In this document: piece by piece, positions 1 to 64,000 of the stretch
Numbering within the stretch: position 1 is the first letter of the stretch
Layout of the letters: each line of letters opens with the position of its first letter
NCBI RefSeq assembly: GCF_025639805.1
Contig: NZ_CP106735.1
Coordinates: 682,001 to 746,000, forward strand
Source: Reichenbachiella carrageenanivorans
GTDB taxonomy: Bacteria > Bacteroidota > Bacteroidia > Cytophagales > Cyclobacteriaceae
Direction of reading: 5' to 3'
Length of the DNA: 64,000 bases
Program-made: the position numbers and the translations under genes
The notes under the pieces: model-generated
What the model was told of the DNA's origin: nothing
Database searches by the model: none
Seen by the model: the letters and a program-made list of their open reading frames with translations, nothing else

Positions 1-493
1 CTCTTTGATCTTCCAACTTCTCCTCCATCTTGAGCCCATTCAATTGTGCCTCAAGTGCGAGATCATACTCGCTAAGCTTTAGATGACAGTTTCCCAAATT
101 GTTAAAAATATTTGCCCTATCACGAGGTGAAAGGTTGTCCAATGAATCGAGTAAAACCAAATAAACATTGATGGCTTTATCTGTTTCATCCTTAATTGAG
201 AAATGCCTAGCCTTCATCACTTGGCCATCAATAAATGCTCTCAAGTAACCTTTTTCTTTGTAAAAAGATAGCAATCTATCCGCCAATAGATCCAGTGAGT
301 CTATATCTGTACGAGCATACTCTTTAGATTTCTCCACTATGTTTTTCACCCAAACTGAATCGGATTCCTGATCGTCTTTTATAGACTTATTTTCTGTTTG
401 GCTGGTACATGCAGGAAATATAAAAATCAATAAAATTGTTATATGACCTAGCCAAATACCATTGATGAGGTACACGCAAAAAGATCGGAGCAT
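1..493 (-). CDS. TPR-type lipoprotein, 3' part cut by window edge
   Basis: An open minus-strand frame runs from an ATG at 493 to the window edge (164 codons). The N-terminus has a hydrophobic stretch ending in a lipobox-like FPAC at about residues 29-32, so the product is probably a membrane-anchored lipoprotein. The rest is helical with tetratricopeptide-like patterns such as NIFNNLGNCHLKLSEYDLAL. In Bacteroidota such TPR N-termini often lead into a histidine kinase or a LuxR-type DNA-binding domain; that part would lie outside the window, so the function stays open. The frame and start were read by hand. Confidence 0.7.
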   Translation of the reverse strand, partial: MLRSFCVYLINGIWLGHITILLIFIFPACTSQTENKSIKDDQESDSVWVKNIVEKSKEYARTDIDSLDLLADRLLSFYKEKGYLRAFIDGQVMKARHFSIKDETDKAINVYLVLLDSLDNLSPRDRANIFNNLGNCHLKLSEYDLALEAQLNGLKMEEKLEDQR

Positions 494-624
494 AGATTTT
501 GGTTTCAAGTAGAGAGGCCAATGATATCGCTTGTTCAATGACTATGGAAATAATTAACAAGAAAAATTGCCCCTAGATTAAATCATTGGATATAGAGATA
601 TGGTTTCAAACCACACGATTACAT

Positions 625-655
625 AAAAAAGCGAGACCAATAGGCCTCGCTTTTT
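625..655 (-). terminator. intrinsic terminator after the small lipoprotein gene
   Basis: An 8-bp stem (631-638 with 643-650, one G-T wobble on the minus strand), a 4-nt loop and a run of T on the minus-strand side (625-630). It lies about 30 nt past the stop of the lipoprotein gene at 684. Confidence 0.75.
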
Positions 656-683
656 ATGATCTATTATGGATGTCTAGTCTGGA

Positions 684-863
684 TTAATACAAATGCCACC
701 AATCTTTTAGATTGGCATCTGACTGCTGTTTTTCAGCCAATGGCCACTCAAAAGGGTTAACTGCATTGTCAAGAGATTTTGGTTCGATGACTTCTTCTTC
801 CATGCAGCCAACAAGGAAGCTTAGCACCCATACCACTGCAAAGGTTTTGATTAGGTTTTTCAT
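684..863 (-). CDS. small lipoprotein (59 aa)
   Basis: This 59-residue protein has a signal peptide and lipobox (LVGC, residues 18-21 or so) followed by an acidic, polar tail ending DWWHLY. The ATG at 863 is preferred over the upstream ATG at 872 because it places the positive residues of MKNLIK directly before the hydrophobic segment. It has its own downstream terminator. No family is recognised; it is probably an envelope lipoprotein of unknown role. Confidence 0.55.
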   Translation of the reverse strand: MKNLIKTFAVVWVLSFLVGCMEEEVIEPKSLDNAVNPFEWPLAEKQQSDANLKDWWHLY

Positions 864-958
864 AATATACAATTTGGTTCAATTCAAAAATACCAAATTT
901 ATAAAACAGAGAAACCTATAGATCTGAATAAACTAAATTTCAAATTTATTGAGCCTAT

Positions 959-3900
959 CTACTCCAGCACCACTGGAAAATCCTGACCACGAGAATAAGT
1001 GACCGGATACTGAGGCTTGCCCTTATACTGCGTAGAATACTCGGGCACTTGCGAATCTATATAAGCCTTGAGCTCATAGATGGTCACTTTACCATCTTTG
1101 GGCGCACCGTCGGCTTTGCCGCTCAGCGCTTCGAGTAGCACGTAGGTGAAGAGCCCATGCCCCAGCTCGGCAAACTCCGTAGCATACTGCTCGCTGCCAG
1201 AGGCCGCCAGCACATGAACCCCCGAACTGCGGGACAATTGTGCCATGGCTTTTTCTTCGCTTGCACCACGTACAGCCAGCAGCTCCGTAGACCCGCCCGA
1301 CTGGCAGGCATCCAACACCACCAGCTGTTTCAGTGCGCTGATGTTGGCAAATTTCTCCTGAATGACGGCAGCATCTATCGCCTCGTTGGTAAGCAAGTCG
1401 AAATCATACAATCTGATATTTTCCGTTGGGATAAAGTAGAAATTGCCCTCCACCATGCTCCCATGCCCCGCATAGTAAAAGAAAAACACATCCTGAGGCC
1501 GAGCCTTAGCAGCTATCTCATCGAGCATAGCCAGCATGTTTGCTTTCGTAGCCTCTTCGTTGAACAAGGAGTAGACTTCGGTTTTGTTAAACAACTTCTT
1601 GCCTTTGGTTTTCACCAATTTCAAAAAAGCCTCCGCATCTTCTAGCGCATAATTTAAGTCCAAGCTTGGGTTCTTGTATTTGTTGATCCCCACGGCCATC
1701 ACATGGCAAGTAATATCCTCGTGAATACCCTCTGCAAAAATTTCTCGCTGTGCCAGTTCGGACTCGATCCGCCCCTCGCTAAAAGCCGAAATAGCAATCA
1801 CATTCTTGCCTGGCACCAGCTGCACTGGATAATGATGAAAGACTGACTTGCCAGGCTTGGGTTTGACAGGCGCCATTCGATCTTGCCCAGGTAGACGCTT
1901 ACCGTTATGTAGTATTTTTACTTCGTCTAAACCACCGCCCTCATCGGTGATTTTCACCATCACGTCTATTTCATTTTGGGTCAAGTGCTCGCCAGAAGTA
2001 GGTGAAATAATCTCCACGCGCGGTGGCGGTGAGTTTTTTAGCATGGTCTTGATGTTTTCGTTGAGCAAGCCTCCTGGTTTCAGCGATTTCCCCAAAATAC
2101 CCGGCTGATAGAAATCCTCGAAAAACTGATCAAGAGAATAACTTTCCATACCGCGTACAAAAAAGATGTTTTGCTTGGCCTGTTCTGTGGCGTCAAAATA
2201 CCCGTTTCTATTCGTCACCAGCCAATCGTTTTGATTGAGTAAAACGTGCGAAATAATTTCCTTGCCAGTAGCCACTTCCCAGATCCGCGTGGTGCCGTCC
2301 AGACTATGCGTGATTAGATGCTTGTCCGCATGGATAAATTGTGCAAAAAGAATAGCATCCGTGTGTCCTTCAAACGTACGAATAAGCTCGCCCGACTGTG
2401 CGTCCCAGATCCGAGCCACACGATCCGAGCCCGCCGTGACCACATACGCACCTCCCTGCGACCAAGAGGCCACATAGAGTTGCCCACCTAGTCGACCAAA
2501 TTTCTGTACACTAAGACCAGAAGCCACATCCCAAATTTTGGCTCGCCCATCCCAACTGGCAGTCAAAGCCTGCCCATCTCTCACCTTCAGGTCCGCTACG
2601 ATTTCGGTATGCCCAATCATGTGCTTGGCTGGCTCTCCACTGTCCAGTTCGATGAGTTTGAGCTCCTTGCCCAGCGACCCCACCATCAAGTAAAGGTCAT
2701 TTTGCGCGAAAGCGAGCGCATATGGCGAATTTTGCTCCATACGGTAGGTTTGTATTTCTTTTCCGCTAGTAATGTCCCACAGTCGAGCACTCGAATCCCA
2801 GCTACCAGAGGCCAAGTATTTTCCATTTTGGCTGAGCGCCAATGCGAATACCAACTCACGGTGCCCCTTAAAATTTTTGAGTTCCTTGCCTGTAGCTACG
2901 TCCCACATTTTGATGGTTTTGTCTCCACTAGCAGTAAAAAAATACTGACCGTCTTTGGAAAACTCGAAAGTGATCACCCCATGTGTATGTCCATCAAAAG
3001 AGCGTACCACCCGTCCCTTGTCCATGTCCCAAAGTTGGACAGACGCCCCACGAGCCTTAGCCACCAGCTGCTCATCTGGCGATACCCGAATAGCCTCACG
3101 ATAGCCGACATACCTGCTGATATTGAACTGCCAATAGGACTCTGGGTCGAGCCCCAAACCATTGTCGGCCGCATCGTTCAAAAATCCTTTGAACGACTGC
3201 TCTTGTTTCCCACTTTGCACATTCCAAATGCGAGTTACACGGTCGTTTGTGGCTACGGCCACATGCTTACCGTCAGGGCTGAGTGTAGCGGAATTGATCT
3301 CCGTCTCTGCTATCAAAATTTTGCGGATGAGTTGTCCAGATTTAGTCCAGAGCTTCACTGTATCTTCATCGGATACCAAAACAGTGTTACCCTTCATACC
3401 TACCGCATTGTAATCGTCCGCTTCCTTTTCGTAGGTTTTTATGATCTTGCCTGTTTTCCAATTCCACAACGTGACTGGCCCCCTGCGGCTCGCAGTGAGT
3501 AGTTCCGAAGATTTGTCCGTGAGCTGGATAAAACTCGGACACCCCCCACAAGAGCTCGGAATGATGTTACGCAAAGTATCTTCTGGCTGTGCAGAAGCTA
3601 GGTCATTGATGATCACTCTACCGTCGTCATTGCCCGTAATGAGTTTTTTATTATCCCCTACAAAAGCAACCTGAACCCCTACGCCTACACCAGTGGCCGC
3701 ATCAGCTCTTACCTCTGTGATTTTTTCTCCAGTGGCTACGTCCCAGACATAAGCCTGCCTATCCCAACCACCGGAGGCCAGCTGTGTACCATCTGTATTG
3801 AATGCCAAGGAAGATACACGATTGTTGTGCCCTTTTATTTTGATCTTCACTTGCCCCGTAGCTACGTTCCAAATGATAATCGATTCGTCGGAGGATCCGC

Positions 3901-4174
3901 TAGCCATCCATTGCCCAGTAGGATCAAAGGCAATCGCATTGACAGAACTCAAGTGTCCTAAAAAAGTACGAATCTCTCGTCCAGTGGCTATTTGCCAAAG
4001 TTTGATACTATTGTCTCGGCTACCCGTAGCTAAGAATTTACCATCAGGAGTATAAGCCACTGTTCGCACTGCTGCCCGATGTCCGCGCTGAACTACGGTC
4101 TCCAAAGGATAGTCTTGGGCAAATGAGATCGCTACAGCATGTAGTAGCGCAAGAAGGGCAAGTAGTTTTTTCAA
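959..4174 (-). CDS. secreted WD40-repeat caspase (peptidase C14 family)
   Basis: A 1071-residue protein. A signal peptide ends in SFAQ near residue 20. At least ten WD40 repeats follow (about residues 28-640; signatures such as GHTDAILFAQF, IKLWQ, ARLWD), then a linker with an Ig-like stretch (about 725-800). The C-terminal caspase p20 domain covers about 845-1065. The catalytic pair is intact: H904 in YYAGHGS and C957 in LDACQSGG. The start is TTG at 4174; an in-frame stop lies just upstream (4187-4189) and no ATG is near. Bacterial C14 proteases cut after basic residues or serve in cell-death responses; the target here is unknown. It ends next to the tracrRNA and cas9 but is transcribed away from cas9. 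Family assignment is firm; a link to CRISPR is only positional. Confidence 0.9.
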   Translation of the reverse strand: MKKLLALLALLHAVAISFAQDYPLETVVQRGHRAAVRTVAYTPDGKFLATGSRDNSIKLWQIATGREIRTFLGHLSSVNAIAFDPTGQWMASGSSDESIIIWNVATGQVKIKIKGHNNRVSSLAFNTDGTQLASGGWDRQAYVWDVATGEKITEVRADAATGVGVGVQVAFVGDNKKLITGNDDGRVIINDLASAQPEDTLRNIIPSSCGGCPSFIQLTDKSSELLTASRRGPVTLWNWKTGKIIKTYEKEADDYNAVGMKGNTVLVSDEDTVKLWTKSGQLIRKILIAETEINSATLSPDGKHVAVATNDRVTRIWNVQSGKQEQSFKGFLNDAADNGLGLDPESYWQFNISRYVGYREAIRVSPDEQLVAKARGASVQLWDMDKGRVVRSFDGHTHGVITFEFSKDGQYFFTASGDKTIKMWDVATGKELKNFKGHRELVFALALSQNGKYLASGSWDSSARLWDITSGKEIQTYRMEQNSPYALAFAQNDLYLMVGSLGKELKLIELDSGEPAKHMIGHTEIVADLKVRDGQALTASWDGRAKIWDVASGLSVQKFGRLGGQLYVASWSQGGAYVVTAGSDRVARIWDAQSGELIRTFEGHTDAILFAQFIHADKHLITHSLDGTTRIWEVATGKEIISHVLLNQNDWLVTNRNGYFDATEQAKQNIFFVRGMESYSLDQFFEDFYQPGILGKSLKPGGLLNENIKTMLKNSPPPRVEIISPTSGEHLTQNEIDVMVKITDEGGGLDEVKILHNGKRLPGQDRMAPVKPKPGKSVFHHYPVQLVPGKNVIAISAFSEGRIESELAQREIFAEGIHEDITCHVMAVGINKYKNPSLDLNYALEDAEAFLKLVKTKGKKLFNKTEVYSLFNEEATKANMLAMLDEIAAKARPQDVFFFYYAGHGSMVEGNFYFIPTENIRLYDFDLLTNEAIDAAVIQEKFANISALKQLVVLDACQSGGSTELLAVRGASEEKAMAQLSRSSGVHVLAASGSEQYATEFAELGHGLFTYVLLEALSGKADGAPKDGKVTIYELKAYIDSQVPEYSTQYKGKPQYPVTYSRGQDFPVVLE

Positions 4175-4317
4175 GAAACTGGGGTTTTAAAAAATTTTGG
4201 ATAAAGATAAGCCAGCCCCGCATGTCCGTGGATATTTCTTGGATATTCTTGGACAATACGAGTGAAATAATAAGTGCTATTGGATGGGGTATAAGATTTT
4301 TTTATCTTCCTATTCCT

Positions 4318-4339
4318 GGTCGACTCGTCCGAGGCGACC
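4318..4339. repeat. compact hairpin between caspase and tracrRNA genes
   Basis: GGTCG and CTCG are followed by their complements CGAG and CGACC, with a single mismatch and a 2-nt loop. The hairpin is G+C-rich in an AT-rich spacer and has no T run, so it does not look like a terminator. Role unknown. Confidence 0.4.
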
Positions 4340-4380
4340 TACAGCAGCAGATATAGGGAAAAATGATTGTTTGGGGGTAT

Positions 4381-4465
4381 AAAAAAAGCCCCACGGAGTA
4401 CGCAGGGCTAAGAAAAATCTTCGGCTTATAGCCTTATTGTGATATGTTAACAAATTGGTATTGAC
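4381..4465 (-). ncRNA. tracrRNA of the type II-C system
   Basis: On the minus strand the segment 4462-4436 is an anti-repeat. Against the crRNA repeat 27 positions can be aligned, and 24 pair (including two G-U wobbles), with a small bulge after the first 8 pairs, as is typical for crRNA:tracrRNA duplexes. A nexus-like hairpin follows (GGCT 4433-4430, loop ATA, AGCC 4426-4423). It ends in a terminator hairpin of 9 bp (4409-4401 with 4395-4387) running into TTTTTTT at 4387-4381. A near-consensus promoter element TACTTTAG lies at 4472-4465, putting the 5' end near 4459. The gene is divergent from cas9, whose ATG is at 4490, so the cas9 promoter must overlap this RNA gene. Confidence 0.88.
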
Positions 4466-4489
4466 TAAAGTAGAGTAAATAATTGAGAT

Positions 4490-7400
4490 ATGAAAAAAAC
4501 AATTGGAATTGATTTGGGAACAAATTCTATCGGCTGGGCCATTCGGGAAGAAAACCAACGACTCGAAAATCAAATCATCAACAAAGGAGTTCTGCTTTTC
4601 GATAAGGGAGTTGCCTCTGATAAAGGAAACGAATTTCCAAAAGTTCAGAAACGAACAGAAAGCAGAGGTAAAAGACGAAACTATCAAGCAGAGAAATATC
4701 GTAAACATCAACTCCTACAATATTTGATCGAACACGATATGTGTCCTCTACCCATGGATGAATTGGATCAGTGGATAAAATACAGAAAAGGGGAGAAAAG
4801 GCAATATCCACAGTCTATCAAATTCATTAACTGGCTCAGATTTGATTTTGACGGAGATGGTAAACCTGATTTTTATCTTTTGAACAAAGACAAATACGAC
4901 AGCTATTATGCATTTCGAGCTCTAGCCATCGACGAGCAGTTTAAGGGTGTTTTTGATTCAAATCCTCACATTCTTGGTCGTGTCCTATATCAACTAGTAC
5001 AAAGAAGAGGATTCAAAGGAAGAGACGAAGAAGAGGCGAAAACGATGCTGACTGGTTCTAAAAAGACAGGTACAGCTGGTCGTGATGAAATCGCATCTTA
5101 CATTGACACACACAAATCACTAGGTGCTGCGCTGTATTACTACCAAAAAGACAAAGGGGTCACCACACGAATTCGTCAACGTTACAACCTTAGAAAAGAT
5201 TATGAAAATGAGCTAGCGGAAATATGTCGCGTTCATGGGATCAATGAATCTGACCAAAAGAAACTCTGGAAATCCATCATTTGGCAAAGACCTCTCAGGA
5301 CGCAAAAAGGATCGGTAGGGTTATGTACCTATGAGAAAAACAAAAGAAGAGTCAGCTTAAGTCACCCTCTTTACCAAGAATTTAAGACTTGGGTACTCAT
5401 AAACAATCTAAAAATAATTGCCCCAGCAGGATTAGACCAATCTACTTACCTCAAAAATAACATCTATCCCCTATTCATAAGAAAATCAGATTTTGAAATC
5501 ACTCACATTGTAAAACAGATAGAAAAAGACGGTGGGCGCATGGATTCCAAGTATGCTTCAACCAAACAACAGAAGACTAAAGTAGTTTCCCTAAGTAACT
5601 TCTATGATTTCGAACAACTATTTGGTTCAGACTGGAAGGGTGTCTTAAAATTCGAAACGAGCATACACGATAGACCTTCACAGCAAACCAAACAAGTAAA
5701 ACCTGAATATACTATTGAAGATGTTTGGCATGTACTTAACACATTTGACGATAAAGAAAAACTGATCGAATTCGCTACCTACAAACTAAACTTAGATCAA
5801 AAAAGCGCGGTTCGATTCTCTGAAATCAGGCTTAATGGTGGTCATGCCACATTGAGTCTCTCGGCTGTCAAGAGAATCCTTCCATACCTCAAGCAAGGCA
5901 TCCCATACAGCAGCGCAGTATATCTCGCCAATATGCCAAAAGTTTTAGGAAGTAACTCCGTATCAGCTGACCTTATCCAATTCTTTATTGATGAGGTATC
6001 TCTTATCAATGAAAAGGTAAGCGTTACTAAAACATTGAACCAAACAATCAATGGGTTAATCAAAGAACATCTAAACGATGATAATCGTTATTTTATTGAC
6101 AACAACCGCGAATTGGACTCTGAAGAACATCAATTAATTGAAGACAAACTTTCAAATAATTTTGGAGTCAAGACATGGACAGATTTAGATGAAAAAATGA
6201 AAGAGCAATACAGCAGCTATGTTGCCGATCATTTTAAGAGTTTTCTACAAAAACGCATCACAGACAAAAAAGACATATTCCTACCTACTCCACGGTTTCA
6301 CCAAGAATTGTTCAATGCACTACAAGAGAAATATGACATACCGGATGAAAACATAAAGCATCTCTGGCACCCCTCAGAACAAGAAAAATACAGCAATGCC
6401 AAATTGCACCACAAATTCAGCCTACATGGCAAAATACTGTTTATTGAAGAGGATCAAATAGAAAAATTCACTTCAAATAATCCAAATGCAGAAAATGAAT
6501 TGATAGCACTCAAACTTTTGGGTAACCCAGAACCCATCAGTCAAGGATTCAAAAACCCAATGGCATTAAAAACCTTGTATCGTCTCAAACAACTGATCAA
6601 TTATTTACTACAAACAGATCAAATAGACGAAGACACTAAAGTAGTCATCGAAATAGCGCGAGAGCTCAACGACAACAATATGCGAGCTGCCATTCGGAGA
6701 TATCAAAATCAGAGAGAACGCGAGAACAAAAAATATGCAGCACAAATCGAAGAGATCAACCAAGAATGCGGAACCACTTTTGATCCAAATGACAAAAAAC
6801 TCCTCAATAAAATACGGCTCTGGAACGAACAGAATAGACAGTGTCTCTATACAGGCACCACTATTGATCTCTGTGACCTACTCGATGGAAATAAATATGA
6901 CTTTGAACACACAGTCCCTGCTAGCATGAGCTTTGATTCTGAGCTTAAAAACCTAACAATTGCCAACACCACATTTAACCGAAACGTGAAGAAAAAGCGG
7001 CTCCCATCTCAACTTGAAAACCATGAAGACATTCTGCAAAGAGTTTCTTCCATGAAAGAAAAAATTGAAAAATTAGAAAGAGACCTAAAGGATAATCTGA
7101 GATATACGAAAACTCTATCTGACAAACTAAAAAAAGACTTAGCTGTTCAAAATCGCCACTTGATCAAATTTGATCTCGACTACTGGAAGAAAAAATACGA
7201 ATCGTTCACCATTGAAGAGTACAAGCCACAGTGGAGAAATAGTCAGCTCAGAGATACGCAAACAATGACCAAGTACGCCCTACCCTATTTAAAGACAGTA
7301 TTTAGAAACGTTACGGTTCAAAAGGGTAGTGTTGTCAATGATTTTAAATACATATACAAAGTCCTGCTAGACGAAAAGAAAGACCGAAACAAACATGCAC

Positions 7401-8611
7401 ACCACGCACAAGATGCAGCTATTTTAACCTTAATACCTAATGCTTTCCACAGAGAAAAGGTTTTAGAACAATACAATCTAGCCAAAGAAGAATACCGCAC
7501 ATATCATACAAGCCCAATTGGATGGAATAATTTCAAAGCATCATATATCATTGATATAGAAGATGAAGTACTCGCCAATAATCTAGTCGATGACCGCACA
7601 CTCACACAGACATACAAAAGAGTGAGAAAAAGAGGCCGGATAGTTAGAGATGAGAAGGGTCGATCGAAGTGGTCAACAGGCGACACGATCAGAGGTCAAT
7701 TACACTCTGAGTCATTCTATGGTGCCATCAAACAACCATTAAAGGATGAAGATGGTAAAGTCCAATTTGACAAGAATGGTCATATGAAGCTAGAGGATGA
7801 GATCAAAATGGTCATCAAGCGCAACTTAAAATACAAAGTCAACCCTGATGATGATGGTTTTAAAACTTTAGACGAACTCGGTAAAGTAATGGTTGACAAA
7901 GTTCTTTTTGAAAAAATCAAGAAGCAAATAGGTAGCACCCCTTTCAGAGAAGCACTCGAAAAAGGAATATGGATGACAGATAGACAAAGCAATCCAGTAA
8001 ATAAAATTAGGCATGTGAGGTGCTTTTTTAATGCTCTGAAACACACTTCTGCTCTGCCTATTCATGAGCACACTTACGCATCAAATAAATCATATAAAAA
8101 TACCACATATTCAAAGAATAAAATGAATGCTTATTGCCTTTACTACGAAGGGGAATCAAAAGGAAAAATTGATAAGTCCATAGAGATCATCAGTCTATTA
8201 GAATTATCAAAACTAAATTTAACAAATTCGCAAGAGCTATACACCCTTCCATTATACCAATCAAAAGAGACCAAAAAGGGGACTTTGCCTTTGAAAAAGA
8301 TTCTTAAGTCAGGAGATAAATTCTTGCTATACAAAAATCATAAACAAGAACTTCAAGAACTTAATGTAAAACAATTGTCTCAACGATTATATACAGCCTA
8401 CGAATTTGAAGCAGATGGTAGAATCAAGCTAAGACATCACTTACTCGCTGGTGATTTGACGGTAGCCAAAAAGCAATACCCTGAAGCATCTGCATTGAAT
8501 TTTGGCTCCTATACTCCACTTTATAGAATAAGTAAAGGAAATTGGAATTTTGCCATAGAAGGAATTGATTTCAATATTCAAATCGATGGTCAAATCGAAT
8601 TCCTATTCTAA
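4490..8611 (+). CDS. cas9: CRISPR-associated endonuclease Cas9 (type II-C)
   Basis: A 1373-residue RNA-guided DNA endonuclease. RuvC-I is at the N-terminus (GIDLGTNSIGWA, D8). An arginine-rich bridge helix follows at about residues 55-80. RuvC-II is VVIEIARE with E721. The HNH nuclease lies around 780-845, with catalytic H807 in YDFEHTVP and N830 or N832 in FNRNVKKK. RuvC-III is HHAQDA with D975. All catalytic residues are present, so the enzyme should cut both strands. The residue before the HNH histidine is Glu rather than Asp, which I believe is usual in Bacteroidota Cas9. The length fits Bacteroidota II-C proteins, and there is no csn2 or cas4. The gene is AT-rich compared with the downstream cas1. 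Confidence 0.98.
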   Translation: MKKTIGIDLGTNSIGWAIREENQRLENQIINKGVLLFDKGVASDKGNEFPKVQKRTESRGKRRNYQAEKYRKHQLLQYLIEHDMCPLPMDELDQWIKYRKGEKRQYPQSIKFINWLRFDFDGDGKPDFYLLNKDKYDSYYAFRALAIDEQFKGVFDSNPHILGRVLYQLVQRRGFKGRDEEEAKTMLTGSKKTGTAGRDEIASYIDTHKSLGAALYYYQKDKGVTTRIRQRYNLRKDYENELAEICRVHGINESDQKKLWKSIIWQRPLRTQKGSVGLCTYEKNKRRVSLSHPLYQEFKTWVLINNLKIIAPAGLDQSTYLKNNIYPLFIRKSDFEITHIVKQIEKDGGRMDSKYASTKQQKTKVVSLSNFYDFEQLFGSDWKGVLKFETSIHDRPSQQTKQVKPEYTIEDVWHVLNTFDDKEKLIEFATYKLNLDQKSAVRFSEIRLNGGHATLSLSAVKRILPYLKQGIPYSSAVYLANMPKVLGSNSVSADLIQFFIDEVSLINEKVSVTKTLNQTINGLIKEHLNDDNRYFIDNNRELDSEEHQLIEDKLSNNFGVKTWTDLDEKMKEQYSSYVADHFKSFLQKRITDKKDIFLPTPRFHQELFNALQEKYDIPDENIKHLWHPSEQEKYSNAKLHHKFSLHGKILFIEEDQIEKFTSNNPNAENELIALKLLGNPEPISQGFKNPMALKTLYRLKQLINYLLQTDQIDEDTKVVIEIARELNDNNMRAAIRRYQNQRERENKKYAAQIEEINQECGTTFDPNDKKLLNKIRLWNEQNRQCLYTGTTIDLCDLLDGNKYDFEHTVPASMSFDSELKNLTIANTTFNRNVKKKRLPSQLENHEDILQRVSSMKEKIEKLERDLKDNLRYTKTLSDKLKKDLAVQNRHLIKFDLDYWKKKYESFTIEEYKPQWRNSQLRDTQTMTKYALPYLKTVFRNVTVQKGSVVNDFKYIYKVLLDEKKDRNKHAHHAQDAAILTLIPNAFHREKVLEQYNLAKEEYRTYHTSPIGWNNFKASYIIDIEDEVLANNLVDDRTLTQTYKRVRKRGRIVRDEKGRSKWSTGDTIRGQLHSESFYGAIKQPLKDEDGKVQFDKNGHMKLEDEIKMVIKRNLKYKVNPDDDGFKTLDELGKVMVDKVLFEKIKKQIGSTPFREALEKGIWMTDRQSNPVNKIRHVRCFFNALKHTSALPIHEHTYASNKSYKNTTYSKNKMNAYCLYYEGESKGKIDKSIEIISLLELSKLNLTNSQELYTLPLYQSKETKKGTLPLKKILKSGDKFLLYKNHKQELQELNVKQLSQRLYTAYEFEADGRIKLRHHLLAGDLTVAKKQYPEASALNFGSYTPLYRISKGNWNFAIEGIDFNIQIDGQIEFLF

Positions 8612-8654
8612 TGTACTGTTCAAATCATCAAAATCGGAGAATAAACTAACCAAG

Positions 8655-8670
8655 AAACCCTTGGAGGGTT
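8655..8670 (+). repeat. solitary REP-like arm at the cas9 3' junction
   Basis: The 16-nt sequence AAACCCTTGGAGGGTT is identical to the right arm of the palindrome inside the RAYT gene (9295-9310). It sits between the cas9 stop (8611) and the next start (8693). A REP-type sequence next to a RAYT gene fits the known RAYT/REP partnership. Confidence 0.65.
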
Positions 8671-8692
8671 AACGCATCAGAAAAACATCACC

Positions 8693-9049
8693 ATGAAACG
8701 ATCGACTTTCATCAAAAACCTCATCAGTCTCTATCGCGCTAGTGCGCTGCCGATGGATGTGATCACGCAGTATCAAAAAATATATTTGCTGCAGTGTTTT
8801 GTGCGTGGTTTTCAGCAATCCAAAATTGTATTCAAAGAAAACATCGAAGTGGCTGAAGGCTGGGTCGAGTCCTTTTCAGAAAAAATCAACGATTCGATCA
8901 TCAAGATCGAGGACGCCTTTGGCAAAGACAGCTATGTAGTAGCCAATATCGACGAACTAGCCCAGTCGCCAGAGCGAATCCAACGATTCGAAGAAATTCT
9001 GGGCCAGTCTGGCAACAAATTTTATGAAGTGATTTTCAAACCGTCCTAA
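8693..9049 (+). CDS. uncharacterised 118-aa protein in the cas operon
   Basis: Not recognised. The 118-residue product looks soluble and mostly helical, with a basic N-terminus (MKRSTFIKNLISLYR), a hydrophobic middle (IYLLQCFVRGF) and an acidic C-terminal half. No signal peptide, membrane segment, zinc motif or nuclease motif is visible. It begins 81 nt after cas9, ends 8 nt before the RAYT gene, and lies on the same strand as the whole cas operon, so co-transcription is likely. Its length is far below Csn2 (about 220 aa), and it lacks the cysteine clusters of Cas4. It could be a CRISPR accessory factor, a partner of the RAYT, or a passenger that arrived with it. Confidence 0.7.
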   Translation: MKRSTFIKNLISLYRASALPMDVITQYQKIYLLQCFVRGFQQSKIVFKENIEVAEGWVESFSEKINDSIIKIEDAFGKDSYVVANIDELAQSPERIQRFEEILGQSGNKFYEVIFKPS

Positions 9050-9056
9050 CCCACTC

Positions 9057-9668
9057 ATGCAAGCCGAGACCTACTATCATATCTACCATCACGCCAATGG
9101 CGTAGAAAACCTATTTTGCTCCAGCGAAAACTACCGCTACTTTCTGAGGCAATGGATCAAATACATCGAACCAGTAGCCGACTCCTATGCTTATTGTTTG
9201 ATGCCGAATCACTTTCATTTTTTGATTCGAACATTAGACGAAGCCCAAGTGTTAAAGTTTTTAAAAAGCAAAGACCCAACCCTCCAAGGGTTTGAAACCC
9301 TTGGAGGGTTTTCAAATGTAATGAGCAGGCAGTTTTCTCACCTCTTCAATAGCTACTCTCAGGCTTTCAATAAAATGTACAATCGTCGAGGCAGTTTATT
9401 CATTTCTAATTTCAAACAAAAAGAGATCGCCAACGATGCTTATCTCACGACCATCATCATGTATATCCATCGCAATCCCATCCACCATCACTTTCGTAAG
9501 TGCTTCGACGATTGGCCTCACTCCTCCTATCCATCTATCCTATCAAACAAGACCAGTCGTTTACGCAAACGAGAAGTACTCGATTGGTTTGGAGGCAAAG
9601 AAGCATTCGAGGACTTTCATACCAGTCAGCTCAACCTAGCCGATCACTCACTTTTCATAGACTACTAA
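9057..9668 (+). CDS. REP-associated tyrosine transposase (RAYT, Y1_Tnp/IS200-like)
   Basis: A 203-residue HUH single-strand DNA nuclease of the RAYT type. The HUH motif is MPNHFHFLI (H52, H54). The catalytic tyrosine candidate is Y108 in FNKMYNRRGSLF, and the conserved YIHRNPIHHH lies around 142-151. RAYTs are domesticated single-copy relatives of IS200/IS605 transposases that bind and cut REP palindromes. Here the gene is 8 nt after the 118-aa gene and 11 nt before cas1, so it is part of the cas operon. Residues 74-85 are encoded by a perfect REP-like palindrome. No IS ends or target duplications are visible around it. Why it sits inside a cas operon is unknown. Confidence 0.9.
   Translation: MQAETYYHIYHHANGVENLFCSSENYRYFLRQWIKYIEPVADSYAYCLMPNHFHFLIRTLDEAQVLKFLKSKDPTLQGFETLGGFSNVMSRQFSHLFNSYSQAFNKMYNRRGSLFISNFKQKEIANDAYLTTIIMYIHRNPIHHHFRKCFDDWPHSSYPSILSNKTSRLRKREVLDWFGGKEAFEDFHTSQLNLADHSLFIDY
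9278..9310. repeat. 33-bp perfect palindrome inside the RAYT reading frame
   Basis: Two 16-nt arms (9278-9293 and 9295-9310) around a single G are exact reverse complements. The reading frame passes through and yields PTLQGFETLGGF. The right arm is repeated alone at 8655-8670. I recall similar peptide insertions in other Bacteroidota RAYT proteins, so this may be a wider property of the family. Confidence 0.85.
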
Positions 9669-9679
9669 ACACCCTAATC

Positions 9680-10597
9680 ATGATCAAACGAACTCTATAC
9701 TTTGGCAATCCAGCCTACCTAAGCACCAAAGACCAACAATTGATCATTTCCTTTCCGGAACCGGAAAAAGAAAAAGTAACCATACCTATAGAAGACATCG
9801 GCGTGACCATATTGGATCATTATGGTGTCACGATCAGCCAAGCGGTCATCCATCGGCTGATGGAAAACAACGTAGCGCTGATCACCTGCGATGACAGGCA
9901 CATGCCCACTGGGCTGCACATGAATCTATCCGGACATACGCTACAGCAAGAAAGATTTTCGGCGCAGCTATCTGCCAGCGAACCACTCAAAAAACGACTG
10001 TGGCAGCAAGTAATCAAAGCCAAAATCACCAACCAAGCGGCCCTGCTCGAAGCCATATGCACGGATCATGACAACTTGCTACGCTGGGCTGGCAAGGTGA
10101 AATCTGGTGACCCCGACAACTACGAAGCCAGAGCAGCGGCCTACTATTGGAAAAACCTATTCCGTGCACATACAGACACATTTAAACGGGGCAGGTACGA
10201 AGACGAGCCCAACAACATGCTCAACTACGGCTATGCCATCCTGAGAGCCATCACAGCCCGGTCGCTCGTAGGCTCTGGCTTGCTCCCCACCTTTGGCATC
10301 CACCATCACAACCGATACAATGCCTACTGCCTGGCCGATGACATCATGGAACCCTACCGCCCCATGGTAGACGAGCTCGTGCTCTCCATCATGGACATGG
10401 AGGATATCGACATCTACGAACTGTCTCCCGAGCTCAAACAACACCTGCTCCAACTGCCCGTGGTGGACGTGATGCTGGGCAAAGAAAGACGGCCGCTTAT
10501 GATAGCCCTGCAGCAAACCACGGCCAGCCTGGCCGATTGCCTCCAGGGCAAGCGCGATCAACTCAAACTCCCCAGCAGATGCAAACCCAAGGCTTAA
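9680..10597 (+). CDS. cas1: CRISPR-associated integrase Cas1
   Basis: A 305-residue Cas1, the integrase that with Cas2 inserts new spacers at the leader-side repeat. The metal-binding residues are present: E149 in [12 protein letters not shown]209 in GIHHHN, and D220 or D221 before IMEPYRP. The start is ATG at 9680 ([15 protein letters not shown]), 11 nt after the RAYT stop. A longer in-frame opening from 9500 would overlap the RAYT gene and is not credible. The C-terminal tail is basic (SRCKPKA). The last 19 nt overlap cas2. Parts of the gene are clearly richer in G+C than cas9. Confidence 0.97.
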
Positions 10598-10917
10598 ACC
10601 AATATCGGATCATGTGGGTACTCGTATTTTTTGATTTGCCAACGGAGACTAAAATAGACAGGAAAAGAGCGGCTGGATTTAGAAAAAAGCTACTCAAGGA
10701 TGGGTTTAGCATGTTTCAGTTTTCGATCTACTTGCGACACTGCCCCAGTCGAGAAAATGCCAACGTACACATCAAGCGTGTAAAACTGAATCTACCGCCC
10801 GACGGGCATGTAGGAATCATGATCGTAACGGACAAACAATTCGGTATGATGGAATTATACTTTGGAAAAAAGGCCAAAAAACTACCAGATGTACCTCAGC
10901 AACTCTCTCTTTTTTAG
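10579..10917 (+). CDS. cas2: CRISPR-associated endoribonuclease-fold protein Cas2
   Basis: A 112-residue Cas2, the structural partner of Cas1. It begins [17 protein letters not shown] a few residues in, with the conserved beta-strand and Asp of the ferredoxin fold, and ends QQLSLF, a common Cas2 tail in Bacteroidota. I chose the ATG at 10579 because the segment before [10 protein letters not shown] is conserved in related type II-C Cas2 proteins; the ATG at 10612 is the alternative. It overlaps the 3' end of cas1, which suggests translational coupling. Confidence 0.95.
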
Positions 10918-10939
10918 CGCCATACTTACCGTAAAACAC

Positions 10940-10973
10940 AACAGCACAGATAGTTATACCCACCTGTGCTGTT
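10940..10973. repeat. 10-bp inverted repeat entering the first CRISPR repeat
   Basis: AACAGCACAG (10940-10949) and CTGTGCTGTT (10964-10973) are exact complements with a 14-nt loop. The right arm includes the first 6 nt of the outermost CRISPR repeat. It lies at the leader-distal end of the array and just after cas2. It could end the crRNA precursor or the cas mRNA, although no strong T run follows on either strand. Confidence 0.6.
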
Positions 10974-12907
10974 AAAAATACCAATTCGTTAGCCAATCAC
11001 AACTACGACTATCACACACAGACCATTACCAATGCTGTTAAAAATACCAATTCGTTAGCCAATCACAACGGAACGAAAGCGCAGCGAAAGTGACATTCGC
11101 TGTTAAAAATACCAATTCGTTAGCCAATCACAACTTTACCACCGCCTAAATATTCAGCTCTTTGCTGTTAAAAATACCAATTCGTTAGCCAATCACAACC
11201 TTAATCCTTCGTAACTCTTCTTGTCATAGCTGTTAAAAATACCAATTCGTTAGCCAATCACAACGTTCATCTCATCTAATAGCCGTTGCTTATGGCTGTT
11301 AAAAATACCAATTCGTTAGCCAATCACAACGCCGAGGTGTTAGTAAGGTTAAAACCAACCGCTGTTAAAAATACCAATTCGTTAGCCAATCACAACCAAG
11401 GCGAAATCTAAATATATTTCAAAAAGGCTGTTAAAAATACCAATTCGTTAGCCAATCACAACAGGGAAGTACGGCACGAAGGGTCAAATTAAGCTGTTAA
11501 AAATACCAATTCGTTAGCCAATCACAACTCTGGTGTTTCCGCTTTATTTAAAAATTGGCTGTTAAAAATACCAATTCGTTAGCCAATCACAACTAGCTCG
11601 CTTGCTGATAACTTGGTATTCCCGCTGTTAAAAATACCAATTCGTTAGCCAATCACAACCCAGCACTAATACTACTTGATATATTAGTGGCTGTTAAAAA
11701 TACCAATTCGTTAGCCAATCACAACTTCCAGCACTAATACTACTTGATATATTAGGCTGTTAAAAATACCAATTCGTTAGCCAATCACAACTTCTGAAAT
11801 CTCCGTGTACCGTGCTTTGGCTGTTAAAAATACCAATTCGTTAGCCAATCACAACTAACTAGCTTGCTGATAACTTGGTATTCCCGCTGTTAAAAATACC
11901 AATTCGTTAGCCAATCACAACAGCCTGAACAATTTAAGCAAGTATTAAGTGGCTGTTAAAAATACCAATTCGTTAGCCAATCACAACCCCTGCTGATACA
12001 ATGTTTTAGGTAATACAGCTGTTAAAAATACCAATTCGTTAGCCAATCACAACTAGTAGTCTAGCTTTTCCGATCTACTAAAGGCTGTTAAAAATACCAA
12101 TTCGTTAGCCAATCACAACAGCATCGGCGCAAGCCTCATCATTGTCTCAGCTGTTAAAAATACCAATTCGTTAGCCAATCACAACAGCTTAATATGGTAT
12201 TAGACGCTTTAGGAGGCTGTTAAAAATACCAATTCGTTAGCCAATCACAACTATGAGTGTACTGCCAAGGACAGTTTACCGCTGTTAAAAATACCAATTC
12301 GTTAGCCAATCACAACCAGCTGCTTTTTACCAGTTGCAACATCAGTGCTGTTAAAAATACCAATTCGTTAGCCAATCACAACTACGGGGTGTGAACGAAG
12401 AGGGGTGGGAGCGCTGTTAAAAATACCAATTCGTTAGCCAATCACAACAGGAGGTATTCTCCTGCTTCCAGTAGTAACGCTGTTAAAAATACCAATTCGT
12501 TAGCCAATCACAACTTTGTACAAGGATAAGGCCGAGGGGAACAGGCTGTTAAAAATACCAATTCGTTAGCCAATCACAACTTTAATCTTATTAAGCTTAC
12601 ACACCTAGCGCTGTTAAAAATACCAATTCGTTAGCCAATCACAACGATAATATGGGATAAGAAAAATCCAAATTGCTGTTAAAAATACCAATTCGTTAGC
12701 CAATCACAACTGTACGCTCCCTATACGTGCCTGTAGTTCGGCTGTTAAAAATACCAATTCGTTAGCCAATCACAACAAGACTTCGTTGCGGCCTAGTATG
12801 GCCACGCTGTTAAAAATACCAATTCGTTAGCCAATCACAACAGCAATGATGTTCGTGAATCACGATCAAACGCTGTTAAAAATACCAATTCGTTAGCCAA
12901 TCACAAC
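10968..12907 (-). CRISPR. type II-C CRISPR array, 30 repeats and 29 spacers
   Basis: Thirty copies of a 36-nt repeat, apparently all identical, are separated by 29 spacers: twenty of 30 nt, eight of 29 nt and one of 28 nt. On the plus strand the repeat begins GCTGTTAAAAATACC and ends CCAATCACAAC. The functional strand is the minus strand (repeat GTTGTGATTGG...TTTAACAGC), shown by its complementarity to the tracrRNA and by its likeness to Bacteroides type II-C repeats. Transcription is thus opposite to the cas genes and newer spacers should be on the right. Neither end repeat is degenerate. Each repeat on the minus strand also contains TTG, 19 nt, TATTTTTA, a near-match to the Bacteroidota promoter. 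Spacers 10/14 and 11/12 (counted from the left) are related. Confidence 0.99.
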
Positions 12908-13225
12908 CAAGATCTCTAAATAACTGAATTTGGTTTGTTTTCTCTTCCTCTGTTACTATCACTATCCTTTTACTTCTAAAAAAAGACCATAAAAAATCCC
13001 TTGTTTTTTTAGGTGGTCGACTGCTTTTGGTTGTCGTAATGTAAATGTAGGTGGATCGTTTTCATTTCCCTCTCTGAATATTTCAATTAATCATTACGAG
13101 AGTGCTATTGTCAAACCTTGAAACTTACATTTGATCAATTAATTTGACCCCTAATATAAGCTAGACTTCAACTGAAGAATGACTACAATATTTCAAATTA
13201 AATATGAATAGAAAACCAATAAATA
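12908..13225. other. leader-side intergenic region of the CRISPR array
   Basis: About 320 nt without a credible gene. Because crRNA is read from the minus strand, this should be the leader. It contains an imperfect hairpin (about 12987-13020, GACC/GGTC with A/T-rich arms) and long pyrimidine tracts next to the array. I cannot point to a convincing minus-strand promoter. Confidence 0.5.
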
Positions 13226-13233
13226 TATCTTTG
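13226..13233 (+). promoter_or_regulatory. Bacteroidota -7 promoter element of the sphingolipid operon
   Basis: TATCTTTG, followed by CGC, matches TAnnTTTG exactly and lies 42 nt before the ATG at 13275. No clear TTG is present at the -33 position. Confidence 0.6.
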
Positions 13234-13274
13234 CGCATTATTTTTTGATGGTGCACCAACCTTAATAAAATTGA

Positions 13275-14396
13275 ATGATTGAAGTAAAAAAAGTTCAGGA
13301 TAAGAAAAACCTCAAACGGTTTATCGATTTTCCTCATGCCCTATATGAGCACGATGAAAACTATGTGCCTGAGCTTTATTTGGCGCAAAAGGATCTTTTA
13401 GACAAAAAAAATCACCCCTTCTTCAAACACTCAGAGGCAGATTTTTTCTTGGCATATAAAGGGCAAGAAATAGTAGGAAGAATAGCTGCTATCAAAAACA
13501 ATAACTACATCGCTTATACTGGCGAGTCTACTGGCAAGTTTGGATTCATAGATTTTATTGAAGAATATGAAGTCGCCGAAGCACTGCTCAATACGGCGGT
13601 AGATTGGGTGAAAGAAAAAGGTCTTAGCCAACTGGCTGGCCCAGAAAATTTCTCTACCAACGAGACATGCGGCACATTGATCGAAGGATTTGACATGCCT
13701 CCTACCATCATGATGCCATACAACAAACCATATTATCAGGACTACCTAGAAAAGTATGGCTTTGAAAAAGACATGGATTTGCTATCCTACAAGATATATC
13801 AAAAAGATGTACCTGATAAATTGGTTAGGCTTTCTTCTAAAATACTAGAAAGGCTAAACAACAAAGGCATTACGGTCCGAAAAATCAATGTGAAGAAATT
13901 CACTGAAGAAATTGACAAGATCATTGAAATATACAACTCCGCTTGGGAAAAAAATTGGGGTTTTGTACCCATGACCGACGAGGAATTTAAGCATGCTGCC
14001 AAAGACATGAAACAGATCGTAGATCCAGATTTCGTCTTGATCGCAGAACATAACGGTAAGCCCGTTGGCTTTACTCTGAGCATACCAGACATGAATATGC
14101 CACTCAAATATCTAAAACGTGGTCGGTTACTTCCTTTCGGACTTTTCAAACTGCTCTACCATAAAAAAGAGATTAATCGTGTTCGAATTATCACTTTAGG
14201 TATAGTGGAGAAATATCGTAAAATGGGTATCGATGCCTATTTCTACGCCAAGGCATTCGAAGAGTGCAAAAGGAAAGGGCTTCTATTTGGAGAAGCATCT
14301 TGGATCTTAGAAAATAACGAAATGATGAACAAAGCCATTGAGAATATTAACGGCAAGGTTTACAAAAAACATAGATTGTACAAAAAAGCAATCTGA
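13275..14396 (+). CDS. GNAT-fold acyltransferase of the sphingolipid cluster
   Basis: A 373-residue protein of the N-acetyltransferase superfamily. Two GNAT-like halves can be seen: an N-terminal part (to about 200) with GKFGFIDF and a C-terminal part (about 215-370) with PVGFTLSIPD and a TLGIVEKYRKMGIDAYFYAKA segment resembling the acyl-CoA-binding loop. It is the first gene before serine palmitoyltransferase. In Caulobacter the bacterial ceramide synthase is, as I recall, an acyltransferase encoded close to spt, so an N-acylation role in ceramide formation is plausible here. That is inference from context; the family itself is clear. Confidence 0.75.
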   Translation: MIEVKKVQDKKNLKRFIDFPHALYEHDENYVPELYLAQKDLLDKKNHPFFKHSEADFFLAYKGQEIVGRIAAIKNNNYIAYTGESTGKFGFIDFIEEYEVAEALLNTAVDWVKEKGLSQLAGPENFSTNETCGTLIEGFDMPPTIMMPYNKPYYQDYLEKYGFEKDMDLLSYKIYQKDVPDKLVRLSSKILERLNNKGITVRKINVKKFTEEIDKIIEIYNSAWEKNWGFVPMTDEEFKHAAKDMKQIVDPDFVLIAEHNGKPVGFTLSIPDMNMPLKYLKRGRLLPFGLFKLLYHKKEINRVRIITLGIVEKYRKMGIDAYFYAKAFEECKRKGLLFGEASWILENNEMMNKAIENINGKVYKKHRLYKKAI

Positions 14397-14530
14397 CGAA
14401 ATAAAAAGGGATTAATTAAATTCTAAAGAATATAAATTGGTAATTTGCTCGTTTTGAGAATAACATTCTAAAAAAACTAAGTTGCTAAAACCTAATTAAG
14501 GCACCAATTGATTCTTTATAAAACTGATAA

Positions 14531-15766
<1,236 letters not shown>

Positions 15767-15843
15767 AATATAAAAGCCTGAAGTTTTCAGGCTTTACTTT
15801 TTACTCATGACCGTAACTGGCACTTTCTCATCATAATCTACTC

Positions 15844-16842
15844 ATGAACATACTAATCACAGGCGCTACTGGATTTATTGGTAAGTTTTTGGTAGACTAT
15901 GCCTTGGCGGAAAACCTCAATGTCTTTGCCGCAGTCAGAAAGTCTAGCAACAGGTCTAGTCTGGCGGGCAAGCAAGTAGGTTTTGTAGAATTAGACCTCT
16001 CTTCAGCAACCAGCCTCACCACTTCGTTAAACGAATTTGTAAAAACACATGGATCGATCGACTATGTCATCCACAATGCAGGCATCACTAAAACTACAAA
16101 AAACTCAGACTACGACCTCGTCAATTACCAATACACCATTCATTTGATCAAGGCACTCGAAAGTACAGGACAGCCTATTAAGAAATTTACGCTAATTAGC
16201 AGCTTGGCAGCCTCATCGCCAGGGCAGGGAGATCAAATGATCACTATAGACCAATCAGGAGATCCAGTTTCTGCCTATGGCTGGAGCAAGAAAAAAGCGG
16301 AGGAATATATAGCACAACAATGTTCGCTACCTTATGTAATTTTGCGTCCGCCACCAGTTTTCGGGCCTGGCGACAAAGACATGTTTCCTGTTTTTGATTT
16401 AGTGAATAAAAATCTTGAATTATATGTGGGGGGAAAACTACAATTGTTGTCCTTTATATATGTGAAAGATTTGGCTAGAGGTATCGTAACCGCTACTACT
16501 TCGGATATTAAAAACAAGAAGTATTTTTTATCAGACAATGGGCAATATAACAACGAAAAGTTCAACTTGCTGATCAAAAAATGTCTAAACAAGAAAACTT
16601 TAAAAATTAAGCTACCACTGTTTGTGGTATATATCGTGGCCTTTTTCTCAGAGATCTATACTCGGATTACTGGAAATTTGTCGCAACTCAATATTGAAAA
16701 AATAAAAGAACTCAAATGTTCGAACTGGATGTGCGATTCACGAGATTTCTACAAGGATTTGGCCATAGAGCCAAAGTACACCCTTGAGCAAGGAGTCCAA
16801 GAAACCGTAGACTGGTATAAAAACGAGCATTGGTTAAAATAG
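15844..16842 (+). CDS. NAD-dependent epimerase/reductase, candidate ketosphinganine reductase
   Basis: A 332-residue extended short-chain dehydrogenase. The N-terminal NAD-binding motif is GATGFIGKFL (GxxGxxG). The catalytic region shows the serine segment LISSLAAS and the YxxxK motif (YGWSKKKAE), followed by VILRPPPVFGPGD. It lies between spt and inositol-phosphate synthase, 18 nt before the latter. Caulobacter uses a protein of this family (CerR) to reduce 3-ketosphinganine, so that role is a reasonable guess; other nucleotide-sugar or lipid reductase roles cannot be excluded. Confidence 0.8.
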   Translation: MNILITGATGFIGKFLVDYALAENLNVFAAVRKSSNRSSLAGKQVGFVELDLSSATSLTTSLNEFVKTHGSIDYVIHNAGITKTTKNSDYDLVNYQYTIHLIKALESTGQPIKKFTLISSLAASSPGQGDQMITIDQSGDPVSAYGWSKKKAEEYIAQQCSLPYVILRPPPVFGPGDKDMFPVFDLVNKNLELYVGGKLQLLSFIYVKDLARGIVTATTSDIKNKKYFLSDNGQYNNEKFNLLIKKCLNKKTLKIKLPLFVVYIVAFFSEIYTRITGNLSQLNIEKIKELKCSNWMCDSRDFYKDLAIEPKYTLEQGVQETVDWYKNEHWLK

Positions 16843-16860
16843 CGTTAAAATAGAATATAG

Positions 16861-18180
16861 ATGTCAGACAAAATTACAATTCAGGAGCCTAAAGGAAAAC
16901 TAGGCATTCTAACCCCAGGAATGGGTGCGGTATCTACTACCTTCATGGCAGGAGTACTGAGTGTCAGAAACGGATTTTCTGATCCAATTGGGTCATTAAC
17001 CCAAATGGGCACAATCAGACTGGGTAAAAGAACCGAAAAAAGAAACCCATTAATCAAAGATTTCATTCCATTGGCTCCATTAGAAGATGTAGTACTAGGT
17101 GGATGGGATGTATTTGAAGACAACGCTTACGAAGCGGCTATGCACGCTAAAGTGCTTGACAAAGACTTGCTCAATCAATTGAAAGATGAGCTAGAAAAAA
17201 TCAAGCCTATGAAGGCCGTATTCGACAAAAACTATGTAAAAAGGCTAGAAGGCACGCACATCAAAACTGGCTATGCCAACAAGATGGAATTGGCAGAAGC
17301 GCTCATGGAAGACATGAGAAAATTTAAAGAAGAAAATGGTTGCGACAGACTTGTAATGGTATGGTGCGGGTCTACCGAGATCTATATCGAAGAAGGCGAA
17401 GTACATTCCTCTTTGGAAAAGCTAGAAGAAGGCATGAGAAACAACCACCCAGACATTGCACCTAGTATGCTTTATGCTTACGCTGCTGCTAAAATGGGCG
17501 TTCCTTATGCTAACGGTGCTCCAAACCTTTCTTGCGATGTAGATGCTATCGTAGAGTTGGCGAAGAAAACAGGGACACCTATCGCTGGTAAAGATTTCAA
17601 AACTGGCCAGACATTGATGAAAACGATCTTGGCTCCAGGCTTGAAAGCGAGATCTTTGGGTATCGATGGCTGGTTTTCTACCAACATCCTTGGCAACAGA
17701 GATGGTGAAGTATTGGACGATCCAGACAACTTCAAAACTAAAGAAGTATCTAAGCTTGGCGTACTCGAAGACGTACTAGAGCCAGATCTTCATCCTAAAC
17801 TTTATGGTGATCTTTACCACAAAGTAAGAATCAACTACTACCCACCTAGAGGCGACGACAAAGAAGGTTGGGACAACATCGACATCAAAGGATGGTTGGG
17901 CTACAAAATGCAGATCAAAGTAGACTTTCTATGTAAAGACTCTATTCTTGCAGCTCCATTGGTACTTGACTTAGCTTTGTTCTTGGACTTGGCTGCTAGA
18001 GCAGGTATGAAAGGTGGTATCCAAGAATGGTTGTCATTCTACTTGAAGTCTCCACAAGCGGCTAAAGGATTGAAACCACAGCATGATATCTTTGTACAAC
18101 TAATGAAGTTGAAAAATACTTTGAGATACTTGGCAGGTGAAGATTTGATCACCAACCTAGGACTTGATTACTACGATTGA
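16861..18180 (+). CDS. inositol-3-phosphate synthase
   Basis: A 439-residue enzyme converting glucose 6-phosphate to myo-inositol 3-phosphate with NAD. It shows the Rossmann start KLGILTPGMGAVSTTFMAG, the core block VPYANGAPNLSCDVDAIVELA, and GKDFKTGQTLMKT, which in this family contributes active-site lysines. In Bacteroides the product feeds inositol phosphoceramide synthesis, which suits the adjacent serine palmitoyltransferase. The gene is followed by a strong terminator. Confidence 0.93.
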   Translation: MSDKITIQEPKGKLGILTPGMGAVSTTFMAGVLSVRNGFSDPIGSLTQMGTIRLGKRTEKRNPLIKDFIPLAPLEDVVLGGWDVFEDNAYEAAMHAKVLDKDLLNQLKDELEKIKPMKAVFDKNYVKRLEGTHIKTGYANKMELAEALMEDMRKFKEENGCDRLVMVWCGSTEIYIEEGEVHSSLEKLEEGMRNNHPDIAPSMLYAYAAAKMGVPYANGAPNLSCDVDAIVELAKKTGTPIAGKDFKTGQTLMKTILAPGLKARSLGIDGWFSTNILGNRDGEVLDDPDNFKTKEVSKLGVLEDVLEPDLHPKLYGDLYHKVRINYYPPRGDDKEGWDNIDIKGWLGYKMQIKVDFLCKDSILAAPLVLDLALFLDLAARAGMKGGIQEWLSFYLKSPQAAKGLKPQHDIFVQLMKLKNTLRYLAGEDLITNLGLDYYD

Positions 18181-18204
18181 TACATTCAATCTTTAGATAA
18201 AACG

Positions 18205-18240
18205 AAATCCCTATTGCTCTTGAGTGATAGGGATTTTTTT
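18205..18240. terminator. bidirectional terminator between convergent genes
   Basis: AAATCCCTAT and ATAGGGATTT form a stem followed by a run of T on the plus strand, ending the inositol-phosphate synthase operon. It touches the stop of the convergent potassium channel gene. Confidence 0.8.
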
Positions 18241-19261
18241 ATCTTAAAAAGGTGTTTTTGAAATTCTCTACTTTGACCTGCTCGCCTACAATTACCATCA
18301 CCATATCAGTGTCTATCTCCATAGTGGCAGACGGATTCAACTCAAACTTCCCCTCTTTATCTTTCACCCCTACGATAGTCACTCCAGAGCGATTTCTGAC
18401 ATCCATAAACTCAATCGACTGGCCTTGATATTCTGATTTCAAATTGCCTGCCTGAATCTCTTCTAGAAGCAGCCCTAGGTTCTGCCGTCCAGAAAGCTGA
18501 TCCAAATATTCGATCACAAAAGGCTTGGTGATGTGCTGTGCCATATGCAAGCCACCTATGGCATCTGGCAATATCACATGCGCTGCTCCTGCTTGTTTAA
18601 GCTTCTGAATAGAACGCTCCTCCGAAGCCCTCGATATGATACGCAAATTCGTATTGAGTTCTTTGGCAGTGAGCGTCAAGAATACATTTTCGGCGTCATT
18701 AGCAATAGAGGTGATCAGTGCTTTGGCTTTGTGTATCCCCGCCTCCTCCAGTACTTCGTCTTGTGTGCAATCACCCAAGATAAACTTGTATTTTTTTACA
18801 TTTTGGATAAGATCCAATAACTGCTCGTCTTTGTCTATGACTACAAAATCAACTCCCTGACTTTTCAACTCTTCACAAGCTCTGTTGCCATTTCTACCAA
18901 AACCGCAAACAATGATATGGTCTTTCATTTTTTCAACTTCTTTGCCTAATACAAATTTATGATACAATCTATTCAACTCTCCTTCAAACAGGTAGGTGGA
19001 CAAGATTGATACCACATAGGCAAATATCATCAAGTTGAATATGATATAGATGCTAGCAAATAATCTCCCTTGCTCAGATAGCGGATGTACCTCGTTGAAC
19101 CCCACGGTGGAAAACGTAATAACCGCCATGTAAAAAGACTCTACCCAAGAAAATTTTTCTATCCAATAAAATCCAAAAGTACCTATGCTCAACGAACTCA
19201 GCAGCAAAGTCGCGCTGATGAAAAATTTTCGAATGTCTCTATAATTATCAGAACGAAACAT
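18239..19261 (-). CDS. potassium channel with TrkA-N (RCK) domain
   Basis: A 340-residue membrane protein. Two transmembrane helices (about residues 12-35 and 67-92) flank a pore loop, then an RCK domain begins at DHIIVCGFGRNGNRACEEL (about 113) with the NAD/nucleotide-binding GxGxxG. A TrkA-C-like part runs from about 255 to the end. The architecture matches MthK-type calcium- or nucleotide-gated channels. The filter reads TVGFNEV instead of TVGYGD, so selectivity may be altered. It is probably the last gene of a minus-strand run starting with lpxH, with 7 nt between it and the preceding gene. Confidence 0.87.
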   Translation of the reverse strand: MFRSDNYRDIRKFFISATLLLSSLSIGTFGFYWIEKFSWVESFYMAVITFSTVGFNEVHPLSEQGRLFASIYIIFNLMIFAYVVSILSTYLFEGELNRLYHKFVLGKEVEKMKDHIIVCGFGRNGNRACEELKSQGVDFVVIDKDEQLLDLIQNVKKYKFILGDCTQDEVLEEAGIHKAKALITSIANDAENVFLTLTAKELNTNLRIISRASEERSIQKLKQAGAAHVILPDAIGGLHMAQHITKPFVIEYLDQLSGRQNLGLLLEEIQAGNLKSEYQGQSIEFMDVRNRSGVTIVGVKDKEGKFELNPSATMEIDTDMVMVIVGEQVKVENFKNTFLR

Positions 19262-19268
19262 GAGCCGC

Positions 19269-19982
19269 TTATCGACTGGGGTTACCTGAACTTTGAGGCT
19301 TTTCCTCGATTTTTACTGGTCGCTTTGGAATGGGTTTATCTCTAAACCTAAGCTTGTAAATCACATAATAATTGAAGCCAAACTGACCGTTCTTATCTGC
19401 CTTACCAAAGCCCGGAATCTCATATGGCATCAGTTCTCCATAACTCGATAAATCCTTCGCAAATTTAAATCTCAGCGTGTACCCCAAATACAATGGGCCT
19501 GCTATTTGCACGTTGATACCCAAGTTAGCTTCAAACCACCTGGCTTTCATATCGTCATTGGCATATGTGATTTGATCTGCTCCCCAGCCTACATCTTCTT
19601 GGCTATAATTGATCTTGTCACTAAAGGTGCTTTGGGCATACATTAATCCAAAAAATATACTACTTCGATGCTTATTGTACGGCATCAGATTGATGTGTGG
19701 CCCTACTCTGAAAAACGTACCCTCAGACGAATAATCAAAATCATCACCTATAGGGTTTATTTTATCTACTCCAAAATCGGCCGCCAAATAGTAATAATGG
19801 AAATCAATTTTAGAATGAAACTCTAATTTAGTTTCATCAGAAAATGCCGTCTTTCCTAGCCCTACTACATCTGCAGCAAAGATTATTTCAGAAGGTTTAA
19901 AGTCTTTTTCCGTTTCCTGAGCTATCACATTCCAGCCCAAAAAAAGAAAAATCAGACTAGTTATATATCTTAATATTCTCAT
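19269..19982 (-). CDS. exported DUF6048 family protein
   Basis: A 237-residue exported protein. The signal peptide ends in NVIAQ near residue 22. The rest has alternating aromatic beta-strand patterns (HYYYLAADFGVD, LYLGYTLRFKF, FGFNYYVIYKLRF) typical of a small outer-membrane beta-barrel, then a proline- and lysine-rich tail. The family is restricted to Bacteroidota and functionally unknown. Its start overlaps the end of the DUF6452 gene, a standing gene pair in this phylum. Confidence 0.8.
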   Translation of the reverse strand: MRILRYITSLIFLFLGWNVIAQETEKDFKPSEIIFAADVVGLGKTAFSDETKLEFHSKIDFHYYYLAADFGVDKINPIGDDFDYSSEGTFFRVGPHINLMPYNKHRSSIFFGLMYAQSTFSDKINYSQEDVGWGADQITYANDDMKARWFEANLGINVQIAGPLYLGYTLRFKFAKDLSSYGELMPYEIPGFGKADKNGQFGFNYYVIYKLRFRDKPIPKRPVKIEEKPQSSGNPSR

Positions 19983-20400
19983 CTATTGAAACGTCGATAA
20001 AGGTAGAAACCAATTCATAAGTATATGACGAACCCTCTACATTGAGTTCATCATAAAAGAAAGAAGGACCGCATTCCTCTGACAGCCATTCGAGTTCTTT
20101 GGTGTAGCTCAGTGTCAGCGTGTCTACCGACGTGCTACTCACAAACACGTAGGTCACTTGCTCTGCTTCAGGGTTTAGGTTCAAATCAAAACTTGCCAAT
20201 GAATCTGCTGAAGTATAAAATATTTGATCCGTACTACACTCTGTGACTCCTACAAACTTCATGTAGTGAGCCGTAGAGTCATCCTCGTTATAAAAATTCA
20301 CCCGGATGCTGCTTTTAGGCACACTCAAATTACAATCAGGCTCTTTGCCACAAGCCCACAACATTAAAATCCCAAAGCAAAGAATGACTGTTTCGCGCAT
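19957..20400 (-). CDS. DUF6452 family lipoprotein
   Basis: A 147-residue lipoprotein. The signal sequence ends in the lipobox LWAC (about residues 14-17). The mature part is beta-rich (SIRVNFYNEDDSTAHYMKFVG). I place the start at the ATG 20400, because the upstream 25 residues would put a basic, non-signal stretch before the signal peptide. It overlaps the next gene (DUF6048) by 26 nt. Function unknown. Confidence 0.78.
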   Translation of the reverse strand: MRETVILCFGILMLWACGKEPDCNLSVPKSSIRVNFYNEDDSTAHYMKFVGVTECSTDQIFYTSADSLASFDLNLNPEAEQVTYVFVSSTSVDTLTLSYTKELEWLSEECGPSFFYDELNVEGSSYTYELVSTFIDVSIDENIKIYN

Positions 20401-20437
20401 TTTAAAATTCAAGAATATTTTCTTTTTTTTGATTGAC

Positions 20438-21244
20438 TTATCGGGCGCTAAGATACTGATATATATTGAATCCATGCGGCGTTATAGCTACCAGACGCTC
20501 ATGGGCATAAGCGATTTTTAAAAACTTCAAATCCCCTAATGGTACCGTCTTATTCTCTCCTTCGTAAAGGTGAACCATCTGAAGCTGACCGTCTTGTTGG
20601 AAATAAATATAATCCTTGTCGAACCCTACCTCTTCGGGTGCTTCTTTCATCAATTGAAACAAGTAATTCCCAATATTGTCAAACACCAAAACACCCGCCG
20701 ACCTATCCACGATATACAGACGATTCTGATGAGAATGAAAGGACAGTATCTCTGCTTGGTGTTGGCTGAGTACTTGCGCCAATGATTTCTGCTCCAACAA
20801 CCTATTCTGACGTGTATCGATCAGTTTCAACGAAAAATCAGAAATATCCAACACCCACAGGGCTTGCTGAAAATTAGGCGCTACGTCTTCTATATAACCC
20901 AGTCCGAAATCTGCTAAGCGGTACCTCACTGGTGATGACAAATACCTATTGAGAAACACAAACTCCTGCAAATCCTCATAAAAGAGCCCTACTTTCAATT
21001 GGGATACTGCTGTAATTTCTTGAATACGCGCTACCTGCACAGGGGCATACTCCACAAGAAATTTGCCTTCCGTCGTGTACTTCGCCACAGCTCCTTGATC
21101 ATCTGCCACATAGATATTGCCCATCTGATCCAGTGCAAACTGCTCTATACCTTGACGCGCCACACTTTTTGTCAATTGCCATGGCTGGCCAGACGACAAA
21201 CACGGCAGCCCCAGTCCGATCAACAGAAATAGAAAATGCCTCAC
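20438..21244 (-). CDS. exported beta-propeller-like protein
   Basis: A 268-residue protein with a signal peptide (cleavage after SSG at about 19). The sequence has repeated short beta-strand units with the pattern of an NHL or SMP-30-like propeller (ALDQMGNIYVADDQGAVAKY, RLYIVDRSAGVLVFD). No catalytic motif is seen. Its ATG overlaps the lpxH stop by 4 nt, so it is translationally coupled to lpxH. Function not known. Confidence 0.7.
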   Translation of the reverse strand: MRHFLFLLIGLGLPCLSSGQPWQLTKSVARQGIEQFALDQMGNIYVADDQGAVAKYTTEGKFLVEYAPVQVARIQEITAVSQLKVGLFYEDLQEFVFLNRYLSSPVRYRLADFGLGYIEDVAPNFQQALWVLDISDFSLKLIDTRQNRLLEQKSLAQVLSQHQAEILSFHSHQNRLYIVDRSAGVLVFDNIGNYLFQLMKEAPEEVGFDKDYIYFQQDGQLQMVHLYEGENKTVPLGDLKFLKIAYAHERLVAITPHGFNIYQYLSAR

Positions 21245-22011
21245 TTATCGTATTTTTTTAATACTAACTCTTGTCCGTCATACACTGCATAAGAACTTCC
21301 CACTACCCACTCGCCCAAATTGACATAAGTAGCCTGCTCTCCGAGCGCATGCTTGCCTGCTATGTGCCGATGCCCATAGACATAAAAATCATGTGGTTGT
21401 TCTTTTTGAATTTCCCTACTATGAATAACAAGCCACTCCTTGTCACCAAAAAAAACCAATGGCTCCTCTTCTTGGGCTAAACGGCTGTCTTTAGACCACC
21501 ACTTGGCTACGGCTATACCTATGTCTGGGTGCAACCATCTAAACATCCATTGGCACAATGGGTTAGTAAATATTCTCTTAAAGAATTTGAATTTTCGATC
21601 TCCTGGCCCTAAACCATCTCCATGTGCCAGATAGAATTTATGATTTCCTATATGAAAAGACTCAGGCTTTTTGTATAACTCGGCACCTATTTCGGCATGC
21701 AGATAATCCTGCAACCAGAGGTCGTGATTACCAGAGAAAATGATGATTTTGATTCCTCTATCAGCCAGTTCGGCCAGTTTCCCTAAAAGTCTTACAAACC
21801 CCTTAGGCACAGCCTGTTTGTATTCAAACCAAAAATCAAAAATATCTCCAAGTAGGAATATGGCTTGTGCATCTGGAGCAATCTGCCCCAACCATTGTAC
21901 GATGTGCTTTTCCCTATCGAGGGATTGTTTGTGATTGGGTACACCCAAATGAAAATCACTGGCAAAGTAGATTTTCTTGTTTTTTTCTAATTCAGACAGG
22001 GCAATATTCAT
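21241..22011 (-). CDS. lpxH: UDP-2,3-diacylglucosamine diphosphatase LpxH
   Basis: A 256-residue metallophosphoesterase that releases lipid X from UDP-2,3-diacylglucosamine in lipid A synthesis, acting at the inner face of the cytoplasmic membrane. The metal-binding blocks are present: SDFHLG (about 18-23), GDIFDFWFEY (about 55-64), SGNHDLW, and the C-terminal VYGHRHIAG. The gene starts just after the ftsH terminator and overlaps the following gene by 4 nt. Confidence 0.93.
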   Translation of the reverse strand: MNIALSELEKNKKIYFASDFHLGVPNHKQSLDREKHIVQWLGQIAPDAQAIFLLGDIFDFWFEYKQAVPKGFVRLLGKLAELADRGIKIIIFSGNHDLWLQDYLHAEIGAELYKKPESFHIGNHKFYLAHGDGLGPGDRKFKFFKRIFTNPLCQWMFRWLHPDIGIAVAKWWSKDSRLAQEEEPLVFFGDKEWLVIHSREIQKEQPHDFYVYGHRHIAGKHALGEQATYVNLGEWVVGSSYAVYDGQELVLKKYDK

Positions 22012-22013
22012 CT

Positions 22014-22047
22014 GAAAAAAATTTGGGGCTATGAATCATAGCCCCAA
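22014..22047 (-). terminator. terminator of the rsfS-ftsH unit
   Basis: TTGGGGCTATG (22023-22033) pairs with CATAGCCCCAA (22037-22047) around a 3-nt loop. On the minus strand the stem is followed by seven T residues. Confidence 0.85.
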
Positions 22048-22056
22048 TTTATTGTT

Positions 22057-24153
22057 TTATTTAGAATCTTTTGTTGTTTCCTCTAGATTCTCAGGAGCAG
22101 AAGGCAGCTTATCTTCTTCGCTCTCTACTTCTGTTTTTATCTCAGATTTCAACTCTTCGATGGCTTTCTCATTTTTGATTTCTTCTTCTCCCTTAGGTCC
22201 CAAAGCGCCATTGGTAAAAGCTTTATAGTTAGTGTCTTTTTCAAACGGGCGCTTACCGATCAACTGCTCTAGATCAGCTTGGAAAATAATTTCTTTCTCC
22301 AACAACTCTATCGCAATTTTTTCCAACTGCTCACGCTTATCACTGAGCAATTGTTTGGTTCTTGCATACGCCTCGTCCACGATTTTCTTCACTTCCTTAT
22401 CGATCAGCTCAGCTGTCGCTTCAGAATACGGTTTGTTAAAATTGTATTCTGATTGCTTCGAATCATAGAATGAAATATTGCCAATGGCTGAATTCATACC
22501 ATAAACAGTAACAATACTATAGGCCATTTTAGTAATTCGCTCCAAGTCGCTTAATGCGCCTGTAGAGATCTTACCAAATACTATTTCTTCGGCGACTCTA
22601 CCGCCCAGCGCCATACACATCTCATCCATGAGCTGTTCTGTCTGATGCAAATGCTGCTCTCTTGGTAGATACTGTGCATATCCAAGGGCTGCATACCCTC
22701 TAGGCACAATACTGACCTTCACCAAAGGATCCGCATGTTCTAAATACCATCCAGCCACTGCATGACCTGCCTCATGATAGGCCACAATCTTCTTCTCTTC
22801 TGGAGAAATAATTTTAGTCTTTTTCTCCAATCCTCCGATCACACGGTCGATTGCGTCTTGAAAATCTTTAGAATCAACTGCTTTTTTATCTTTACGAGCA
22901 GCAATCAAAGCAGCTTCGTTACACACATTGGCGATTTCAGCACCTGCAAAGCCAGGCGTCTGAGCTGCCAATTCTCTAGAATCTACTTCCTTATCTATCT
23001 TGATAGGACCCAAATGCACTTTGAATATGGCATCTCTTCCTACAATATCTGGTTTGTCAATGCTGATTTGTCTATCGAATCTACCAGGTCTCAACAAGGC
23101 AGAATCCAACACATCTGGGCGGTTGGTAGCTGCAAGGATAATGACCCCTGTATCGGTAGAAAATCCATCCATTTCTACAAGTAAAGAGTTTAAAGTATTT
23201 TCTCTTTCATCGTTAGAACCTGGCATTTGCCCCTTGCCTCTAGATCGGCCAATCGCATCGATCTCATCGATAAACACGATACACGGTGCTTTTTCTTTGG
23301 CTTGCTTAAACAAGTCTCTTACTCTGGCAGCTCCCACTCCTACAAACATTTCTACAAAGTCCGAACCAGACAAAGTGAAAAATGGAACAGCCGCTTCGCC
23401 TGCCACGGCTTTCGCCAATAAGGTCTTTCCTGTGCCAGGAGGACCTACTAAAAGGGCTCCTTTAGGGATTTTTCCGCCTAGTTTGGTAAACTTCGAGGGG
23501 TTCTTCAAAAAGTCTACAATTTCTTTTACTTCTTCTTTGGCTTCATCCAATCCTGCTACGTTATCAAAAGTGATCTTCACTTTGTTTTCTGCATCGAATA
23601 GTGCCGCCTTAGATTTTCCAATATTGAATATCTGTCCACCAGGGCCTCCGCCCCCTGTCATTCGTCTCATCAATAACCAAAACCCAAGGATGATGATGAT
23701 AAAGAAACCAGAATTCAAAAACACATGTGTGTAATCCGACCTGTCATCTACTAGATACTCATAGTCGGCATCAGATTTCAGTTGACTATCCAGTATCTCT
23801 TTCTTTTTAGCAAAGATGTCTATGCTTTCAACTTTAAAGAAATACTGAGGCCCAGTAGATTGTACACCAAATCGATTCTGCTGTTCCAACTGGACTTTAT
23901 ATTTGCTATTTTGTAACGCCTCGTCTTTAAGGGTCACTTCTACAATTTTCTGATTACCTATCAGCACGACCTTTTGTACGTCGTTGCTCAGCACCATTTG
24001 CTCAAACCTCTTGAAAGATATTTCTACTGCAGAATTGTTATTCGAAAAGTACGAGATGCCAAAAATGAATGCCATTAATCCAAAAATCACCCATATCTGG
24101 TAATTCGGCTTGTTAGGCTGAGTCGTACTATTCTTTCTCGGTTTATCCGCCAT
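22057..24153 (-). CDS. ftsH: ATP-dependent zinc metalloprotease FtsH
   Basis: A 698-residue membrane-anchored AAA+ protease that degrades unstable membrane and cytosolic proteins. Transmembrane helix 1 is at about residues 19-36 and helix 2 at about 148-162 ([13 protein letters not shown]), with a periplasmic part between them. The AAA domain has Walker A GPPGTGKT and Walker [12 protein letters not shown], with SRH residues after [19 protein letters not shown]. The protease domain has the zinc motif HEAGH in [13 protein letters not shown]. The C-terminal tail is acidic. It follows rsfS on the same strand, as in many Bacteroidota. Confidence 0.97.
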
Positions 24154-24196
24154 TATTAATAATTTATAAAATTGTGTTTAACGCCTCGTGGCTGAT

Positions 24197-24574
24197 TTAG
24201 TTTTCTTCTTCTATAGAAGTGATGATAGCATCGCCCCACAGTTTTTCTAAGGAATAAAATTCTCTGCGGTCTTTTCTAAAGATGTGCACCACTACATTAG
24301 CATAATCCATCAAGATCCACTCTTTGCTTTCTTTTCCTTCTTTTCTCCATGGCTTATCTGAAGTGGTCTTATTTACGACGTCTTCTACAGAATCAGATAT
24401 GGCGTCAATTTGTGTGTCAGAATTACCAGAGCAAATTACAAAAAAATCGGCAACAGCATTGCCTATGTTTCTCAAATCAATCAGTACAATATCAGAAGCC
24501 TTCTTTTCCAACATTCCCTTCACCACTGCGTCACTCAATGTTTTAGAATTTTGAGCTTCTTTTATTTCTGTCAT
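24197..24574 (-). CDS. rsfS: ribosomal silencing factor RsfS
   Basis: A 125-residue member of the Iojap/RsfS family, which binds ribosomal protein uL14 and blocks subunit joining when nutrients are short. Typical marks are KASDIVLIDLRNIGNAVADFFVICSGNSDTQ (about 25-55) and the closing WILMDYANVVVHIF. Divergent from birA with about 40 nt between starts. Confidence 0.93.
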   Translation of the reverse strand: MTEIKEAQNSKTLSDAVVKGMLEKKASDIVLIDLRNIGNAVADFFVICSGNSDTQIDAISDSVEDVVNKTTSDKPWRKEGKESKEWILMDYANVVVHIFRKDRREFYSLEKLWGDAIITSIEEEN

Positions 24575-24614
24575 GCTTTGTCTCTAAATTTACCACAAAA
24601 TTAACCAATTTAAG

Positions 24615-25370
24615 TTGCATAAATTCTTTGCCAAAACTCAATTCCTTGGAAAAAAGGTTCTTTTTCTGTCACAATGTCATTCTACCAATGACATAGCCGC
24701 TGGGCTATTGAAAGAAAAAAAACAACTAGAGGGGACTACTGTGATCACAGCCGATCAAACCAACGGCAGAGGCCAACGTGGCAACACTTGGGAGTCTGAG
24801 CCAAATAAAAATGCGACTTTCTCTCTCATTCTGAAACCAACCATCATTCCAGCACAACATCAGTTTCAGTTGCACATCATTACTACACTAGCTATTCATG
24901 CTACTTTATTCCCTTTATTAGGAAAAGAGCTAAAAATAAAATGGCCCAACGACATCTATTATGGAGATCAAAAATTGGGAGGGATTCTGATAGAAAACAC
25001 TCTTAAAGGTCAGCACATAGAGACGGCTATTATAGGCATAGGTCTGAATGTGAACCAAATTCAATTCCATACTTCATCGGCCACTTCACTGCAAGAAATT
25101 ACAGGAGAAACGTACAACGTGAATGAATTGATCGAACAACTATTGATCGAATTAGAAAAAAAATATTTAGCCCTCAAAGGTAATGAGCTGAAAAACCTTG
25201 AATTTCAATACTTACGCAGGTTATACCGATTCGAAACAGACAGCTTATACGAAACCGCTGGCCGTCCATTTCATGGTAAAATCACGGGCATAAATCCCTT
25301 AGGTTTATTGCAAATTCAAGAAAACGAAATGAGGCACGAATTTGCATTCAAAGAAGTCAAGTATTTATAA
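24615..25370 (+). CDS. birA: biotin-[acetyl-CoA-carboxylase] ligase BirA (without repressor domain)
   Basis: A 251-residue biotin protein ligase that attaches biotin to carrier lysines such as that of the biotin carrier encoded at 30,404. Conserved blocks are SQCHSTNDIA (about 19-28), the biotin-binding GRGQRGNTWESEP, KWPNDIYYGDQKLGGILIE, and GIGLNVN. It lacks the N-terminal DNA-binding domain. The start appears to be TTG at 24615: the in-frame stop at 24585-24587 leaves no ATG, and homologues begin with a similar MHK segment. Confidence 0.92.
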   Translation: MHKFFAKTQFLGKKVLFLSQCHSTNDIAAGLLKEKKQLEGTTVITADQTNGRGQRGNTWESEPNKNATFSLILKPTIIPAQHQFQLHIITTLAIHATLFPLLGKELKIKWPNDIYYGDQKLGGILIENTLKGQHIETAIIGIGLNVNQIQFHTSSATSLQEITGETYNVNELIEQLLIELEKKYLALKGNELKNLEFQYLRRLYRFETDSLYETAGRPFHGKITGINPLGLLQIQENEMRHEFAFKEVKYL

Positions 25371-25406
25371 ACAAAGTAGCCATTTTTACGTCACCATTTT
25401 ATCAAT

Positions 25407-25414
25407 TAGTTTTG
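25407..25414 (+). promoter_or_regulatory. -7 promoter element of ahcY
   Basis: TAGTTTTG, followed by CAG, matches TAnnTTTG, 28 nt before the ahcY start codon. No clear -33 TTG. Confidence 0.55.
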
Positions 25415-25441
25415 CAGTCGCAATTAGAAAAATATTAAGTA

Positions 25442-26743
25442 ATGATAGATACAGCATCAAAATTTAAGGTTAAAGATATTAGCCTGGCCGAATGGGGTCG
25501 AAAAGAAATCAAACTAGCCGAAGCTGAAATGCCTGGTTTGATGTCTCTCAGAGAAGAGTATGGACAAAGCAAGCCTCTAGCTGGCGCTAGAATCGCAGGA
25601 TGCCTTCACATGACGATCCAGACAGCAGTTTTAATCGAAACATTGTTAGAGTTAGGTGCTGAGGTGACTTGGTCCTCTTGCAATATTTTCTCTACACAGG
25701 ATCATGCCGCAGCTGCAATCGCACAAGCCAACATCCCAGTATATGCTTGGAAAGGCATGAACGAAACAGAATTTGATTGGTGTATCGAACAAACATTGTT
25801 TGCCTTTGAAGGAGGTAAGCCCTTGAACATGATCTTGGATGATGGCGGTGATCTGACCAACATGGTACTAGACAGATACCCTGAATTGGTGAAAGATATC
25901 AAAGGATTGTCCGAAGAAACTACCACTGGAGTACACCGTCTCCAAGAAAGAGAAGAAAAAGGCACATTACCGATGCCTGCCATCAACGTAAATGACTCTG
26001 TAACCAAATCTAAATTTGACAACAAATATGGATGTAAAGAGTCTCTCGTAGATGCGATCCGTCGTGCAACCGACGTGATGATGGCTGGTAAAGTAGCCCT
26101 AGTAGCTGGGTACGGTGACGTAGGAAAAGGATCTGCCGCTTCGCTCAAAGGTGCTGGCGCAAGAGTCATTGTGACCGAGATCGATCCTATCTGTGCGCTA
26201 CAGGCAGCTATGGACGGTTTTGAAGTGAAGAAAATGGACAACGGTGTGGCAGAGGCCGACATCATCGTAACCACTACTGGCAACAAAGACATTGTAGTAG
26301 GTCGCCATTTTGAAAAAATGAAAGACAAAGCCATCGTTTGTAACATTGGGCATTTTGACAATGAGATTGATGTTTCTTGGTTGAATTCAAATGCGAAGAA
26401 AACAGAAATCAAACCACAAGTAGACCTCTATGAGCTGAATGGCAAAGAAATTATCCTTTTAGCAGAAGGTAGATTGGTAAACTTAGGTTGCGCTACTGGC
26501 CACCCTTCGTTTGTAATGTCTAATTCGTTTACCAACCAGACGTTGGCTCAAATCGAATTATGGACCAATAATGATGCTTATGAAAACAAAGTCTATATGC
26601 TACCTAAGCATTTAGATGAGAAAGTAGCCAGACTACACTTGTCTAAAATCGGCGTAGAGCTAGACGTATTGAGTGCAGATCAGGCAGAATATATCGGCGT
26701 GACTCCAGAAGGGCCATACAAACCTGAGTATTATAGATATTAA
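25442..26743 (+). CDS. ahcY: adenosylhomocysteinase
   Basis: A 433-residue NAD-dependent enzyme that splits S-adenosylhomocysteine into adenosine and homocysteine, removing the inhibitory product of SAM methylation. Signatures are [16 protein letters not shown] (about 79-94), the NAD-binding [17 protein letters not shown], and the C-terminal KPEYYRY, which reaches the NAD site of the neighbouring subunit. It is a single-gene unit with its own promoter and terminator. Confidence 0.97.
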
Positions 26744-26765
26744 TTTTTGCAACAAGCAATCCAAA

Positions 26766-26810
26766 AAGCCACTTAGACTCGTAGGTTTTCAGAGTCAAGT
26801 GGCTTTTTTT
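26766..26810 (+). terminator. intrinsic terminator of ahcY
   Basis: AAGCCACTTAGACTC pairs with GAGTCAAGTGGCTT with one bulged base, followed by a run of seven T (26804-26810). Confidence 0.85.
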
Positions 26811-26924
26811 ATGGCCTTGTGGAGTTAAGGCTACCAATTAATTTATTTACTTAACAAAACCACATAGATTTAAGAACGTAGGATCGTATGTTCATACACG
26901 TAAAATGGACAGCATTCAAAACCA

Positions 26925-27503
26925 ATGGAAGAATCTCCAACCAAAAACGACTACACCAATCAAGCAAAGGATAAAATCTTCAATGAAGAATTTATGCCTC
27001 ACATTCGTGCAATGTACAATTTTGCGCATCGGCTGACCTATGATGAAGACGACGCCAAAGATCTGGTACAAGACACCTTCATGAAATCCTATCGTTTTAT
27101 AAATTCCTTTCAGCAAGGAACTAATGCGAAAGCGTGGCTGTTCAGGATCATGAAAAATAGTTTCATCAACGATTTTCGTAAAAAAAGCAAACAACCAACA
27201 AAAGTAGATTATCAGGAAGTAGAAGGCTATTACAACTCTGAAGGCACTCAAAAAGCTGTCACTACAGACTTGAGAATAGACACGGTAAAAAACCTCATCG
27301 GCGATGAAATCACCAATGCATTAGCAGCACTGGATATCGACTTTAGGACAGTGATTATCCTGTGCGACCTCGAAGGATTCACCTATGAAGAAATGGCTAA
27401 AATATTAGACATTCCAATAGGTACAGTGAGGTCGAGACTGCATAGAGCAAGAAACCTATTGAAAGAAAAATTGCAGTCCTATGCACAGAGCATGGGATAT
27501 TAA
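26925..27503 (+). CDS. ECF-family RNA polymerase sigma factor
   Basis: A 192-residue extracytoplasmic-function sigma factor. Region 2 is at about residues 28-92, with the YDEDDAKDLVQDTFMKSYRF core and AWLFRIMKNSFINDFRKK. Region 4 is at about 130-185, with FRTVIILCDLEGFTYEEMA and the helix-turn-helix IPIGTVRSRLHRARNLLKE. It precedes by 20 nt a small zinc-motif protein likely to be its anti-sigma factor. In Bacteroidota such sigma factors respond to envelope or oxidative stress; the target genes are not visible here. Confidence 0.93.
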   Translation: MEESPTKNDYTNQAKDKIFNEEFMPHIRAMYNFAHRLTYDEDDAKDLVQDTFMKSYRFINSFQQGTNAKAWLFRIMKNSFINDFRKKSKQPTKVDYQEVEGYYNSEGTQKAVTTDLRIDTVKNLIGDEITNALAALDIDFRTVIILCDLEGFTYEEMAKILDIPIGTVRSRLHRARNLLKEKLQSYAQSMGY

Positions 27504-27523
27504 TAATTAAATTTGCGGCTATT

Positions 27524-27799
27524 GTGAGCTTGAAAAAACTGGTAAACGAAATAAAATTCCGAACAGGAACGGCTAAATGCACCGAATACTTGGAGCTGGT
27601 TCAACGGGTGTTAGACGGCCAGGCCAGTCGGTCTCAAGAAGTCTATTTAAAAAGACATCAGAAAATGTGTCTGAAATGCCTCGAACGTTTCAATATTGAC
27701 CAAGAAATAAAAAAGCTCATCCAATTGAAACTGGCAAGCAGAGAAGTTCCTGAAGGGCTTGCTGAAGCCATCAAAACGAAAATCGCAAAATCCGCTTAA
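27524..27799 (+). CDS. probable zinc-binding (ZAS) anti-sigma factor
   Basis: A 91-residue cytoplasmic protein directly behind the ECF sigma gene. Cys19, His45, Cys49 and Cys52 have the spacing C-x25-H-x3-C-x2-C, identical to the zinc ligands of RsrA-type redox-sensing anti-sigma factors (C11, H37, C41, C44). The N-terminus is basic and the C-terminal half is helical. No membrane segment is present. The start is GTG at 27524; TTG at 27530 is an alternative. The gene ends 3 nt before gmk. Role inferred from motif and neighbour. Confidence 0.72.
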   Translation: MSLKKLVNEIKFRTGTAKCTEYLELVQRVLDGQASRSQEVYLKRHQKMCLKCLERFNIDQEIKKLIQLKLASREVPEGLAEAIKTKIAKSA

Positions 27800-27802
27800 T
27801 TC

Positions 27803-28372
27803 ATGCAAAAAGGCAAAGCCATTATATTTTCCGCTCCTTCTGGCTCAGGAAAAACAACCATCGTCAAACATATCCTTTCCAAATTTCCAAATATAGAATT
27901 TTCCATTTCTGCCTCTACAAGAGACAAAAGAGGAAGATCGGAAACCAACGGAAAGGATTACCATTTTTTGAGCCCCGAAGAATTCAAAACCAAGATTGAT
28001 AACGACGAATTTGTCGAATGGGAAGAAGTATACGAAGGCAATTTCTACGGCACACTCAAGTCCGAGGTAGAACGCATCTGGTCCAAAGGACACCATGTGA
28101 TATTCGACGTAGACGTAAAGGGAGGGATTAGTTTAAAGCAATACTTTGCGGATGATGCCCTATCCATTTTCGTAAAAGTGAAAGACATGGATGTATTGGC
28201 TGAGCGACTCAAAGATCGTGGCACGGAAGATCAAGCCAGTCTTTCAAGAAGATTGTACAAAGCGAAATTCGAAATGTCTTTTGAAAATAAATTTGACACT
28301 ACATTGGTCAACGACAAGCTAGAAGAGTCATTTGCCAATGCTGAGAAGTTGATTGGAGACTTTTTGAAATAA
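27803..28372 (+). CDS. gmk: guanylate kinase
   Basis: A 189-residue enzyme phosphorylating GMP to GDP with ATP. The P-loop is [10 protein letters not shown] (about 10-19). The GMP-binding region is [22 protein letters not shown], and the lid and core follow with [15 protein letters not shown] and [10 protein letters not shown]. Normal length. It is packed between the anti-sigma gene and nadD in one plus-strand run. Confidence 0.96.
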
Positions 28373-28388
28373 GCGCTAGATTAGGCTT

Positions 28389-28961
28389 ATGAAAGTTGGA
28401 CTCTTTTTTGGTTCGTTCAATCCCATACATATTGGACACATGATTATCGCCCAGACGATGATAGATAGCGGACATATCGACGAACTATGGTTTGTAATTA
28501 GTCCACAAAACCCATTCAAAAAGAACAAGAACCTACTCCATGAGTTTGATCGACTAGATATGGTAGATGCTGCAATAACAGGCCACACCCAGTTTCGTAC
28601 TTCAGATGTAGAATTTAACCTACCCAAGCCAAGCTACACTGCACATACACTAGCGGTACTGTGCGAAAAACATCCAGACAAAGCGTTTTCATTGATTATA
28701 GGTGGAGACAATTTGGCTTCGTTTCACAAATGGAAAAATCATGAAACTATTTTAGCGCATCATAACTTGCTTGTCTATCCTCGCCCCAACACCAAAACAC
28801 CTCAAATCGCTTTAACTGATCGTATTCATTTTGTGAATGCTCCATTATTGGATATTTCAGCTACATTTATTCGCACGAAAATAAAAAATGGGCACTCGAT
28901 TAAATATCTAGTGCCCACTGAAGTCGAATTATTTATCGACAGAAAGAAATTCTATCAATAG
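28389..28961 (+). CDS. nadD: nicotinate-nucleotide adenylyltransferase
   Basis: A 190-residue enzyme that adenylates nicotinate mononucleotide in NAD synthesis. It has the nucleotidyltransferase signature GLFFGSFNPIHIGHMIIAQ (about 4-22, HxGH type), WFVISPQNPFKK, and the C-terminal DISATFIRTKIKNG (ISSTxIR type). Its stop codon lies in the long hairpin shared with frr. Confidence 0.95.
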   Translation: MKVGLFFGSFNPIHIGHMIIAQTMIDSGHIDELWFVISPQNPFKKNKNLLHEFDRLDMVDAAITGHTQFRTSDVEFNLPKPSYTAHTLAVLCEKHPDKAFSLIIGGDNLASFHKWKNHETILAHHNLLVYPRPNTKTPQIALTDRIHFVNAPLLDISATFIRTKIKNGHSIKYLVPTEVELFIDRKKFYQ

Positions 28962-29003
28962 AAAGTTAATACCTCGGGGCAAGCCCACGAGGTATTAACT
29001 TTC
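28961..29003. terminator. bidirectional terminator between nadD and frr
   Basis: A perfect 16-bp stem (28961-28976 with 28988-29003) whose loop can extend by GGG/CCC pairing. It begins at the last base of the nadD stop codon and serves the convergent frr gene from the other side. Confidence 0.75.
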
Positions 29004-29010
29004 TAATCGG

Positions 29011-29571
29011 TTAAATCGTCATTATATCTTTTTCTTTGACCACAACTAGTTCGTCGATCAAAACCACATGCTTGTCTGTAAGCTTCTGCACTTCTGCTTC
29101 TGCACCTTTTACTGCATCTTCCGACACCCCTTCTTTTATCAAAGCCTTGAGCGAATCGTTTGTGTCTTTTCTTACGTTTCTGACACTTATTTTACCGTTT
29201 TCGGCTTCGGCCCTCACTTGTTTCATCAAACCCAATCTTCGTTCCTCAGTCAAAGGAGGAATATTGATTCTGATTTGCTCTCCATCGTTTTGAGGATTCA
29301 AACCTAAATCACTATTGATAATGACTCTTTCGATTTCACCCAAAATACTTTTTTCGAATGGCTTGATAGAAAGCGTACGTGCATCTGGAGTAGTCACAGA
29401 AGACACCTGATTGATCGGAGTCATCGTACCGTAGTATTCTACCATTAGACCATCGAGCATATTAGGCATGGCTTTGCCTGCTCGAATTTTCAAGAGTTCT
29501 TGTTGACAATGATTCACAGATTTGTCCATTAGTTCCCTGGCCTCTTCCAAATACATTTCAATTTCTTCCAT
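29011..29571 (-). CDS. frr: ribosome recycling factor
   Basis: A 186-residue protein that with EF-G splits the post-termination ribosome. It shows the expected N-terminal helix, LLKIRAGKAMPNMLDGLMVEYYG (about 25-48), PINQVSSVTTPDARTLSIKPF, and the C-terminal helices with VRAEAENGKISVRNVRKD. Downstream of pyrH on the same strand, the usual pyrH-frr order. Confidence 0.97.
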   Translation of the reverse strand: MEEIEMYLEEARELMDKSVNHCQQELLKIRAGKAMPNMLDGLMVEYYGTMTPINQVSSVTTPDARTLSIKPFEKSILGEIERVIINSDLGLNPQNDGEQIRINIPPLTEERRLGLMKQVRAEAENGKISVRNVRKDTNDSLKALIKEGVSEDAVKGAEAEVQKLTDKHVVLIDELVVVKEKDIMTI

Positions 29572-29630
29572 TACTATATTTTATTATTTCAATTGATTCA
29601 TTCAAAGATAATGATTTCAAAAAAACTAAC

Positions 29631-30335
29631 TTAAGAGATCAGTGTGCCTACTTCCTCACCTGCCACAATAGCTTTCAGATTTCCAGATTTGTTCATATCA
29701 AAGACTATAATTGGCAAATTGTTTTCTTGACACAGAGTGAAAGCAGTCATGTCCATCACGTTGAGCCCTTTTTCATATACTTCTTGAAAACTAATCTGAG
29801 GATATTTGGTAGCAGTAGTATCTTTCTCTGGGTCTGCAGTATATACACCATCTACCCTGGTGCCTTTTAGCACCACATCTGCTTCCATCTCAATGGCTCG
29901 CAAGCTTGCAGTAGAGTCTGTAGTAAAATATGGATTACCTATCCCTGCTCCAAAGATGACTATTCTTCCTTTTTCGAGATGACGCACAGCTCTTCTTTTA
30001 ATAAAAGGCTCGCAGACTTCTTCTATTTTGATGCCCGACATTAGGCGTGTATACATGCCTGTTTTCTCTAAAGCCGACTGCAGAGCCATGGCATTGATCA
30101 CTGTGGCCAGCATGCCCATATAATCGCCCTGTACTCTGTCTATGCCTGAACTTTCTGCCTGTACGCCTCTGAAAATATTGCCCCCTCCGATGACGATAGC
30201 AATTTCTACTCCTAGGTCCTTGACCTCTTTGATCTCATTCACATATTGTTCAAGTCTGACTGCGTCTATACCGTACTGCTTATCGCCCATCAAGGCTTCG
30301 CCACTCAGCTTCAACAATATTCTTTTATACTTCAT
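29631..30335 (-). CDS. pyrH: uridylate kinase
   Basis: A 234-residue UMP kinase of the amino-acid kinase fold. Signatures are [13 protein letters not shown] (about 5-17), IGGGNIFRG (about 49-57), [19 protein letters not shown], and [16 protein letters not shown]. Homohexameric and feedback-controlled by UTP in known members. It is 59 nt upstream of frr in the same direction. Confidence 0.97.
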
Positions 30336-30403
30336 CGGTGATTTGTTATTATTGATTTGGACAAAAATTTCACAAAGATAGGAGGGAATTTGAGACTTGG
30401 TAT

Positions 30404-30898
30404 TTATAACGAAAGTAAAATTTTGCCTTTTTCCACACTTTCGCCTTTGACAGCGAAAAGTTCGCTGATCACCCCGTCAGAAGGGCATTTGATGACGTTT
30501 TCCATTTTCATGGCTTCAAGAATAAGCAGATGATCTCCCTTCTTCACTTCTTGTCCTTTAGCAACCAACACATCCAAAATAAGACCAGGCATAGGAGCTT
30601 TTACGTCTTTTTCTCCAGACTGTCCCACAGATTCCATACCCAGCTTAGCCAATAACAAATCAAGATTATCCTTTACACTTACCGTATAAGGCGTATTATT
30701 CACTTTAACGTTCACGGTCTTTTCTTCCTTGTTTACTGATAGTACTTTGGTCTGGTAGGATTTATGATTGACCAAAAAATGCAGATCTCCATCACCAGAT
30801 TGGGCGAGATCGAAATTGAAGGGTTGGCCATTGAGCAGGAACTGATCCTGCTCTTGGTCTATTTCGTAGGAATTTACTCCGATTTGGGCTTTTTTCAT
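30404..30898 (-). CDS. biotin carboxyl carrier protein of an acyl-CoA carboxylase
   Basis: A 164-residue biotinyl-domain protein. The C-terminal biotin domain (about 95-164) has the carrier motif EAMKMEN, whose lysine is biotinylated by BirA. The N-terminal part is a beta-rich domain resembling that before the carrier in propionyl- or acetyl-CoA carboxylases of Bacteroidota. The start is taken at ATG 30898, since the frame upstream to 30946 has no family-like residues. No carboxylase subunit lies nearby, so the partner must be elsewhere. Confidence 0.87.
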
Positions 30899-30960
30899 TT
30901 TTGTGCTGTTTGAGTCAAAAATAACAGCCTTGACCCAAACCACCACAACTCGCAGGGAAT

Positions 30961-31425
30961 TTATCCCAGCTGAATAGGACGACTCATACTTTCATCTAGT
31001 GAAATAAAGGTTTCCGTTCTATCAATACCGTCTACTTTCTGGATTTTATCATGCAAAACTTCACGAAGGTGATTAGTGTCTCTGCAATGTATTTTAATAA
31101 ATATATTATAGTTACCTGTGGTGTAGTGAATCTTGACTACCTCAGGAATATCACGAAGCTTGTCTACTACTACATCATATAGGGAACTCTTTTGAAGATA
31201 TATTCCTAAAAAACAGGTCACATCAAATCCCAATTTAGAATAGTCCAATTGTAACGTAGTACCTTTTACTACCCCCAATTCTTCCATTTTTTTCATTCGT
31301 ACGTGTACCGTACCTCCAGACACGTAAACCTTTTTGGCTATTTCAGTATAAGGTGTCTTTGCATCCTGCATTAGATGTGAAAGGATCTTCAAATCCACAT
31401 CATCAATTTCATAATTTTTCGGCAT
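30961..31425 (-). CDS. Lrp/AsnC family transcriptional regulator
   Basis: A 154-residue regulator. The N-terminal winged helix-turn-helix (about 8-55) reads VDLKILSHLMQDAKTPYTEIA and VSGGTVHVRMKKMEELGVVKG. The C-terminal RAM domain that binds amino acids runs from about 68 to 150. It is 62 nt upstream of the biotin carrier gene on the same strand. Closest in type to the LrpA/AsnC regulators common in Bacteroidota; its ligand cannot be read from sequence. Confidence 0.92.
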   Translation of the reverse strand: MPKNYEIDDVDLKILSHLMQDAKTPYTEIAKKVYVSGGTVHVRMKKMEELGVVKGTTLQLDYSKLGFDVTCFLGIYLQKSSLYDVVVDKLRDIPEVVKIHYTTGNYNIFIKIHCRDTNHLREVLHDKIQKVDGIDRTETFISLDESMSRPIQLG

Positions 31426-31534
31426 GATTCAATACTGATTTTAGTAATTATTCAACAATATTAATAATATATTAAATGATATGTAAATATTTTACTCATT
31501 TTATGTGATATTTTTAATATAACAGGCTTTTCCT

Positions 31535-31542
31535 TAATTTTA
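31535..31542 (+). promoter_or_regulatory. -7-like element of tRNA-like gene 1
   Basis: TAATTTTA differs from TAnnTTTG at the last base only. It lies 4 nt before the sequence block shared by the two tRNA-like genes, exactly where copy 2 has a perfect element. Confidence 0.5.
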
Positions 31543-31584
31543 CATCATCAAAACAAACGAAAAGACGTTCTTTTGTTTAATACT

Positions 31585-31696
31585 GTAGGGTGATGAAACA
31601 GGCAGCCATGCCCTCCTATCTCGGGGGTGGAGATTTTGGATAAATCGCTCCTTGCGACTAACTACTCCGTGGAGGTTCGAATCCTTCTCCTACAGC
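31585..31696 (+). tRNA. class II tRNA-like RNA, copy 1 (anticodon loop with AUC)
   Basis: A full cloverleaf can be drawn. The acceptor stem is TGTAGGG/TCCTACA (31585-31591 with 31689-31695), extended by an outer C-G pair, with U8 following. A leucine-type D arm has the 11-nt loop carrying G18-G19. The anticodon stem is CCCTC/GGGGG with loop CTATCTC, and the T arm is canonical with loop TTCGAAT. Between the anticodon and T arms lies an unusually long variable domain with its own hairpin (TCGC 31646-31649, GCGA 31655-31658). Anticodon AUC with U at position 37 is odd for a decoding tRNA, and CCA is not encoded. It may be a non-decoding tRNA-like RNA. It is not tmRNA, which has a different 5' end and an mRNA-like part. 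Confidence 0.55.
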
Positions 31697-31723
31697 TATC
31701 ATTTTTGGGTTAATGTTGTTTAA

Positions 31724-31756
31724 TGAAAGAGTCTGGTTTACCAGACTCTTTTCATT
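31724..31756 (+). terminator. terminator of tRNA-like gene 1
   Basis: ATGAAAGAGTCTGG pairs with CCAGACTCTTTTCAT (one extra T) around TTTA; the descending arm contains the T run. The same hairpin follows copy 2. Confidence 0.7.
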
Positions 31757-31944
31757 TATACCCCTCAGAGCCCTCAAACAGCCTTTTACAAGCATCACAG
31801 CACACATCAATACATATTTCGCAATATAAACGCTCAATTTAAAGCTTGTTTTGCGAATTCATCAATATTTTTTATCAATTAGTAAAAACAATGTATTTAT
31901 TGATCTGTTTTAGTGTAAAATTTTCAACATTCAGATGGTTTTAC

Positions 31945-31952
31945 TACCTTTG
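31945..31952 (+). promoter_or_regulatory. -7 promoter element of tRNA-like gene 2
   Basis: TACCTTTG is a perfect TAnnTTTG match, 4 nt before the block shared with copy 1, so transcription should begin close to 31958. Confidence 0.65.
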
Positions 31953-31956
31953 AATT

Positions 31957-32168
31957 ATCAAAACAAACGAAAAGACGTTCTTTTGTTTAATACTGTAGGG
32001 TGATGAAACAGGCAGCCATGCCCTCCTCTCTCGGGGGTGGGGAACTGGGACAAATTCCAATTAATATTGGAGCTAACTACTCCGTGAAGGTTCGAATCCT
32101 TCTCCTACAGCTATCATTTTTGGGTTAATGTTGTTTAATGAAAGAGTCTGGTTTACCAGACTTTTTTC
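31957..32168 (+). repeat. second unit of a tandem duplication (first unit 31547-31757)
   Basis: Two units of about 211 nt lie 410 nt apart. Leader (with an imperfect hairpin from AAAC to GTTT), tRNA-like body and trailer with terminator are nearly identical. The difference is concentrated in the variable domain. Confidence 0.85.
31994..32110 (+). tRNA. class II tRNA-like RNA, copy 2 (anticodon loop with CUC)
   Basis: Same architecture as copy 1 and identical in the acceptor, D and anticodon stems. The anticodon loop is CTCTCTC, giving CUC, which would read the Glu codon GAG although glutamate tRNAs are not class II. The T stem is GAAGG/CCTTC. The variable domain differs in sequence but keeps the same plan: an outer GGGG/CTCC stem and an inner hairpin TCCAAT/ATTGGA (32056-32061 with 32066-32071), then the shared block CTAACTACTCCGTG. 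The change of the inner hairpin with pairing retained suggests selection on structure. Leader and trailer sequences are also conserved with copy 1. Confidence 0.55.
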
Positions 32169-32172
32169 ATTT
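32135..32172 (+). terminator. terminator of tRNA-like gene 2
   Basis: Copy of the hairpin after tRNA-like gene 1, with one C-to-T change that lengthens the T run (CCAGACTTTTTTCAT). Confidence 0.7.
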
Positions 32173-32304
32173 ACACCCTTTCCTACTCAAAATGTGTCTT
32201 TCACATTTTTGATAATTCCACTCTCATTAAGCATCTTTAAAGGACTTTTATGTTTCACATCCGCATATTGTGAAATACGACCTTTAAGCATTAACAAAAA
32301 CAAC

Positions 32305-33990
32305 ATGGCTAATCATACTTGGTTTAAACACTACCCAAAAGGAATTCCTCATACCATCAACCCAGATGAATACAGTTCTCTTGCAGAACTTTTCCAAGTC
32401 GGGTTTGAAAAATATAGCCACTTGCCCGCAATGGAAAACATGGGCAAATGTCTCTCCTACCAAGAGCTCAATAGTGCTGTAGACCTATTCGCCAGCTACT
32501 TACAAAACCACACAAGCCTGAAAAAAGGCGATCGTATTGCAATCCAGATGCCTAATCTCTTGCAATACCCCGTAGCGATGTTTGCAGCACTGAAATGTGG
32601 ACTAGTGGTAGTCAACACCAACCCTCTCTATACCCCAGAAGAAATGAAGCACCAGTTTATTGACTCTGGAGCCAAAGCAATTGTCATTCTAGAAAACTTT
32701 GCCTGCAACCTAGAGCAGATACTTCCTCAAACGTCTATCGAAATCATAATCACTACCGAAATAGGCGATTTGCTTGGAGGCTTAAAGAAGCACATTACCA
32801 ATTTTGTAGTAAAGCGAATCAAAGGCATGGTTCCTTCCTTTTCTTTACCTTCAGCCATTTCATTCAATCAAGCACTTAAATTAGGAGAAAGTACTTCTTT
32901 CCAAAAGATAACTCTTTCTGGTGATGAGATTGCTTTCTTACAATACACAGGTGGCACCACGGGTGTTTCCAAGGGCGCCATGCTCACACATCGAAACCTA
33001 ATCGCCAATCTAGAGCAAGTCTGTGCTTGGATGAGCATCATGCTCGAAGAAGGGAAAGAAACCGTGATCACTGCTCTCCCACTGTATCACGTGTTTGCAC
33101 TCACCTGCAATTGCTTGGTCATGTTTAAACTTGGCGCAAAAAATGTCCTAATTACCAATCCACGAGACATGCCAGGCTTTGTAAAGGAATTGTCGAAACA
33201 TCCATTTTCCATTATTACAGGTGTAAATACACTATTCAATGGGCTGCTAAATCAAGAAAAATTTGCAGCAATCGATTTTTCCAAACTCAAAGTCGCTTTC
33301 GGTGGAGGTATGGCGGTGCAACAAATCGTTGCAGAGAAATGGCTCAAAATCACAGGGTCACCATTAGCCGAAGGTTATGGCCTAACAGAAACAGCACCAG
33401 TACTCACAACCAATCCACTAGACGGGACGGACAGAGTAGGTACAATAGGACTACCAATACCTAGTACAGAGATAAAAATGCTTGATGACGATGGCAACGA
33501 AGTAGCTCAAGGCGAACCAGGAGAATTGTGCGCAAAAGGCCCGCAGGTCATGAAAGGCTACTGGAATCGACCAGAAGACACTGCACAAGTGATGGATGGA
33601 GAATGGTTTAAAACAGGTGATATTGCGACCATCGACAGCGATGGGTTTATCAGAATCGTAGACAGAAAAAAAGAAATGATCTTAGTTTCAGGATTCAATG
33701 TCTACCCAAATGAAATAGAAGATGCCATAGCAAAACACGAAAAAGTACTGGAAGTAGGAGCCATAGGCGTACCTGACGCAAAGTCTACAGAAGCAGTAAA
33801 AATATTTATTGTCAAAAAAGACGAATCACTCACAGTGGAAGAAATAAAAGCCCATGCACATAAAATTCTTACTGGGTATAAATGCCCCAAGCATGTAGAA
33901 TTCACCAAAGAATTGCCCAAATCCAACGTAGGCAAGATCCTACGAAGAGTTCTCAAAGAGCAAGATGCCAAGGTAAATGCCTATGAATAA
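32305..33990 (+). CDS. fadD: long-chain fatty acid-CoA ligase (AMP-binding)
   Basis: A 561-residue adenylate-forming enzyme that activates fatty acids as acyl-CoA. The ATP-binding loop is YTGGTTGVSKGAM (about 213-225). Other core motifs are GYGLTETAPV and KTGDIATIDSDGFIRIVDR, and the C-terminal lysine lies in PKSNVGKILRR. The start is ATG at 32305; the longer open frame back to 32128 would run through the tRNA-like gene's terminator. Its acyl-CoA product could serve beta-oxidation or the sphingolipid pathway encoded upstream. Confidence 0.93.
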   Translation: MANHTWFKHYPKGIPHTINPDEYSSLAELFQVGFEKYSHLPAMENMGKCLSYQELNSAVDLFASYLQNHTSLKKGDRIAIQMPNLLQYPVAMFAALKCGLVVVNTNPLYTPEEMKHQFIDSGAKAIVILENFACNLEQILPQTSIEIIITTEIGDLLGGLKKHITNFVVKRIKGMVPSFSLPSAISFNQALKLGESTSFQKITLSGDEIAFLQYTGGTTGVSKGAMLTHRNLIANLEQVCAWMSIMLEEGKETVITALPLYHVFALTCNCLVMFKLGAKNVLITNPRDMPGFVKELSKHPFSIITGVNTLFNGLLNQEKFAAIDFSKLKVAFGGGMAVQQIVAEKWLKITGSPLAEGYGLTETAPVLTTNPLDGTDRVGTIGLPIPSTEIKMLDDDGNEVAQGEPGELCAKGPQVMKGYWNRPEDTAQVMDGEWFKTGDIATIDSDGFIRIVDRKKEMILVSGFNVYPNEIEDAIAKHEKVLEVGAIGVPDAKSTEAVKIFIVKKDESLTVEEIKAHAHKILTGYKCPKHVEFTKELPKSNVGKILRRVLKEQDAKVNAYE

Positions 33991-34023
33991 CATTCAATTA
34001 ATATAGGATTTGAGTTTTTATCC

Positions 34024-34031
34024 TACTTTTG
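34024..34031 (+). promoter_or_regulatory. -7 promoter element of the DUF3078 gene
   Basis: TACTTTTG, followed by CGA, matches TAnnTTTG and lies 38 nt before the ATG at 34070. Confidence 0.55.
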
Positions 34032-34069
34032 CGACTCAAGGAAACATTACAATCAACAAAGTAAATCTC

Positions 34070-34981
34070 ATGAAGAAGTATCTATTAGCCATTTTACTCA
34101 GTATACCCGCTACCATTTACGCACAATCAGACACCACTTACTGGAACAAAGGAGGGTCGTTTGGTCTCAATTTCACACAATCCTCATTAACCAACTGGTC
34201 TGCTGGAGGTAGCAATACCGTCGCAGGTGCTGTATATTTCAACTACATCTTTGATTATCAGAAAGAAAGTGTACTTTGGCAAAATACCATCGACATGGGT
34301 ATTGGGTGGATCAAGGAAGCCAGAAGTTCTAGCCAAAAAGCCGACGATAGATTGGTACTCACCTCTAGCTACGGTAGAAAAATAACTTCAACTAACGATA
34401 AGTGGTACTACAATGCAACCATCGACTTCAGAACACAATTCGCTAATGGATACAATGAAGACGACGTAGAACACAACAGTCCGATATCAAAATTTTTAGC
34501 CCCTGGCTACTTGATGGCTTCAATGGGTATCGACTGGAGACCAAATGAGTACTTCAACGTAACTCTAAGCCCTGTGACAGGTAAATTCACTTTCGTGAAT
34601 GACGATGCACTATCTGCTGCTGGTGCTTTTGGTGTAGATCCCGGCAAAAAATCAAGAGCCGAATTTGGAGCTAGTTTAAAAGCGACCTTCAACAAAGAAA
34701 TTTTCACCAATGGACATTTCACTTCCAACCTACTCCTATTCACTGATTACATTGAAAGCAATGGCAAAGTAGATGTGAACTGGGAAAACATATTGACACT
34801 AAAAGTAAACAGCTGGTTATCTGCTAACATTTACAATCAAATCATATATGATTATGATATCAAATTTTATGACGTAGATGCAAATGGCGACAATATCCTA
34901 TCTACTGAAACTGATAAATGGCAGTTTAAAAATATCATCGGATTGGGGCTGTCGTTCCAATTTGGAGGCACAAGAGGTTAA
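34070..34981 (+). CDS. outer-membrane beta-barrel protein, DUF3078 family
   Basis: A 303-residue exported protein. The signal peptide ends in TIYAQ (about residue 19). The mature protein is a series of amphipathic beta strands (TTYWNKGGSFGLNFTQ, LWQNTIDMGIGWIKEA, LGLSFQFGG) typical of the DUF3078 barrels of Bacteroidota. Function unknown; probably in the outer membrane. I use the ATG at 34070, since the 20 upstream residues would precede the signal peptide. A very long terminator follows. Confidence 0.85.
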   Translation: MKKYLLAILLSIPATIYAQSDTTYWNKGGSFGLNFTQSSLTNWSAGGSNTVAGAVYFNYIFDYQKESVLWQNTIDMGIGWIKEARSSSQKADDRLVLTSSYGRKITSTNDKWYYNATIDFRTQFANGYNEDDVEHNSPISKFLAPGYLMASMGIDWRPNEYFNVTLSPVTGKFTFVNDDALSAAGAFGVDPGKKSRAEFGASLKATFNKEIFTNGHFTSNLLLFTDYIESNGKVDVNWENILTLKVNSWLSANIYNQIIYDYDIKFYDVDANGDNILSTETDKWQFKNIIGLGLSFQFGGTRG

Positions 34982-34983
34982 TC

Positions 34984-35044
34984 TAGTTTCAAAGCACAAA
35001 AAAGACTGCCCTTTGGAGACAGTCTTTTTTGTGCTTTGAAACTA
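34984..35044. terminator. 25-bp perfect bidirectional terminator
   Basis: Arms 34984-35008 and 35020-35044 are exact complements around an 11-nt loop, with A and T runs placed to work in both directions. It separates two convergent genes. Confidence 0.9.
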
Positions 35045-35054
35045 AACAAACACA

Positions 35055-35852
35055 TCACCCAGCATTCGTGCTCTCAAAAATTTTATCTGCAGATTTAGCT
35101 ATAAATCCATTGAATAACTGGCCATTAGCTCCTTCGTACCTTCTGGCAAACTCATAATAACACGAAGGTATTTCAAACGATCCCTCTGCAAAATCTATCG
35201 CTTTTTTATCGGCCAATATACTCGACTGTTCTAGCAAGGCCTCTGGAGACCCTTTGACCTCCCCTCCCGACACATTCATCGCAAACCCATTGGCTTTCAG
35301 AAAGCTGTTCATCTCTTCCAAAGATGCCATAGATGTCAACTGATTAACATTAATCGTGAAATGATTGGCACAAAAGCCATACACATACATCCAAGCAGCA
35401 TATTCCGACTCCTCTCTGAGCTTTAGATATGTCTCATGCGAGATCGTACCCCAAGGTCTCCCAGAAAAGATCGTAGCATTAGTTGCCATCAAACCTAATG
35501 GGATTTCATTGATTTTCTTCAAAATCAGGCTTTGCAATTTTTCGGAAAACTCTTCGAGGAGCAACTCACTAATAAAAATTTTCGGCGCATCCACATCGGG
35601 ATGCTCATAATGCTTAGCTCTCAATTTTTTTTCTTCAAAAACATAATCGTCTTTCTCCACATAGCCACAAGCCAAAAACGGCTTCGCCAATTGCTCTACA
35701 TTAATACTTGGGTGATTGAACGTACGGAATGCAATATGATCATTGCTAATCTTTTCACCTTTCGCCTCCAGTAGTTCATGAATTTTACCAGCAGAAGGAG
35801 TTGTCTTCAGATACTCTTCCCAAAAAATGTCGATGATTTCTTCGTATTGCAT
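35055..35852 (-). CDS. DUF1338 protein, 2-oxoadipate dioxygenase/decarboxylase-like
   Basis: A 265-residue protein of the HglS/YdcJ family. Known members are iron(II) enzymes that turn 2-oxoadipate into 2-hydroxyglutarate in lysine breakdown. The family motif NDHIAFRTF (about 37-45) holds the first iron histidine. A second conserved part is CANHFTINVNQL, and the late glutamate could be in FEIPSCYYEFARRY. The gene is short relative to HglS but similar to other Bacteroidota members. An Lrp/AsnC regulator is divergently placed, which fits amino-acid control. Confidence 0.85.
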   Translation of the reverse strand: MQYEEIIDIFWEEYLKTTPSAGKIHELLEAKGEKISNDHIAFRTFNHPSINVEQLAKPFLACGYVEKDDYVFEEKKLRAKHYEHPDVDAPKIFISELLLEEFSEKLQSLILKKINEIPLGLMATNATIFSGRPWGTISHETYLKLREESEYAAWMYVYGFCANHFTINVNQLTSMASLEEMNSFLKANGFAMNVSGGEVKGSPEALLEQSSILADKKAIDFAEGSFEIPSCYYEFARRYEGANGQLFNGFIAKSADKIFESTNAG

Positions 35853-35878
35853 AGCTTTAATATTTTACACACAAAATG

Positions 35879-35951
35879 AAGTCATATTTATATCATATAA
35901 TCATATTATAAATCATAATATCGTTTTTTAATTATATTAAAGTCATATTTA
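35879..35951. promoter_or_regulatory. AT-rich divergent control region with direct repeats
   Basis: The sequence AAGTCATATTTA occurs at 35879-35890 and 35940-35951. Between them lie partly palindromic runs of ATCATAT/ATATGAT type. It lies between the divergent DUF1338 and Lrp genes, so it may be the Lrp-family binding region. Confidence 0.4.
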
Positions 35952-36005
35952 ATTTTTCATTGAAAATAATATTCATTTTAACATTATCACTCTATCCATT
36001 CATAC

Positions 36006-36464
36006 ATGATTAGTCAATTTGACCCTATCGATAAAAAAATCCTTCGCCGTCTCAGCGAAAATGCTCGCGTACCATACTCGACACTAGCCAAAGAGCTAAA
36101 TATATCCAACACGATGGTACACCAGCGAGTAAACAAACTTCGACAATCAGGAGTGATCAAAAATGCCACTTTTGTATTTGATCCTAAGGTGCTGGGCTAC
36201 ACCACCGAAGCCATGACAAGGATAGAAGTGACCAATGCTAAGTATGTGAACAGCCTCATTGCAGCACTCAAGGAAATCCCTGAGATCGTAGAGTGCTCCA
36301 ATATTACTGGCAAGTATGCGCTCATTATCAAGATATTTGCCAAGGACAACAGCCACCTTCGAGATGTATTATATGGTCGTATTCACCCACTAGCGGGAGT
36401 AGAAGGCACAGACACTACCATTTCTTTTGAAACGGCTTTTCAAAAAAATATCGCTATTGATTGA
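36006..36464 (+). CDS. Lrp/AsnC family transcriptional regulator
   Basis: A 152-residue regulator. The winged helix-turn-helix is at about 8-58 (DPIDKKILRRLSENARVPYS, ISNTMVHQRVNKLRQSGVIK), and the RAM ligand-binding domain follows (about 70-148). It is divergent from the 2-oxoadipate dioxygenase-like gene and shares an AT-rich control region with it, so control of lysine or another amino-acid catabolism is a reasonable guess. It ends 3 nt before the convergent DUF5686 gene. Confidence 0.92.
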   Translation: MISQFDPIDKKILRRLSENARVPYSTLAKELNISNTMVHQRVNKLRQSGVIKNATFVFDPKVLGYTTEAMTRIEVTNAKYVNSLIAALKEIPEIVECSNITGKYALIIKIFAKDNSHLRDVLYGRIHPLAGVEGTDTTISFETAFQKNIAID

Positions 36465-36467
36465 CCT

Positions 36468-39083
36468 TTATTCAAAATCAAACATCTCCTCTAGGTAAGC
36501 CGCTACTCCAAATCGTATACCCCAATCTAAGTATACTCCATCTTGAAAAGCCGCCACTCCTTCAATTCTAAATAAGCGAAAGATATTGTCGATACTATAG
36601 CCAGCTTCTGCATAATTGAGCGAAGATTCTGTACCTAGATAATTAACAAAGACACTCTCCTTTACCCCTCTTTTTCTAGCAAATTTGAACCTGGAAAGGA
36701 ATAATTTTCTAAACTGATAGTGGGTGAGCAGGTTAAAGTAAGACCTGCTCGTACTAAAATTATAATAGGGCAGTAGTCGAAAGCTCTTCACTACATCAAT
36801 ATCTTGTACAGGCGTACGATTACCCATAAAGTGATTGTAATCCAAAAAACTAATGCTGTCTTTAGCCAGCAATCCACCTCCTCCAGCCCGATAATTCAAT
36901 CGCCCTCTAATACCTACATCCAAGCTCTGCTCTACTTCTATAGACCATCTATGAAAGGAAATTTCGGCATCAGCTAGTGGTATTGCATTGTCGTAGGCTA
37001 CAGTGATCTCTGGCGAAGTATGGTTAATGGCTTGCTGTTCATTGTTTTTTATGTAGTATTTCTGCCAAGGTTTCATCGAGAATTTTACTCCAGTAAGAAA
37101 GGCCTGATGAACAACAAAATTTGTTTGACCTAATTCCACATTTATGGGTGCATTAGGAGTGTACATTTTGTCACTTTGGTTGAACCAGGTATGATTGGTC
37201 TGGTTTTCTAAAGGGATGCGGTTGGCATATTCAGCAGAGATCCCAACCCTATACTTATCCGATATTTGATGTTTATAATTCAACGCCACAAATTCCTTCT
37301 GGTAGATTTTCATGTAGTTGCTCTCTAGCATGAGTGTGGTAAGCGAATTGATAATGGGATAAATAGGTACTTTTGAATTGATCTGATACATATACCTACC
37401 CCCTTCTAAGGCCAAGCTTTGGTCTCCAAACTTATAGGTCGTTTTGAGTTTGCTCTGCAACTGATGAATAGAAAAACCGTACCGTATCAGCGGCGTCACT
37501 TCTAGCCAAGTTTTGTTTTCAAACGTCTTGGTATAAGCCAGCTCATAGATGAAATTATAACCTTCTACCGTATTGAAATTGAGACTGAGCAATGACGGTT
37601 TTAATTCTAAATGAGACTTATCCCCAAGCTTATAAGTATTGCCCAACAGCAAGTCGTAAGCCCTAAAACCTTCTTTTCCTTGCTTAGTTTTCACAGTATC
37701 TCCTTCTGCTTCCTTTTGATTTACCAATGCTATACTATCCATTTTTTGATAGCCTTTGATTTCATACTTAGACAATGGGACAGGTCGAACAGCCTGCCAG
37801 AATGTAGAATCCATTTTGTACGCAGAAGAGTCTATGGTCACATTAGTGATGTACTGCACGTCAGAAATAGTATCCCTTTTCATCTCCAGCTTTTCATAAT
37901 CGCGCAGGACTTTTCTCAACTCCTTTCGAGTCAGCTCTTTTCCTGATTGTAGTTTTTGAGTCGTCTCTGGCTCCATATTTTTGTTTTGCGCTTCTAGCTT
38001 AGTTGCCAATTCCTTATCCACCTTTTCATCGATAATTACCAGGTCTACCTCCAAGTCTTTGTTCATTTTTATTTGATAATTTTTGACCGTAGCGAGGTAA
38101 TTATACTCGAATTCGAAACCGAAAAACGTTCCATTCACATCAAATTGGTGACTGATCGGCAGCCAAACTTTATTTTCAATCGGGTTATAGATTTGATGAA
38201 TGATAAAATTGATCCCCATATAACTAGTCGCCAAATGTAAACTATGAATACTCCAATAATCCTCCACAATGGACAGCTCACCTACAAAAAGGTCGTCGCC
38301 CTTGGATCGAGGTATCACTCGAATTTTGCTAACCTCATAGTCTCGGTCTTTGAAAGTCCCTAGATATTCAAACCGATAATAACCAAATGCTTTTGGGGAC
38401 AAAGGAGAAACCGCCTGACCTACCATCGGGTCATAAAAACTTCCTCTAAGGTATTCTAGTGGACTGGTATTGTTGTCCTGACCGTCGCTACGAATAGAAA
38501 GCACTTTTTCTTCATAAGTATTGGGCCTAGTATATTTCACCTTTGAAATAGATTCTGTCACAAAGGCCGTAGTAGAATCCAACCCTTCCTTGGCCATTTC
38601 TTTTCTCAAAAAGAAGGGAGAGTCGATGAGTCGCCCCGAACCTTTGATGTACACCTCGGCCTCATAGCCATCTAGTTGTTGCTGATGAAATTTGGCCTTG
38701 GCAATTGCTTTTCGCATAATGGTGTAGGCAGGATCTTCTTTACCTGCTCTCACTTCCACATCTTTGAGTACGATCGTTTGTGGCTCTAGTCGGATGTTCA
38801 CTTCCGCGAAGCCTTTTGTCACTTCCACATACTGGACCACTGACTGGTACCCCAAATATTGAAAAACTAAATCATATTTGCCTGTAGGCAAAGGATATTC
38901 GAAATACCCCTGATCGTTGGAGGTCGTGCCAGTCTCCAGATTTCTCACATATATCGTAGCATAGGGTAGCGATTCTCCATTAGCGGATCGAATGGTGCCT
39001 TTGATTCCTTGGGATCGAGAGGCATAAGAAGACAAAAGCAGTAACAACAGGGTACTAGCCCTTGCGGCAAATGAGTTTAGCAT
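36468..39083 (-). CDS. DUF5686 family outer-membrane protein with carboxypeptidase-like domain
   Basis: An 871-residue exported protein. The signal peptide ends near residue 24 (SRSQG). A carboxypeptidase-regulatory-like (CarboxypepD_reg) beta-sandwich covers about 25-105 (IKGTIRSANGESLPYATIYVRN, DLVFQYLGYQSV). A DUF5686 region fills the rest, with a C-terminal half rich in aromatic beta strands, as in outer-membrane barrels. It is neither a SusC nor a plug-bearing TonB receptor by the visible motifs. Role unknown; family common in Bacteroidota. Confidence 0.88.
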   Translation of the reverse strand: MLNSFAARASTLLLLLLSSYASRSQGIKGTIRSANGESLPYATIYVRNLETGTTSNDQGYFEYPLPTGKYDLVFQYLGYQSVVQYVEVTKGFAEVNIRLEPQTIVLKDVEVRAGKEDPAYTIMRKAIAKAKFHQQQLDGYEAEVYIKGSGRLIDSPFFLRKEMAKEGLDSTTAFVTESISKVKYTRPNTYEEKVLSIRSDGQDNNTSPLEYLRGSFYDPMVGQAVSPLSPKAFGYYRFEYLGTFKDRDYEVSKIRVIPRSKGDDLFVGELSIVEDYWSIHSLHLATSYMGINFIIHQIYNPIENKVWLPISHQFDVNGTFFGFEFEYNYLATVKNYQIKMNKDLEVDLVIIDEKVDKELATKLEAQNKNMEPETTQKLQSGKELTRKELRKVLRDYEKLEMKRDTISDVQYITNVTIDSSAYKMDSTFWQAVRPVPLSKYEIKGYQKMDSIALVNQKEAEGDTVKTKQGKEGFRAYDLLLGNTYKLGDKSHLELKPSLLSLNFNTVEGYNFIYELAYTKTFENKTWLEVTPLIRYGFSIHQLQSKLKTTYKFGDQSLALEGGRYMYQINSKVPIYPIINSLTTLMLESNYMKIYQKEFVALNYKHQISDKYRVGISAEYANRIPLENQTNHTWFNQSDKMYTPNAPINVELGQTNFVVHQAFLTGVKFSMKPWQKYYIKNNEQQAINHTSPEITVAYDNAIPLADAEISFHRWSIEVEQSLDVGIRGRLNYRAGGGGLLAKDSISFLDYNHFMGNRTPVQDIDVVKSFRLLPYYNFSTSRSYFNLLTHYQFRKLFLSRFKFARKRGVKESVFVNYLGTESSLNYAEAGYSIDNIFRLFRIEGVAAFQDGVYLDWGIRFGVAAYLEEMFDFE

Positions 39084-39319
39084 AAGTGGTTTTTACTTTG
39101 AGTTTTTTGAGTTGATCTAAGATCAGGATGCAAAAAATACGCTTGGGGTTGCTTGATGGTTTTGATATTGACGATAATAACACTGAAGAAATACAATAGA
39201 AGTAAAACGAAAAAGTCTATCTATTTCAATGTTCTCATTAACTTCATTAAAAATATTTCGTTGACAATGTCCATATGAGACAAAATCAATCGTCTTCCTA
39301 CTAAACAAATAAAATAATC

Positions 39320-39934
39320 ATGAAGAATATTAAGAACCTTTTATTGACTCAGGCACTGATCCTATGTGGGCTCTCGGCTTTTGCCCAACAGGCCTTGACA
39401 AAAGAAGAAAAAAGCACAGCTATCAACTACCTAAAGCAATCTCAAAGCGAGCTACTAATTGCTGTAAAAGACCTGTCAGATGCCCAACTAAACTACAAAC
39501 CGAGTGATGAGGTATGGTCGATTGCCGAAACGATGGAGCACATTGCTATTTCTGAAAAGAATATTTTTGGCATTGTAGAGATGACACTAAAAACTGACCC
39601 TGACCCATCGAAGAGAGATGAAGTATCCATGTCTGATGAGCAATTGCTAGCAATAATCACAAGCAGAGATCAAAAGGTAAAAACACGTCCAGAATTTGAA
39701 CCAAGCAACAGTTTCGGGTCTTTTCAAGGGTCGCTAGATGCATTCAACGCAAAGAGAAAATCCAATATTCAATTTGTAAAAAAGACTAAAGAAGATTTGA
39801 GAGACAGGTATTTTGATCTTCCTTTTGGCAAAGCAGATGCGTATCAGGTGATCCTATTTATGAGTGGGCATACGCAGCGTCATATGAAGCAAATCGTAGA
39901 ACTCATCAAAAGCGAAGATTTCCCACAAAGCTAA
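39320..39934 (+). CDS. exported DinB-like protein
   Basis: A 204-residue protein with a signal peptide (ending AFAQ near 23) and a DinB/YfiT-like four-helix bundle. The metal-binding histidines are probably in ETMEHIAISEKN (about 72) and GHTQRHMKQIV (two histidines, about 178 and 182). DinB superfamily enzymes include thiol transferases and hydrolases; an exported copy suggests a periplasmic role. Substrate unknown. Confidence 0.85.
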   Translation: MKNIKNLLLTQALILCGLSAFAQQALTKEEKSTAINYLKQSQSELLIAVKDLSDAQLNYKPSDEVWSIAETMEHIAISEKNIFGIVEMTLKTDPDPSKRDEVSMSDEQLLAIITSRDQKVKTRPEFEPSNSFGSFQGSLDAFNAKRKSNIQFVKKTKEDLRDRYFDLPFGKADAYQVILFMSGHTQRHMKQIVELIKSEDFPQS

Positions 39935-39959
39935 TCAGGGAGAAATAAATCTATGGCAT

Positions 39960-39988
39960 AAAAAAAGGTTACGCTCCCGCGTAACCTT
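39960..39988 (-). terminator. terminator read on the minus strand
   Basis: AAGGTTACGC/GCGTAACCTT stem with a 4-nt loop; on the minus strand it is followed by seven T. It may end the transcript of the small minus-strand gene at 40135-40245 or of siaC. Confidence 0.75.
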
Positions 39989-40134
39989 AACCACCTTAAT
40001 AAATTACTTTAGAGCCTTCGCTACATACCTTTAATTCCCATAGCTGGTAAATACCGAACCCATTCTCACATACAATTGCGGCAAAAATGCTTTCGTTGTA
40101 TATCCTTATCTTTCTACTGCTGGCTCCTTAGCAA

Positions 40135-40245
40135 CTATATCATTACGCTCAGCATCGTGCAGGCCATCACAAACCCGAAGGTCAAAAGGGTACCTACTAC
40201 TACTTGCTTCACTGCTTTTTCTGCTGATTTAAATTTTGGTTTCAT
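40135..40245 (-). CDS. possible 36-aa membrane peptide
   Basis: A short minus-strand frame from ATG 40245 to TAG encodes a basic head (MKPKFKSAEKAVKQ) and one hydrophobic helix of about 22 residues (VVVGTLLTFGFVMAC...). This charge pattern and a terminator about 150 nt downstream support a real small membrane protein. No family is known to me. Confidence 0.45.
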   Translation of the reverse strand: MKPKFKSAEKAVKQVVVGTLLTFGFVMACTMLSVMI

Positions 40246-40276
40246 AACTGTATCGTTTAAGTCTTAATTAATTTTT

Positions 40277-40708
40277 TTACGCCGCGCTTAACTGTGGCTC
40301 TTTTTCTGTTTCTTCTCCTAAAGTATTGATCACTGGCACTGAAACAAAATTGAATCTGTATCCGAAAAACGAACTAAAATCCTCTCCTGCTTCCAACATA
40401 TCCTCATCTCCGTCTTCGTAATACCAGTTCACAATAACTCTTTTTCCTAGCTGATTAATAGTATCTAGTTTTCTTAGCAAGTTAAAAATGCACTTTGAAG
40501 AACTGGTGTTAAAATATTCAAACGCTAAATTCACAGTAATATTACCTGCTGAGCTTTTTACATATCGATCCATGTTCAACAAAAGCGAACCATAAAAGCT
40601 CAAAGGATTTTCAGGACTCGACTTCCCTCTAAGATCTAGTAGTTCCTTCTTTGGATTGAAGTACACCGATGGCGTTACTCTTGATGATCTGATGAAATAT
40701 CCTTTCAT
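40277..40708 (-). CDS. SiaC-family regulatory phosphoprotein (DUF1987)
   Basis: A 143-residue protein of the DUF1987/SiaC family. In Pseudomonas SiaC is phosphorylated on a threonine by the kinase SiaB, dephosphorylated by SiaA, and binds diguanylate cyclase. Here the conserved LRGKSSPENPLSFY (about 26-39) and the phospho-site region FEYFNTSSSKCIFNLL (about 64-79) are present. No siaA or siaB neighbour is visible. Start at ATG 40708 or 40729; I prefer 40708, where the family-like sequence begins. Confidence 0.85.
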   Translation of the reverse strand: MKGYFIRSSRVTPSVYFNPKKELLDLRGKSSPENPLSFYGSLLLNMDRYVKSSAGNITVNLAFEYFNTSSSKCIFNLLRKLDTINQLGKRVIVNWYYEDGDEDMLEAGEDFSSFFGYRFNFVSVPVINTLGEETEKEPQLSAA

Positions 40709-40729
40709 AGCTTTAATTTTTTGATTCAA

Positions 40730-41050
40730 TTCAACTTTCTGTTGCGAATACTTAAATTCTATGTTTCAAAGATGATTCACTCAAACGACAAATAAAATAC
40801 AGGATATTCGTAAATGTTTTTTTACGCAAACAGGAAACTAAATGAGCGATTATTTTCAATAAAAATGCAAGAGTGCCCATACATCACCCAAATGGCTTTT
40901 TTTCAATATTAAAAGACCTGATTTTATAAGTGATTTACCTACTTCTTAGGAAAATCCCGCAAAACGAAGAGTCGATATGACTTCATTTTAAATCAAAACA
41001 CCTAACTCACATCCAGCCTATCAGCTGATTTAGAGTAATAATGCCTAAAA
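40730..41050. other. intergenic region without visible genes
   Basis: AT-rich sequence upstream of siaC. I see no open frame, tRNA or strong promoter. Confidence 0.5.
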
Positions 41051-41084
41051 AAATAGCCTCAAACATCTGCGTATTTGAGGCTAT
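41045..41084 (-). terminator. terminator of the MarR/FMN-reductase/DoxX operon
   Basis: ATAGCCTCAAA (41053-41063) pairs with TTTGAGGCTAT (41074-41084); a T run follows on the minus strand. It lies 56 nt past the DoxX stop. Confidence 0.8.
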
Positions 41085-41139
41085 GGATTGAGGACTTGCC
41101 TCTAAATATTAGACTATCTCTTTTGTTGATCATATACGA

Positions 41140-41565
41140 TCAATCCCATTGCCCTTTAGACACGCTGTACTTGCCAGCGCCCAGCAATGCTATGGCAAGC
41201 CCACCCACCAAATAGATGGCAGGCAACTCTATCGCCCACGAGCCATGATCGTTCACACTAAATATCTCACCTGCGTGGGCCATCAGTATAGCCACTACCA
41301 TAGTGAAAGACATAGCCAGCCCTCCAAGTCTAGACTTGAAGCCAACTAATATCATAAGCGGAGCCACAAACTCTCCGATAATCACACCATAACCAATAAA
41401 ACCAGGAATGCCTGCCTCTTGAAGCATACCTGCGATGTGCCCTGCGCCTCCCATGAGTTTGCCATAGCCATGAAAGAGCATACCAAATGCGAGTATGACT
41501 CTTAGTAACAGTTTTCCTTGGTCTTGAGCATTTTGGCCATTCAATAGTTGTGCTAACTTTTTCAT
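41140..41565 (-). CDS. DoxX family membrane protein
   Basis: A 141-residue protein with four predicted membrane helices (about 22-42, 60-78, 85-103, 116-134) and DoxX features RVILAFGMLFHGYGKLMGG and GEFVAPLMILVGF. DoxX-type proteins are often linked to thiol-stress defence or quinone chemistry. It is the last gene of a three-gene minus-strand operon (MarR regulator, FMN reductase, DoxX), 30 nt after the reductase. Confidence 0.88.
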   Translation of the reverse strand: MKKLAQLLNGQNAQDQGKLLLRVILAFGMLFHGYGKLMGGAGHIAGMLQEAGIPGFIGYGVIIGEFVAPLMILVGFKSRLGGLAMSFTMVVAILMAHAGEIFSVNDHGSWAIELPAIYLVGGLAIALLGAGKYSVSKGQWD

Positions 41566-41595
41566 TATACTTTTAAAATAAAATTTAGTTGATAA

Positions 41596-42132
41596 TTATA
41601 ATAATGACTTTTCAAACTGAGCAACAGCTGCTGCCAGTTCTTTTTGTCTTTTTTCATCTGTGATTTGACCTTGTTTGCGGTCGAAGGTTTCATTGAACAA
41701 ACCCAAACTATACGTGGCAGCCACTTCTCCTGCAAAATATTTCATTTTGACATTCAGGTCTTCTAAGCTGCCAGCGGCTCCACGCTTTCCTGCAGATGTA
41801 CTGAGTAGCAATACAGGCTTCCCTCCCAAAAACTTAGCTTCTACTCGCGAGGCCCAGTCTATCGTATTTTTCAAAAAAGCTGTCAGGCTACCATTGTGCT
41901 CGGGAGTACCTATGATATAGGCATCTGCTTCTTTCAATTTGGCCACTAAATCCTGAATGGGCTGTGGAATACCCACTTTTTCAATGTCTGCACTATATAT
42001 AGGAGCATCATACCCTCTAAGGTCTACAAACTCCACCTCCGCAGCTTCCACAAGTGAGGAAGCGTATTTTACCAATTGTACATTGATGGACGTAGAACTA
42101 TTACTGCCTGCAAAGGCGATTACTTTTTTCAT
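41596..42132 (-). CDS. NADPH-dependent FMN reductase family protein
   Basis: A 178-residue flavodoxin-like oxidoreductase. The FMN phosphate loop is FAGSNSSTSIN (about 7-17), and GTPEHNGSLTAFLKNTIDW (about 76-94) is the family signature of azoreductase/quinone-reductase-like proteins. It lies 23 nt after the marR gene. Likely function: reduction of quinones or azo or nitro compounds, induced when the MarR protein is released. Confidence 0.9.
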   Translation of the reverse strand: MKKVIAFAGSNSSTSINVQLVKYASSLVEAAEVEFVDLRGYDAPIYSADIEKVGIPQPIQDLVAKLKEADAYIIGTPEHNGSLTAFLKNTIDWASRVEAKFLGGKPVLLLSTSAGKRGAAGSLEDLNVKMKYFAGEVAATYSLGLFNETFDRKQGQITDEKRQKELAAAVAQFEKSLL

Positions 42133-42155
42133 TTTGGTAAGTTTTATTTTGATGA

Positions 42156-42605
42156 TTACCCTCGGAGCTTGTCCAAAAGATCACTTAGCAGGTTAGATTC
42201 TTCTTCAGTCAGCGCATTATACGTTTGGCTTTGTTCTTCCATTACGCTGTCTAGCTTGGCTAACAAACCCAATCCTTTATCGGTGATTTTTAAGTTTATC
42301 ATTCTACGGTTATCGGGATTAATGTCACGTTCCACCATTCCATTGGCCACTAGCTTGTCTAAGAGCCGTGTCAAATCCCCACGCTTATTGATCAACACTT
42401 CTTTGATCTCCCCTGGGCATATGGTGAGCGGGTGTCTACCTCTCAGTATCCTTAGAATATTGAAATGTTGCTCATTGATACCATTAGGCTTCAATACCTT
42501 TTCACTATGATCCCGAAGCCAGTTGCCTGTATATAATATATTGATAACGGCTTTTTCTCTAGCGTTTTTAAATGACGACTGTTTGATTTCTTCTTCGAAT
42601 TTCAT
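42156..42605 (-). CDS. MarR family transcriptional regulator
   Basis: A 149-residue winged-helix regulator. The DNA-binding part is at about 50-110 (INEQHFNILRILRGRHP, VLINKRGDLTRLLDKLVANGMVERDINPDNRRMINLKIT). It heads the operon with the FMN reductase and DoxX genes, so it probably autoregulates and senses a phenolic or electrophilic stress signal. Divergent from terC. Confidence 0.92.
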   Translation of the reverse strand: MKFEEEIKQSSFKNAREKAVINILYTGNWLRDHSEKVLKPNGINEQHFNILRILRGRHPLTICPGEIKEVLINKRGDLTRLLDKLVANGMVERDINPDNRRMINLKITDKGLGLLAKLDSVMEEQSQTYNALTEEESNLLSDLLDKLRG

Positions 42606-42742
42606 ACTGACGATACTAACGTAGTTACATTATTTGTAGTTACGAATATCTGAAAGTTTTTTCAATTATTAAAATCTCCTTCCACATTCTGGATATTTAG
42701 ACACAGATGTTTAATATTGAACAATAGACGTTACACCACATT

Positions 42743-43483
42743 ATGGATACACTACTGACCGCCGAATCTCTGATTGCCTTACTCACCCTTACCTTTTTAG
42801 AAATTGTGTTAGGCGTGGACAATATCATTTTTATCTCGATCGTCTCCAATAAGCTTCCTCAAGAGCAGCAAGCCAAAGCTAGAAACATAGGGTTACTATG
42901 TGCGTTGGTTTTCCGAATCGGGTTACTATTTGGGATTACTTGGATCATCAGTTTTTCAGAGCCACTATTTACTATTTTAGGACACGCTTTTAGTGGTCGC
43001 GATTTAATTCTAGCAGGAGGAGGACTGTTCCTCATCGCAAAGAGCACCGTAGAAATCAACCACAAAATGGAGGTCATGGAACACAAAGAAGCGGCGGGCA
43101 AAGTTACTGCTACCATCGGCGGGGTGATTGCCCAAATCATCATGCTCGACATCATCTTCTCCTTCGACTCGATCCTCACCGCTGTGGGTCTGACCAGTCA
43201 GCTCACGATCATGATTATAGCTGTAGTCATTGCCATGTTTATCATGATGACCTTTGCAGGAAAAATCAGTGCTTTCATTGCCAAAAATCCATCTTTAGAA
43301 GTCTTGGCACTTTCCTTTTTGATTCTGATCGGATTTATGCTAACCGTAGAGGCTATGGGGCACCATGTACCCAAAGGATATATCTATTTTGCGGTATTCT
43401 TCTCACTAATAGTAGAAATGCTCAACATCAGAATTAGAAAAGGCCGACAAAAAATTAAACTCAACAAAAGAATAGAAAATTAA
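42743..43483 (+). CDS. TerC family integral membrane protein
   Basis: A 246-residue protein with about seven membrane helices. The TerC signature acidic residues lie in LEIVLGVDNIIFISI (about 19-33) and IIFSFDSILTAVG (about 138-150). TerC proteins are implicated in metal (manganese) export or tellurite resistance. Short basic C-terminus. Stand-alone gene. Confidence 0.92.
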   Translation: MDTLLTAESLIALLTLTFLEIVLGVDNIIFISIVSNKLPQEQQAKARNIGLLCALVFRIGLLFGITWIISFSEPLFTILGHAFSGRDLILAGGGLFLIAKSTVEINHKMEVMEHKEAAGKVTATIGGVIAQIIMLDIIFSFDSILTAVGLTSQLTIMIIAVVIAMFIMMTFAGKISAFIAKNPSLEVLALSFLILIGFMLTVEAMGHHVPKGYIYFAVFFSLIVEMLNIRIRKGRQKIKLNKRIEN

Positions 43484-43630
43484 AAAACCGTCCATCTAAG
43501 ACAATATTCTTACATTTTGTCCGAATACGAACGGGAAAATTGCAAGAAAAATATTGTAAAACGCTGATTATAAGCAGGTTGAAATCATGGCATAGAATTA
43601 GTCAAAGTCTGTTTGACTATATTTAAGATT

Positions 43631-46102
43631 ATGCTCAAACACTACTTTGCTCAGTTTTTCAGAAACCTAAAGCGAAATAAACTTTTTTCGCTCATCAACA
43701 TTCTTGGCCTATCTGCCGGCATCTGTACCTCTCTACTCATCTATCTATATGTAGACTACCATACTAGTTTTGACCAGTTTCATGACAATGGAAAAAACAT
43801 CTACCGGGTCAATCAGACCTTTATCTGGAGTGATCAGGTCGACGAGCAGTTTGGCTCTACAGGCCCAGGGGTTATGTTTGCGATGAGTGAAGCACTACCC
43901 GAAGTGAAGCGAGCCACCCGCCTACTCAAACTCAATGAATATCTAGTAACTTATAAAAATGAACTCGGCCAGCAAGTTTCTTTCATGGAGCCCAATGTAC
44001 TAGCTGCCGATTCCAACTTCCTAGATATGTTTTCCTTTGAATTGCTAAAAGGAAACATCAAGGACTTGCTGACCAACCCTAAACACATTGTCCTAACCGA
44101 AACGGCGAGCCAGAAGTACTTTGGCCAACAAGATCCTATCAATAAAATACTAACAGTCGAATATGCGGGAAAAAACCACACTTATCAAGTAGCTGGCATA
44201 ATGGCCGACATACCCGACAACTCGCACCTTACTTTTGACATGCTAATGCCCATGAATAGCATTCCTAGGGTAAAGGCCGCTAACTGGTCTTGGGTATGGA
44301 CAGGGTTTGTGACTTTCGTCGAATTGTTTCCTAACTCCGACATCGATCAGGTCAAAGAAAAACTCAAAGATGTCCCCCGCCAATATGCCGAGCAGACCTT
44401 ACAGCAAGTCATGAATATGTCGTACGAAGACTACCTGAATGAAGGCAAACAATGGAACTTATATATCCAACCACTATCCGATATTCACATGAATACAAAT
44501 GTGATCAACCGTATCAATCAGCCGATTAGCGCCAGCATTGTCTATGCTTATGGGCTTTCGGCAGCTTTCATCATTCTATTGTCTTGTATCAACTTCACTA
44601 ATCTAACTACTACCCAACACTTGAAAAGAGCCAAGTCTACAGGCATCAAAAAAATACTGGGATCCACAAGATGGCAGCTTAGCTTAGGGTATATGATCGA
44701 ATCACTGATCTACTGCACTATCTCTTCACTGATAGGCATAGTAGCTCTATGGTATATTTTACCTCTATTTAGTCAGCTAACTGGTGCTCCACTAACCTAT
44801 GTCGGCCTCCTAGACAGTAAAATATTTGGATTATTAATCGCATTAGTGCTTGGTATGACATTAATCGCTGGCGGCTATCCTGCTCTATTTTTAAGTGCTT
44901 TCAAACCACTAGACGCTATGAAAGGCAAAGTAAAGACAGGCAAGGAAAGTGCCTCTTTGCGCAATGGTTTAATCATTATCCAATTCACAGTTTCTATTAT
45001 CCTGATTTCCTCCACACTCATTGCATTCAAGCAACTGGCCTATACCCAAAGCAAAGACGTGGGTTTCGACAAGAAAAACTTACTCTCCGTAAGCCATTTG
45101 GAATGGTTAGAACCAGCTCAGCGCGAAAGTTTGACCCATGAATTTTCACAAATACTAGGTGTAAAAGCTACTTCGATTTGTACTTCTATTCCTCCCAACC
45201 TGTGGGCTGGGGATCAATTCGAACCTGTAAATGCACCCATAAAATCTACTCCTCTCAACTATACGACGGCAGACGAAAACTATTTGCCCACTCTTGGGCT
45301 GAGGCTAAAATATGGTCGTAATTTTTCAAAAGAATTTCCAGACGACGTTCACTCCGTAATTGTAAACGAAGAGGCCATCCGAATCATCGGTTGGGACTTA
45401 GATGAAAATGTACTCGGTAAAAAAATCGCTTTCGGTAATGACCACAATCAATTCAAAATTATAGGTGTCGTCGAAAATTTTCACTTTTGGGATTTATGGT
45501 CGAGCATGGACAGTTTTGCATTGTTTCACCTCAACTCTGGCATGTTCGACAGTGGTAGAAATTTTGCAGCTCTATCTCTCCACCCTAACGAAAGCAAGGA
45601 AACCTCCGCTCTTCTCGATCAGCTTATAATCAAATGGAAAACATTCGTGCCTGATCGCCCTTTTGAATACCAATTTGTAGACGAGGCCTTTGCAGCAAGC
45701 TTTCAAGAGCAACAAAATTTTCTCAAGGTATTGTCTCTATTTTCTAGCTTGGCTATTCTAATTGCTTGCCTAGGATTAATAGGCATCATTATTTATGCCA
45801 TCGAACAACGAACCAAAGAAATAGGCATCAGAAAAATCGTTGGTGCCAGCACGTGGCAACTTGCTTTACTCCTCTCTAAACAACATGCCCAACTCATTTT
45901 AGCATCTATCATACTGAGTATCCCCCTTACCATCTATATGATGCAACAATGGCTTCAAGACTTTGAATATCGCACCGAAATTTCAGCCTCTGTATTTATG
46001 ATATCTGGACTAGCTATACTCGGTCTTACCTTATCTATCTCTGCTTATCATTCTGTAAAAGCCGCTATGGCCAACCCTGTAGACGTACTCAGAGACGAAT
46101 AA
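43631..46102 (+). CDS. MacB-like ABC transporter permease (FtsX domains)
   Basis: An 823-residue permease. Membrane helix 1 is at about 20-42 (LINILGLSAGICTSLLIYLYV), followed by a large periplasmic MacB-PCD domain. A FtsX block with three helices spans about 285-425, then a second PCD part, and a C-terminal FtsX block spans about 690-815 with KEIGIRKIVGAS, the family motif. No ATPase gene is adjacent. Bacteroidota carry many such orphan permeases; substrates are unknown. The start is ATG at 43631, since the upstream TTG is unlikely. Confidence 0.92.
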   Translation: MLKHYFAQFFRNLKRNKLFSLINILGLSAGICTSLLIYLYVDYHTSFDQFHDNGKNIYRVNQTFIWSDQVDEQFGSTGPGVMFAMSEALPEVKRATRLLKLNEYLVTYKNELGQQVSFMEPNVLAADSNFLDMFSFELLKGNIKDLLTNPKHIVLTETASQKYFGQQDPINKILTVEYAGKNHTYQVAGIMADIPDNSHLTFDMLMPMNSIPRVKAANWSWVWTGFVTFVELFPNSDIDQVKEKLKDVPRQYAEQTLQQVMNMSYEDYLNEGKQWNLYIQPLSDIHMNTNVINRINQPISASIVYAYGLSAAFIILLSCINFTNLTTTQHLKRAKSTGIKKILGSTRWQLSLGYMIESLIYCTISSLIGIVALWYILPLFSQLTGAPLTYVGLLDSKIFGLLIALVLGMTLIAGGYPALFLSAFKPLDAMKGKVKTGKESASLRNGLIIIQFTVSIILISSTLIAFKQLAYTQSKDVGFDKKNLLSVSHLEWLEPAQRESLTHEFSQILGVKATSICTSIPPNLWAGDQFEPVNAPIKSTPLNYTTADENYLPTLGLRLKYGRNFSKEFPDDVHSVIVNEEAIRIIGWDLDENVLGKKIAFGNDHNQFKIIGVVENFHFWDLWSSMDSFALFHLNSGMFDSGRNFAALSLHPNESKETSALLDQLIIKWKTFVPDRPFEYQFVDEAFAASFQEQQNFLKVLSLFSSLAILIACLGLIGIIIYAIEQRTKEIGIRKIVGASTWQLALLLSKQHAQLILASIILSIPLTIYMMQQWLQDFEYRTEISASVFMISGLAILGLTLSISAYHSVKAAMANPVDVLRDE

Positions 46103-46179
46103 TGATTAACTCAATATTTAGCAAAGAGCTAAGGGTTTTCAATGTTTCATTAGATATCCATTATAAAAAATTTAAAATC

Positions 46180-46749
46180 ATGAAAACGCCTTTGATAACC
46201 ACACTACTTGTACTGACCCATTCCATTTGCTTAGCTCAATATGAATATGAACCCAGCTCTACCTATCCTTTTGGTCAACCCAACCCTAATGCCCCTGAGC
46301 AGATCAAGGATTTTGCCCCAATGATAGGCATGTGCCACTGCAAATCAGAAAACCGCACGTCTGATGGCTCATGGGCTGCCCCAGTAGATATGACATGGAC
46401 ATTTGCATACCTCATGAATGGCATGGCTGTACAAGATCAAACACTAAAAACCGATGGCAAACACTCAGGTAGTATTCGCCAATATGATGCAGATAGTTCA
46501 CGCTGGTATGTACACTACTATAGCTCCTCTGCGCCAGCCACAGCCCCACTATCCTACTGGACAGGCAATCATGAATCGGGCAAAATCACACTCTACAAAC
46601 CACAACAATCGCCACAAGGAATCGATGGGTTTTCAAAACTTACTTTTTATGATTTTAATGAAAATGGTTACAGATGGATAGGAGAGTGGGTCAATATTGA
46701 CGAATCAATAGTCTATCCATTTTGGAAAATTACTTGCAAAAGAGAATGA
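46180..46749 (+). CDS. exported protein, DUF1579-like
   Basis: A 189-residue protein with a signal peptide (ending CLAQ at about 20). The mature sequence looks like a lipocalin-type beta barrel of the DUF1579 kind (DFAPMIGMCHCKSENR, WTFAYLMNGMAVQD, YDADSSRWYVHYYSSS). I start it at ATG 46180; the frame upstream lacks signal-peptide features. It lies directly behind the permease gene and may be co-transcribed. Function unknown. Confidence 0.7.
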   Translation: MKTPLITTLLVLTHSICLAQYEYEPSSTYPFGQPNPNAPEQIKDFAPMIGMCHCKSENRTSDGSWAAPVDMTWTFAYLMNGMAVQDQTLKTDGKHSGSIRQYDADSSRWYVHYYSSSAPATAPLSYWTGNHESGKITLYKPQQSPQGIDGFSKLTFYDFNENGYRWIGEWVNIDESIVYPFWKITCKRE

Positions 46750-46972
46750 AAAACAAGCTGAAAGAGTGATTGATTCCAATTGGATCAACTACTCCTCAGC
46801 CCATCATTATACAGGTGAAAAAAGCAGGTTGAACCAAGATCTTGTGCTTTTCAGATGGGCTTGCACATTTGGTTCGTTCATTATAATTAATCTCTCCCAA
46901 CTGAGCCGCCAAAATAAATAAATAAGACCTCTATTGCAAATAACGCTTTAGGCAAAAAAACAGATCATACAA

Positions 46973-47533
46973 CTATTCTTCGATTTCTTTGACCAACTGA
47001 CTGTACCATTTTTCTCCATATTTTCTGGTCAGTGGATCCTTCAAAAACTTGTATATAGGCACTTTGAGTTCATCTCCAAGCTTACAAGCTGGGTCACAAA
47101 TATCCCATTGATCATAATTGAGAGCATCGTAGTGATCATATTTTGTGATCCGTATGGGGTAGAGATGACATGATATTGGTTTTTTCCATTTGGTCTTTCC
47201 ATCTAGGTAAGCCTGCTCGATGGCACATTTTAAGATGTTTTTCTCATCATAGATGGCAAAAGTGCATTCTTTCCCTGCTATAGTAGTAGTAGAGTAGTCC
47301 CCTTCTTCATCCAAGATATAGCTGCCTTCTCTTTCAAGTGCTGCTAGCCCTTCTTGAGACATATACGGCTTCACGGCTTCGAGTACTTCTTCGAGCAAGG
47401 GCAGTTCATTCTCTTCTAATGGAGCTCCTAAATCGCCCTCTACGCAGCAAGCGCCATGGCATTTATTGAGGTCGCAAACGAAATGTCTTTCTTTGATATC
47501 ATCGGAGAGTACGGCATTGTCGAGAATGATCAT
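46973..47533 (-). CDS. DUF3109 family cysteine-rich protein
   Basis: A 186-residue protein with cysteine motifs [11 protein letters not shown] (about 20-30), [21 protein letters not shown] and CDPAC, typical of DUF3109, a relative of YkgJ-type putative iron- or zinc-chelating proteins. Very common in Bacteroidota; its role is not settled. It stands alone, between non-coding stretches (46750-46972 holds nothing I recognise). Confidence 0.9.
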
Positions 47534-47638
47534 AATGGCTTATTTAAGCAGCAAAGTTATAAGATCAAAAAGTATTAAGCGATAAGTAAACTGAAATTGA
47601 CTCGTATTATATGCCCGACAAAACTTTTAAATTCGCCT

Positions 47639-48442
47639 ATGGCATTCGAAATCATTGACCCCAAAACAAATCAAGTCCCCATTCTGATAAGTGTACCTCA
47701 TTGTGGTACAGGCATTCCCAGTGCTATTCGCGATCAATACGATACCGAAATGATCCAATCCATAGACGATACTGATTGGTTTGTAGATCAGCTATACGAC
47801 TTTGTAGATATGCTAGGCATCAAAATGGTGAAAGCCAAATACAGTCGTTGGGTCATAGACCTAAACAGAGCCACAGATAATACGCCACTCTACCAAGACG
47901 GTCGTGTGATCACTGCTCTATGTCCCACAACCAATTTCAACAATAAGCGCATTTACAAAAATAGTAGTCCTACCCAAGAAGAAATCAACCAACGAATCAG
48001 CAGCTATTATTATCCTTACTATGACCAAGTTCGCTTAGAGCTGACCAAACTTCAACGGCAGTACAAGCACGTCTTGTTTTTCGACGCACATTCTATTCGA
48101 CAATATGTACCAGGTATCCAAAAAGATATTTTCCCAGATCTAATTCTAGGTGACGTAGATGGAAAATCGGCCGATACTCGTCTCACAAGTGCAGCAACCG
48201 ACATATTGGTTAACTCGGGCTATACCTTTAAACACAACCATCCCTTCAAAGGCGGCAATCTCACACGTACCTTTGGTCAGCCACAAAATCGCGTCCATGG
48301 ACTACAACTGGAAATGGCAAAAACCGTCTACATGAACGACCGTGAAACCATGTATGACACCAAGCGAGCCAGCCGTATCCGAACCGTCTTACACAATCTT
48401 TTTGAAACCTTGATCATCACTCTAAATGACATGAACCGATGA
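47639..48442 (+). CDS. hutG: N-formylglutamate deformylase (HutG-like)
   Basis: A 267-residue N-formylglutamate amidohydrolase releasing formate and glutamate in histidine breakdown. Family marks are SVPHCGTGIP (about 17-26), DDTDWFVDQLYD, RWVIDLNRATDN and the metal-site FFDAHSIRQ. The start is ATG at 47639 (MAFEIID), as the longer frame from 47597 begins with TTG and has no conserved residues. Its stop overlaps the hutF start by 4 nt. Confidence 0.92.
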   Translation: MAFEIIDPKTNQVPILISVPHCGTGIPSAIRDQYDTEMIQSIDDTDWFVDQLYDFVDMLGIKMVKAKYSRWVIDLNRATDNTPLYQDGRVITALCPTTNFNNKRIYKNSSPTQEEINQRISSYYYPYYDQVRLELTKLQRQYKHVLFFDAHSIRQYVPGIQKDIFPDLILGDVDGKSADTRLTSAATDILVNSGYTFKHNHPFKGGNLTRTFGQPQNRVHGLQLEMAKTVYMNDRETMYDTKRASRIRTVLHNLFETLIITLNDMNR

Positions 48443-49821
48443 GCAAAATTTGGAAATTTGACGGGCTATTACTAAACGAAGGATGGATGTGCCCCTGCTA
48501 TGTAACGACTAACGAACAAGGCATCATTGAAGAAATAGCAGATAAAAACACATCCTCCTCTGCGGTCATAGAAGTAGTCTCTGGCTATGCCATTCCTGGC
48601 TTTCAGAATGCTCATTCACACGCCTTTCAATACGCCATGTCAGGACTCGCAGAGATCCATCCTGACCCTACTTCAGCAGACGACTTTTGGAGCTGGCGAG
48701 AAACCATGTACAACATTGCCCTATCGATGGATCCTGACCAGTTTGAACACATCGCCACTATGCTGTATGCTGAAATGCTCTCGCACGGCTACACCCATGT
48801 GGCAGAATTTCACTATGTACATCACAACAAAGATGGCCTTCGCTATGATCACTTAGCTGAAATGGGCACTCGACTAATCGCTGCAGCTCAAACAGCTGGT
48901 ATTGGCATTACACTCATCCCAATTTTTTATCAAAAAGGAGGCTTTGGACAAGCGCCAGGATTCAAACAAAAAAGATTTATTTCCGCGACAGCCAAAGACT
49001 ATTTAGAGCTACTCTCTGCCTCTGAAGAGGCTACAAAAAACTATAGTAGATCAAACGTAGGCATAGGCATCCACTCGCTACGCGCAGTAGATCAGTATGC
49101 AATCCAAGCGACATTGGCAGAAACCAAACGTCTTCCCATACATATTCATATCGCAGAGCAGCTCAAGGAAGTCGAAGATTGTCTGGCTCATTACCAACAA
49201 AGGCCTGTGGAGTGGCTACTCAATACCTTCGATGTTCATTCTCATTTTCATTTGGTTCATGCCACACATTTAAACAAAAAGGAGATCAGCGGTATAGCAC
49301 AATCTGGCGCACACGTCGTCTTGTGCCCGTCTACAGAGGGCAATCTGGGGGATGGTATATTTCCACTGAGTACTTTTCAACAGCAGGGCGGCCAATGGTC
49401 GATTGGTACAGATAGCCACATCGGGCTCAATCCTTTGGAAGAACTGCGTATGCTCGACTATGGACAACGGCTAACTACACATCGTCGCAATCAGTTCGTC
49501 TCCTATGCGAATGGAGATTCTGGGCTATTTGGCTTAGATATGGCATGGAAAGCAGGTCGCAAAGCCATGGGCAATCAAGAAGAAGCTTATTTTGCAATAG
49601 GCCAATCATTCGATGCGGTGGTCATCGATAGCCAAACTCCTCATATAGCTACTTCCTCTCCCCAACATATACTCGCCACGCTAATATATAGTGGAGACAG
49701 AAGTTCATTTAAAGGTACATTAGTCCGTGGAATTTGGAAAGCAAAAGATGGCAAACACGTGTCTTTCGATAGTATTTTGTCTCAATACAAAAAAACCATA
49801 GCCAAACTAAAAATCAGATAA
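48439..49821 (+). CDS. hutF: formimidoylglutamate deiminase HutF
   Basis: A 460-residue amidohydrolase that deaminates N-formimino-L-glutamate to N-formylglutamate, the substrate of the upstream HutG. The metal motif HSH lies in PGFQNAHSHAFQYAMSG (about 53-69). Other conserved parts are HIHIAEQ (histidine ligand, about 235), HATHL (about 274), and the late aspartate in GTDSHIGLNPLEELRML (about 324). ATGA overlap with hutG indicates translational coupling. HutH and HutU are not in the window. Confidence 0.95.
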   Translation: MSKIWKFDGLLLNEGWMCPCYVTTNEQGIIEEIADKNTSSSAVIEVVSGYAIPGFQNAHSHAFQYAMSGLAEIHPDPTSADDFWSWRETMYNIALSMDPDQFEHIATMLYAEMLSHGYTHVAEFHYVHHNKDGLRYDHLAEMGTRLIAAAQTAGIGITLIPIFYQKGGFGQAPGFKQKRFISATAKDYLELLSASEEATKNYSRSNVGIGIHSLRAVDQYAIQATLAETKRLPIHIHIAEQLKEVEDCLAHYQQRPVEWLLNTFDVHSHFHLVHATHLNKKEISGIAQSGAHVVLCPSTEGNLGDGIFPLSTFQQQGGQWSIGTDSHIGLNPLEELRMLDYGQRLTTHRRNQFVSYANGDSGLFGLDMAWKAGRKAMGNQEEAYFAIGQSFDAVVIDSQTPHIATSSPQHILATLIYSGDRSSFKGTLVRGIWKAKDGKHVSFDSILSQYKKTIAKLKIR

Positions 49822-50226
49822 CTATAGATAGGAGTCTATCTCTTTGAGGATATCCGAGGTCAACGGTTTGGTAAATAACTTCTGTACCTCTCGATACTGA
49901 TCAGCCAGTTCCGCATCCTGATAATACTGAGAAGAAGTAAGTACAAAAAGCTTGATCTTCTCGCTCTCTACTGCCGTCATCATCTTGCGATACTCACGTA
50001 TAAAATCCCAACCACTAATGGTAGGCATATTGATATCCAACAAAATTACATCAGGCAATTCTTCTGGACTATTCCTTACCAAATCTCCCAAATAGGTAAG
50101 CCCTTTGGTAGAACTGGTAAGCGATTCTACTGACATTTCAGGATTATAATCTTTGATAACTTTGGTGCAGATTAGGTTATTTATTTCGTCATCATCAATT
50201 ATTAGGACCTTAATTTTTTTTGTCAT
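49822..50226 (-). CDS. CheY-like response regulator
   Basis: A 134-residue single receiver domain. The acidic pocket is IIDDDEINN (about 9-17), the phospho-acceptor aspartate is in VILLDINMP (about 61-69), and the switch residues are in FVLTSSQ and the lysine in LFTKPLT. There is no output domain, so it acts through protein contacts. No histidine kinase is nearby. Confidence 0.93.
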   Translation of the reverse strand: MTKKIKVLIIDDDEINNLICTKVIKDYNPEMSVESLTSSTKGLTYLGDLVRNSPEELPDVILLDINMPTISGWDFIREYRKMMTAVESEKIKLFVLTSSQYYQDAELADQYREVQKLFTKPLTSDILKEIDSYL

Positions 50227-50377
50227 TATACTTATTAGAGGTGGTGGATAATCAGACCGTCAATTTAAATTAAAAATCCGAGAATACGGAAAATAAGCCA
50301 ACACATCCCTTTAAAATTAAATATGAACCCAAGCTTGATTATATTCGTTTTGAAACTATACTAAAGACTAAAAAAAT

Positions 50378-50893
50378 ATGAAGAAGAACTTAATCATCGC
50401 AGCCACTGGTATTATGATTGCTTGTCTAGCTACAAGTATCAGTCTATATGCACAGCAAAAAGCTAGTCCTCCTAAAGTGACACAAGCCTCAGTAAACGAC
50501 AACAAAGTCGTTATTAACTACAGTAGTCCTTCCAAAAAAGGAAGAGAAATCTACGGGGGATTAGTGCCCTATGACAAGATCTGGAGAACTGGCGCCAACG
50601 AAGCCACTACCATCGAGCTATCCAAAGATGCTAATATCGGTGGAGTAGATGTAAAAGCTGGTAAGTACGCCCTATTCACTATTCCTGGTGAAAAAGAGTG
50701 GACCATCATCATCAACTCCAACGCTAAACAATGGGGCACTAACTCCTATGACAAAGGCAAAGATGTTGGCCGATTTACAGTGGCTCCTTCTGCTCTCAGA
50801 AATGAGCAGGAAAGCTTCACCATTGATCTAAATGATTCTGGTACAACTACAATCTCATGGGACAAAACCATGGTGCAGTTCACTATCAAGTAA
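50378..50893 (+). CDS. exported DUF2911 family protein
   Basis: A 171-residue exported protein. The signal peptide ends at SLYAQ (about 25). The DUF2911 core follows: SPSKKGREIYGGLVPYDKIW (about 50-69), RTGANEATTI, and GKYALFTIPGEKEWTII. Found in Bacteroidota and some other phyla; function unknown. Single gene with its own terminator. Confidence 0.9.
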   Translation: MKKNLIIAATGIMIACLATSISLYAQQKASPPKVTQASVNDNKVVINYSSPSKKGREIYGGLVPYDKIWRTGANEATTIELSKDANIGGVDVKAGKYALFTIPGEKEWTIIINSNAKQWGTNSYDKGKDVGRFTVAPSALRNEQESFTIDLNDSGTTTISWDKTMVQFTIK

Positions 50894-50910
50894 GAAATTT
50901 AAATTCATTA

Positions 50911-50970
50911 AAAGCCGTTTTGAATCTAGCACCTTGCTCAAAAGGAGGCTAAATTCAAAACGGTTTTTTT
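50911..50970 (+). terminator. long terminator after the DUF2911 gene
   Basis: The arms run from GCCGTTTTGAAT at the left to ATTCAAAACGGTTTTTTT at the right, followed by a T run at 50964-50970. Confidence 0.75.
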
Positions 50971-51001
50971 ATTTATTTCATAAAGAGTGAAACATTAATC
51001 G

Positions 51002-51009
51002 TATTTTTG
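51002..51009 (+). promoter_or_regulatory. -7 promoter element of the DUF6428 gene
   Basis: TATTTTTG, followed by CGA, matches TAnnTTTG, 47 nt before the ATG at 51056. Confidence 0.5.
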
Positions 51010-51055
51010 CGATAATAAGATTAAATCGAAAATTAATCGTAATTTTACAATCAAT

Positions 51056-51496
51056 ATGAAAACATCAGAATTATTAACTCTCCTTAAGGGAAATCCCGAA
51101 ATGGGATTGGTATTCGAAATAGAAAGTGGTCAATTCGTAAAACCCACTTTTCATATCACAGAAGTGAAAAATGTAACCGTAGAATCTGTAGACTGCGGTG
51201 GTAATCCAGATACTTATAAAGAGACCATCATCCAGCTCATGGTAAACCCATTAGAAAAGATGAGAAAGCCATGGACTGCTCAAAAAGCACTTGATATTTT
51301 CGAAAAAGTAGGACAGCTCAAACCTATGGATGACGACGCAGAAGTGTTTTTTGAATATGGGGATCTGACCATGCGCACTTCCAACTTTAGTGTAGAAAAT
51401 GTAATATTCAATGAAGACAATATTCACTTCGAACTATTCGCTAAACCTACAGTATGTAAGCCGAGCCTAAACCCTAATGCAAAGCAGTGCTGCTAA
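51056..51496 (+). CDS. DUF6428 family protein
   Basis: A 146-residue cytosolic protein. Typical DUF6428 pattern: FHITEVKNVTVESVDCGGNPD (about 31-51) and METIIQL-like strand, with a cysteine tail ending AKQCC. In Bacteroidota this family often lies next to ArsR regulators and arsenic genes; none is seen here. The terminal CC and the central cysteine could bind a metal or metalloid, which is inference. Confidence 0.78.
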   Translation: MKTSELLTLLKGNPEMGLVFEIESGQFVKPTFHITEVKNVTVESVDCGGNPDTYKETIIQLMVNPLEKMRKPWTAQKALDIFEKVGQLKPMDDDAEVFFEYGDLTMRTSNFSVENVIFNEDNIHFELFAKPTVCKPSLNPNAKQCC

Positions 51497-51503
51497 AAAA
51501 ACG

Positions 51504-51535
51504 CTAAGTAGTTCATTCCTACATGGACTACTTAG
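51504..51535. terminator. hairpin between the DUF6428 gene and rarA
   Basis: CTAAGTAGT (51504-51512) pairs with ACTACTTAG (51527-51535), followed on the plus strand by ATTCTTTT. It may serve both convergent genes. Confidence 0.5.
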
Positions 51536-51568
51536 ATTCTTTTGAGCTCCATTGGTTCGAATACGTCA

Positions 51569-52825
51569 TCAATATCCATACTTATCCTTCCATTGTGCTC
51601 TGAGTTTTTTGCGCATATCTTCTTCTCGAGCATTTTTCCCTGGTTCAAAAAGCACTTGCCCCCTGAGCTCATTGGGCATAAATTCATACTCCACAAAATT
51701 GCCCGAATGATCGTGCGCATATTGATAGCCCTGCCCGTAACCAATCTCTTTCATAAGTTTGGTAGGTGCATTTCTAATACCTAGAGGTATAGACAAATCG
51801 CCCGTTTCTCGCACAAGTTGCTGTGCACGGTTGATGGCCATATAAGATGCATTGCTTTTGGCCGAACAGGCCAAATACACCACACACTGACTGAGAATAA
51901 TTCGAGCCTCTGGATAACCGATCACATTCACTGCCTGAAAGGCATTGTTGGCAATGACGAGTGCGGTTGGATTGGCGTTGCCAATATCTTCTGAGGCTAA
52001 AATTAACAGCCGACGAGCGATGAATTTCACATCCTCTCCTCCTTCGATCATTCTGGCAAGATAATAGACGGCGGCATTAGGATCGCTGCCTCTAATAGAT
52101 TTGATAAAAGCAGAGATAATATCATAATGCATCTCACCACTTTTGTCATAGATCGCAGCTTTCTTTTGTGCAATTTCAGTCACCGTATCATTGGTCACCA
52201 TTGCATTTTTACCCAAAGAGTCCACAACCAACTCCAGCAGATTTAGCAACTTGCGCCCATCACCGCCAGACAGTCGCATCAAGGCTTGATCTTCTTTGAT
52301 TTTTACTTTTTTATCTTTGAATATACTTGGGTGATTCACAGCCTTATTGATCAGCTCAGTCAAGTTTTCTTTCGACAGTGCATTAAGCGTGTATACCTGA
52401 CACCGAGACAGAAGTGCGGCATTGACTTCGAAGCTTGGGTTTTCGGTAGTGGCACCTATCAAAGACACTTGCCCTTTTTCTACCGCTCCTAGCAATGCAT
52501 CCTGCTGACCTTTATTGAATCGGTGAATCTCGTCTATAAACAAGATGGCTTTCGATCCCAATCTTGATTTTTGTATGACTTCGCGAATGTCTTTGACTCC
52601 TGCACTGATAGCGCTCAGGGTATAAAAAGGCATCTTTGCAGAATTGGCAATGATATTGGCGATTGTGGTTTTTCCTACTCCAGGAGGCCCCCATAGGATC
52701 ATAGATGGAACAGCGCCAGAGCTGATCGCTCGCTTCAGAATGTTCTTCAGGTGATCCTGACCTACTAATTCATCAAGGGTGTTGGGCCTCAGTTTTTCCG
52801 CTAAGGGCATGGGATTGTCAAGCAT
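51569..52825 (-). CDS. rarA: replication-associated recombination protein A (RarA/MgsA)
   Basis: A 418-residue AAA+ ATPase acting at stalled replication forks. Walker A is GPPGVGKTT (about 46-54), Walker B is AILFIDEIHRFNKGQQDALL, sensor 1 is IGATTENPSFEVNAALLSRC, and the C-terminal tetramerisation part has RGSDPNAAVYYLARM and EDIGNANPTALV. Normal length. Convergent with the DUF6428 gene and downstream, on the same strand, of a lipoprotein gene. Confidence 0.95.
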   Translation of the reverse strand: MLDNPMPLAEKLRPNTLDELVGQDHLKNILKRAISSGAVPSMILWGPPGVGKTTIANIIANSAKMPFYTLSAISAGVKDIREVIQKSRLGSKAILFIDEIHRFNKGQQDALLGAVEKGQVSLIGATTENPSFEVNAALLSRCQVYTLNALSKENLTELINKAVNHPSIFKDKKVKIKEDQALMRLSGGDGRKLLNLLELVVDSLGKNAMVTNDTVTEIAQKKAAIYDKSGEMHYDIISAFIKSIRGSDPNAAVYYLARMIEGGEDVKFIARRLLILASEDIGNANPTALVIANNAFQAVNVIGYPEARIILSQCVVYLACSAKSNASYMAINRAQQLVRETGDLSIPLGIRNAPTKLMKEIGYGQGYQYAHDHSGNFVEYEFMPNELRGQVLFEPGKNAREEDMRKKLRAQWKDKYGY

Positions 52826-52882
52826 AATATACGCTACAAAAAAAATATAAAAAGAGTGGAAAATTAATGAAAATAGCGCGGA

Positions 52883-53602
52883 CTATTGCTCTTCTTCTGT
52901 AGGCTCTACAGGAGCCTCTTCAATAGGTACTTCGGCCTCTTGTTCGGCAGCTTCTTCTCCTTTTTCATCTAAGACAGGGGCTTCTTCTACCTCTTCCTTG
53001 TTTCTTTTGAATAGACCACCTAATCCTTTTCTTTTCACCTGAGTGGTGTCCGACTCATCTAACTGCTCGTCTTCAGGTGTTTTCTCAGATGGCAAAGGTC
53101 GCTTGTCGATAAATAGCTCTCCATAATATTTGTTGTAATACACCTGCTCTTGGTTGTGACTGGCATCTGGGTCGTATCGGTATTTATACCTTGGCCCTTG
53201 TGGCACTTCTTCCTCTGCTTTGGCAAGCAAAGGCGCAACAGATACCGAATCTGGTCCTATCGAATCGATATCTACAAAATCTTCGGCTACAAACTCTCCT
53301 TGGTCGATAATCAATTCACTGGTATCTTCTGGTACTGGCGCCAATACATTCTTCTTTGGTGCAGTCATAAGTTCATAATTCTTGCGAAACAGACTCATCT
53401 GCTTGTTCATACCGTATTTGGTACGCTTAGAAACAGAAGCAAATTTAGGGGTGCTATCATTGGCAAAGTAGGAATACTTGGCCAGACGCATAGAATCATC
53501 CAGAATATAAGTACTCTGAAAAGCGGGGCATACCACGTTGTCTTTACAAGCGTAAAAAACAAGGCACAACACAAACAATATAGGAAAACTAGTTCTCCTC
53601 AC
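52883..53602 (-). CDS. lipoprotein with acidic low-complexity tail
   Basis: A lipoprotein of about 239 residues if started at GTG 53602, which gives a classical signal (MRRTSFP...) with lipobox FYAC. A TTG at 53650 would add 16 residues before it. The middle part has no known motif. The last 50 residues are mainly Glu, Ala and Pro (VPIEEAPVEPTEEEQ). In many Cytophagales a similar gene accompanies gliding or secretion genes, but I cannot assign this one. Confidence 0.65.
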   Translation of the reverse strand: MRRTSFPILFVLCLVFYACKDNVVCPAFQSTYILDDSMRLAKYSYFANDSTPKFASVSKRTKYGMNKQMSLFRKNYELMTAPKKNVLAPVPEDTSELIIDQGEFVAEDFVDIDSIGPDSVSVAPLLAKAEEEVPQGPRYKYRYDPDASHNQEQVYYNKYYGELFIDKRPLPSEKTPEDEQLDESDTTQVKRKGLGGLFKRNKEEVEEAPVLDEKGEEAAEQEAEVPIEEAPVEPTEEEQ

Positions 53603-53758
53603 AAATTTTATTCGATTAGGGACAAGGTGGACACTATCTCTAACCGCCAAAAATGGGTAATATTTCCTGATTTATATAATTATTCCAACCAATTCTTGGT
53701 AGCCCATTCCCCCATCAAGTCAAATATGAATAATCAATCCTTAAATAGTACAAGTTAA

Positions 53759-54361
53759 CTACTTGAGTATGGGTTTTACCACAGGGTATATGGCCTCGAC
53801 CCATTTTTTATACATTTTTTCTGAAGGGTGCAGCCCATCTTCGGCGATCAAAGCAGGATCGCTAGAAGCCCTTCTACTATCAGCGGTAATATCCACAAAA
53901 GCTACTTGGTATTTAGAGCAAAATACTTGTGCGATTCTATTGTACTCTTCTATTTCTCTAGCAATTTTAACCGTGTTTTTCGCTGCCGCAAATGGAGTCA
54001 CTCCATAATCAGGAATCGACACCACGAAAGTTTGGGCTGGCTTACCTTGAGCAAATCCAATGGCTTGAACTAGCAAGGCCTCAAATTCTACCTTATATTG
54101 GCGAATCGGATAGCCACGATATTGGTTGTTGACCCCGATGAGCAATGATACTAAATCGTAATGCTTGGCAGGCTTTGCCATTTCTATCGCAGCCTGTAGT
54201 TCGTCGGTAGTCCAGCCAGTGGCGGCTATGATTTCAGGCTTTTCTATTTTAATGCCATCCCCTACCAACCTGCCTTGCAAGACATGTGGCCACCGCTGGT
54301 CTGCCGTCACGGCTTCTCCTATCGTATAGGAGTCGCCAAGGGCTAAATATTTATACGTCAT
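53759..54361 (-). CDS. SGNH/GDSL-type esterase
   Basis: A 200-residue cytosolic hydrolase. Block I is ALGDSYTIGE (catalytic serine about residue 10), block III is IGVNNQYRG (about 77-85), and block V DGLHPSEKMY (about 176-185) holds the Asp-x-x-His pair. No signal peptide, so it is probably an intracellular lysophospholipase or acyl esterase. Substrate unknown. Confidence 0.9.
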   Translation of the reverse strand: MTYKYLALGDSYTIGEAVTADQRWPHVLQGRLVGDGIKIEKPEIIAATGWTTDELQAAIEMAKPAKHYDLVSLLIGVNNQYRGYPIRQYKVEFEALLVQAIGFAQGKPAQTFVVSIPDYGVTPFAAAKNTVKIAREIEEYNRIAQVFCSKYQVAFVDITADSRRASSDPALIAEDGLHPSEKMYKKWVEAIYPVVKPILK

Positions 54362-54495
54362 TTTTAAGGTTTCAAATGTTGTAACCCTAATTTAATATAT
54401 TGCGAGCAAGCGCACCAAATTGACACCCCTAGCAATAGACAGATTCCATATAAATCTAGGAACTATTGCAAATCATCACTCCCTGTTTAAAAAAA

Positions 54496-54526
54496 CATAT
54501 AAATGACCATGCAGGACATTTATATG
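54496..54526. repeat. inverted repeat in the 54362-54666 gap
   Basis: CATATAAATG (54496-54505) and CATTTATATG (54517-54526) are exact complements around 11 nt. The rest of the gap holds no gene I can support. It lies about 140 nt upstream of the Lrp-type gene and might be an operator. Confidence 0.45.
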
Positions 54527-54666
54527 ATAAGAATAGCCTGTCCATAAGGTAGCCAAGCCCTAGGCTTGTTTTCATAAGTCAACCAACTACTCGTTAACTC
54601 AAATTAAAAACATTCTATCGAAATAATATTAATTCATTATAAAGAGAGAATAAATACTAATCTTAC

Positions 54667-54674
54667 TAATTTTG
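54667..54674 (+). promoter_or_regulatory. -7 promoter element of the third Lrp gene
   Basis: TAATTTTG matches TAnnTTTG, 20 nt before the ATG at 54695, leaving a leader of about 15 nt. Confidence 0.5.
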
Positions 54675-54694
54675 AACCGAATAATATTTTGCAA

Positions 54695-55183
54695 ATGCTA
54701 ATGATCGGCAACACGAAAATTGATAAAACGGATAGGAAAATCCTAAAGATTTTACAAAAAAACGGTAAAATCACCAACGCCAAGCTTTCCGAAGAAATCG
54801 GACTGTCTCCAGCTCCCACACTCGAACGGGTCAAAAAACTTGAGAACTCAGGAATCATCAAAAGCTACCATGCAGAGCTCGACTCTGCCATGCTTGGACT
54901 GGGTGTCAATACCTTTGTACAGGTTTCCCTAAAGGGGCATAACAAACCCAATATCGAAACTTTTTTGGCACGAATCAGAGACATCGAAGAAATCATCGAG
55001 TGCCATCACATTACAGGCTCGGGAGATTTTATCTTGCGCATCGTAGCCAAAGATATTGCGTCTTATCAGCAGCTCATGCTAGAGAAAGTAAGCGACATAG
55101 AAATAGTGGATAGCTTGCAGTCTATGGTGATACTTTCTACCTTTAAAAACAGCAAGGAAATACCAATACCAGCGGATAATTAA
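54695..55183 (+). CDS. Lrp/AsnC family transcriptional regulator
   Basis: A regulator of about 162 residues. The winged helix-turn-helix is at about 8-60 (IDKTDRKILKILQKNGKITNA, LSPAPTLERVKKLENSGIIKSY), and the RAM domain runs to about 150 (HHITGSGDFILRIVAKD). Starts possible at ATG 54695 or 54701; a TTG at 54689 is less likely. It is followed 6 nt later by a phosphoribosyltransferase gene, probably in one transcript. Confidence 0.92.
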   Translation: MLMIGNTKIDKTDRKILKILQKNGKITNAKLSEEIGLSPAPTLERVKKLENSGIIKSYHAELDSAMLGLGVNTFVQVSLKGHNKPNIETFLARIRDIEEIIECHHITGSGDFILRIVAKDIASYQQLMLEKVSDIEIVDSLQSMVILSTFKNSKEIPIPADN

Positions 55184-55189
55184 GTCTGT

Positions 55190-55699
55190 ATGACAAAAGA
55201 AAAAAACCTGATTTTGAGTGACCTTCAGATCGATCAGCGCATCGTAAGAATGGCCTACGAAATCTATGAAAACAATCTCGACGAGAAGCACCTCGTCATG
55301 GCAGGAGTATCTGACAATGGGTTTGTGTTTGCCTCTATGATGAGTCAAGCATTAGAAAAAATAGCTCCTATCAAGTGCTCTGTAGTACGTGTAGACATCA
55401 ACAAAGCAGCGCCATTTAAAGAAGAAGTGCAACTGGACAACTTAGAAGAAAAAGAGCTGAACAAAAAGTCTATCGTCCTCTTCGATGATGTGCTCAACTC
55501 TGGCAAAACAGCAGCCTTTGCACTCAAAGCATTCCTCAATACCAACATAAAAAAGATTGAGGTCTGTGTGATGGTAAACCGCAGCCACAAATCCTTCCCG
55601 ATCTACCCCAAGTACAAGGGGTATGAACTGGCCACCAGCATCAACGAACACGTGCAGGTAATCTTACAAGGCAAAGAAAAGGGCGTTTATTTATTTTAA
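55190..55699 (+). CDS. PyrR-like phosphoribosyltransferase
   Basis: A 169-residue type I phosphoribosyltransferase. The PRPP-binding motif is SIVLFDDVLNSGKTAAFAL (about 93-111), with RVDINKAAPFKEEV before it. This pattern is closest to the bifunctional PyrR proteins (uracil phosphoribosyltransferase and pyrimidine regulator), which in this phylum often stand alone. No pyr gene is adjacent. It is followed by a GC-rich hairpin. Confidence 0.85.
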   Translation: MTKEKNLILSDLQIDQRIVRMAYEIYENNLDEKHLVMAGVSDNGFVFASMMSQALEKIAPIKCSVVRVDINKAAPFKEEVQLDNLEEKELNKKSIVLFDDVLNSGKTAAFALKAFLNTNIKKIEVCVMVNRSHKSFPIYPKYKGYELATSINEHVQVILQGKEKGVYLF

Positions 55700-55710
55700 A
55701 ATGCGCATAA

Positions 55711-55743
55711 AAGCCGCCAAGGTTTAAAAAATCTTGGCGGCTT
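55711..55743. terminator. bidirectional terminator
   Basis: AAGCCGCCAAG and CTTGGCGGCTT form an 11-bp stem around an 11-nt A/T loop between the phosphoribosyltransferase and the convergent M16 gene. Confidence 0.75.
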
Positions 55744-55768
55744 CTATTGTCATTTTCCCTCTGGCAGA

Positions 55769-58573
55769 TTATTCTTCAGGGTATAAAACCACCTGTATAT
55801 AAGATTTCGTATCGAGATATTTCTTTGCTACACGCTGCAAATCCTCGGCTGTCAGATCTTCTATCCGCTGATCCAACCATGTCACCTCCTTATAATCATA
55901 ATCATTCACATGATAAGTCTTTAGCACGTTCATCCAGTAGTTATTGGTTTTCCAATGTAGCTCTTGGTCTCTACGTTGCGCTTCTTTTATCTTGTTGAGG
56001 TTTTCTTCAGACACTCCCTGCTCTTGTATCTCGGTCACCGCACCTAATGCAGACGCTACCAGATCTTCCACATTGTCTGGGCCGCAAGGAAAGCTAATTG
56101 TGAATTCGAAATTTTCATAAGGCACCTTACTTGCAGACCCTGAAGCCCCTACGCCATAGACACCACCTTTTTCCTCACGTAAGATTTCGATCAATCGAAT
56201 GTCAAGGATTTCGCTCAAGCATCTGAGGTAATAAGACTCCTCACGACTATAGTCCATCTCACCAGTAAATACCATATTCACTGAGCTCTTTGGCTCTGAG
56301 CCCTTATACACTTTTTCGCTCACCATGCCGCTAGGCGGTCTGACTCCCCGATCTATCCATGCCTCCTCTTTGGTAGGAGCACCTGTACCTAGGTATTTTT
56401 CTACGAGCGGCACGAGCACTGCCTCGTCTACATTGCCCACAAACCAAAAAGTAAAGTCTGCTGGGCTAGAAAACCTCCCTTGGTAGAAAGCCAATGCTTG
56501 ATCCATATCTACACGCTCCAAATCAGCTATCGTAGGTATACCTCCCCCTCTCATATTGCCCTGTGCTAATATCTTGGCCATTTTGTCTTGATAGTAATAA
56601 TTGGGATCGGACATCACATTTGCAAGGAATGCACGATTTCGCTGCATCAGCGACTGAAATGCTGACTCGTCTTTTCTAATTTCAGTAAAATACAAATAAG
56701 TAAGCTGTAGCATCGTCTCCAGGTCCTTAGGTGCTGCACTACCTCTAAAACCCTCTTCGTAGTCACCAATATATGGCTGCAAGCCTACAGACTTGCCCGC
56801 TAATACCTTTTGCAAATCCGTATAAGAAAAAGCACCTACACCACTCAACCCAACAATATTTGTAGCAAAAGAAGCTGACCAATACTCCTCATCTTCGGCT
56901 AGTGAAATCCCTCCTTTGCGATAAGCCAAAAATTGAACTTCGTCATTTTTGTAATCTGTAGACTTGATAAAAACCTGCGCACCATTCGATAGTTTGATGG
57001 AGGTCACCCCTATATCATCAATAGTAGATTTTTCAACCACACGACCTGGAGCAGGTTCGTCCTCAATCAGTTGATCACTCAGATTCGTTTCAACCAATGC
57101 CTCAGGTGTACTTTCGTCAGAGGCTTTTACCCATGCCAAAAGATCTGTTGTCGTTGGCATTTTGACTTCCTCTTTTTCAGGAGCTGTCAGATACACCACA
57201 CGATTTTCTTCTGTGATCTGCTGACCAATGATTGCATTGACTTCTTCTACAGTAATACCTTCGAGATATTTTTTGGTAAACTCATACTCGTATTCTATAC
57301 CTGGCACTGGCTCTTTTTCTAAAAAATGACGCACCAATTCTCCCACAAGCGATTCCGACTCCGTTTTGTCGCGCTCCTTATAGGCTCTTTCGTAGCCCTC
57401 CATCAGATTGAGTTTTTCGGTTTTCAATTCAGAAGCTGTAAACCCATGCAATTCTACTCGTTTGATTTCATTCATCAATGTACGAACACCTCCTTCTATA
57501 TCGTCTGGCTTTGGCACAACTACACATGAAAACGCATTTTTACTCCTGGCAATAAAAGGACCAATGGAAGTTGAAGCATAGAGATATGGTGGATTAGCCT
57601 CTTGCAATAAGTCTCTCAATCTTTGATTGACCATAGAAGAGAACAACATTTGAATCAATCCTTTGCGATAATCATTGCCAGTTACCACTTCCTCCACATC
57701 AGATTTGTACATGATGTTGAAAATAATATTGGTTGCTTCTTTATCTGAAGCCACCGCTACCAAAGGTTCCTTATTGTCAGGCACTCCCACATCCACTCTT
57801 GGCCGTTCATTTTTAGGATTTTTAAACTTCGTGAAATGCTTCTTAATCATAGACTCCATTTTATCTACATCTATATCACCCACAGCAATCACAGCCATCA
57901 AATCTGGCCTGTACCAATCATGATAAAATCTTTTAATTGTCTCGGGCTGGAAAGTCTCCAACGTTTCTTTGGTACCAATAGGAAGACGTTCTGCATACTT
58001 TGACCCTTTAAAAATGATCGGCAGATAGTCTTGAATCATTCGCATCTGAGCCCCTTGTCCGAGTCTCCATTCTTCGATCACTACCCCTCTTTCCTTTTCT
58101 ATTTCTTCTGGTTCGAATAGCAAATGTCTACCCCAATCTTCCAAAATAGTCAAGCCTTTATCCATGATTTCGTCGTCCGACGGAATAGGCAATATGTACA
58201 CGGTCTCATCAAACGAGGTATAGGCATTGAGGTGAGCGCCAAATTTCACTCCTACAGATTGTAGATAATTCACCAGTTCGTTTTTTGCAAAATGTGCCGA
58301 ACCATTAAAAGCCATATGCTCCGTAAAATGTGCCAACCCACGCTGGTCATCATCTTCCAATACCGACCCTGCATTGACCACCAGACGCAACTCTACTCGT
58401 TCCTCTGGCTTACTGTTTTTCTTGATAAAATACTTCAAACCATTTTTGAGTGTCCCTGTCCGTATAGACGGATCAAAAGGGATCTTTTCATCTAAAGAAA
58501 GGTCTTGCGTATGCCCCTGCAGAGCAACAAAAAACACAATCACAAGGAGCAGATGCTTTTGTACAATTTTCAT
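55769..58573 (-). CDS. M16 family zinc metallopeptidase (insulinase-like)
   Basis: A 934-residue exported protease. The signal peptide ends near residue 22 (LQGHTQ). The N-terminal M16 domain carries the inverted zinc motif HFTEH in GLAHFTEHMAFNGSAHF (about 81-97) and the downstream glutamate in ERGVVIEEW. A second M16 domain follows after about 500, without a zinc motif, as usual. Probably periplasmic or outer-membrane-linked peptide degradation. Confidence 0.94.
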   Translation of the reverse strand: MKIVQKHLLLVIVFFVALQGHTQDLSLDEKIPFDPSIRTGTLKNGLKYFIKKNSKPEERVELRLVVNAGSVLEDDDQRGLAHFTEHMAFNGSAHFAKNELVNYLQSVGVKFGAHLNAYTSFDETVYILPIPSDDEIMDKGLTILEDWGRHLLFEPEEIEKERGVVIEEWRLGQGAQMRMIQDYLPIIFKGSKYAERLPIGTKETLETFQPETIKRFYHDWYRPDLMAVIAVGDIDVDKMESMIKKHFTKFKNPKNERPRVDVGVPDNKEPLVAVASDKEATNIIFNIMYKSDVEEVVTGNDYRKGLIQMLFSSMVNQRLRDLLQEANPPYLYASTSIGPFIARSKNAFSCVVVPKPDDIEGGVRTLMNEIKRVELHGFTASELKTEKLNLMEGYERAYKERDKTESESLVGELVRHFLEKEPVPGIEYEYEFTKKYLEGITVEEVNAIIGQQITEENRVVYLTAPEKEEVKMPTTTDLLAWVKASDESTPEALVETNLSDQLIEDEPAPGRVVEKSTIDDIGVTSIKLSNGAQVFIKSTDYKNDEVQFLAYRKGGISLAEDEEYWSASFATNIVGLSGVGAFSYTDLQKVLAGKSVGLQPYIGDYEEGFRGSAAPKDLETMLQLTYLYFTEIRKDESAFQSLMQRNRAFLANVMSDPNYYYQDKMAKILAQGNMRGGGIPTIADLERVDMDQALAFYQGRFSSPADFTFWFVGNVDEAVLVPLVEKYLGTGAPTKEEAWIDRGVRPPSGMVSEKVYKGSEPKSSVNMVFTGEMDYSREESYYLRCLSEILDIRLIEILREEKGGVYGVGASGSASKVPYENFEFTISFPCGPDNVEDLVASALGAVTEIQEQGVSEENLNKIKEAQRRDQELHWKTNNYWMNVLKTYHVNDYDYKEVTWLDQRIEDLTAEDLQRVAKKYLDTKSYIQVVLYPEE

Positions 58574-58688
58574 AAAATACTATTAATTAAAAAGGTGATA
58601 TAATCTATTCGGTTGATACAAAGACGAGGACAGCAAACAAAGGATGGTATACTTTGATCAAAGGCTACAACGCCTTATCAGCTGTCAT

Positions 58689-59303
58689 TTATTGTTTCAA
58701 TTGGAAATAAAATGAAGCATAAGTTCTATTGAGTTTCACGTGTGTACAAATTCCCTTTGCATAGGTATGCGTGTTTCGGCCATCTTCTGAATACAGTGTA
58801 AATACATGAGGCTCATCTTTTTTGATAATCAAATTTTCGGCAAACTGCTGAGAAAAAGTATCCTCCTTTGTACCTGGCTCCGAAAAGTATAACTCTGGTA
58901 CTGAATAGGTAATCGGATTAGTCCCCAAATGCTCTTCAAACCCGTTGACTTCCACTATATACTCTCCGTTTTCAATCCACACTTTTGACTTGGTTCGAGA
59001 GCTTCCATTCAATTTGCTCTCAGCATGACCGCTCACTAAACGCCCGTCTACATAGACCTCATAGAGCTGATAATGTACTGTAAATGTGAGTAGCATCTTG
59101 ATCGAGGTCTCGCTGTCTATGGCATAGGTCGTAGTATCTCCTTTTACTTTCTTTTCGGCAATCATATAGCCTACATTCTTATCTCCTTTGATCACTTCGT
59201 ATTCCAGACGCTGTGCGAAACTGAAACTCACAAAGCCACAGAACAAGATCACGAAAATGAAACTAGATGATAAAAAATGACTAAGAGGAGAACGACTCGT
59301 CAT
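58689..59303 (-). CDS. exported DUF6134 family protein
   Basis: A 204-residue exported protein with a signal peptide (SFSFAQ, about 26-31) and a beta-rich mature part (LEYEVIKGDKNVGYMIAEKK, YASFYFQLKQ at the end) typical of DUF6134 in Bacteroidota. Function unknown; single gene, divergent from the iron-sulfur gene. Confidence 0.8.
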   Translation of the reverse strand: MTSRSPLSHFLSSSFIFVILFCGFVSFSFAQRLEYEVIKGDKNVGYMIAEKKVKGDTTTYAIDSETSIKMLLTFTVHYQLYEVYVDGRLVSGHAESKLNGSSRTKSKVWIENGEYIVEVNGFEEHLGTNPITYSVPELYFSEPGTKEDTFSQQFAENLIIKKDEPHVFTLYSEDGRNTHTYAKGICTHVKLNRTYASFYFQLKQ

Positions 59304-59420
59304 GAAGTAAAAATGCGTTTTTGTATGAATTTGAAATCGTAAGGGAAGATAAATCAGATTTGGTAAATGGGAATCTTAAAATCATTAAATTTATTGACAC
59401 ACGAACTATACCTCTCTATC

Positions 59421-59831
59421 ATGGCTATCAAAACCTATTCGAACAACGACGTTATTGTGAAATGGCAATCTGACCTATGCATTCATTCTGAAAAATGCTT
59501 TCATGGGCTACCCAAAGTTTTTAACCCTAACCAGAAACCATGGGTGAACATAACGGGTGCTTCGACCGAAGACATTGTGGCACAAGTACAAAAATGTCCG
59601 TCTGGCGCCCTATCCATCGTAAACGAACCCAGCCAAATCACTCCCTCTCAAGAAACCATCGTAGAAACAATGCCCAATGGACCACTTATGGTGTATGGAC
59701 AAATGAAAATCAAACACAACGGACAAGAGGTTCTCAAAGACAATAAAGCCACGGCTTTTTGTAGATGTGGGGCTTCCAGAAACAAACCTTACTGCGATGG
59801 TACGCATAAAAAAATTGATTTCATAGGCTAA
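59421..59831 (+). CDS. iron-sulfur protein with Fer4_19 and CDGSH domains
   Basis: A 136-residue protein fusing an N-terminal mono-cluster ferredoxin-like domain (Fer4_19; CIHSEKCFHGLPKVF and KCPSGAL, about 16-68) to a C-terminal CDGSH domain with CRCGASRNKPYCDGTH (three Cys and one His for a 2Fe-2S cluster, about 114-129). Such fusions are common in Bacteroidota; electron carrier or redox sensor roles are possible. I use ATG 59421 (MAIKTYSN); the frame upstream to 59367 has no conserved residues. Confidence 0.9.
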   Translation: MAIKTYSNNDVIVKWQSDLCIHSEKCFHGLPKVFNPNQKPWVNITGASTEDIVAQVQKCPSGALSIVNEPSQITPSQETIVETMPNGPLMVYGQMKIKHNGQEVLKDNKATAFCRCGASRNKPYCDGTHKKIDFIG

Positions 59832-59841
59832 AATTTAGCCG

Positions 59842-59849
59842 TATCTTTG
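59842..59849 (+). promoter_or_regulatory. -7 promoter element directly before rlmN
   Basis: TATCTTTG, followed by CACC, is a perfect TAnnTTTG match ending 4 nt before the rlmN ATG at 59854, so the mRNA should be almost or fully leaderless. Confidence 0.6.
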
Positions 59850-59853
59850 CACC

Positions 59854-60900
59854 ATGAATGAGGTAGCAACTTTAGTAGATTTAAGAAAATCATCGAAGAA
59901 AGAAATCTCTAATTTCCTAGTGGAAATCGGAGAAAAGCCCTTTCGCGCCAAGCAAATCCAAGAATGGATCTGGAAAAAATCTGCCACTTCCATAGATGAG
60001 ATGACTAATCTATCACTAACTACCCGCGATAAACTTAAGGCTCATTTCACCATTAGACCAGCCGTCGTAGACAAAGAGCAAAAAAGCAATGATGGCACGA
60101 TCAAATCTGCGCTCAAACTACACGATCAGCATTTAATCGAAAGCGTGCTAATCCCACAAGACGAAAGAATGACAGCCTGTGTGTCTTCGCAAGTGGGCTG
60201 TTCTCTAAGTTGCAAATTTTGCGCTACTGGCTATATGGATCGAGCAAGAAACCTAGACGCCTCAGAGATCTACGATCAAGTAGTGACAGTAGCCAGGCAA
60301 GCCAAGGAAAACTTTGATAAGCCGCTATCCAACATCGTATATATGGGCATGGGCGAGCCTTTGCTCAACTACAAAAATGTACTCGAATCTATCGACCGCA
60401 TCACCTCTCCCGATGGTCTCCATATGTCGCCTAAACGGATCACAGTATCCACAGCAGGCATAGCCAAGATGATCAAAAAATTAGCCGACGACGACGTAAA
60501 ATTCAACTTGGCACTCTCGCTCCATGCAGCCAACGATGAAAAGCGAAACAAGATCATGCCGATCAACGAAACGAATACACTAGAGGCCCTGCGAGAAGCA
60601 CTGAATTACTTCTACAAAAAGACTGGCAATAAGATCACCTTTGAGTACATTCTTTTTTATGATTTCAATGACTCATTACAAGACGCTCAAGAGTTGTTTG
60701 AATTTTGGAAGCGTGTACCTGCCAGAATCAACATCATAGAATACAACCCTATCGCTGAAGCCAAATACAAAAACGCCGATGCGGATACATTAGATACTTT
60801 CACTAAGTTTTTGACGGACAAAGGGGTAAATGTACACGTACGTAGAAGCCGTGGCAAGGACATTGATGCGGCCTGTGGACAACTGGCAAACAAAAATTAA
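59854..60900 (+). CDS. rlmN: 23S rRNA (adenine-2503-C2)-methyltransferase RlmN
   Basis: A 348-residue radical-SAM enzyme that methylates A2503 of 23S rRNA and A37 of some tRNAs. The radical-SAM cysteines are in VGCSLSCKFCATGYMDRARN (CxxxCxxC, about 119-126). The two catalytic cysteines are present: the late one in DIDAACGQLA (about residue 342) and the first in the 119-126 cluster region. GMGEPLLNY is the SAM-binding motif. Stop codons of this gene and the convergent YigZ gene overlap. Confidence 0.96.
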   Translation: MNEVATLVDLRKSSKKEISNFLVEIGEKPFRAKQIQEWIWKKSATSIDEMTNLSLTTRDKLKAHFTIRPAVVDKEQKSNDGTIKSALKLHDQHLIESVLIPQDERMTACVSSQVGCSLSCKFCATGYMDRARNLDASEIYDQVVTVARQAKENFDKPLSNIVYMGMGEPLLNYKNVLESIDRITSPDGLHMSPKRITVSTAGIAKMIKKLADDDVKFNLALSLHAANDEKRNKIMPINETNTLEALREALNYFYKKTGNKITFEYILFYDFNDSLQDAQELFEFWKRVPARINIIEYNPIAEAKYKNADADTLDTFTKFLTDKGVNVHVRRSRGKDIDAACGQLANKN

Positions 60901-61496
60901 AGCTTTCTGACAATCACCTCTGCAAGTGCTAGCTTATCCTTGAGGGCTTCAAATAATTCTGGCTCTATACGTCCAAACAAAGTGCAAATTTCTAAAAATT
61001 CTTGACTAGTGATTTCAACGCCAAAATCATTGACGATACGCATGACATCACTCGTTTTTTCGTAGCCATATTCTACTTTGAAAGCCTGTTTGATTTCTAT
61101 TACTTCAATTTCGGCCATGCGCAATGCTTCTTCTGCGGCAGTTTTATAAGCATGAACTAACCCACTCACTCCCAGCTTAGTCCCACCAAAATAGCGAACC
61201 ACAACCACCAGCGTATTAACCAATTCGAATGATCTGATTTGCCCCAGTATAGGATCGCCAGCCGAATGATTAGGCTCTCCGTCATCATTGGCACGAATAA
61301 GCTGTTGATGGCCATCGTTGATCAAATGAGCATAACAGTGATGCCGAGCATCGTAGTATTCTTTTTTGAGAACTTCCAGTTTCTCCTTCACTTCATCCAA
61401 AGAATTAACTTGGTAAGCAAAAGCCAAAAACTTACTCCCCTTTTCTTTATAAAACCCTTCTGTTGGTGATTTGATGATACGATAGGATTCCGCCAT
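60897..61496 (-). CDS. YigZ/IMPACT family protein
   Basis: A 199-residue protein of the UPF0029/IMPACT family (YigZ). The N-terminal signature is KEKGSKFLAFAYQVN, with DARHHCYAHLI (about 49-59) and GGTKLGVSGLVHAY (about 105-118). The domain at the C-terminus (about 140-199) is the small DUF1949-like part. Function unresolved; the human relative binds GCN1. Only 2 nt downstream of the TPR gene, so one transcript is likely. Confidence 0.9.
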   Translation of the reverse strand: MAESYRIIKSPTEGFYKEKGSKFLAFAYQVNSLDEVKEKLEVLKKEYYDARHHCYAHLINDGHQQLIRANDDGEPNHSAGDPILGQIRSFELVNTLVVVVRYFGGTKLGVSGLVHAYKTAAEEALRMAEIEVIEIKQAFKVEYGYEKTSDVMRIVNDFGVEITSQEFLEICTLFGRIEPELFEALKDKLALAEVIVRKL

Positions 61497-61498
61497 CT

Positions 61499-62704
61499 TT
61501 AATCCATTTTTTCTAGTCTGGTTTCACTCTCATCAGTCAGCCAATCTGTCTCATCCAGATCAATCGTTTTCTTGTAATATTCAGCCGCCAAATCTTTTTC
61601 ACCATTGGCTTCGGCAACACGCCCAAGCCCCAAATATGCGATGCTGCGATAATACTCACCACGGTCGGGATTCTTGCTCCCTGTAGACAAGCAGCGCTGA
61701 TAGTACCATTTCGCATCCGAAAAAGACTTGCCCACTTTTTCCATATATACCCCCTGAAACACTTCTCCACACATTTTGTAATAAGGCTTTTCGTTCCTCT
61801 GCAACTGGTGTATGAGAGGAATAGCATTTCTATAATCTTTTTGCCTCATCAGACATTCTAGGTATTTAGCTTTGAAATAGTCGTTTGCAGGATACATCTT
61901 ATAAAGCCTTTCTAAATAATACCGAGCCTTATCTGGACGATTTTCGTATCTCAACCAGATATATGACAAGTATAAACTGGCTTCTATTTTCACTATTTTG
62001 CTATGATGCACCGCACTGTCCAGCTGAATCAGCCCTCGATCGATATCTCCACTCTTAAACACCCAAACAAATGATTTGTATACTGGATGACGCTCAGGAT
62101 ATTTTTCACGAAAGTAGTTATACAACCCTGCTAAAAAAAACAACTCCGAACTTTCGGAAGTATGCTCCATGGTCTTTTTGATCAAGTTGTAGGTTTGCTT
62201 GGCCTGAGTCATGGCCTTGAAGCTACTCCCTTCTTGGGCATAATATTCTGCCAACAAACCATGAGCCGACATTTCAAAAAACATAGCTTCAAGGTTGTTC
62301 GAATCTTTTCGACTGATCTGCTCAGACAATGAGATGGTTTTGAGCAGGTACTTTTCGTGTTCAGGATATACAGGACTAGACGTTCGTAATGGCTGATCTG
62401 TCCATGCCAGACTCATCGCCCGCATCATCGGAACAATAGGATGGTCAGGTAGTTTTTCGGAAAGAGAGTCTATGACGCGCTCAGCCGCTTCAAATTCCTG
62501 ATTATAAATATAGTCACCCCCACGATCTACCATTTTCAGCAAATCCTCATTTCCAAAAAGGGGAAGTTTTTGTGCCTGCGTTGTCGTATAAAAACAACTC
62601 CAAAAGGCAATGACTAGACATAGTTTTTTAAATAATGGACGAATAATCGTAGGCTTTGGGTGGAAAGAAGTATTTCGATTTTTTTTAAGCGTAATAATCG
62701 GCAA
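61499..62704 (-). CDS. exported TPR-repeat protein
   Basis: A protein of about 401 residues with a signal peptide (LCLVIAFWSC..TQAQ, to about 45) and many helix pairs of TPR type (AEYYAQEGSSFKAMTQAKQT, ARYYLERLYKMYPANDYFKA, AEANGEKDLAAEYYKKTI). The start is uncertain: TTG at 62704 gives a long basic lead, and it lies only 21 nt from the divergent gene at 62726, so a later start is possible. Function unknown; a scaffold or envelope role is likely. Confidence 0.75.
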   Translation of the reverse strand: MPIITLKKNRNTSFHPKPTIIRPLFKKLCLVIAFWSCFYTTTQAQKLPLFGNEDLLKMVDRGGDYIYNQEFEAAERVIDSLSEKLPDHPIVPMMRAMSLAWTDQPLRTSSPVYPEHEKYLLKTISLSEQISRKDSNNLEAMFFEMSAHGLLAEYYAQEGSSFKAMTQAKQTYNLIKKTMEHTSESSELFFLAGLYNYFREKYPERHPVYKSFVWVFKSGDIDRGLIQLDSAVHHSKIVKIEASLYLSYIWLRYENRPDKARYYLERLYKMYPANDYFKAKYLECLMRQKDYRNAIPLIHQLQRNEKPYYKMCGEVFQGVYMEKVGKSFSDAKWYYQRCLSTGSKNPDRGEYYRSIAYLGLGRVAEANGEKDLAAEYYKKTIDLDETDWLTDESETRLEKMD

Positions 62705-62725
62705 ATTTGATATTAAATTAATGAT

Positions 62726-63121
62726 ATGACAATTCCTAAATTATATAATCTTCCGACAGTGAATCAAAGTGCCCTCATGACTATAGCTGAAGGTGATTTT
62801 ATTCCATTTGACATTCAACGAGTCTATTGGATTACGTCCAATATCCAAGATCAAATACGCGGAGAGCATGCGCACAAGTCGTGCCAACAATTGCTTTCGT
62901 GTCTAAGTGGAAAACTTAAAATCACTATGGAAGATATTCAAGGTAAAAAGTACCATTTTGAATTGTCTCAGCCCAATGAAATGGTACTCATTCCATCACA
63001 ATATTGGTGCAAAATCGAATATAATAAAGATGCTATTGTGTTGGTGATGGCTTCTCAAGGTTATGATGCAAAAGACTATATCAGAGAATACAACACATTC
63101 AAATCACAAACGACAAGTTAA
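62726..63121 (+). CDS. FdtA/QdtA-type sugar 3,4-ketoisomerase-like cupin (WxcM C-terminal family)
   Basis: A 131-residue cupin. It has the WxcM-like signature RVYWITSNIQDQIRGEHAHKSCQQ (about 32-55), with the active-site histidines of GEHAHK, followed by a beta core ending in VLVMASQGYDAKDYIREY. FdtA-type proteins isomerise dTDP-4-keto-6-deoxyglucose for unusual amino sugars in S-layer or O-antigen glycans. The following gene is a FemAB/GNAT-like acyltransferase 3 nt later, which fits amino-sugar assembly. Confidence 0.88.
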   Translation: MTIPKLYNLPTVNQSALMTIAEGDFIPFDIQRVYWITSNIQDQIRGEHAHKSCQQLLSCLSGKLKITMEDIQGKKYHFELSQPNEMVLIPSQYWCKIEYNKDAIVLVMASQGYDAKDYIREYNTFKSQTTS

Positions 63122-63124
63122 AGA

Positions 63125-64000
63125 ATGGTAGCAGATAGGCTAATTTTTTTGGAAGGGATACCTGATACTTCTACACTCAAAGATCTCCCCATATATTATA
63201 AGCCTCAATACTTAAGGCTAATCCAACCCAATGTAAAAGGCTTTTACGCTTTGCTCCCAAACAGGAGAGACATTGTTATGCTCCTCTATTTTCAATGTAT
63301 TGAAAATGAAGCCATCAGTCTCCAAGAAGCCCCTTTTGGAGGCATTTATTTCACACAACTGGCAGAAAACCGTCAAATCAATGACTTTCTTCAGTTCATC
63401 TCTCTACAGCTCTCAACAATAGGCATCACCCGACTCTCAATCAAAATCGCTCCTCGTTGCTACGGCCCATCAGCACTTCCGCTCGATACTATCGGCATGT
63501 CCTCCACAAAAAGAGAAATCAATCACCACTTGCCTATCACTTCAAAATCGCTCACAGATCAGATGACTCAGATGCAACGCAGGCGTTTGAAAAAAGGCAT
63601 GGCAGCCAATTTTGTTTTTGTACAAGAGGCGCCTGATCAACTTAATAAAATATATACATTCATTCAGGCATGTAGAGCTCAGAAAAAACACGCCATTTCT
63701 GTCTCATTAACCAAACTGAAAGCTCTCTCAGATGCACTCCCCTCACGCTACCTTATGTTTAGCTGTTATCATCAAGGGCAACTTATAGCAGCTACGATAT
63801 GTGTCATGGTGAATGATAGAGTGCTCTACAATTTTTTACCTGCAAGCCTCAAAACCTACAATACCTACAGTCCGATGGTCTTTCTGCTAAACAAAATTTA
63901 CGAATATGGACAACAGCATTATTTTGAAGTATTAGACTTGGGCACGTCTATGCTTGATGATAAACCCAACGAAAAGCTCATTACTTTTAAAAATAGAATG
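63125..64000 (+). CDS. FemAB/GNAT-like acyltransferase, 3' part cut by window end
   Basis: An open frame of 292 codons runs from ATG 63125 to the window end without a stop. The N-terminal half is an unusual beta/alpha domain (EAISLQEAPFGGIYFTQ). The second half resembles the FemAB/BioF2-like acetyltransferase fold (IYTFIQACRAQKKHAISVSL, YLMFSCYHQGQLIAATICVM, LYNFLPASLKTYNTYSP). It directly follows the sugar ketoisomerase-like gene, so it may N-acylate an amino sugar or a lipid-linked intermediate. Confidence 0.75.
   Translation, partial: MVADRLIFLEGIPDTSTLKDLPIYYKPQYLRLIQPNVKGFYALLPNRRDIVMLLYFQCIENEAISLQEAPFGGIYFTQLAENRQINDFLQFISLQLSTIGITRLSIKIAPRCYGPSALPLDTIGMSSTKREINHHLPITSKSLTDQMTQMQRRRLKKGMAANFVFVQEAPDQLNKIYTFIQACRAQKKHAISVSLTKLKALSDALPSRYLMFSCYHQGQLIAATICVMVNDRVLYNFLPASLKTYNTYSPMVFLLNKIYEYGQQHYFEVLDLGTSMLDDKPNEKLITFKNRM

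Follow-up and report, generated by a model that had tools for sequence, protein, structure and literature searches.

The analysed stretch of the Reichenbachiella carrageenanivorans genome (hereafter the window; 64,000 nucleotides) carries two tandem copies of a tRNA-like RNA that we propose to be a dedicated, non-decoding carrier of aspartate: AspRS would charge the RNA, GatCAB would amidate the bound aspartate to asparagine, and the asparagine would then be released. We put the probability of this reading at roughly 55%. A preliminary description of this DNA had reported two tandem class II tRNA-like RNAs; both are present on the + strand, and their structure is backed by the covariation of relatives. 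The RNA genes and the elements around them lie as follows.

30961..31425, − strand: AsnC-like regulator of the Lrp/AsnC family, divergent from the RNA genes (NCBIfam AsnC, NF008384)
31551..31578, + strand: leader hairpin before copy 1, inverted repeat AAACAAA..TTTGTTT (by eye)
31583..31696, + strand: tRNA-like RNA copy 1 (from the sequence; 126.3 bits in the covariance model search of the genome itself), with position −1 at 31583, U1 at 31584, G73 at 31695 and C74 at 31696
31616..31622, + strand: anticodon-like loop of copy 1, CTATCTC (A34 U35 C36 U37 C38; from the sequence)
31725..31753, + strand: terminator-like palindrome after copy 1 (by eye)
31961..31988, + strand: leader hairpin before copy 2, its letters identical to those of the copy 1 leader (by eye)
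31993..32111, + strand: tRNA-like RNA copy 2 (from the sequence; 125.9 bits in the covariance model), with U1 at 31994, G73 at 32110 and C74 at 32111
32026..32032, + strand: anticodon-like loop of copy 2, CTCTCTC (C34, U37; from the sequence)
32140..32167, + strand: terminator-like palindrome after copy 2, with Ts following it on the + strand (by eye)

The leader hairpin and terminator-like palindrome described earlier for each copy are seen in the sequence as repeated letters; the hairpin before copy 1 could alternatively be a regulator site. The + strand palindromes after both copies were absent from the output of a terminator scan, which listed the copy 2 stem for the − strand only. A separate promoter for each copy is plausible as a prediction; a sigma-70 promoter scan, the model of which does not cover Bacteroidota promoters, found 4 against 3.4 expected. 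Just 3′ of the RNA, the tail ATTTTTGGG occurs at 31700-31709 and 32117-32125 of the window and also at many relatives' loci.

Single-sequence folding of the two copies was no better than that of shuffles (z = −0.76 and +0.11), so that a single sequence alone would not prove the structure, whereas the comparison of relatives does. We wrote a cloverleaf by hand from 38 aligned relatives and then tested it for covariation: 97.1% of the cells paired, as compared to 53-58% in slid controls, and changes on both sides occurred in 14 of the 28 pairs, with 0 of 500 shuffles reaching the observed values. The general features of a tRNA are all there (7-bp acceptor, D, anticodon and T arms, U8, GG in the D loop, canonical T loop), and members combine a 5-bp anticodon stem, a Leu-like D arm and a 7/5 acceptor-T branch with a long variable arm, in which the internal loop (GNAYAAA/CUAAC) is conserved and the distal hairpin changes fast. 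In the window copies, the 11-nt Leu-like D loop with GG and the canonical T loop could both be read as the preliminary description had them, as could the change of the variable-arm hairpin from TCGC/GCGA to TCCAAT/ATTGGA. Its acceptor of 7 to 8 bp stood only for the 7 bp: the eighth pair, C-1:G73, was dropped because position −1 is unconserved (C 110, T 75, A 44 among 229 members), which makes G73 the discriminator. The same variation ruled out an 8-bp acceptor of the tRNA-Sec type. Within the distal variable arm, GAGCUC recurs in several genera, and the sequence GGGUUGACCAC is common to some bacterial and phage copies, which hints at exchange or loop contacts.

ARAGORN called 0 tRNAs in the window, and Rfam gave 0 matches at gathering thresholds over its length. 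A permissive Rfam search of 1.7 kb returned a single sub-threshold match, RF04351, at 22.2 bits against a gathering threshold of 68, and membership of a known Rfam family was rejected on these grounds. A misannotated tRNA-Leu or tRNA-Ser was rejected as well: when the covariance model ranked the genome's own sequences, the two copies came first at 126 bits, followed by ordinary tRNA-Leu, -Tyr and -Ser genes at ≤55.5 bits. The tRNA genes of this genome encode C74 in 30/30 cases and CCA in 5/30; since they likewise end in a genomic C74, the RNA would appear fit for ordinary 3′ processing and for completion of its CCA end. It resembles tRNA-Sec and the allo-tRNAs (8/4 and 9/3 forms) in being of class II, with a long variable arm and odd anticodons, and in having come from genome mining (excerpts of PMC7609411), but its 7-bp acceptor, 5-bp T stem and unconserved −1:73 differ from their 8/5, 8/4 or 9/3 branch.

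Identity elements were counted in 81 members that had been gathered by similarity or by model, with no anticodon-loop pattern; U35, C36, Y37 and C38 were part of the patterns used in some scans, and members from those scans were therefore excluded. Distinct sequences of at least 90 bases numbered 248, with 2 dropped at parsing. U1:A72, G2:C71, U3:A70, G73, C74, U35, C36 and C38 were fixed in 81/81 members, and position 37 was a pyrimidine in every one of them (U 74, C 7; purine 0/81), while position 34 was G in 72, C in 6, A in 2 and U in 1. The window copies are thus A34 and C34 variants without G34: their loops CTATCTC and CTCTCTC with U37, and the anticodons AUC and CUC, had been read correctly, but for the family these are a local variant, 72/81 relatives having G34 (GUC). 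A copy with U34 and the loop CTTTCTC (G088/L088) was found in genome G375, which has no AsnA or AsnB-like match over the cut-off. U33 occurred in only 63/81 members. A decoding tRNA would normally not have a pyrimidine at position 37, nor vary freely at position 33, and the conservation pattern argues that the RNA is probably a specialised, non-decoding class II tRNA. Ordinary genes for tRNA-Asp(GTC) and tRNA-Glu(TTC) are present in the same genome.

Aspartate identity has been assigned to G73, G34, U35, C36 and C38, with G2-C71 as a minor element, and amidation of Asp to Asn was reported to need U1-A72 and to be blocked by G1-C72 and U20a, as in tRNA-Asp (both from the consulted part of PMC9976931). 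Among the features of an AspRS substrate, G73, U35, C36, C38 and G2:C71 were found in 81/81 members, while the G1:C72 of bacterial tRNA-Asp was absent, all 81 having U1:A72. That same pair, together with the lack of U20a in 246/247 members, would make the RNA a GatCAB substrate; here, the four bases after G18G19 contained no U, and their assignment to 20/20a is our own. Compared with the genes of its own genome, the RNA is like bacterial tRNA-Asp in U35, C36, C38, G73 and G2:C71 and like tRNA-Asn in U1:A72 and G73, and it is unlike both in its Leu-like D arm, long variable arm, internal loop, pyrimidine 37 and lack of G1:C72. Read at the level of sequence, it has the loop of a tRNA-Asp and an acceptor end like that of tRNA-Asn, a hybrid that would join Asp identity to the GatCAB determinant. 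The A34 and C34 of the window copies are a real difficulty, G34 being a published major determinant of Asp identity.

The preliminary description had made its claim depend on whether a covariance search would find relatives, and such relatives exist in Bacteroidota. With copy 2 as query, blastn gave matches in 46/59 close genomes and in 31/296 genomes of the phylum. Among the matches listed (sorted) from a covariance model search of 395 phylum genomes, 39 genomes had a member at ≥95 bits, and these were set apart by a score gap from ordinary tRNAs at ≤63 bits. Two further members at ~70 bits were accepted on reading: that of G148 has a long insert within the variable arm, and that of G048 (L334:1138-1215, − strand), a genome where GlnRS is absent and AsnA present, has a short, class I-like variable loop and keeps CTATCTC, U1:A72 and G73. 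The family thus occurs in at least 41/395 sampled genomes of the phylum; named carriers among the matches listed from a separate genome scan by pattern include Algoriphagus, Cyclobacterium, Echinicola, Hymenobacter, Pontibacter, Chitinophaga, Lewinella and Marinoscillum. Out of 196 arrays, in which loci fetched twice for one genomic place were left unmerged, 135 had a single copy, 49 two, 11 three and 1 five. One stretch of Marinoscillum furvescens (L064; G014:C13:38486-44200) may be a field of broken copies: blastn gave 18 matches in the genome, mostly to the T arm and downstream tail, and the model found three full RNAs in the stretch.

The RNA was also found, by pattern, in 22 viral contigs, each with a member at 84-110 bits, and once in an uncultured 636-kb phage. 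Eight viral contigs carried a short form of 95-96 nt that ARAGORN called tRNA-Asp(GTC), and in eight the member lay near six or more tRNA genes; all 18 distinct viral sequences (18/18) had U33 and G34. Blastn gave no match for the short viral form against annotated phages, nor for copy 2 against plasmids. These occurrences suggest that phages may bring the RNA along like other translation supplies. Beside the members, viral contigs also contained other tRNA-like sequences of class II whose anticodon loops are odd (for example L245:4587-4707, L256:5064-5186 and L255:2999-3089), and ARAGORN gave no name to several of them.

Within the class, the occurrence of the RNA closely followed that of gatA, which here stands alone for GatCAB and was scored as present from E-values of 1e-152 or better. 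Strong gatA matches were found in 38/38 RNA-bearing genomes versus 1/60 RNA-lacking ones in the class part of the sample (98 genomes; Fisher 1.8e-26, without phylogenetic correction), and two of the RNA-lacking genomes (G210 and G257) had weaker gatA-like matches at ~1e-130. We searched for GlnRS in 76 genomes, namely the 38 with the RNA, 36 of the 60 without it, and G017 and G021, whose RNA-lacking status comes from blastn; 71/76 had the enzyme. The sole RNA-lacking genome with a strong gatA match, G099, has no GlnRS and thus depends on GatCAB for Gln. The genome analysed here has AsnRS, GlnRS, AspRS and GatA, and with GlnRS present in 71 of the 76 genomes, this leaves GatCAB without an obvious other job. 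Within three RNA-bearing families, seven RNA-lacking genomes from six genera (G017 and G021; G060, G414 and G179; G075 and G172) all lacked a full gatA match. Five close relatives (G037, G038, G042, G047 and G052) had gatA and no match to the RNA by blastn alone. Outside the class, three RNA-bearing genomes also had gatA matches, and most genomes had gatA without the RNA; the GlnRS search covered the 76 genomes only.

Genomes with and without the RNA also differed in their asparagine synthetases. E. coli-type AsnB, recognised by a split match to TIGR01536 (about 1-385, then 437-517), was present in 29/38 RNA-lacking versus 0/38 RNA-bearing genomes, and AsnA in 9/38 versus 4/38, so that one or the other occurred in 32/38 versus 4/38 (6.7e-11, uncorrected for phylogeny). 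A check of the AsnB assignment with NF006949 gave 919-960 bits for four full proteins and 485 bits over 355 aa for a partial one, with ten other AsnB-like proteins at 229-329 bits. Neither enzyme was found in 6/38 RNA-lacking genomes, G210 and G257 among them; 5/7 RNA-lacking genomes in RNA-bearing families had one of the two. A prediction set beforehand, that AsnA would be present in G017, G075, G253 and G285 and absent from RNA-bearing genomes, came out right in 3/4 and 34/38 cases, respectively; three of the four RNA-bearing genomes with AsnA lacked GlnRS. Five RNA-bearing genomes (G375, G206, G324, G304 and G046) lacked AsnA as well as AsnB-like matches above the cut-off. The genome analysed here has no AsnA and two AsnB-like proteins, which scored 499.6 and 412.9 bits, above the general TIGR01536 cut-off, and 328.5 and 276.8 bits against the AsnB equivalog cut-off of 499; one of the genes lies near a polysaccharide sugar transferase. 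Many other RNA-bearing genomes likewise have longer AsnB-like proteins, and these could make Asn, which leaves other routes to asparagine possible.

The gene neighbourhood also points to asparagine. The divergent regulator in the window matched AsnC (NF008384) best, at 178.2 bits (cut-off 227), with Lrp at 54.4. Across the family, an AsnC-like gene was divergent from the RNA in 103 of the 181 arrays that had an ORF upstream, with a median distance of 155 bases, while 78/181 arrays did not adjoin one; the arrangement extended to the distant family f65, and 30/30 of the divergent regulators scanned matched the AsnC model. This was the only frequent neighbour: a search for another one shared across families found none, and genes resembling pseudouridine synthases, AsmA and permeases (names that we assigned from sequence) were clade-specific. 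No AsnC-like gene was found beside the synthetase genes in 14 asnA and 11 E. coli-type asnB regions. A second Lrp/AsnC-family gene lies ~4 kb downstream in the window (36006-36464, + strand; 112.3 bits in the AsnC model). In E. coli, AsnC activates the divergent asnA gene and asparagine relieves this activation (excerpts of PMC8707732 and PMC4482635). Our arrangement is likewise an AsnC-type regulator divergent from what would be an Asn-providing gene, and it is unlike that of E. coli in that the divergent gene is an RNA and the regulator scores below the AsnC equivalog cut-off.

In the mechanism that we propose, AspRS would place aspartate on the RNA by way of the tRNA-Asp-like anticodon loop and G73, and GatCAB would accept the charged RNA on account of U1:A72, the first pair also of tRNA-Asn, and convert Asp to Asn. 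The asparagine would be freed from the RNA and become available to AsnRS and metabolism, pyrimidine 37 and the variable position 33 would keep the RNA from decoding Asp codons with Asn, and the AsnC-like regulator may make RNA expression respond to asparagine, much as asnA is governed by AsnC in E. coli. The preliminary description had suggested a non-decoding tRNA mimic or specialised tRNA for aminoacyl-lipid or peptide synthesis or for regulation; its first part agrees with our data, while for the use of the RNA, both the co-occurrence and the identity elements speak for a tRNA-dependent formation of asparagine instead.

The main rival explanation, which we consider unlikely, is that a non-discriminating AspRS makes ordinary Asp-tRNA-Asn and GatCAB amidates it, the RNA then being no carrier but regulating or scaffolding the pathway, for example by binding AspRS or GatCAB. 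Such pathways are known from Bdellovibrio, Deinococcus and Thermus, where AsnRS and GlnRS are likewise present and the RNA on which Asp is charged and then amidated has U1:A72 and G73; Bdellovibrio AspRS was reported to charge tRNA-Asn, and Bacteroidetes were listed among the 18/547 genera that have AsnRS, GlnRS and GatCAB without AsnA or AsnB (all from the consulted part of PMC4206432). In the Bdellovibrio-type system, the carrier is the decoding tRNA-Asn and the AspRS is non-discriminating, whereas here it would be an additional RNA that does not decode and has an Asp-type loop. The tRNA-Asn of the genome analysed here indeed has U1:A72, and amidation on it would explain the co-occurrence with gatA equally. 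It would leave unexplained why the RNA has a complete acceptor end, G73-C74 and an Asp-type loop, and it does not predict the hybrid identity. The AspRS of this genome has K where the Asp/Asn enzyme of P. aeruginosa has H31, a residue that we take to be a mark of the non-discriminating enzymes; this difference is suggestive at most.

It is improbable that the RNA, charged with Asp or Asn and taking no part in decoding, passes this amino acid on to a peptide, a lipid, a cell-wall precursor or a secondary product. The identity and non-decoding features fit such a donor just as well, and multiple copies and phage copies would suit a high demand, but no transferase is consistently adjacent, and the anticorrelation with AsnA and AsnB would go unexplained. 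Decidedly improbable is a genuine but unusual decoding tRNA-Asp for special conditions or for phages. The viral members speak for it, with ARAGORN naming the eight short forms tRNA-Asp(GTC), the clusters of tRNA genes around eight members, and U33 and G34 throughout, whereas across the 81 members the invariant pyrimidine 37, the incomplete conservation of U33, and a C, A or U at position 34 in 9/81 speak against it; a form with C34 or U34 would recognise codons for Glu, the genome has an ordinary tRNA-Asp gene, and the gatA co-occurrence would find no explanation. A decoy or antitoxin-like RNA against tRNA-cleaving nucleases, which tandem copies, the very variable distal hairpin and the presence in phage tRNA arrays might suggest, is highly improbable given the vertical-looking distribution, the AsnC linkage and the gatA co-occurrence, none of which it would lead one to expect.

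As far as we could find, the RNA family is apparently undescribed, and a dedicated non-decoding carrier for tRNA-dependent asparagine synthesis is apparently new; the consulted parts of openly licensed papers contained no description of this RNA. The wider picture, to which we give slightly less than even odds, is that of an RNA cofactor of primary metabolism that makes the cell's asparagine, is controlled by AsnC, can be replaced by AsnA or AsnB and is carried by phages. If true, the carrier reading would mean that an amino acid of proteins is made on a non-decoding RNA, a living case of RNA-bound biosynthesis uncoupled from translation, and it would bring to light an RNA gene overlooked by tRNA finders and by Rfam. 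For the Bacteroidota, it would explain why many of them retain GatCAB despite having GlnRS, and where asparagine comes from in genomes that have no AsnA and no clear AsnB.
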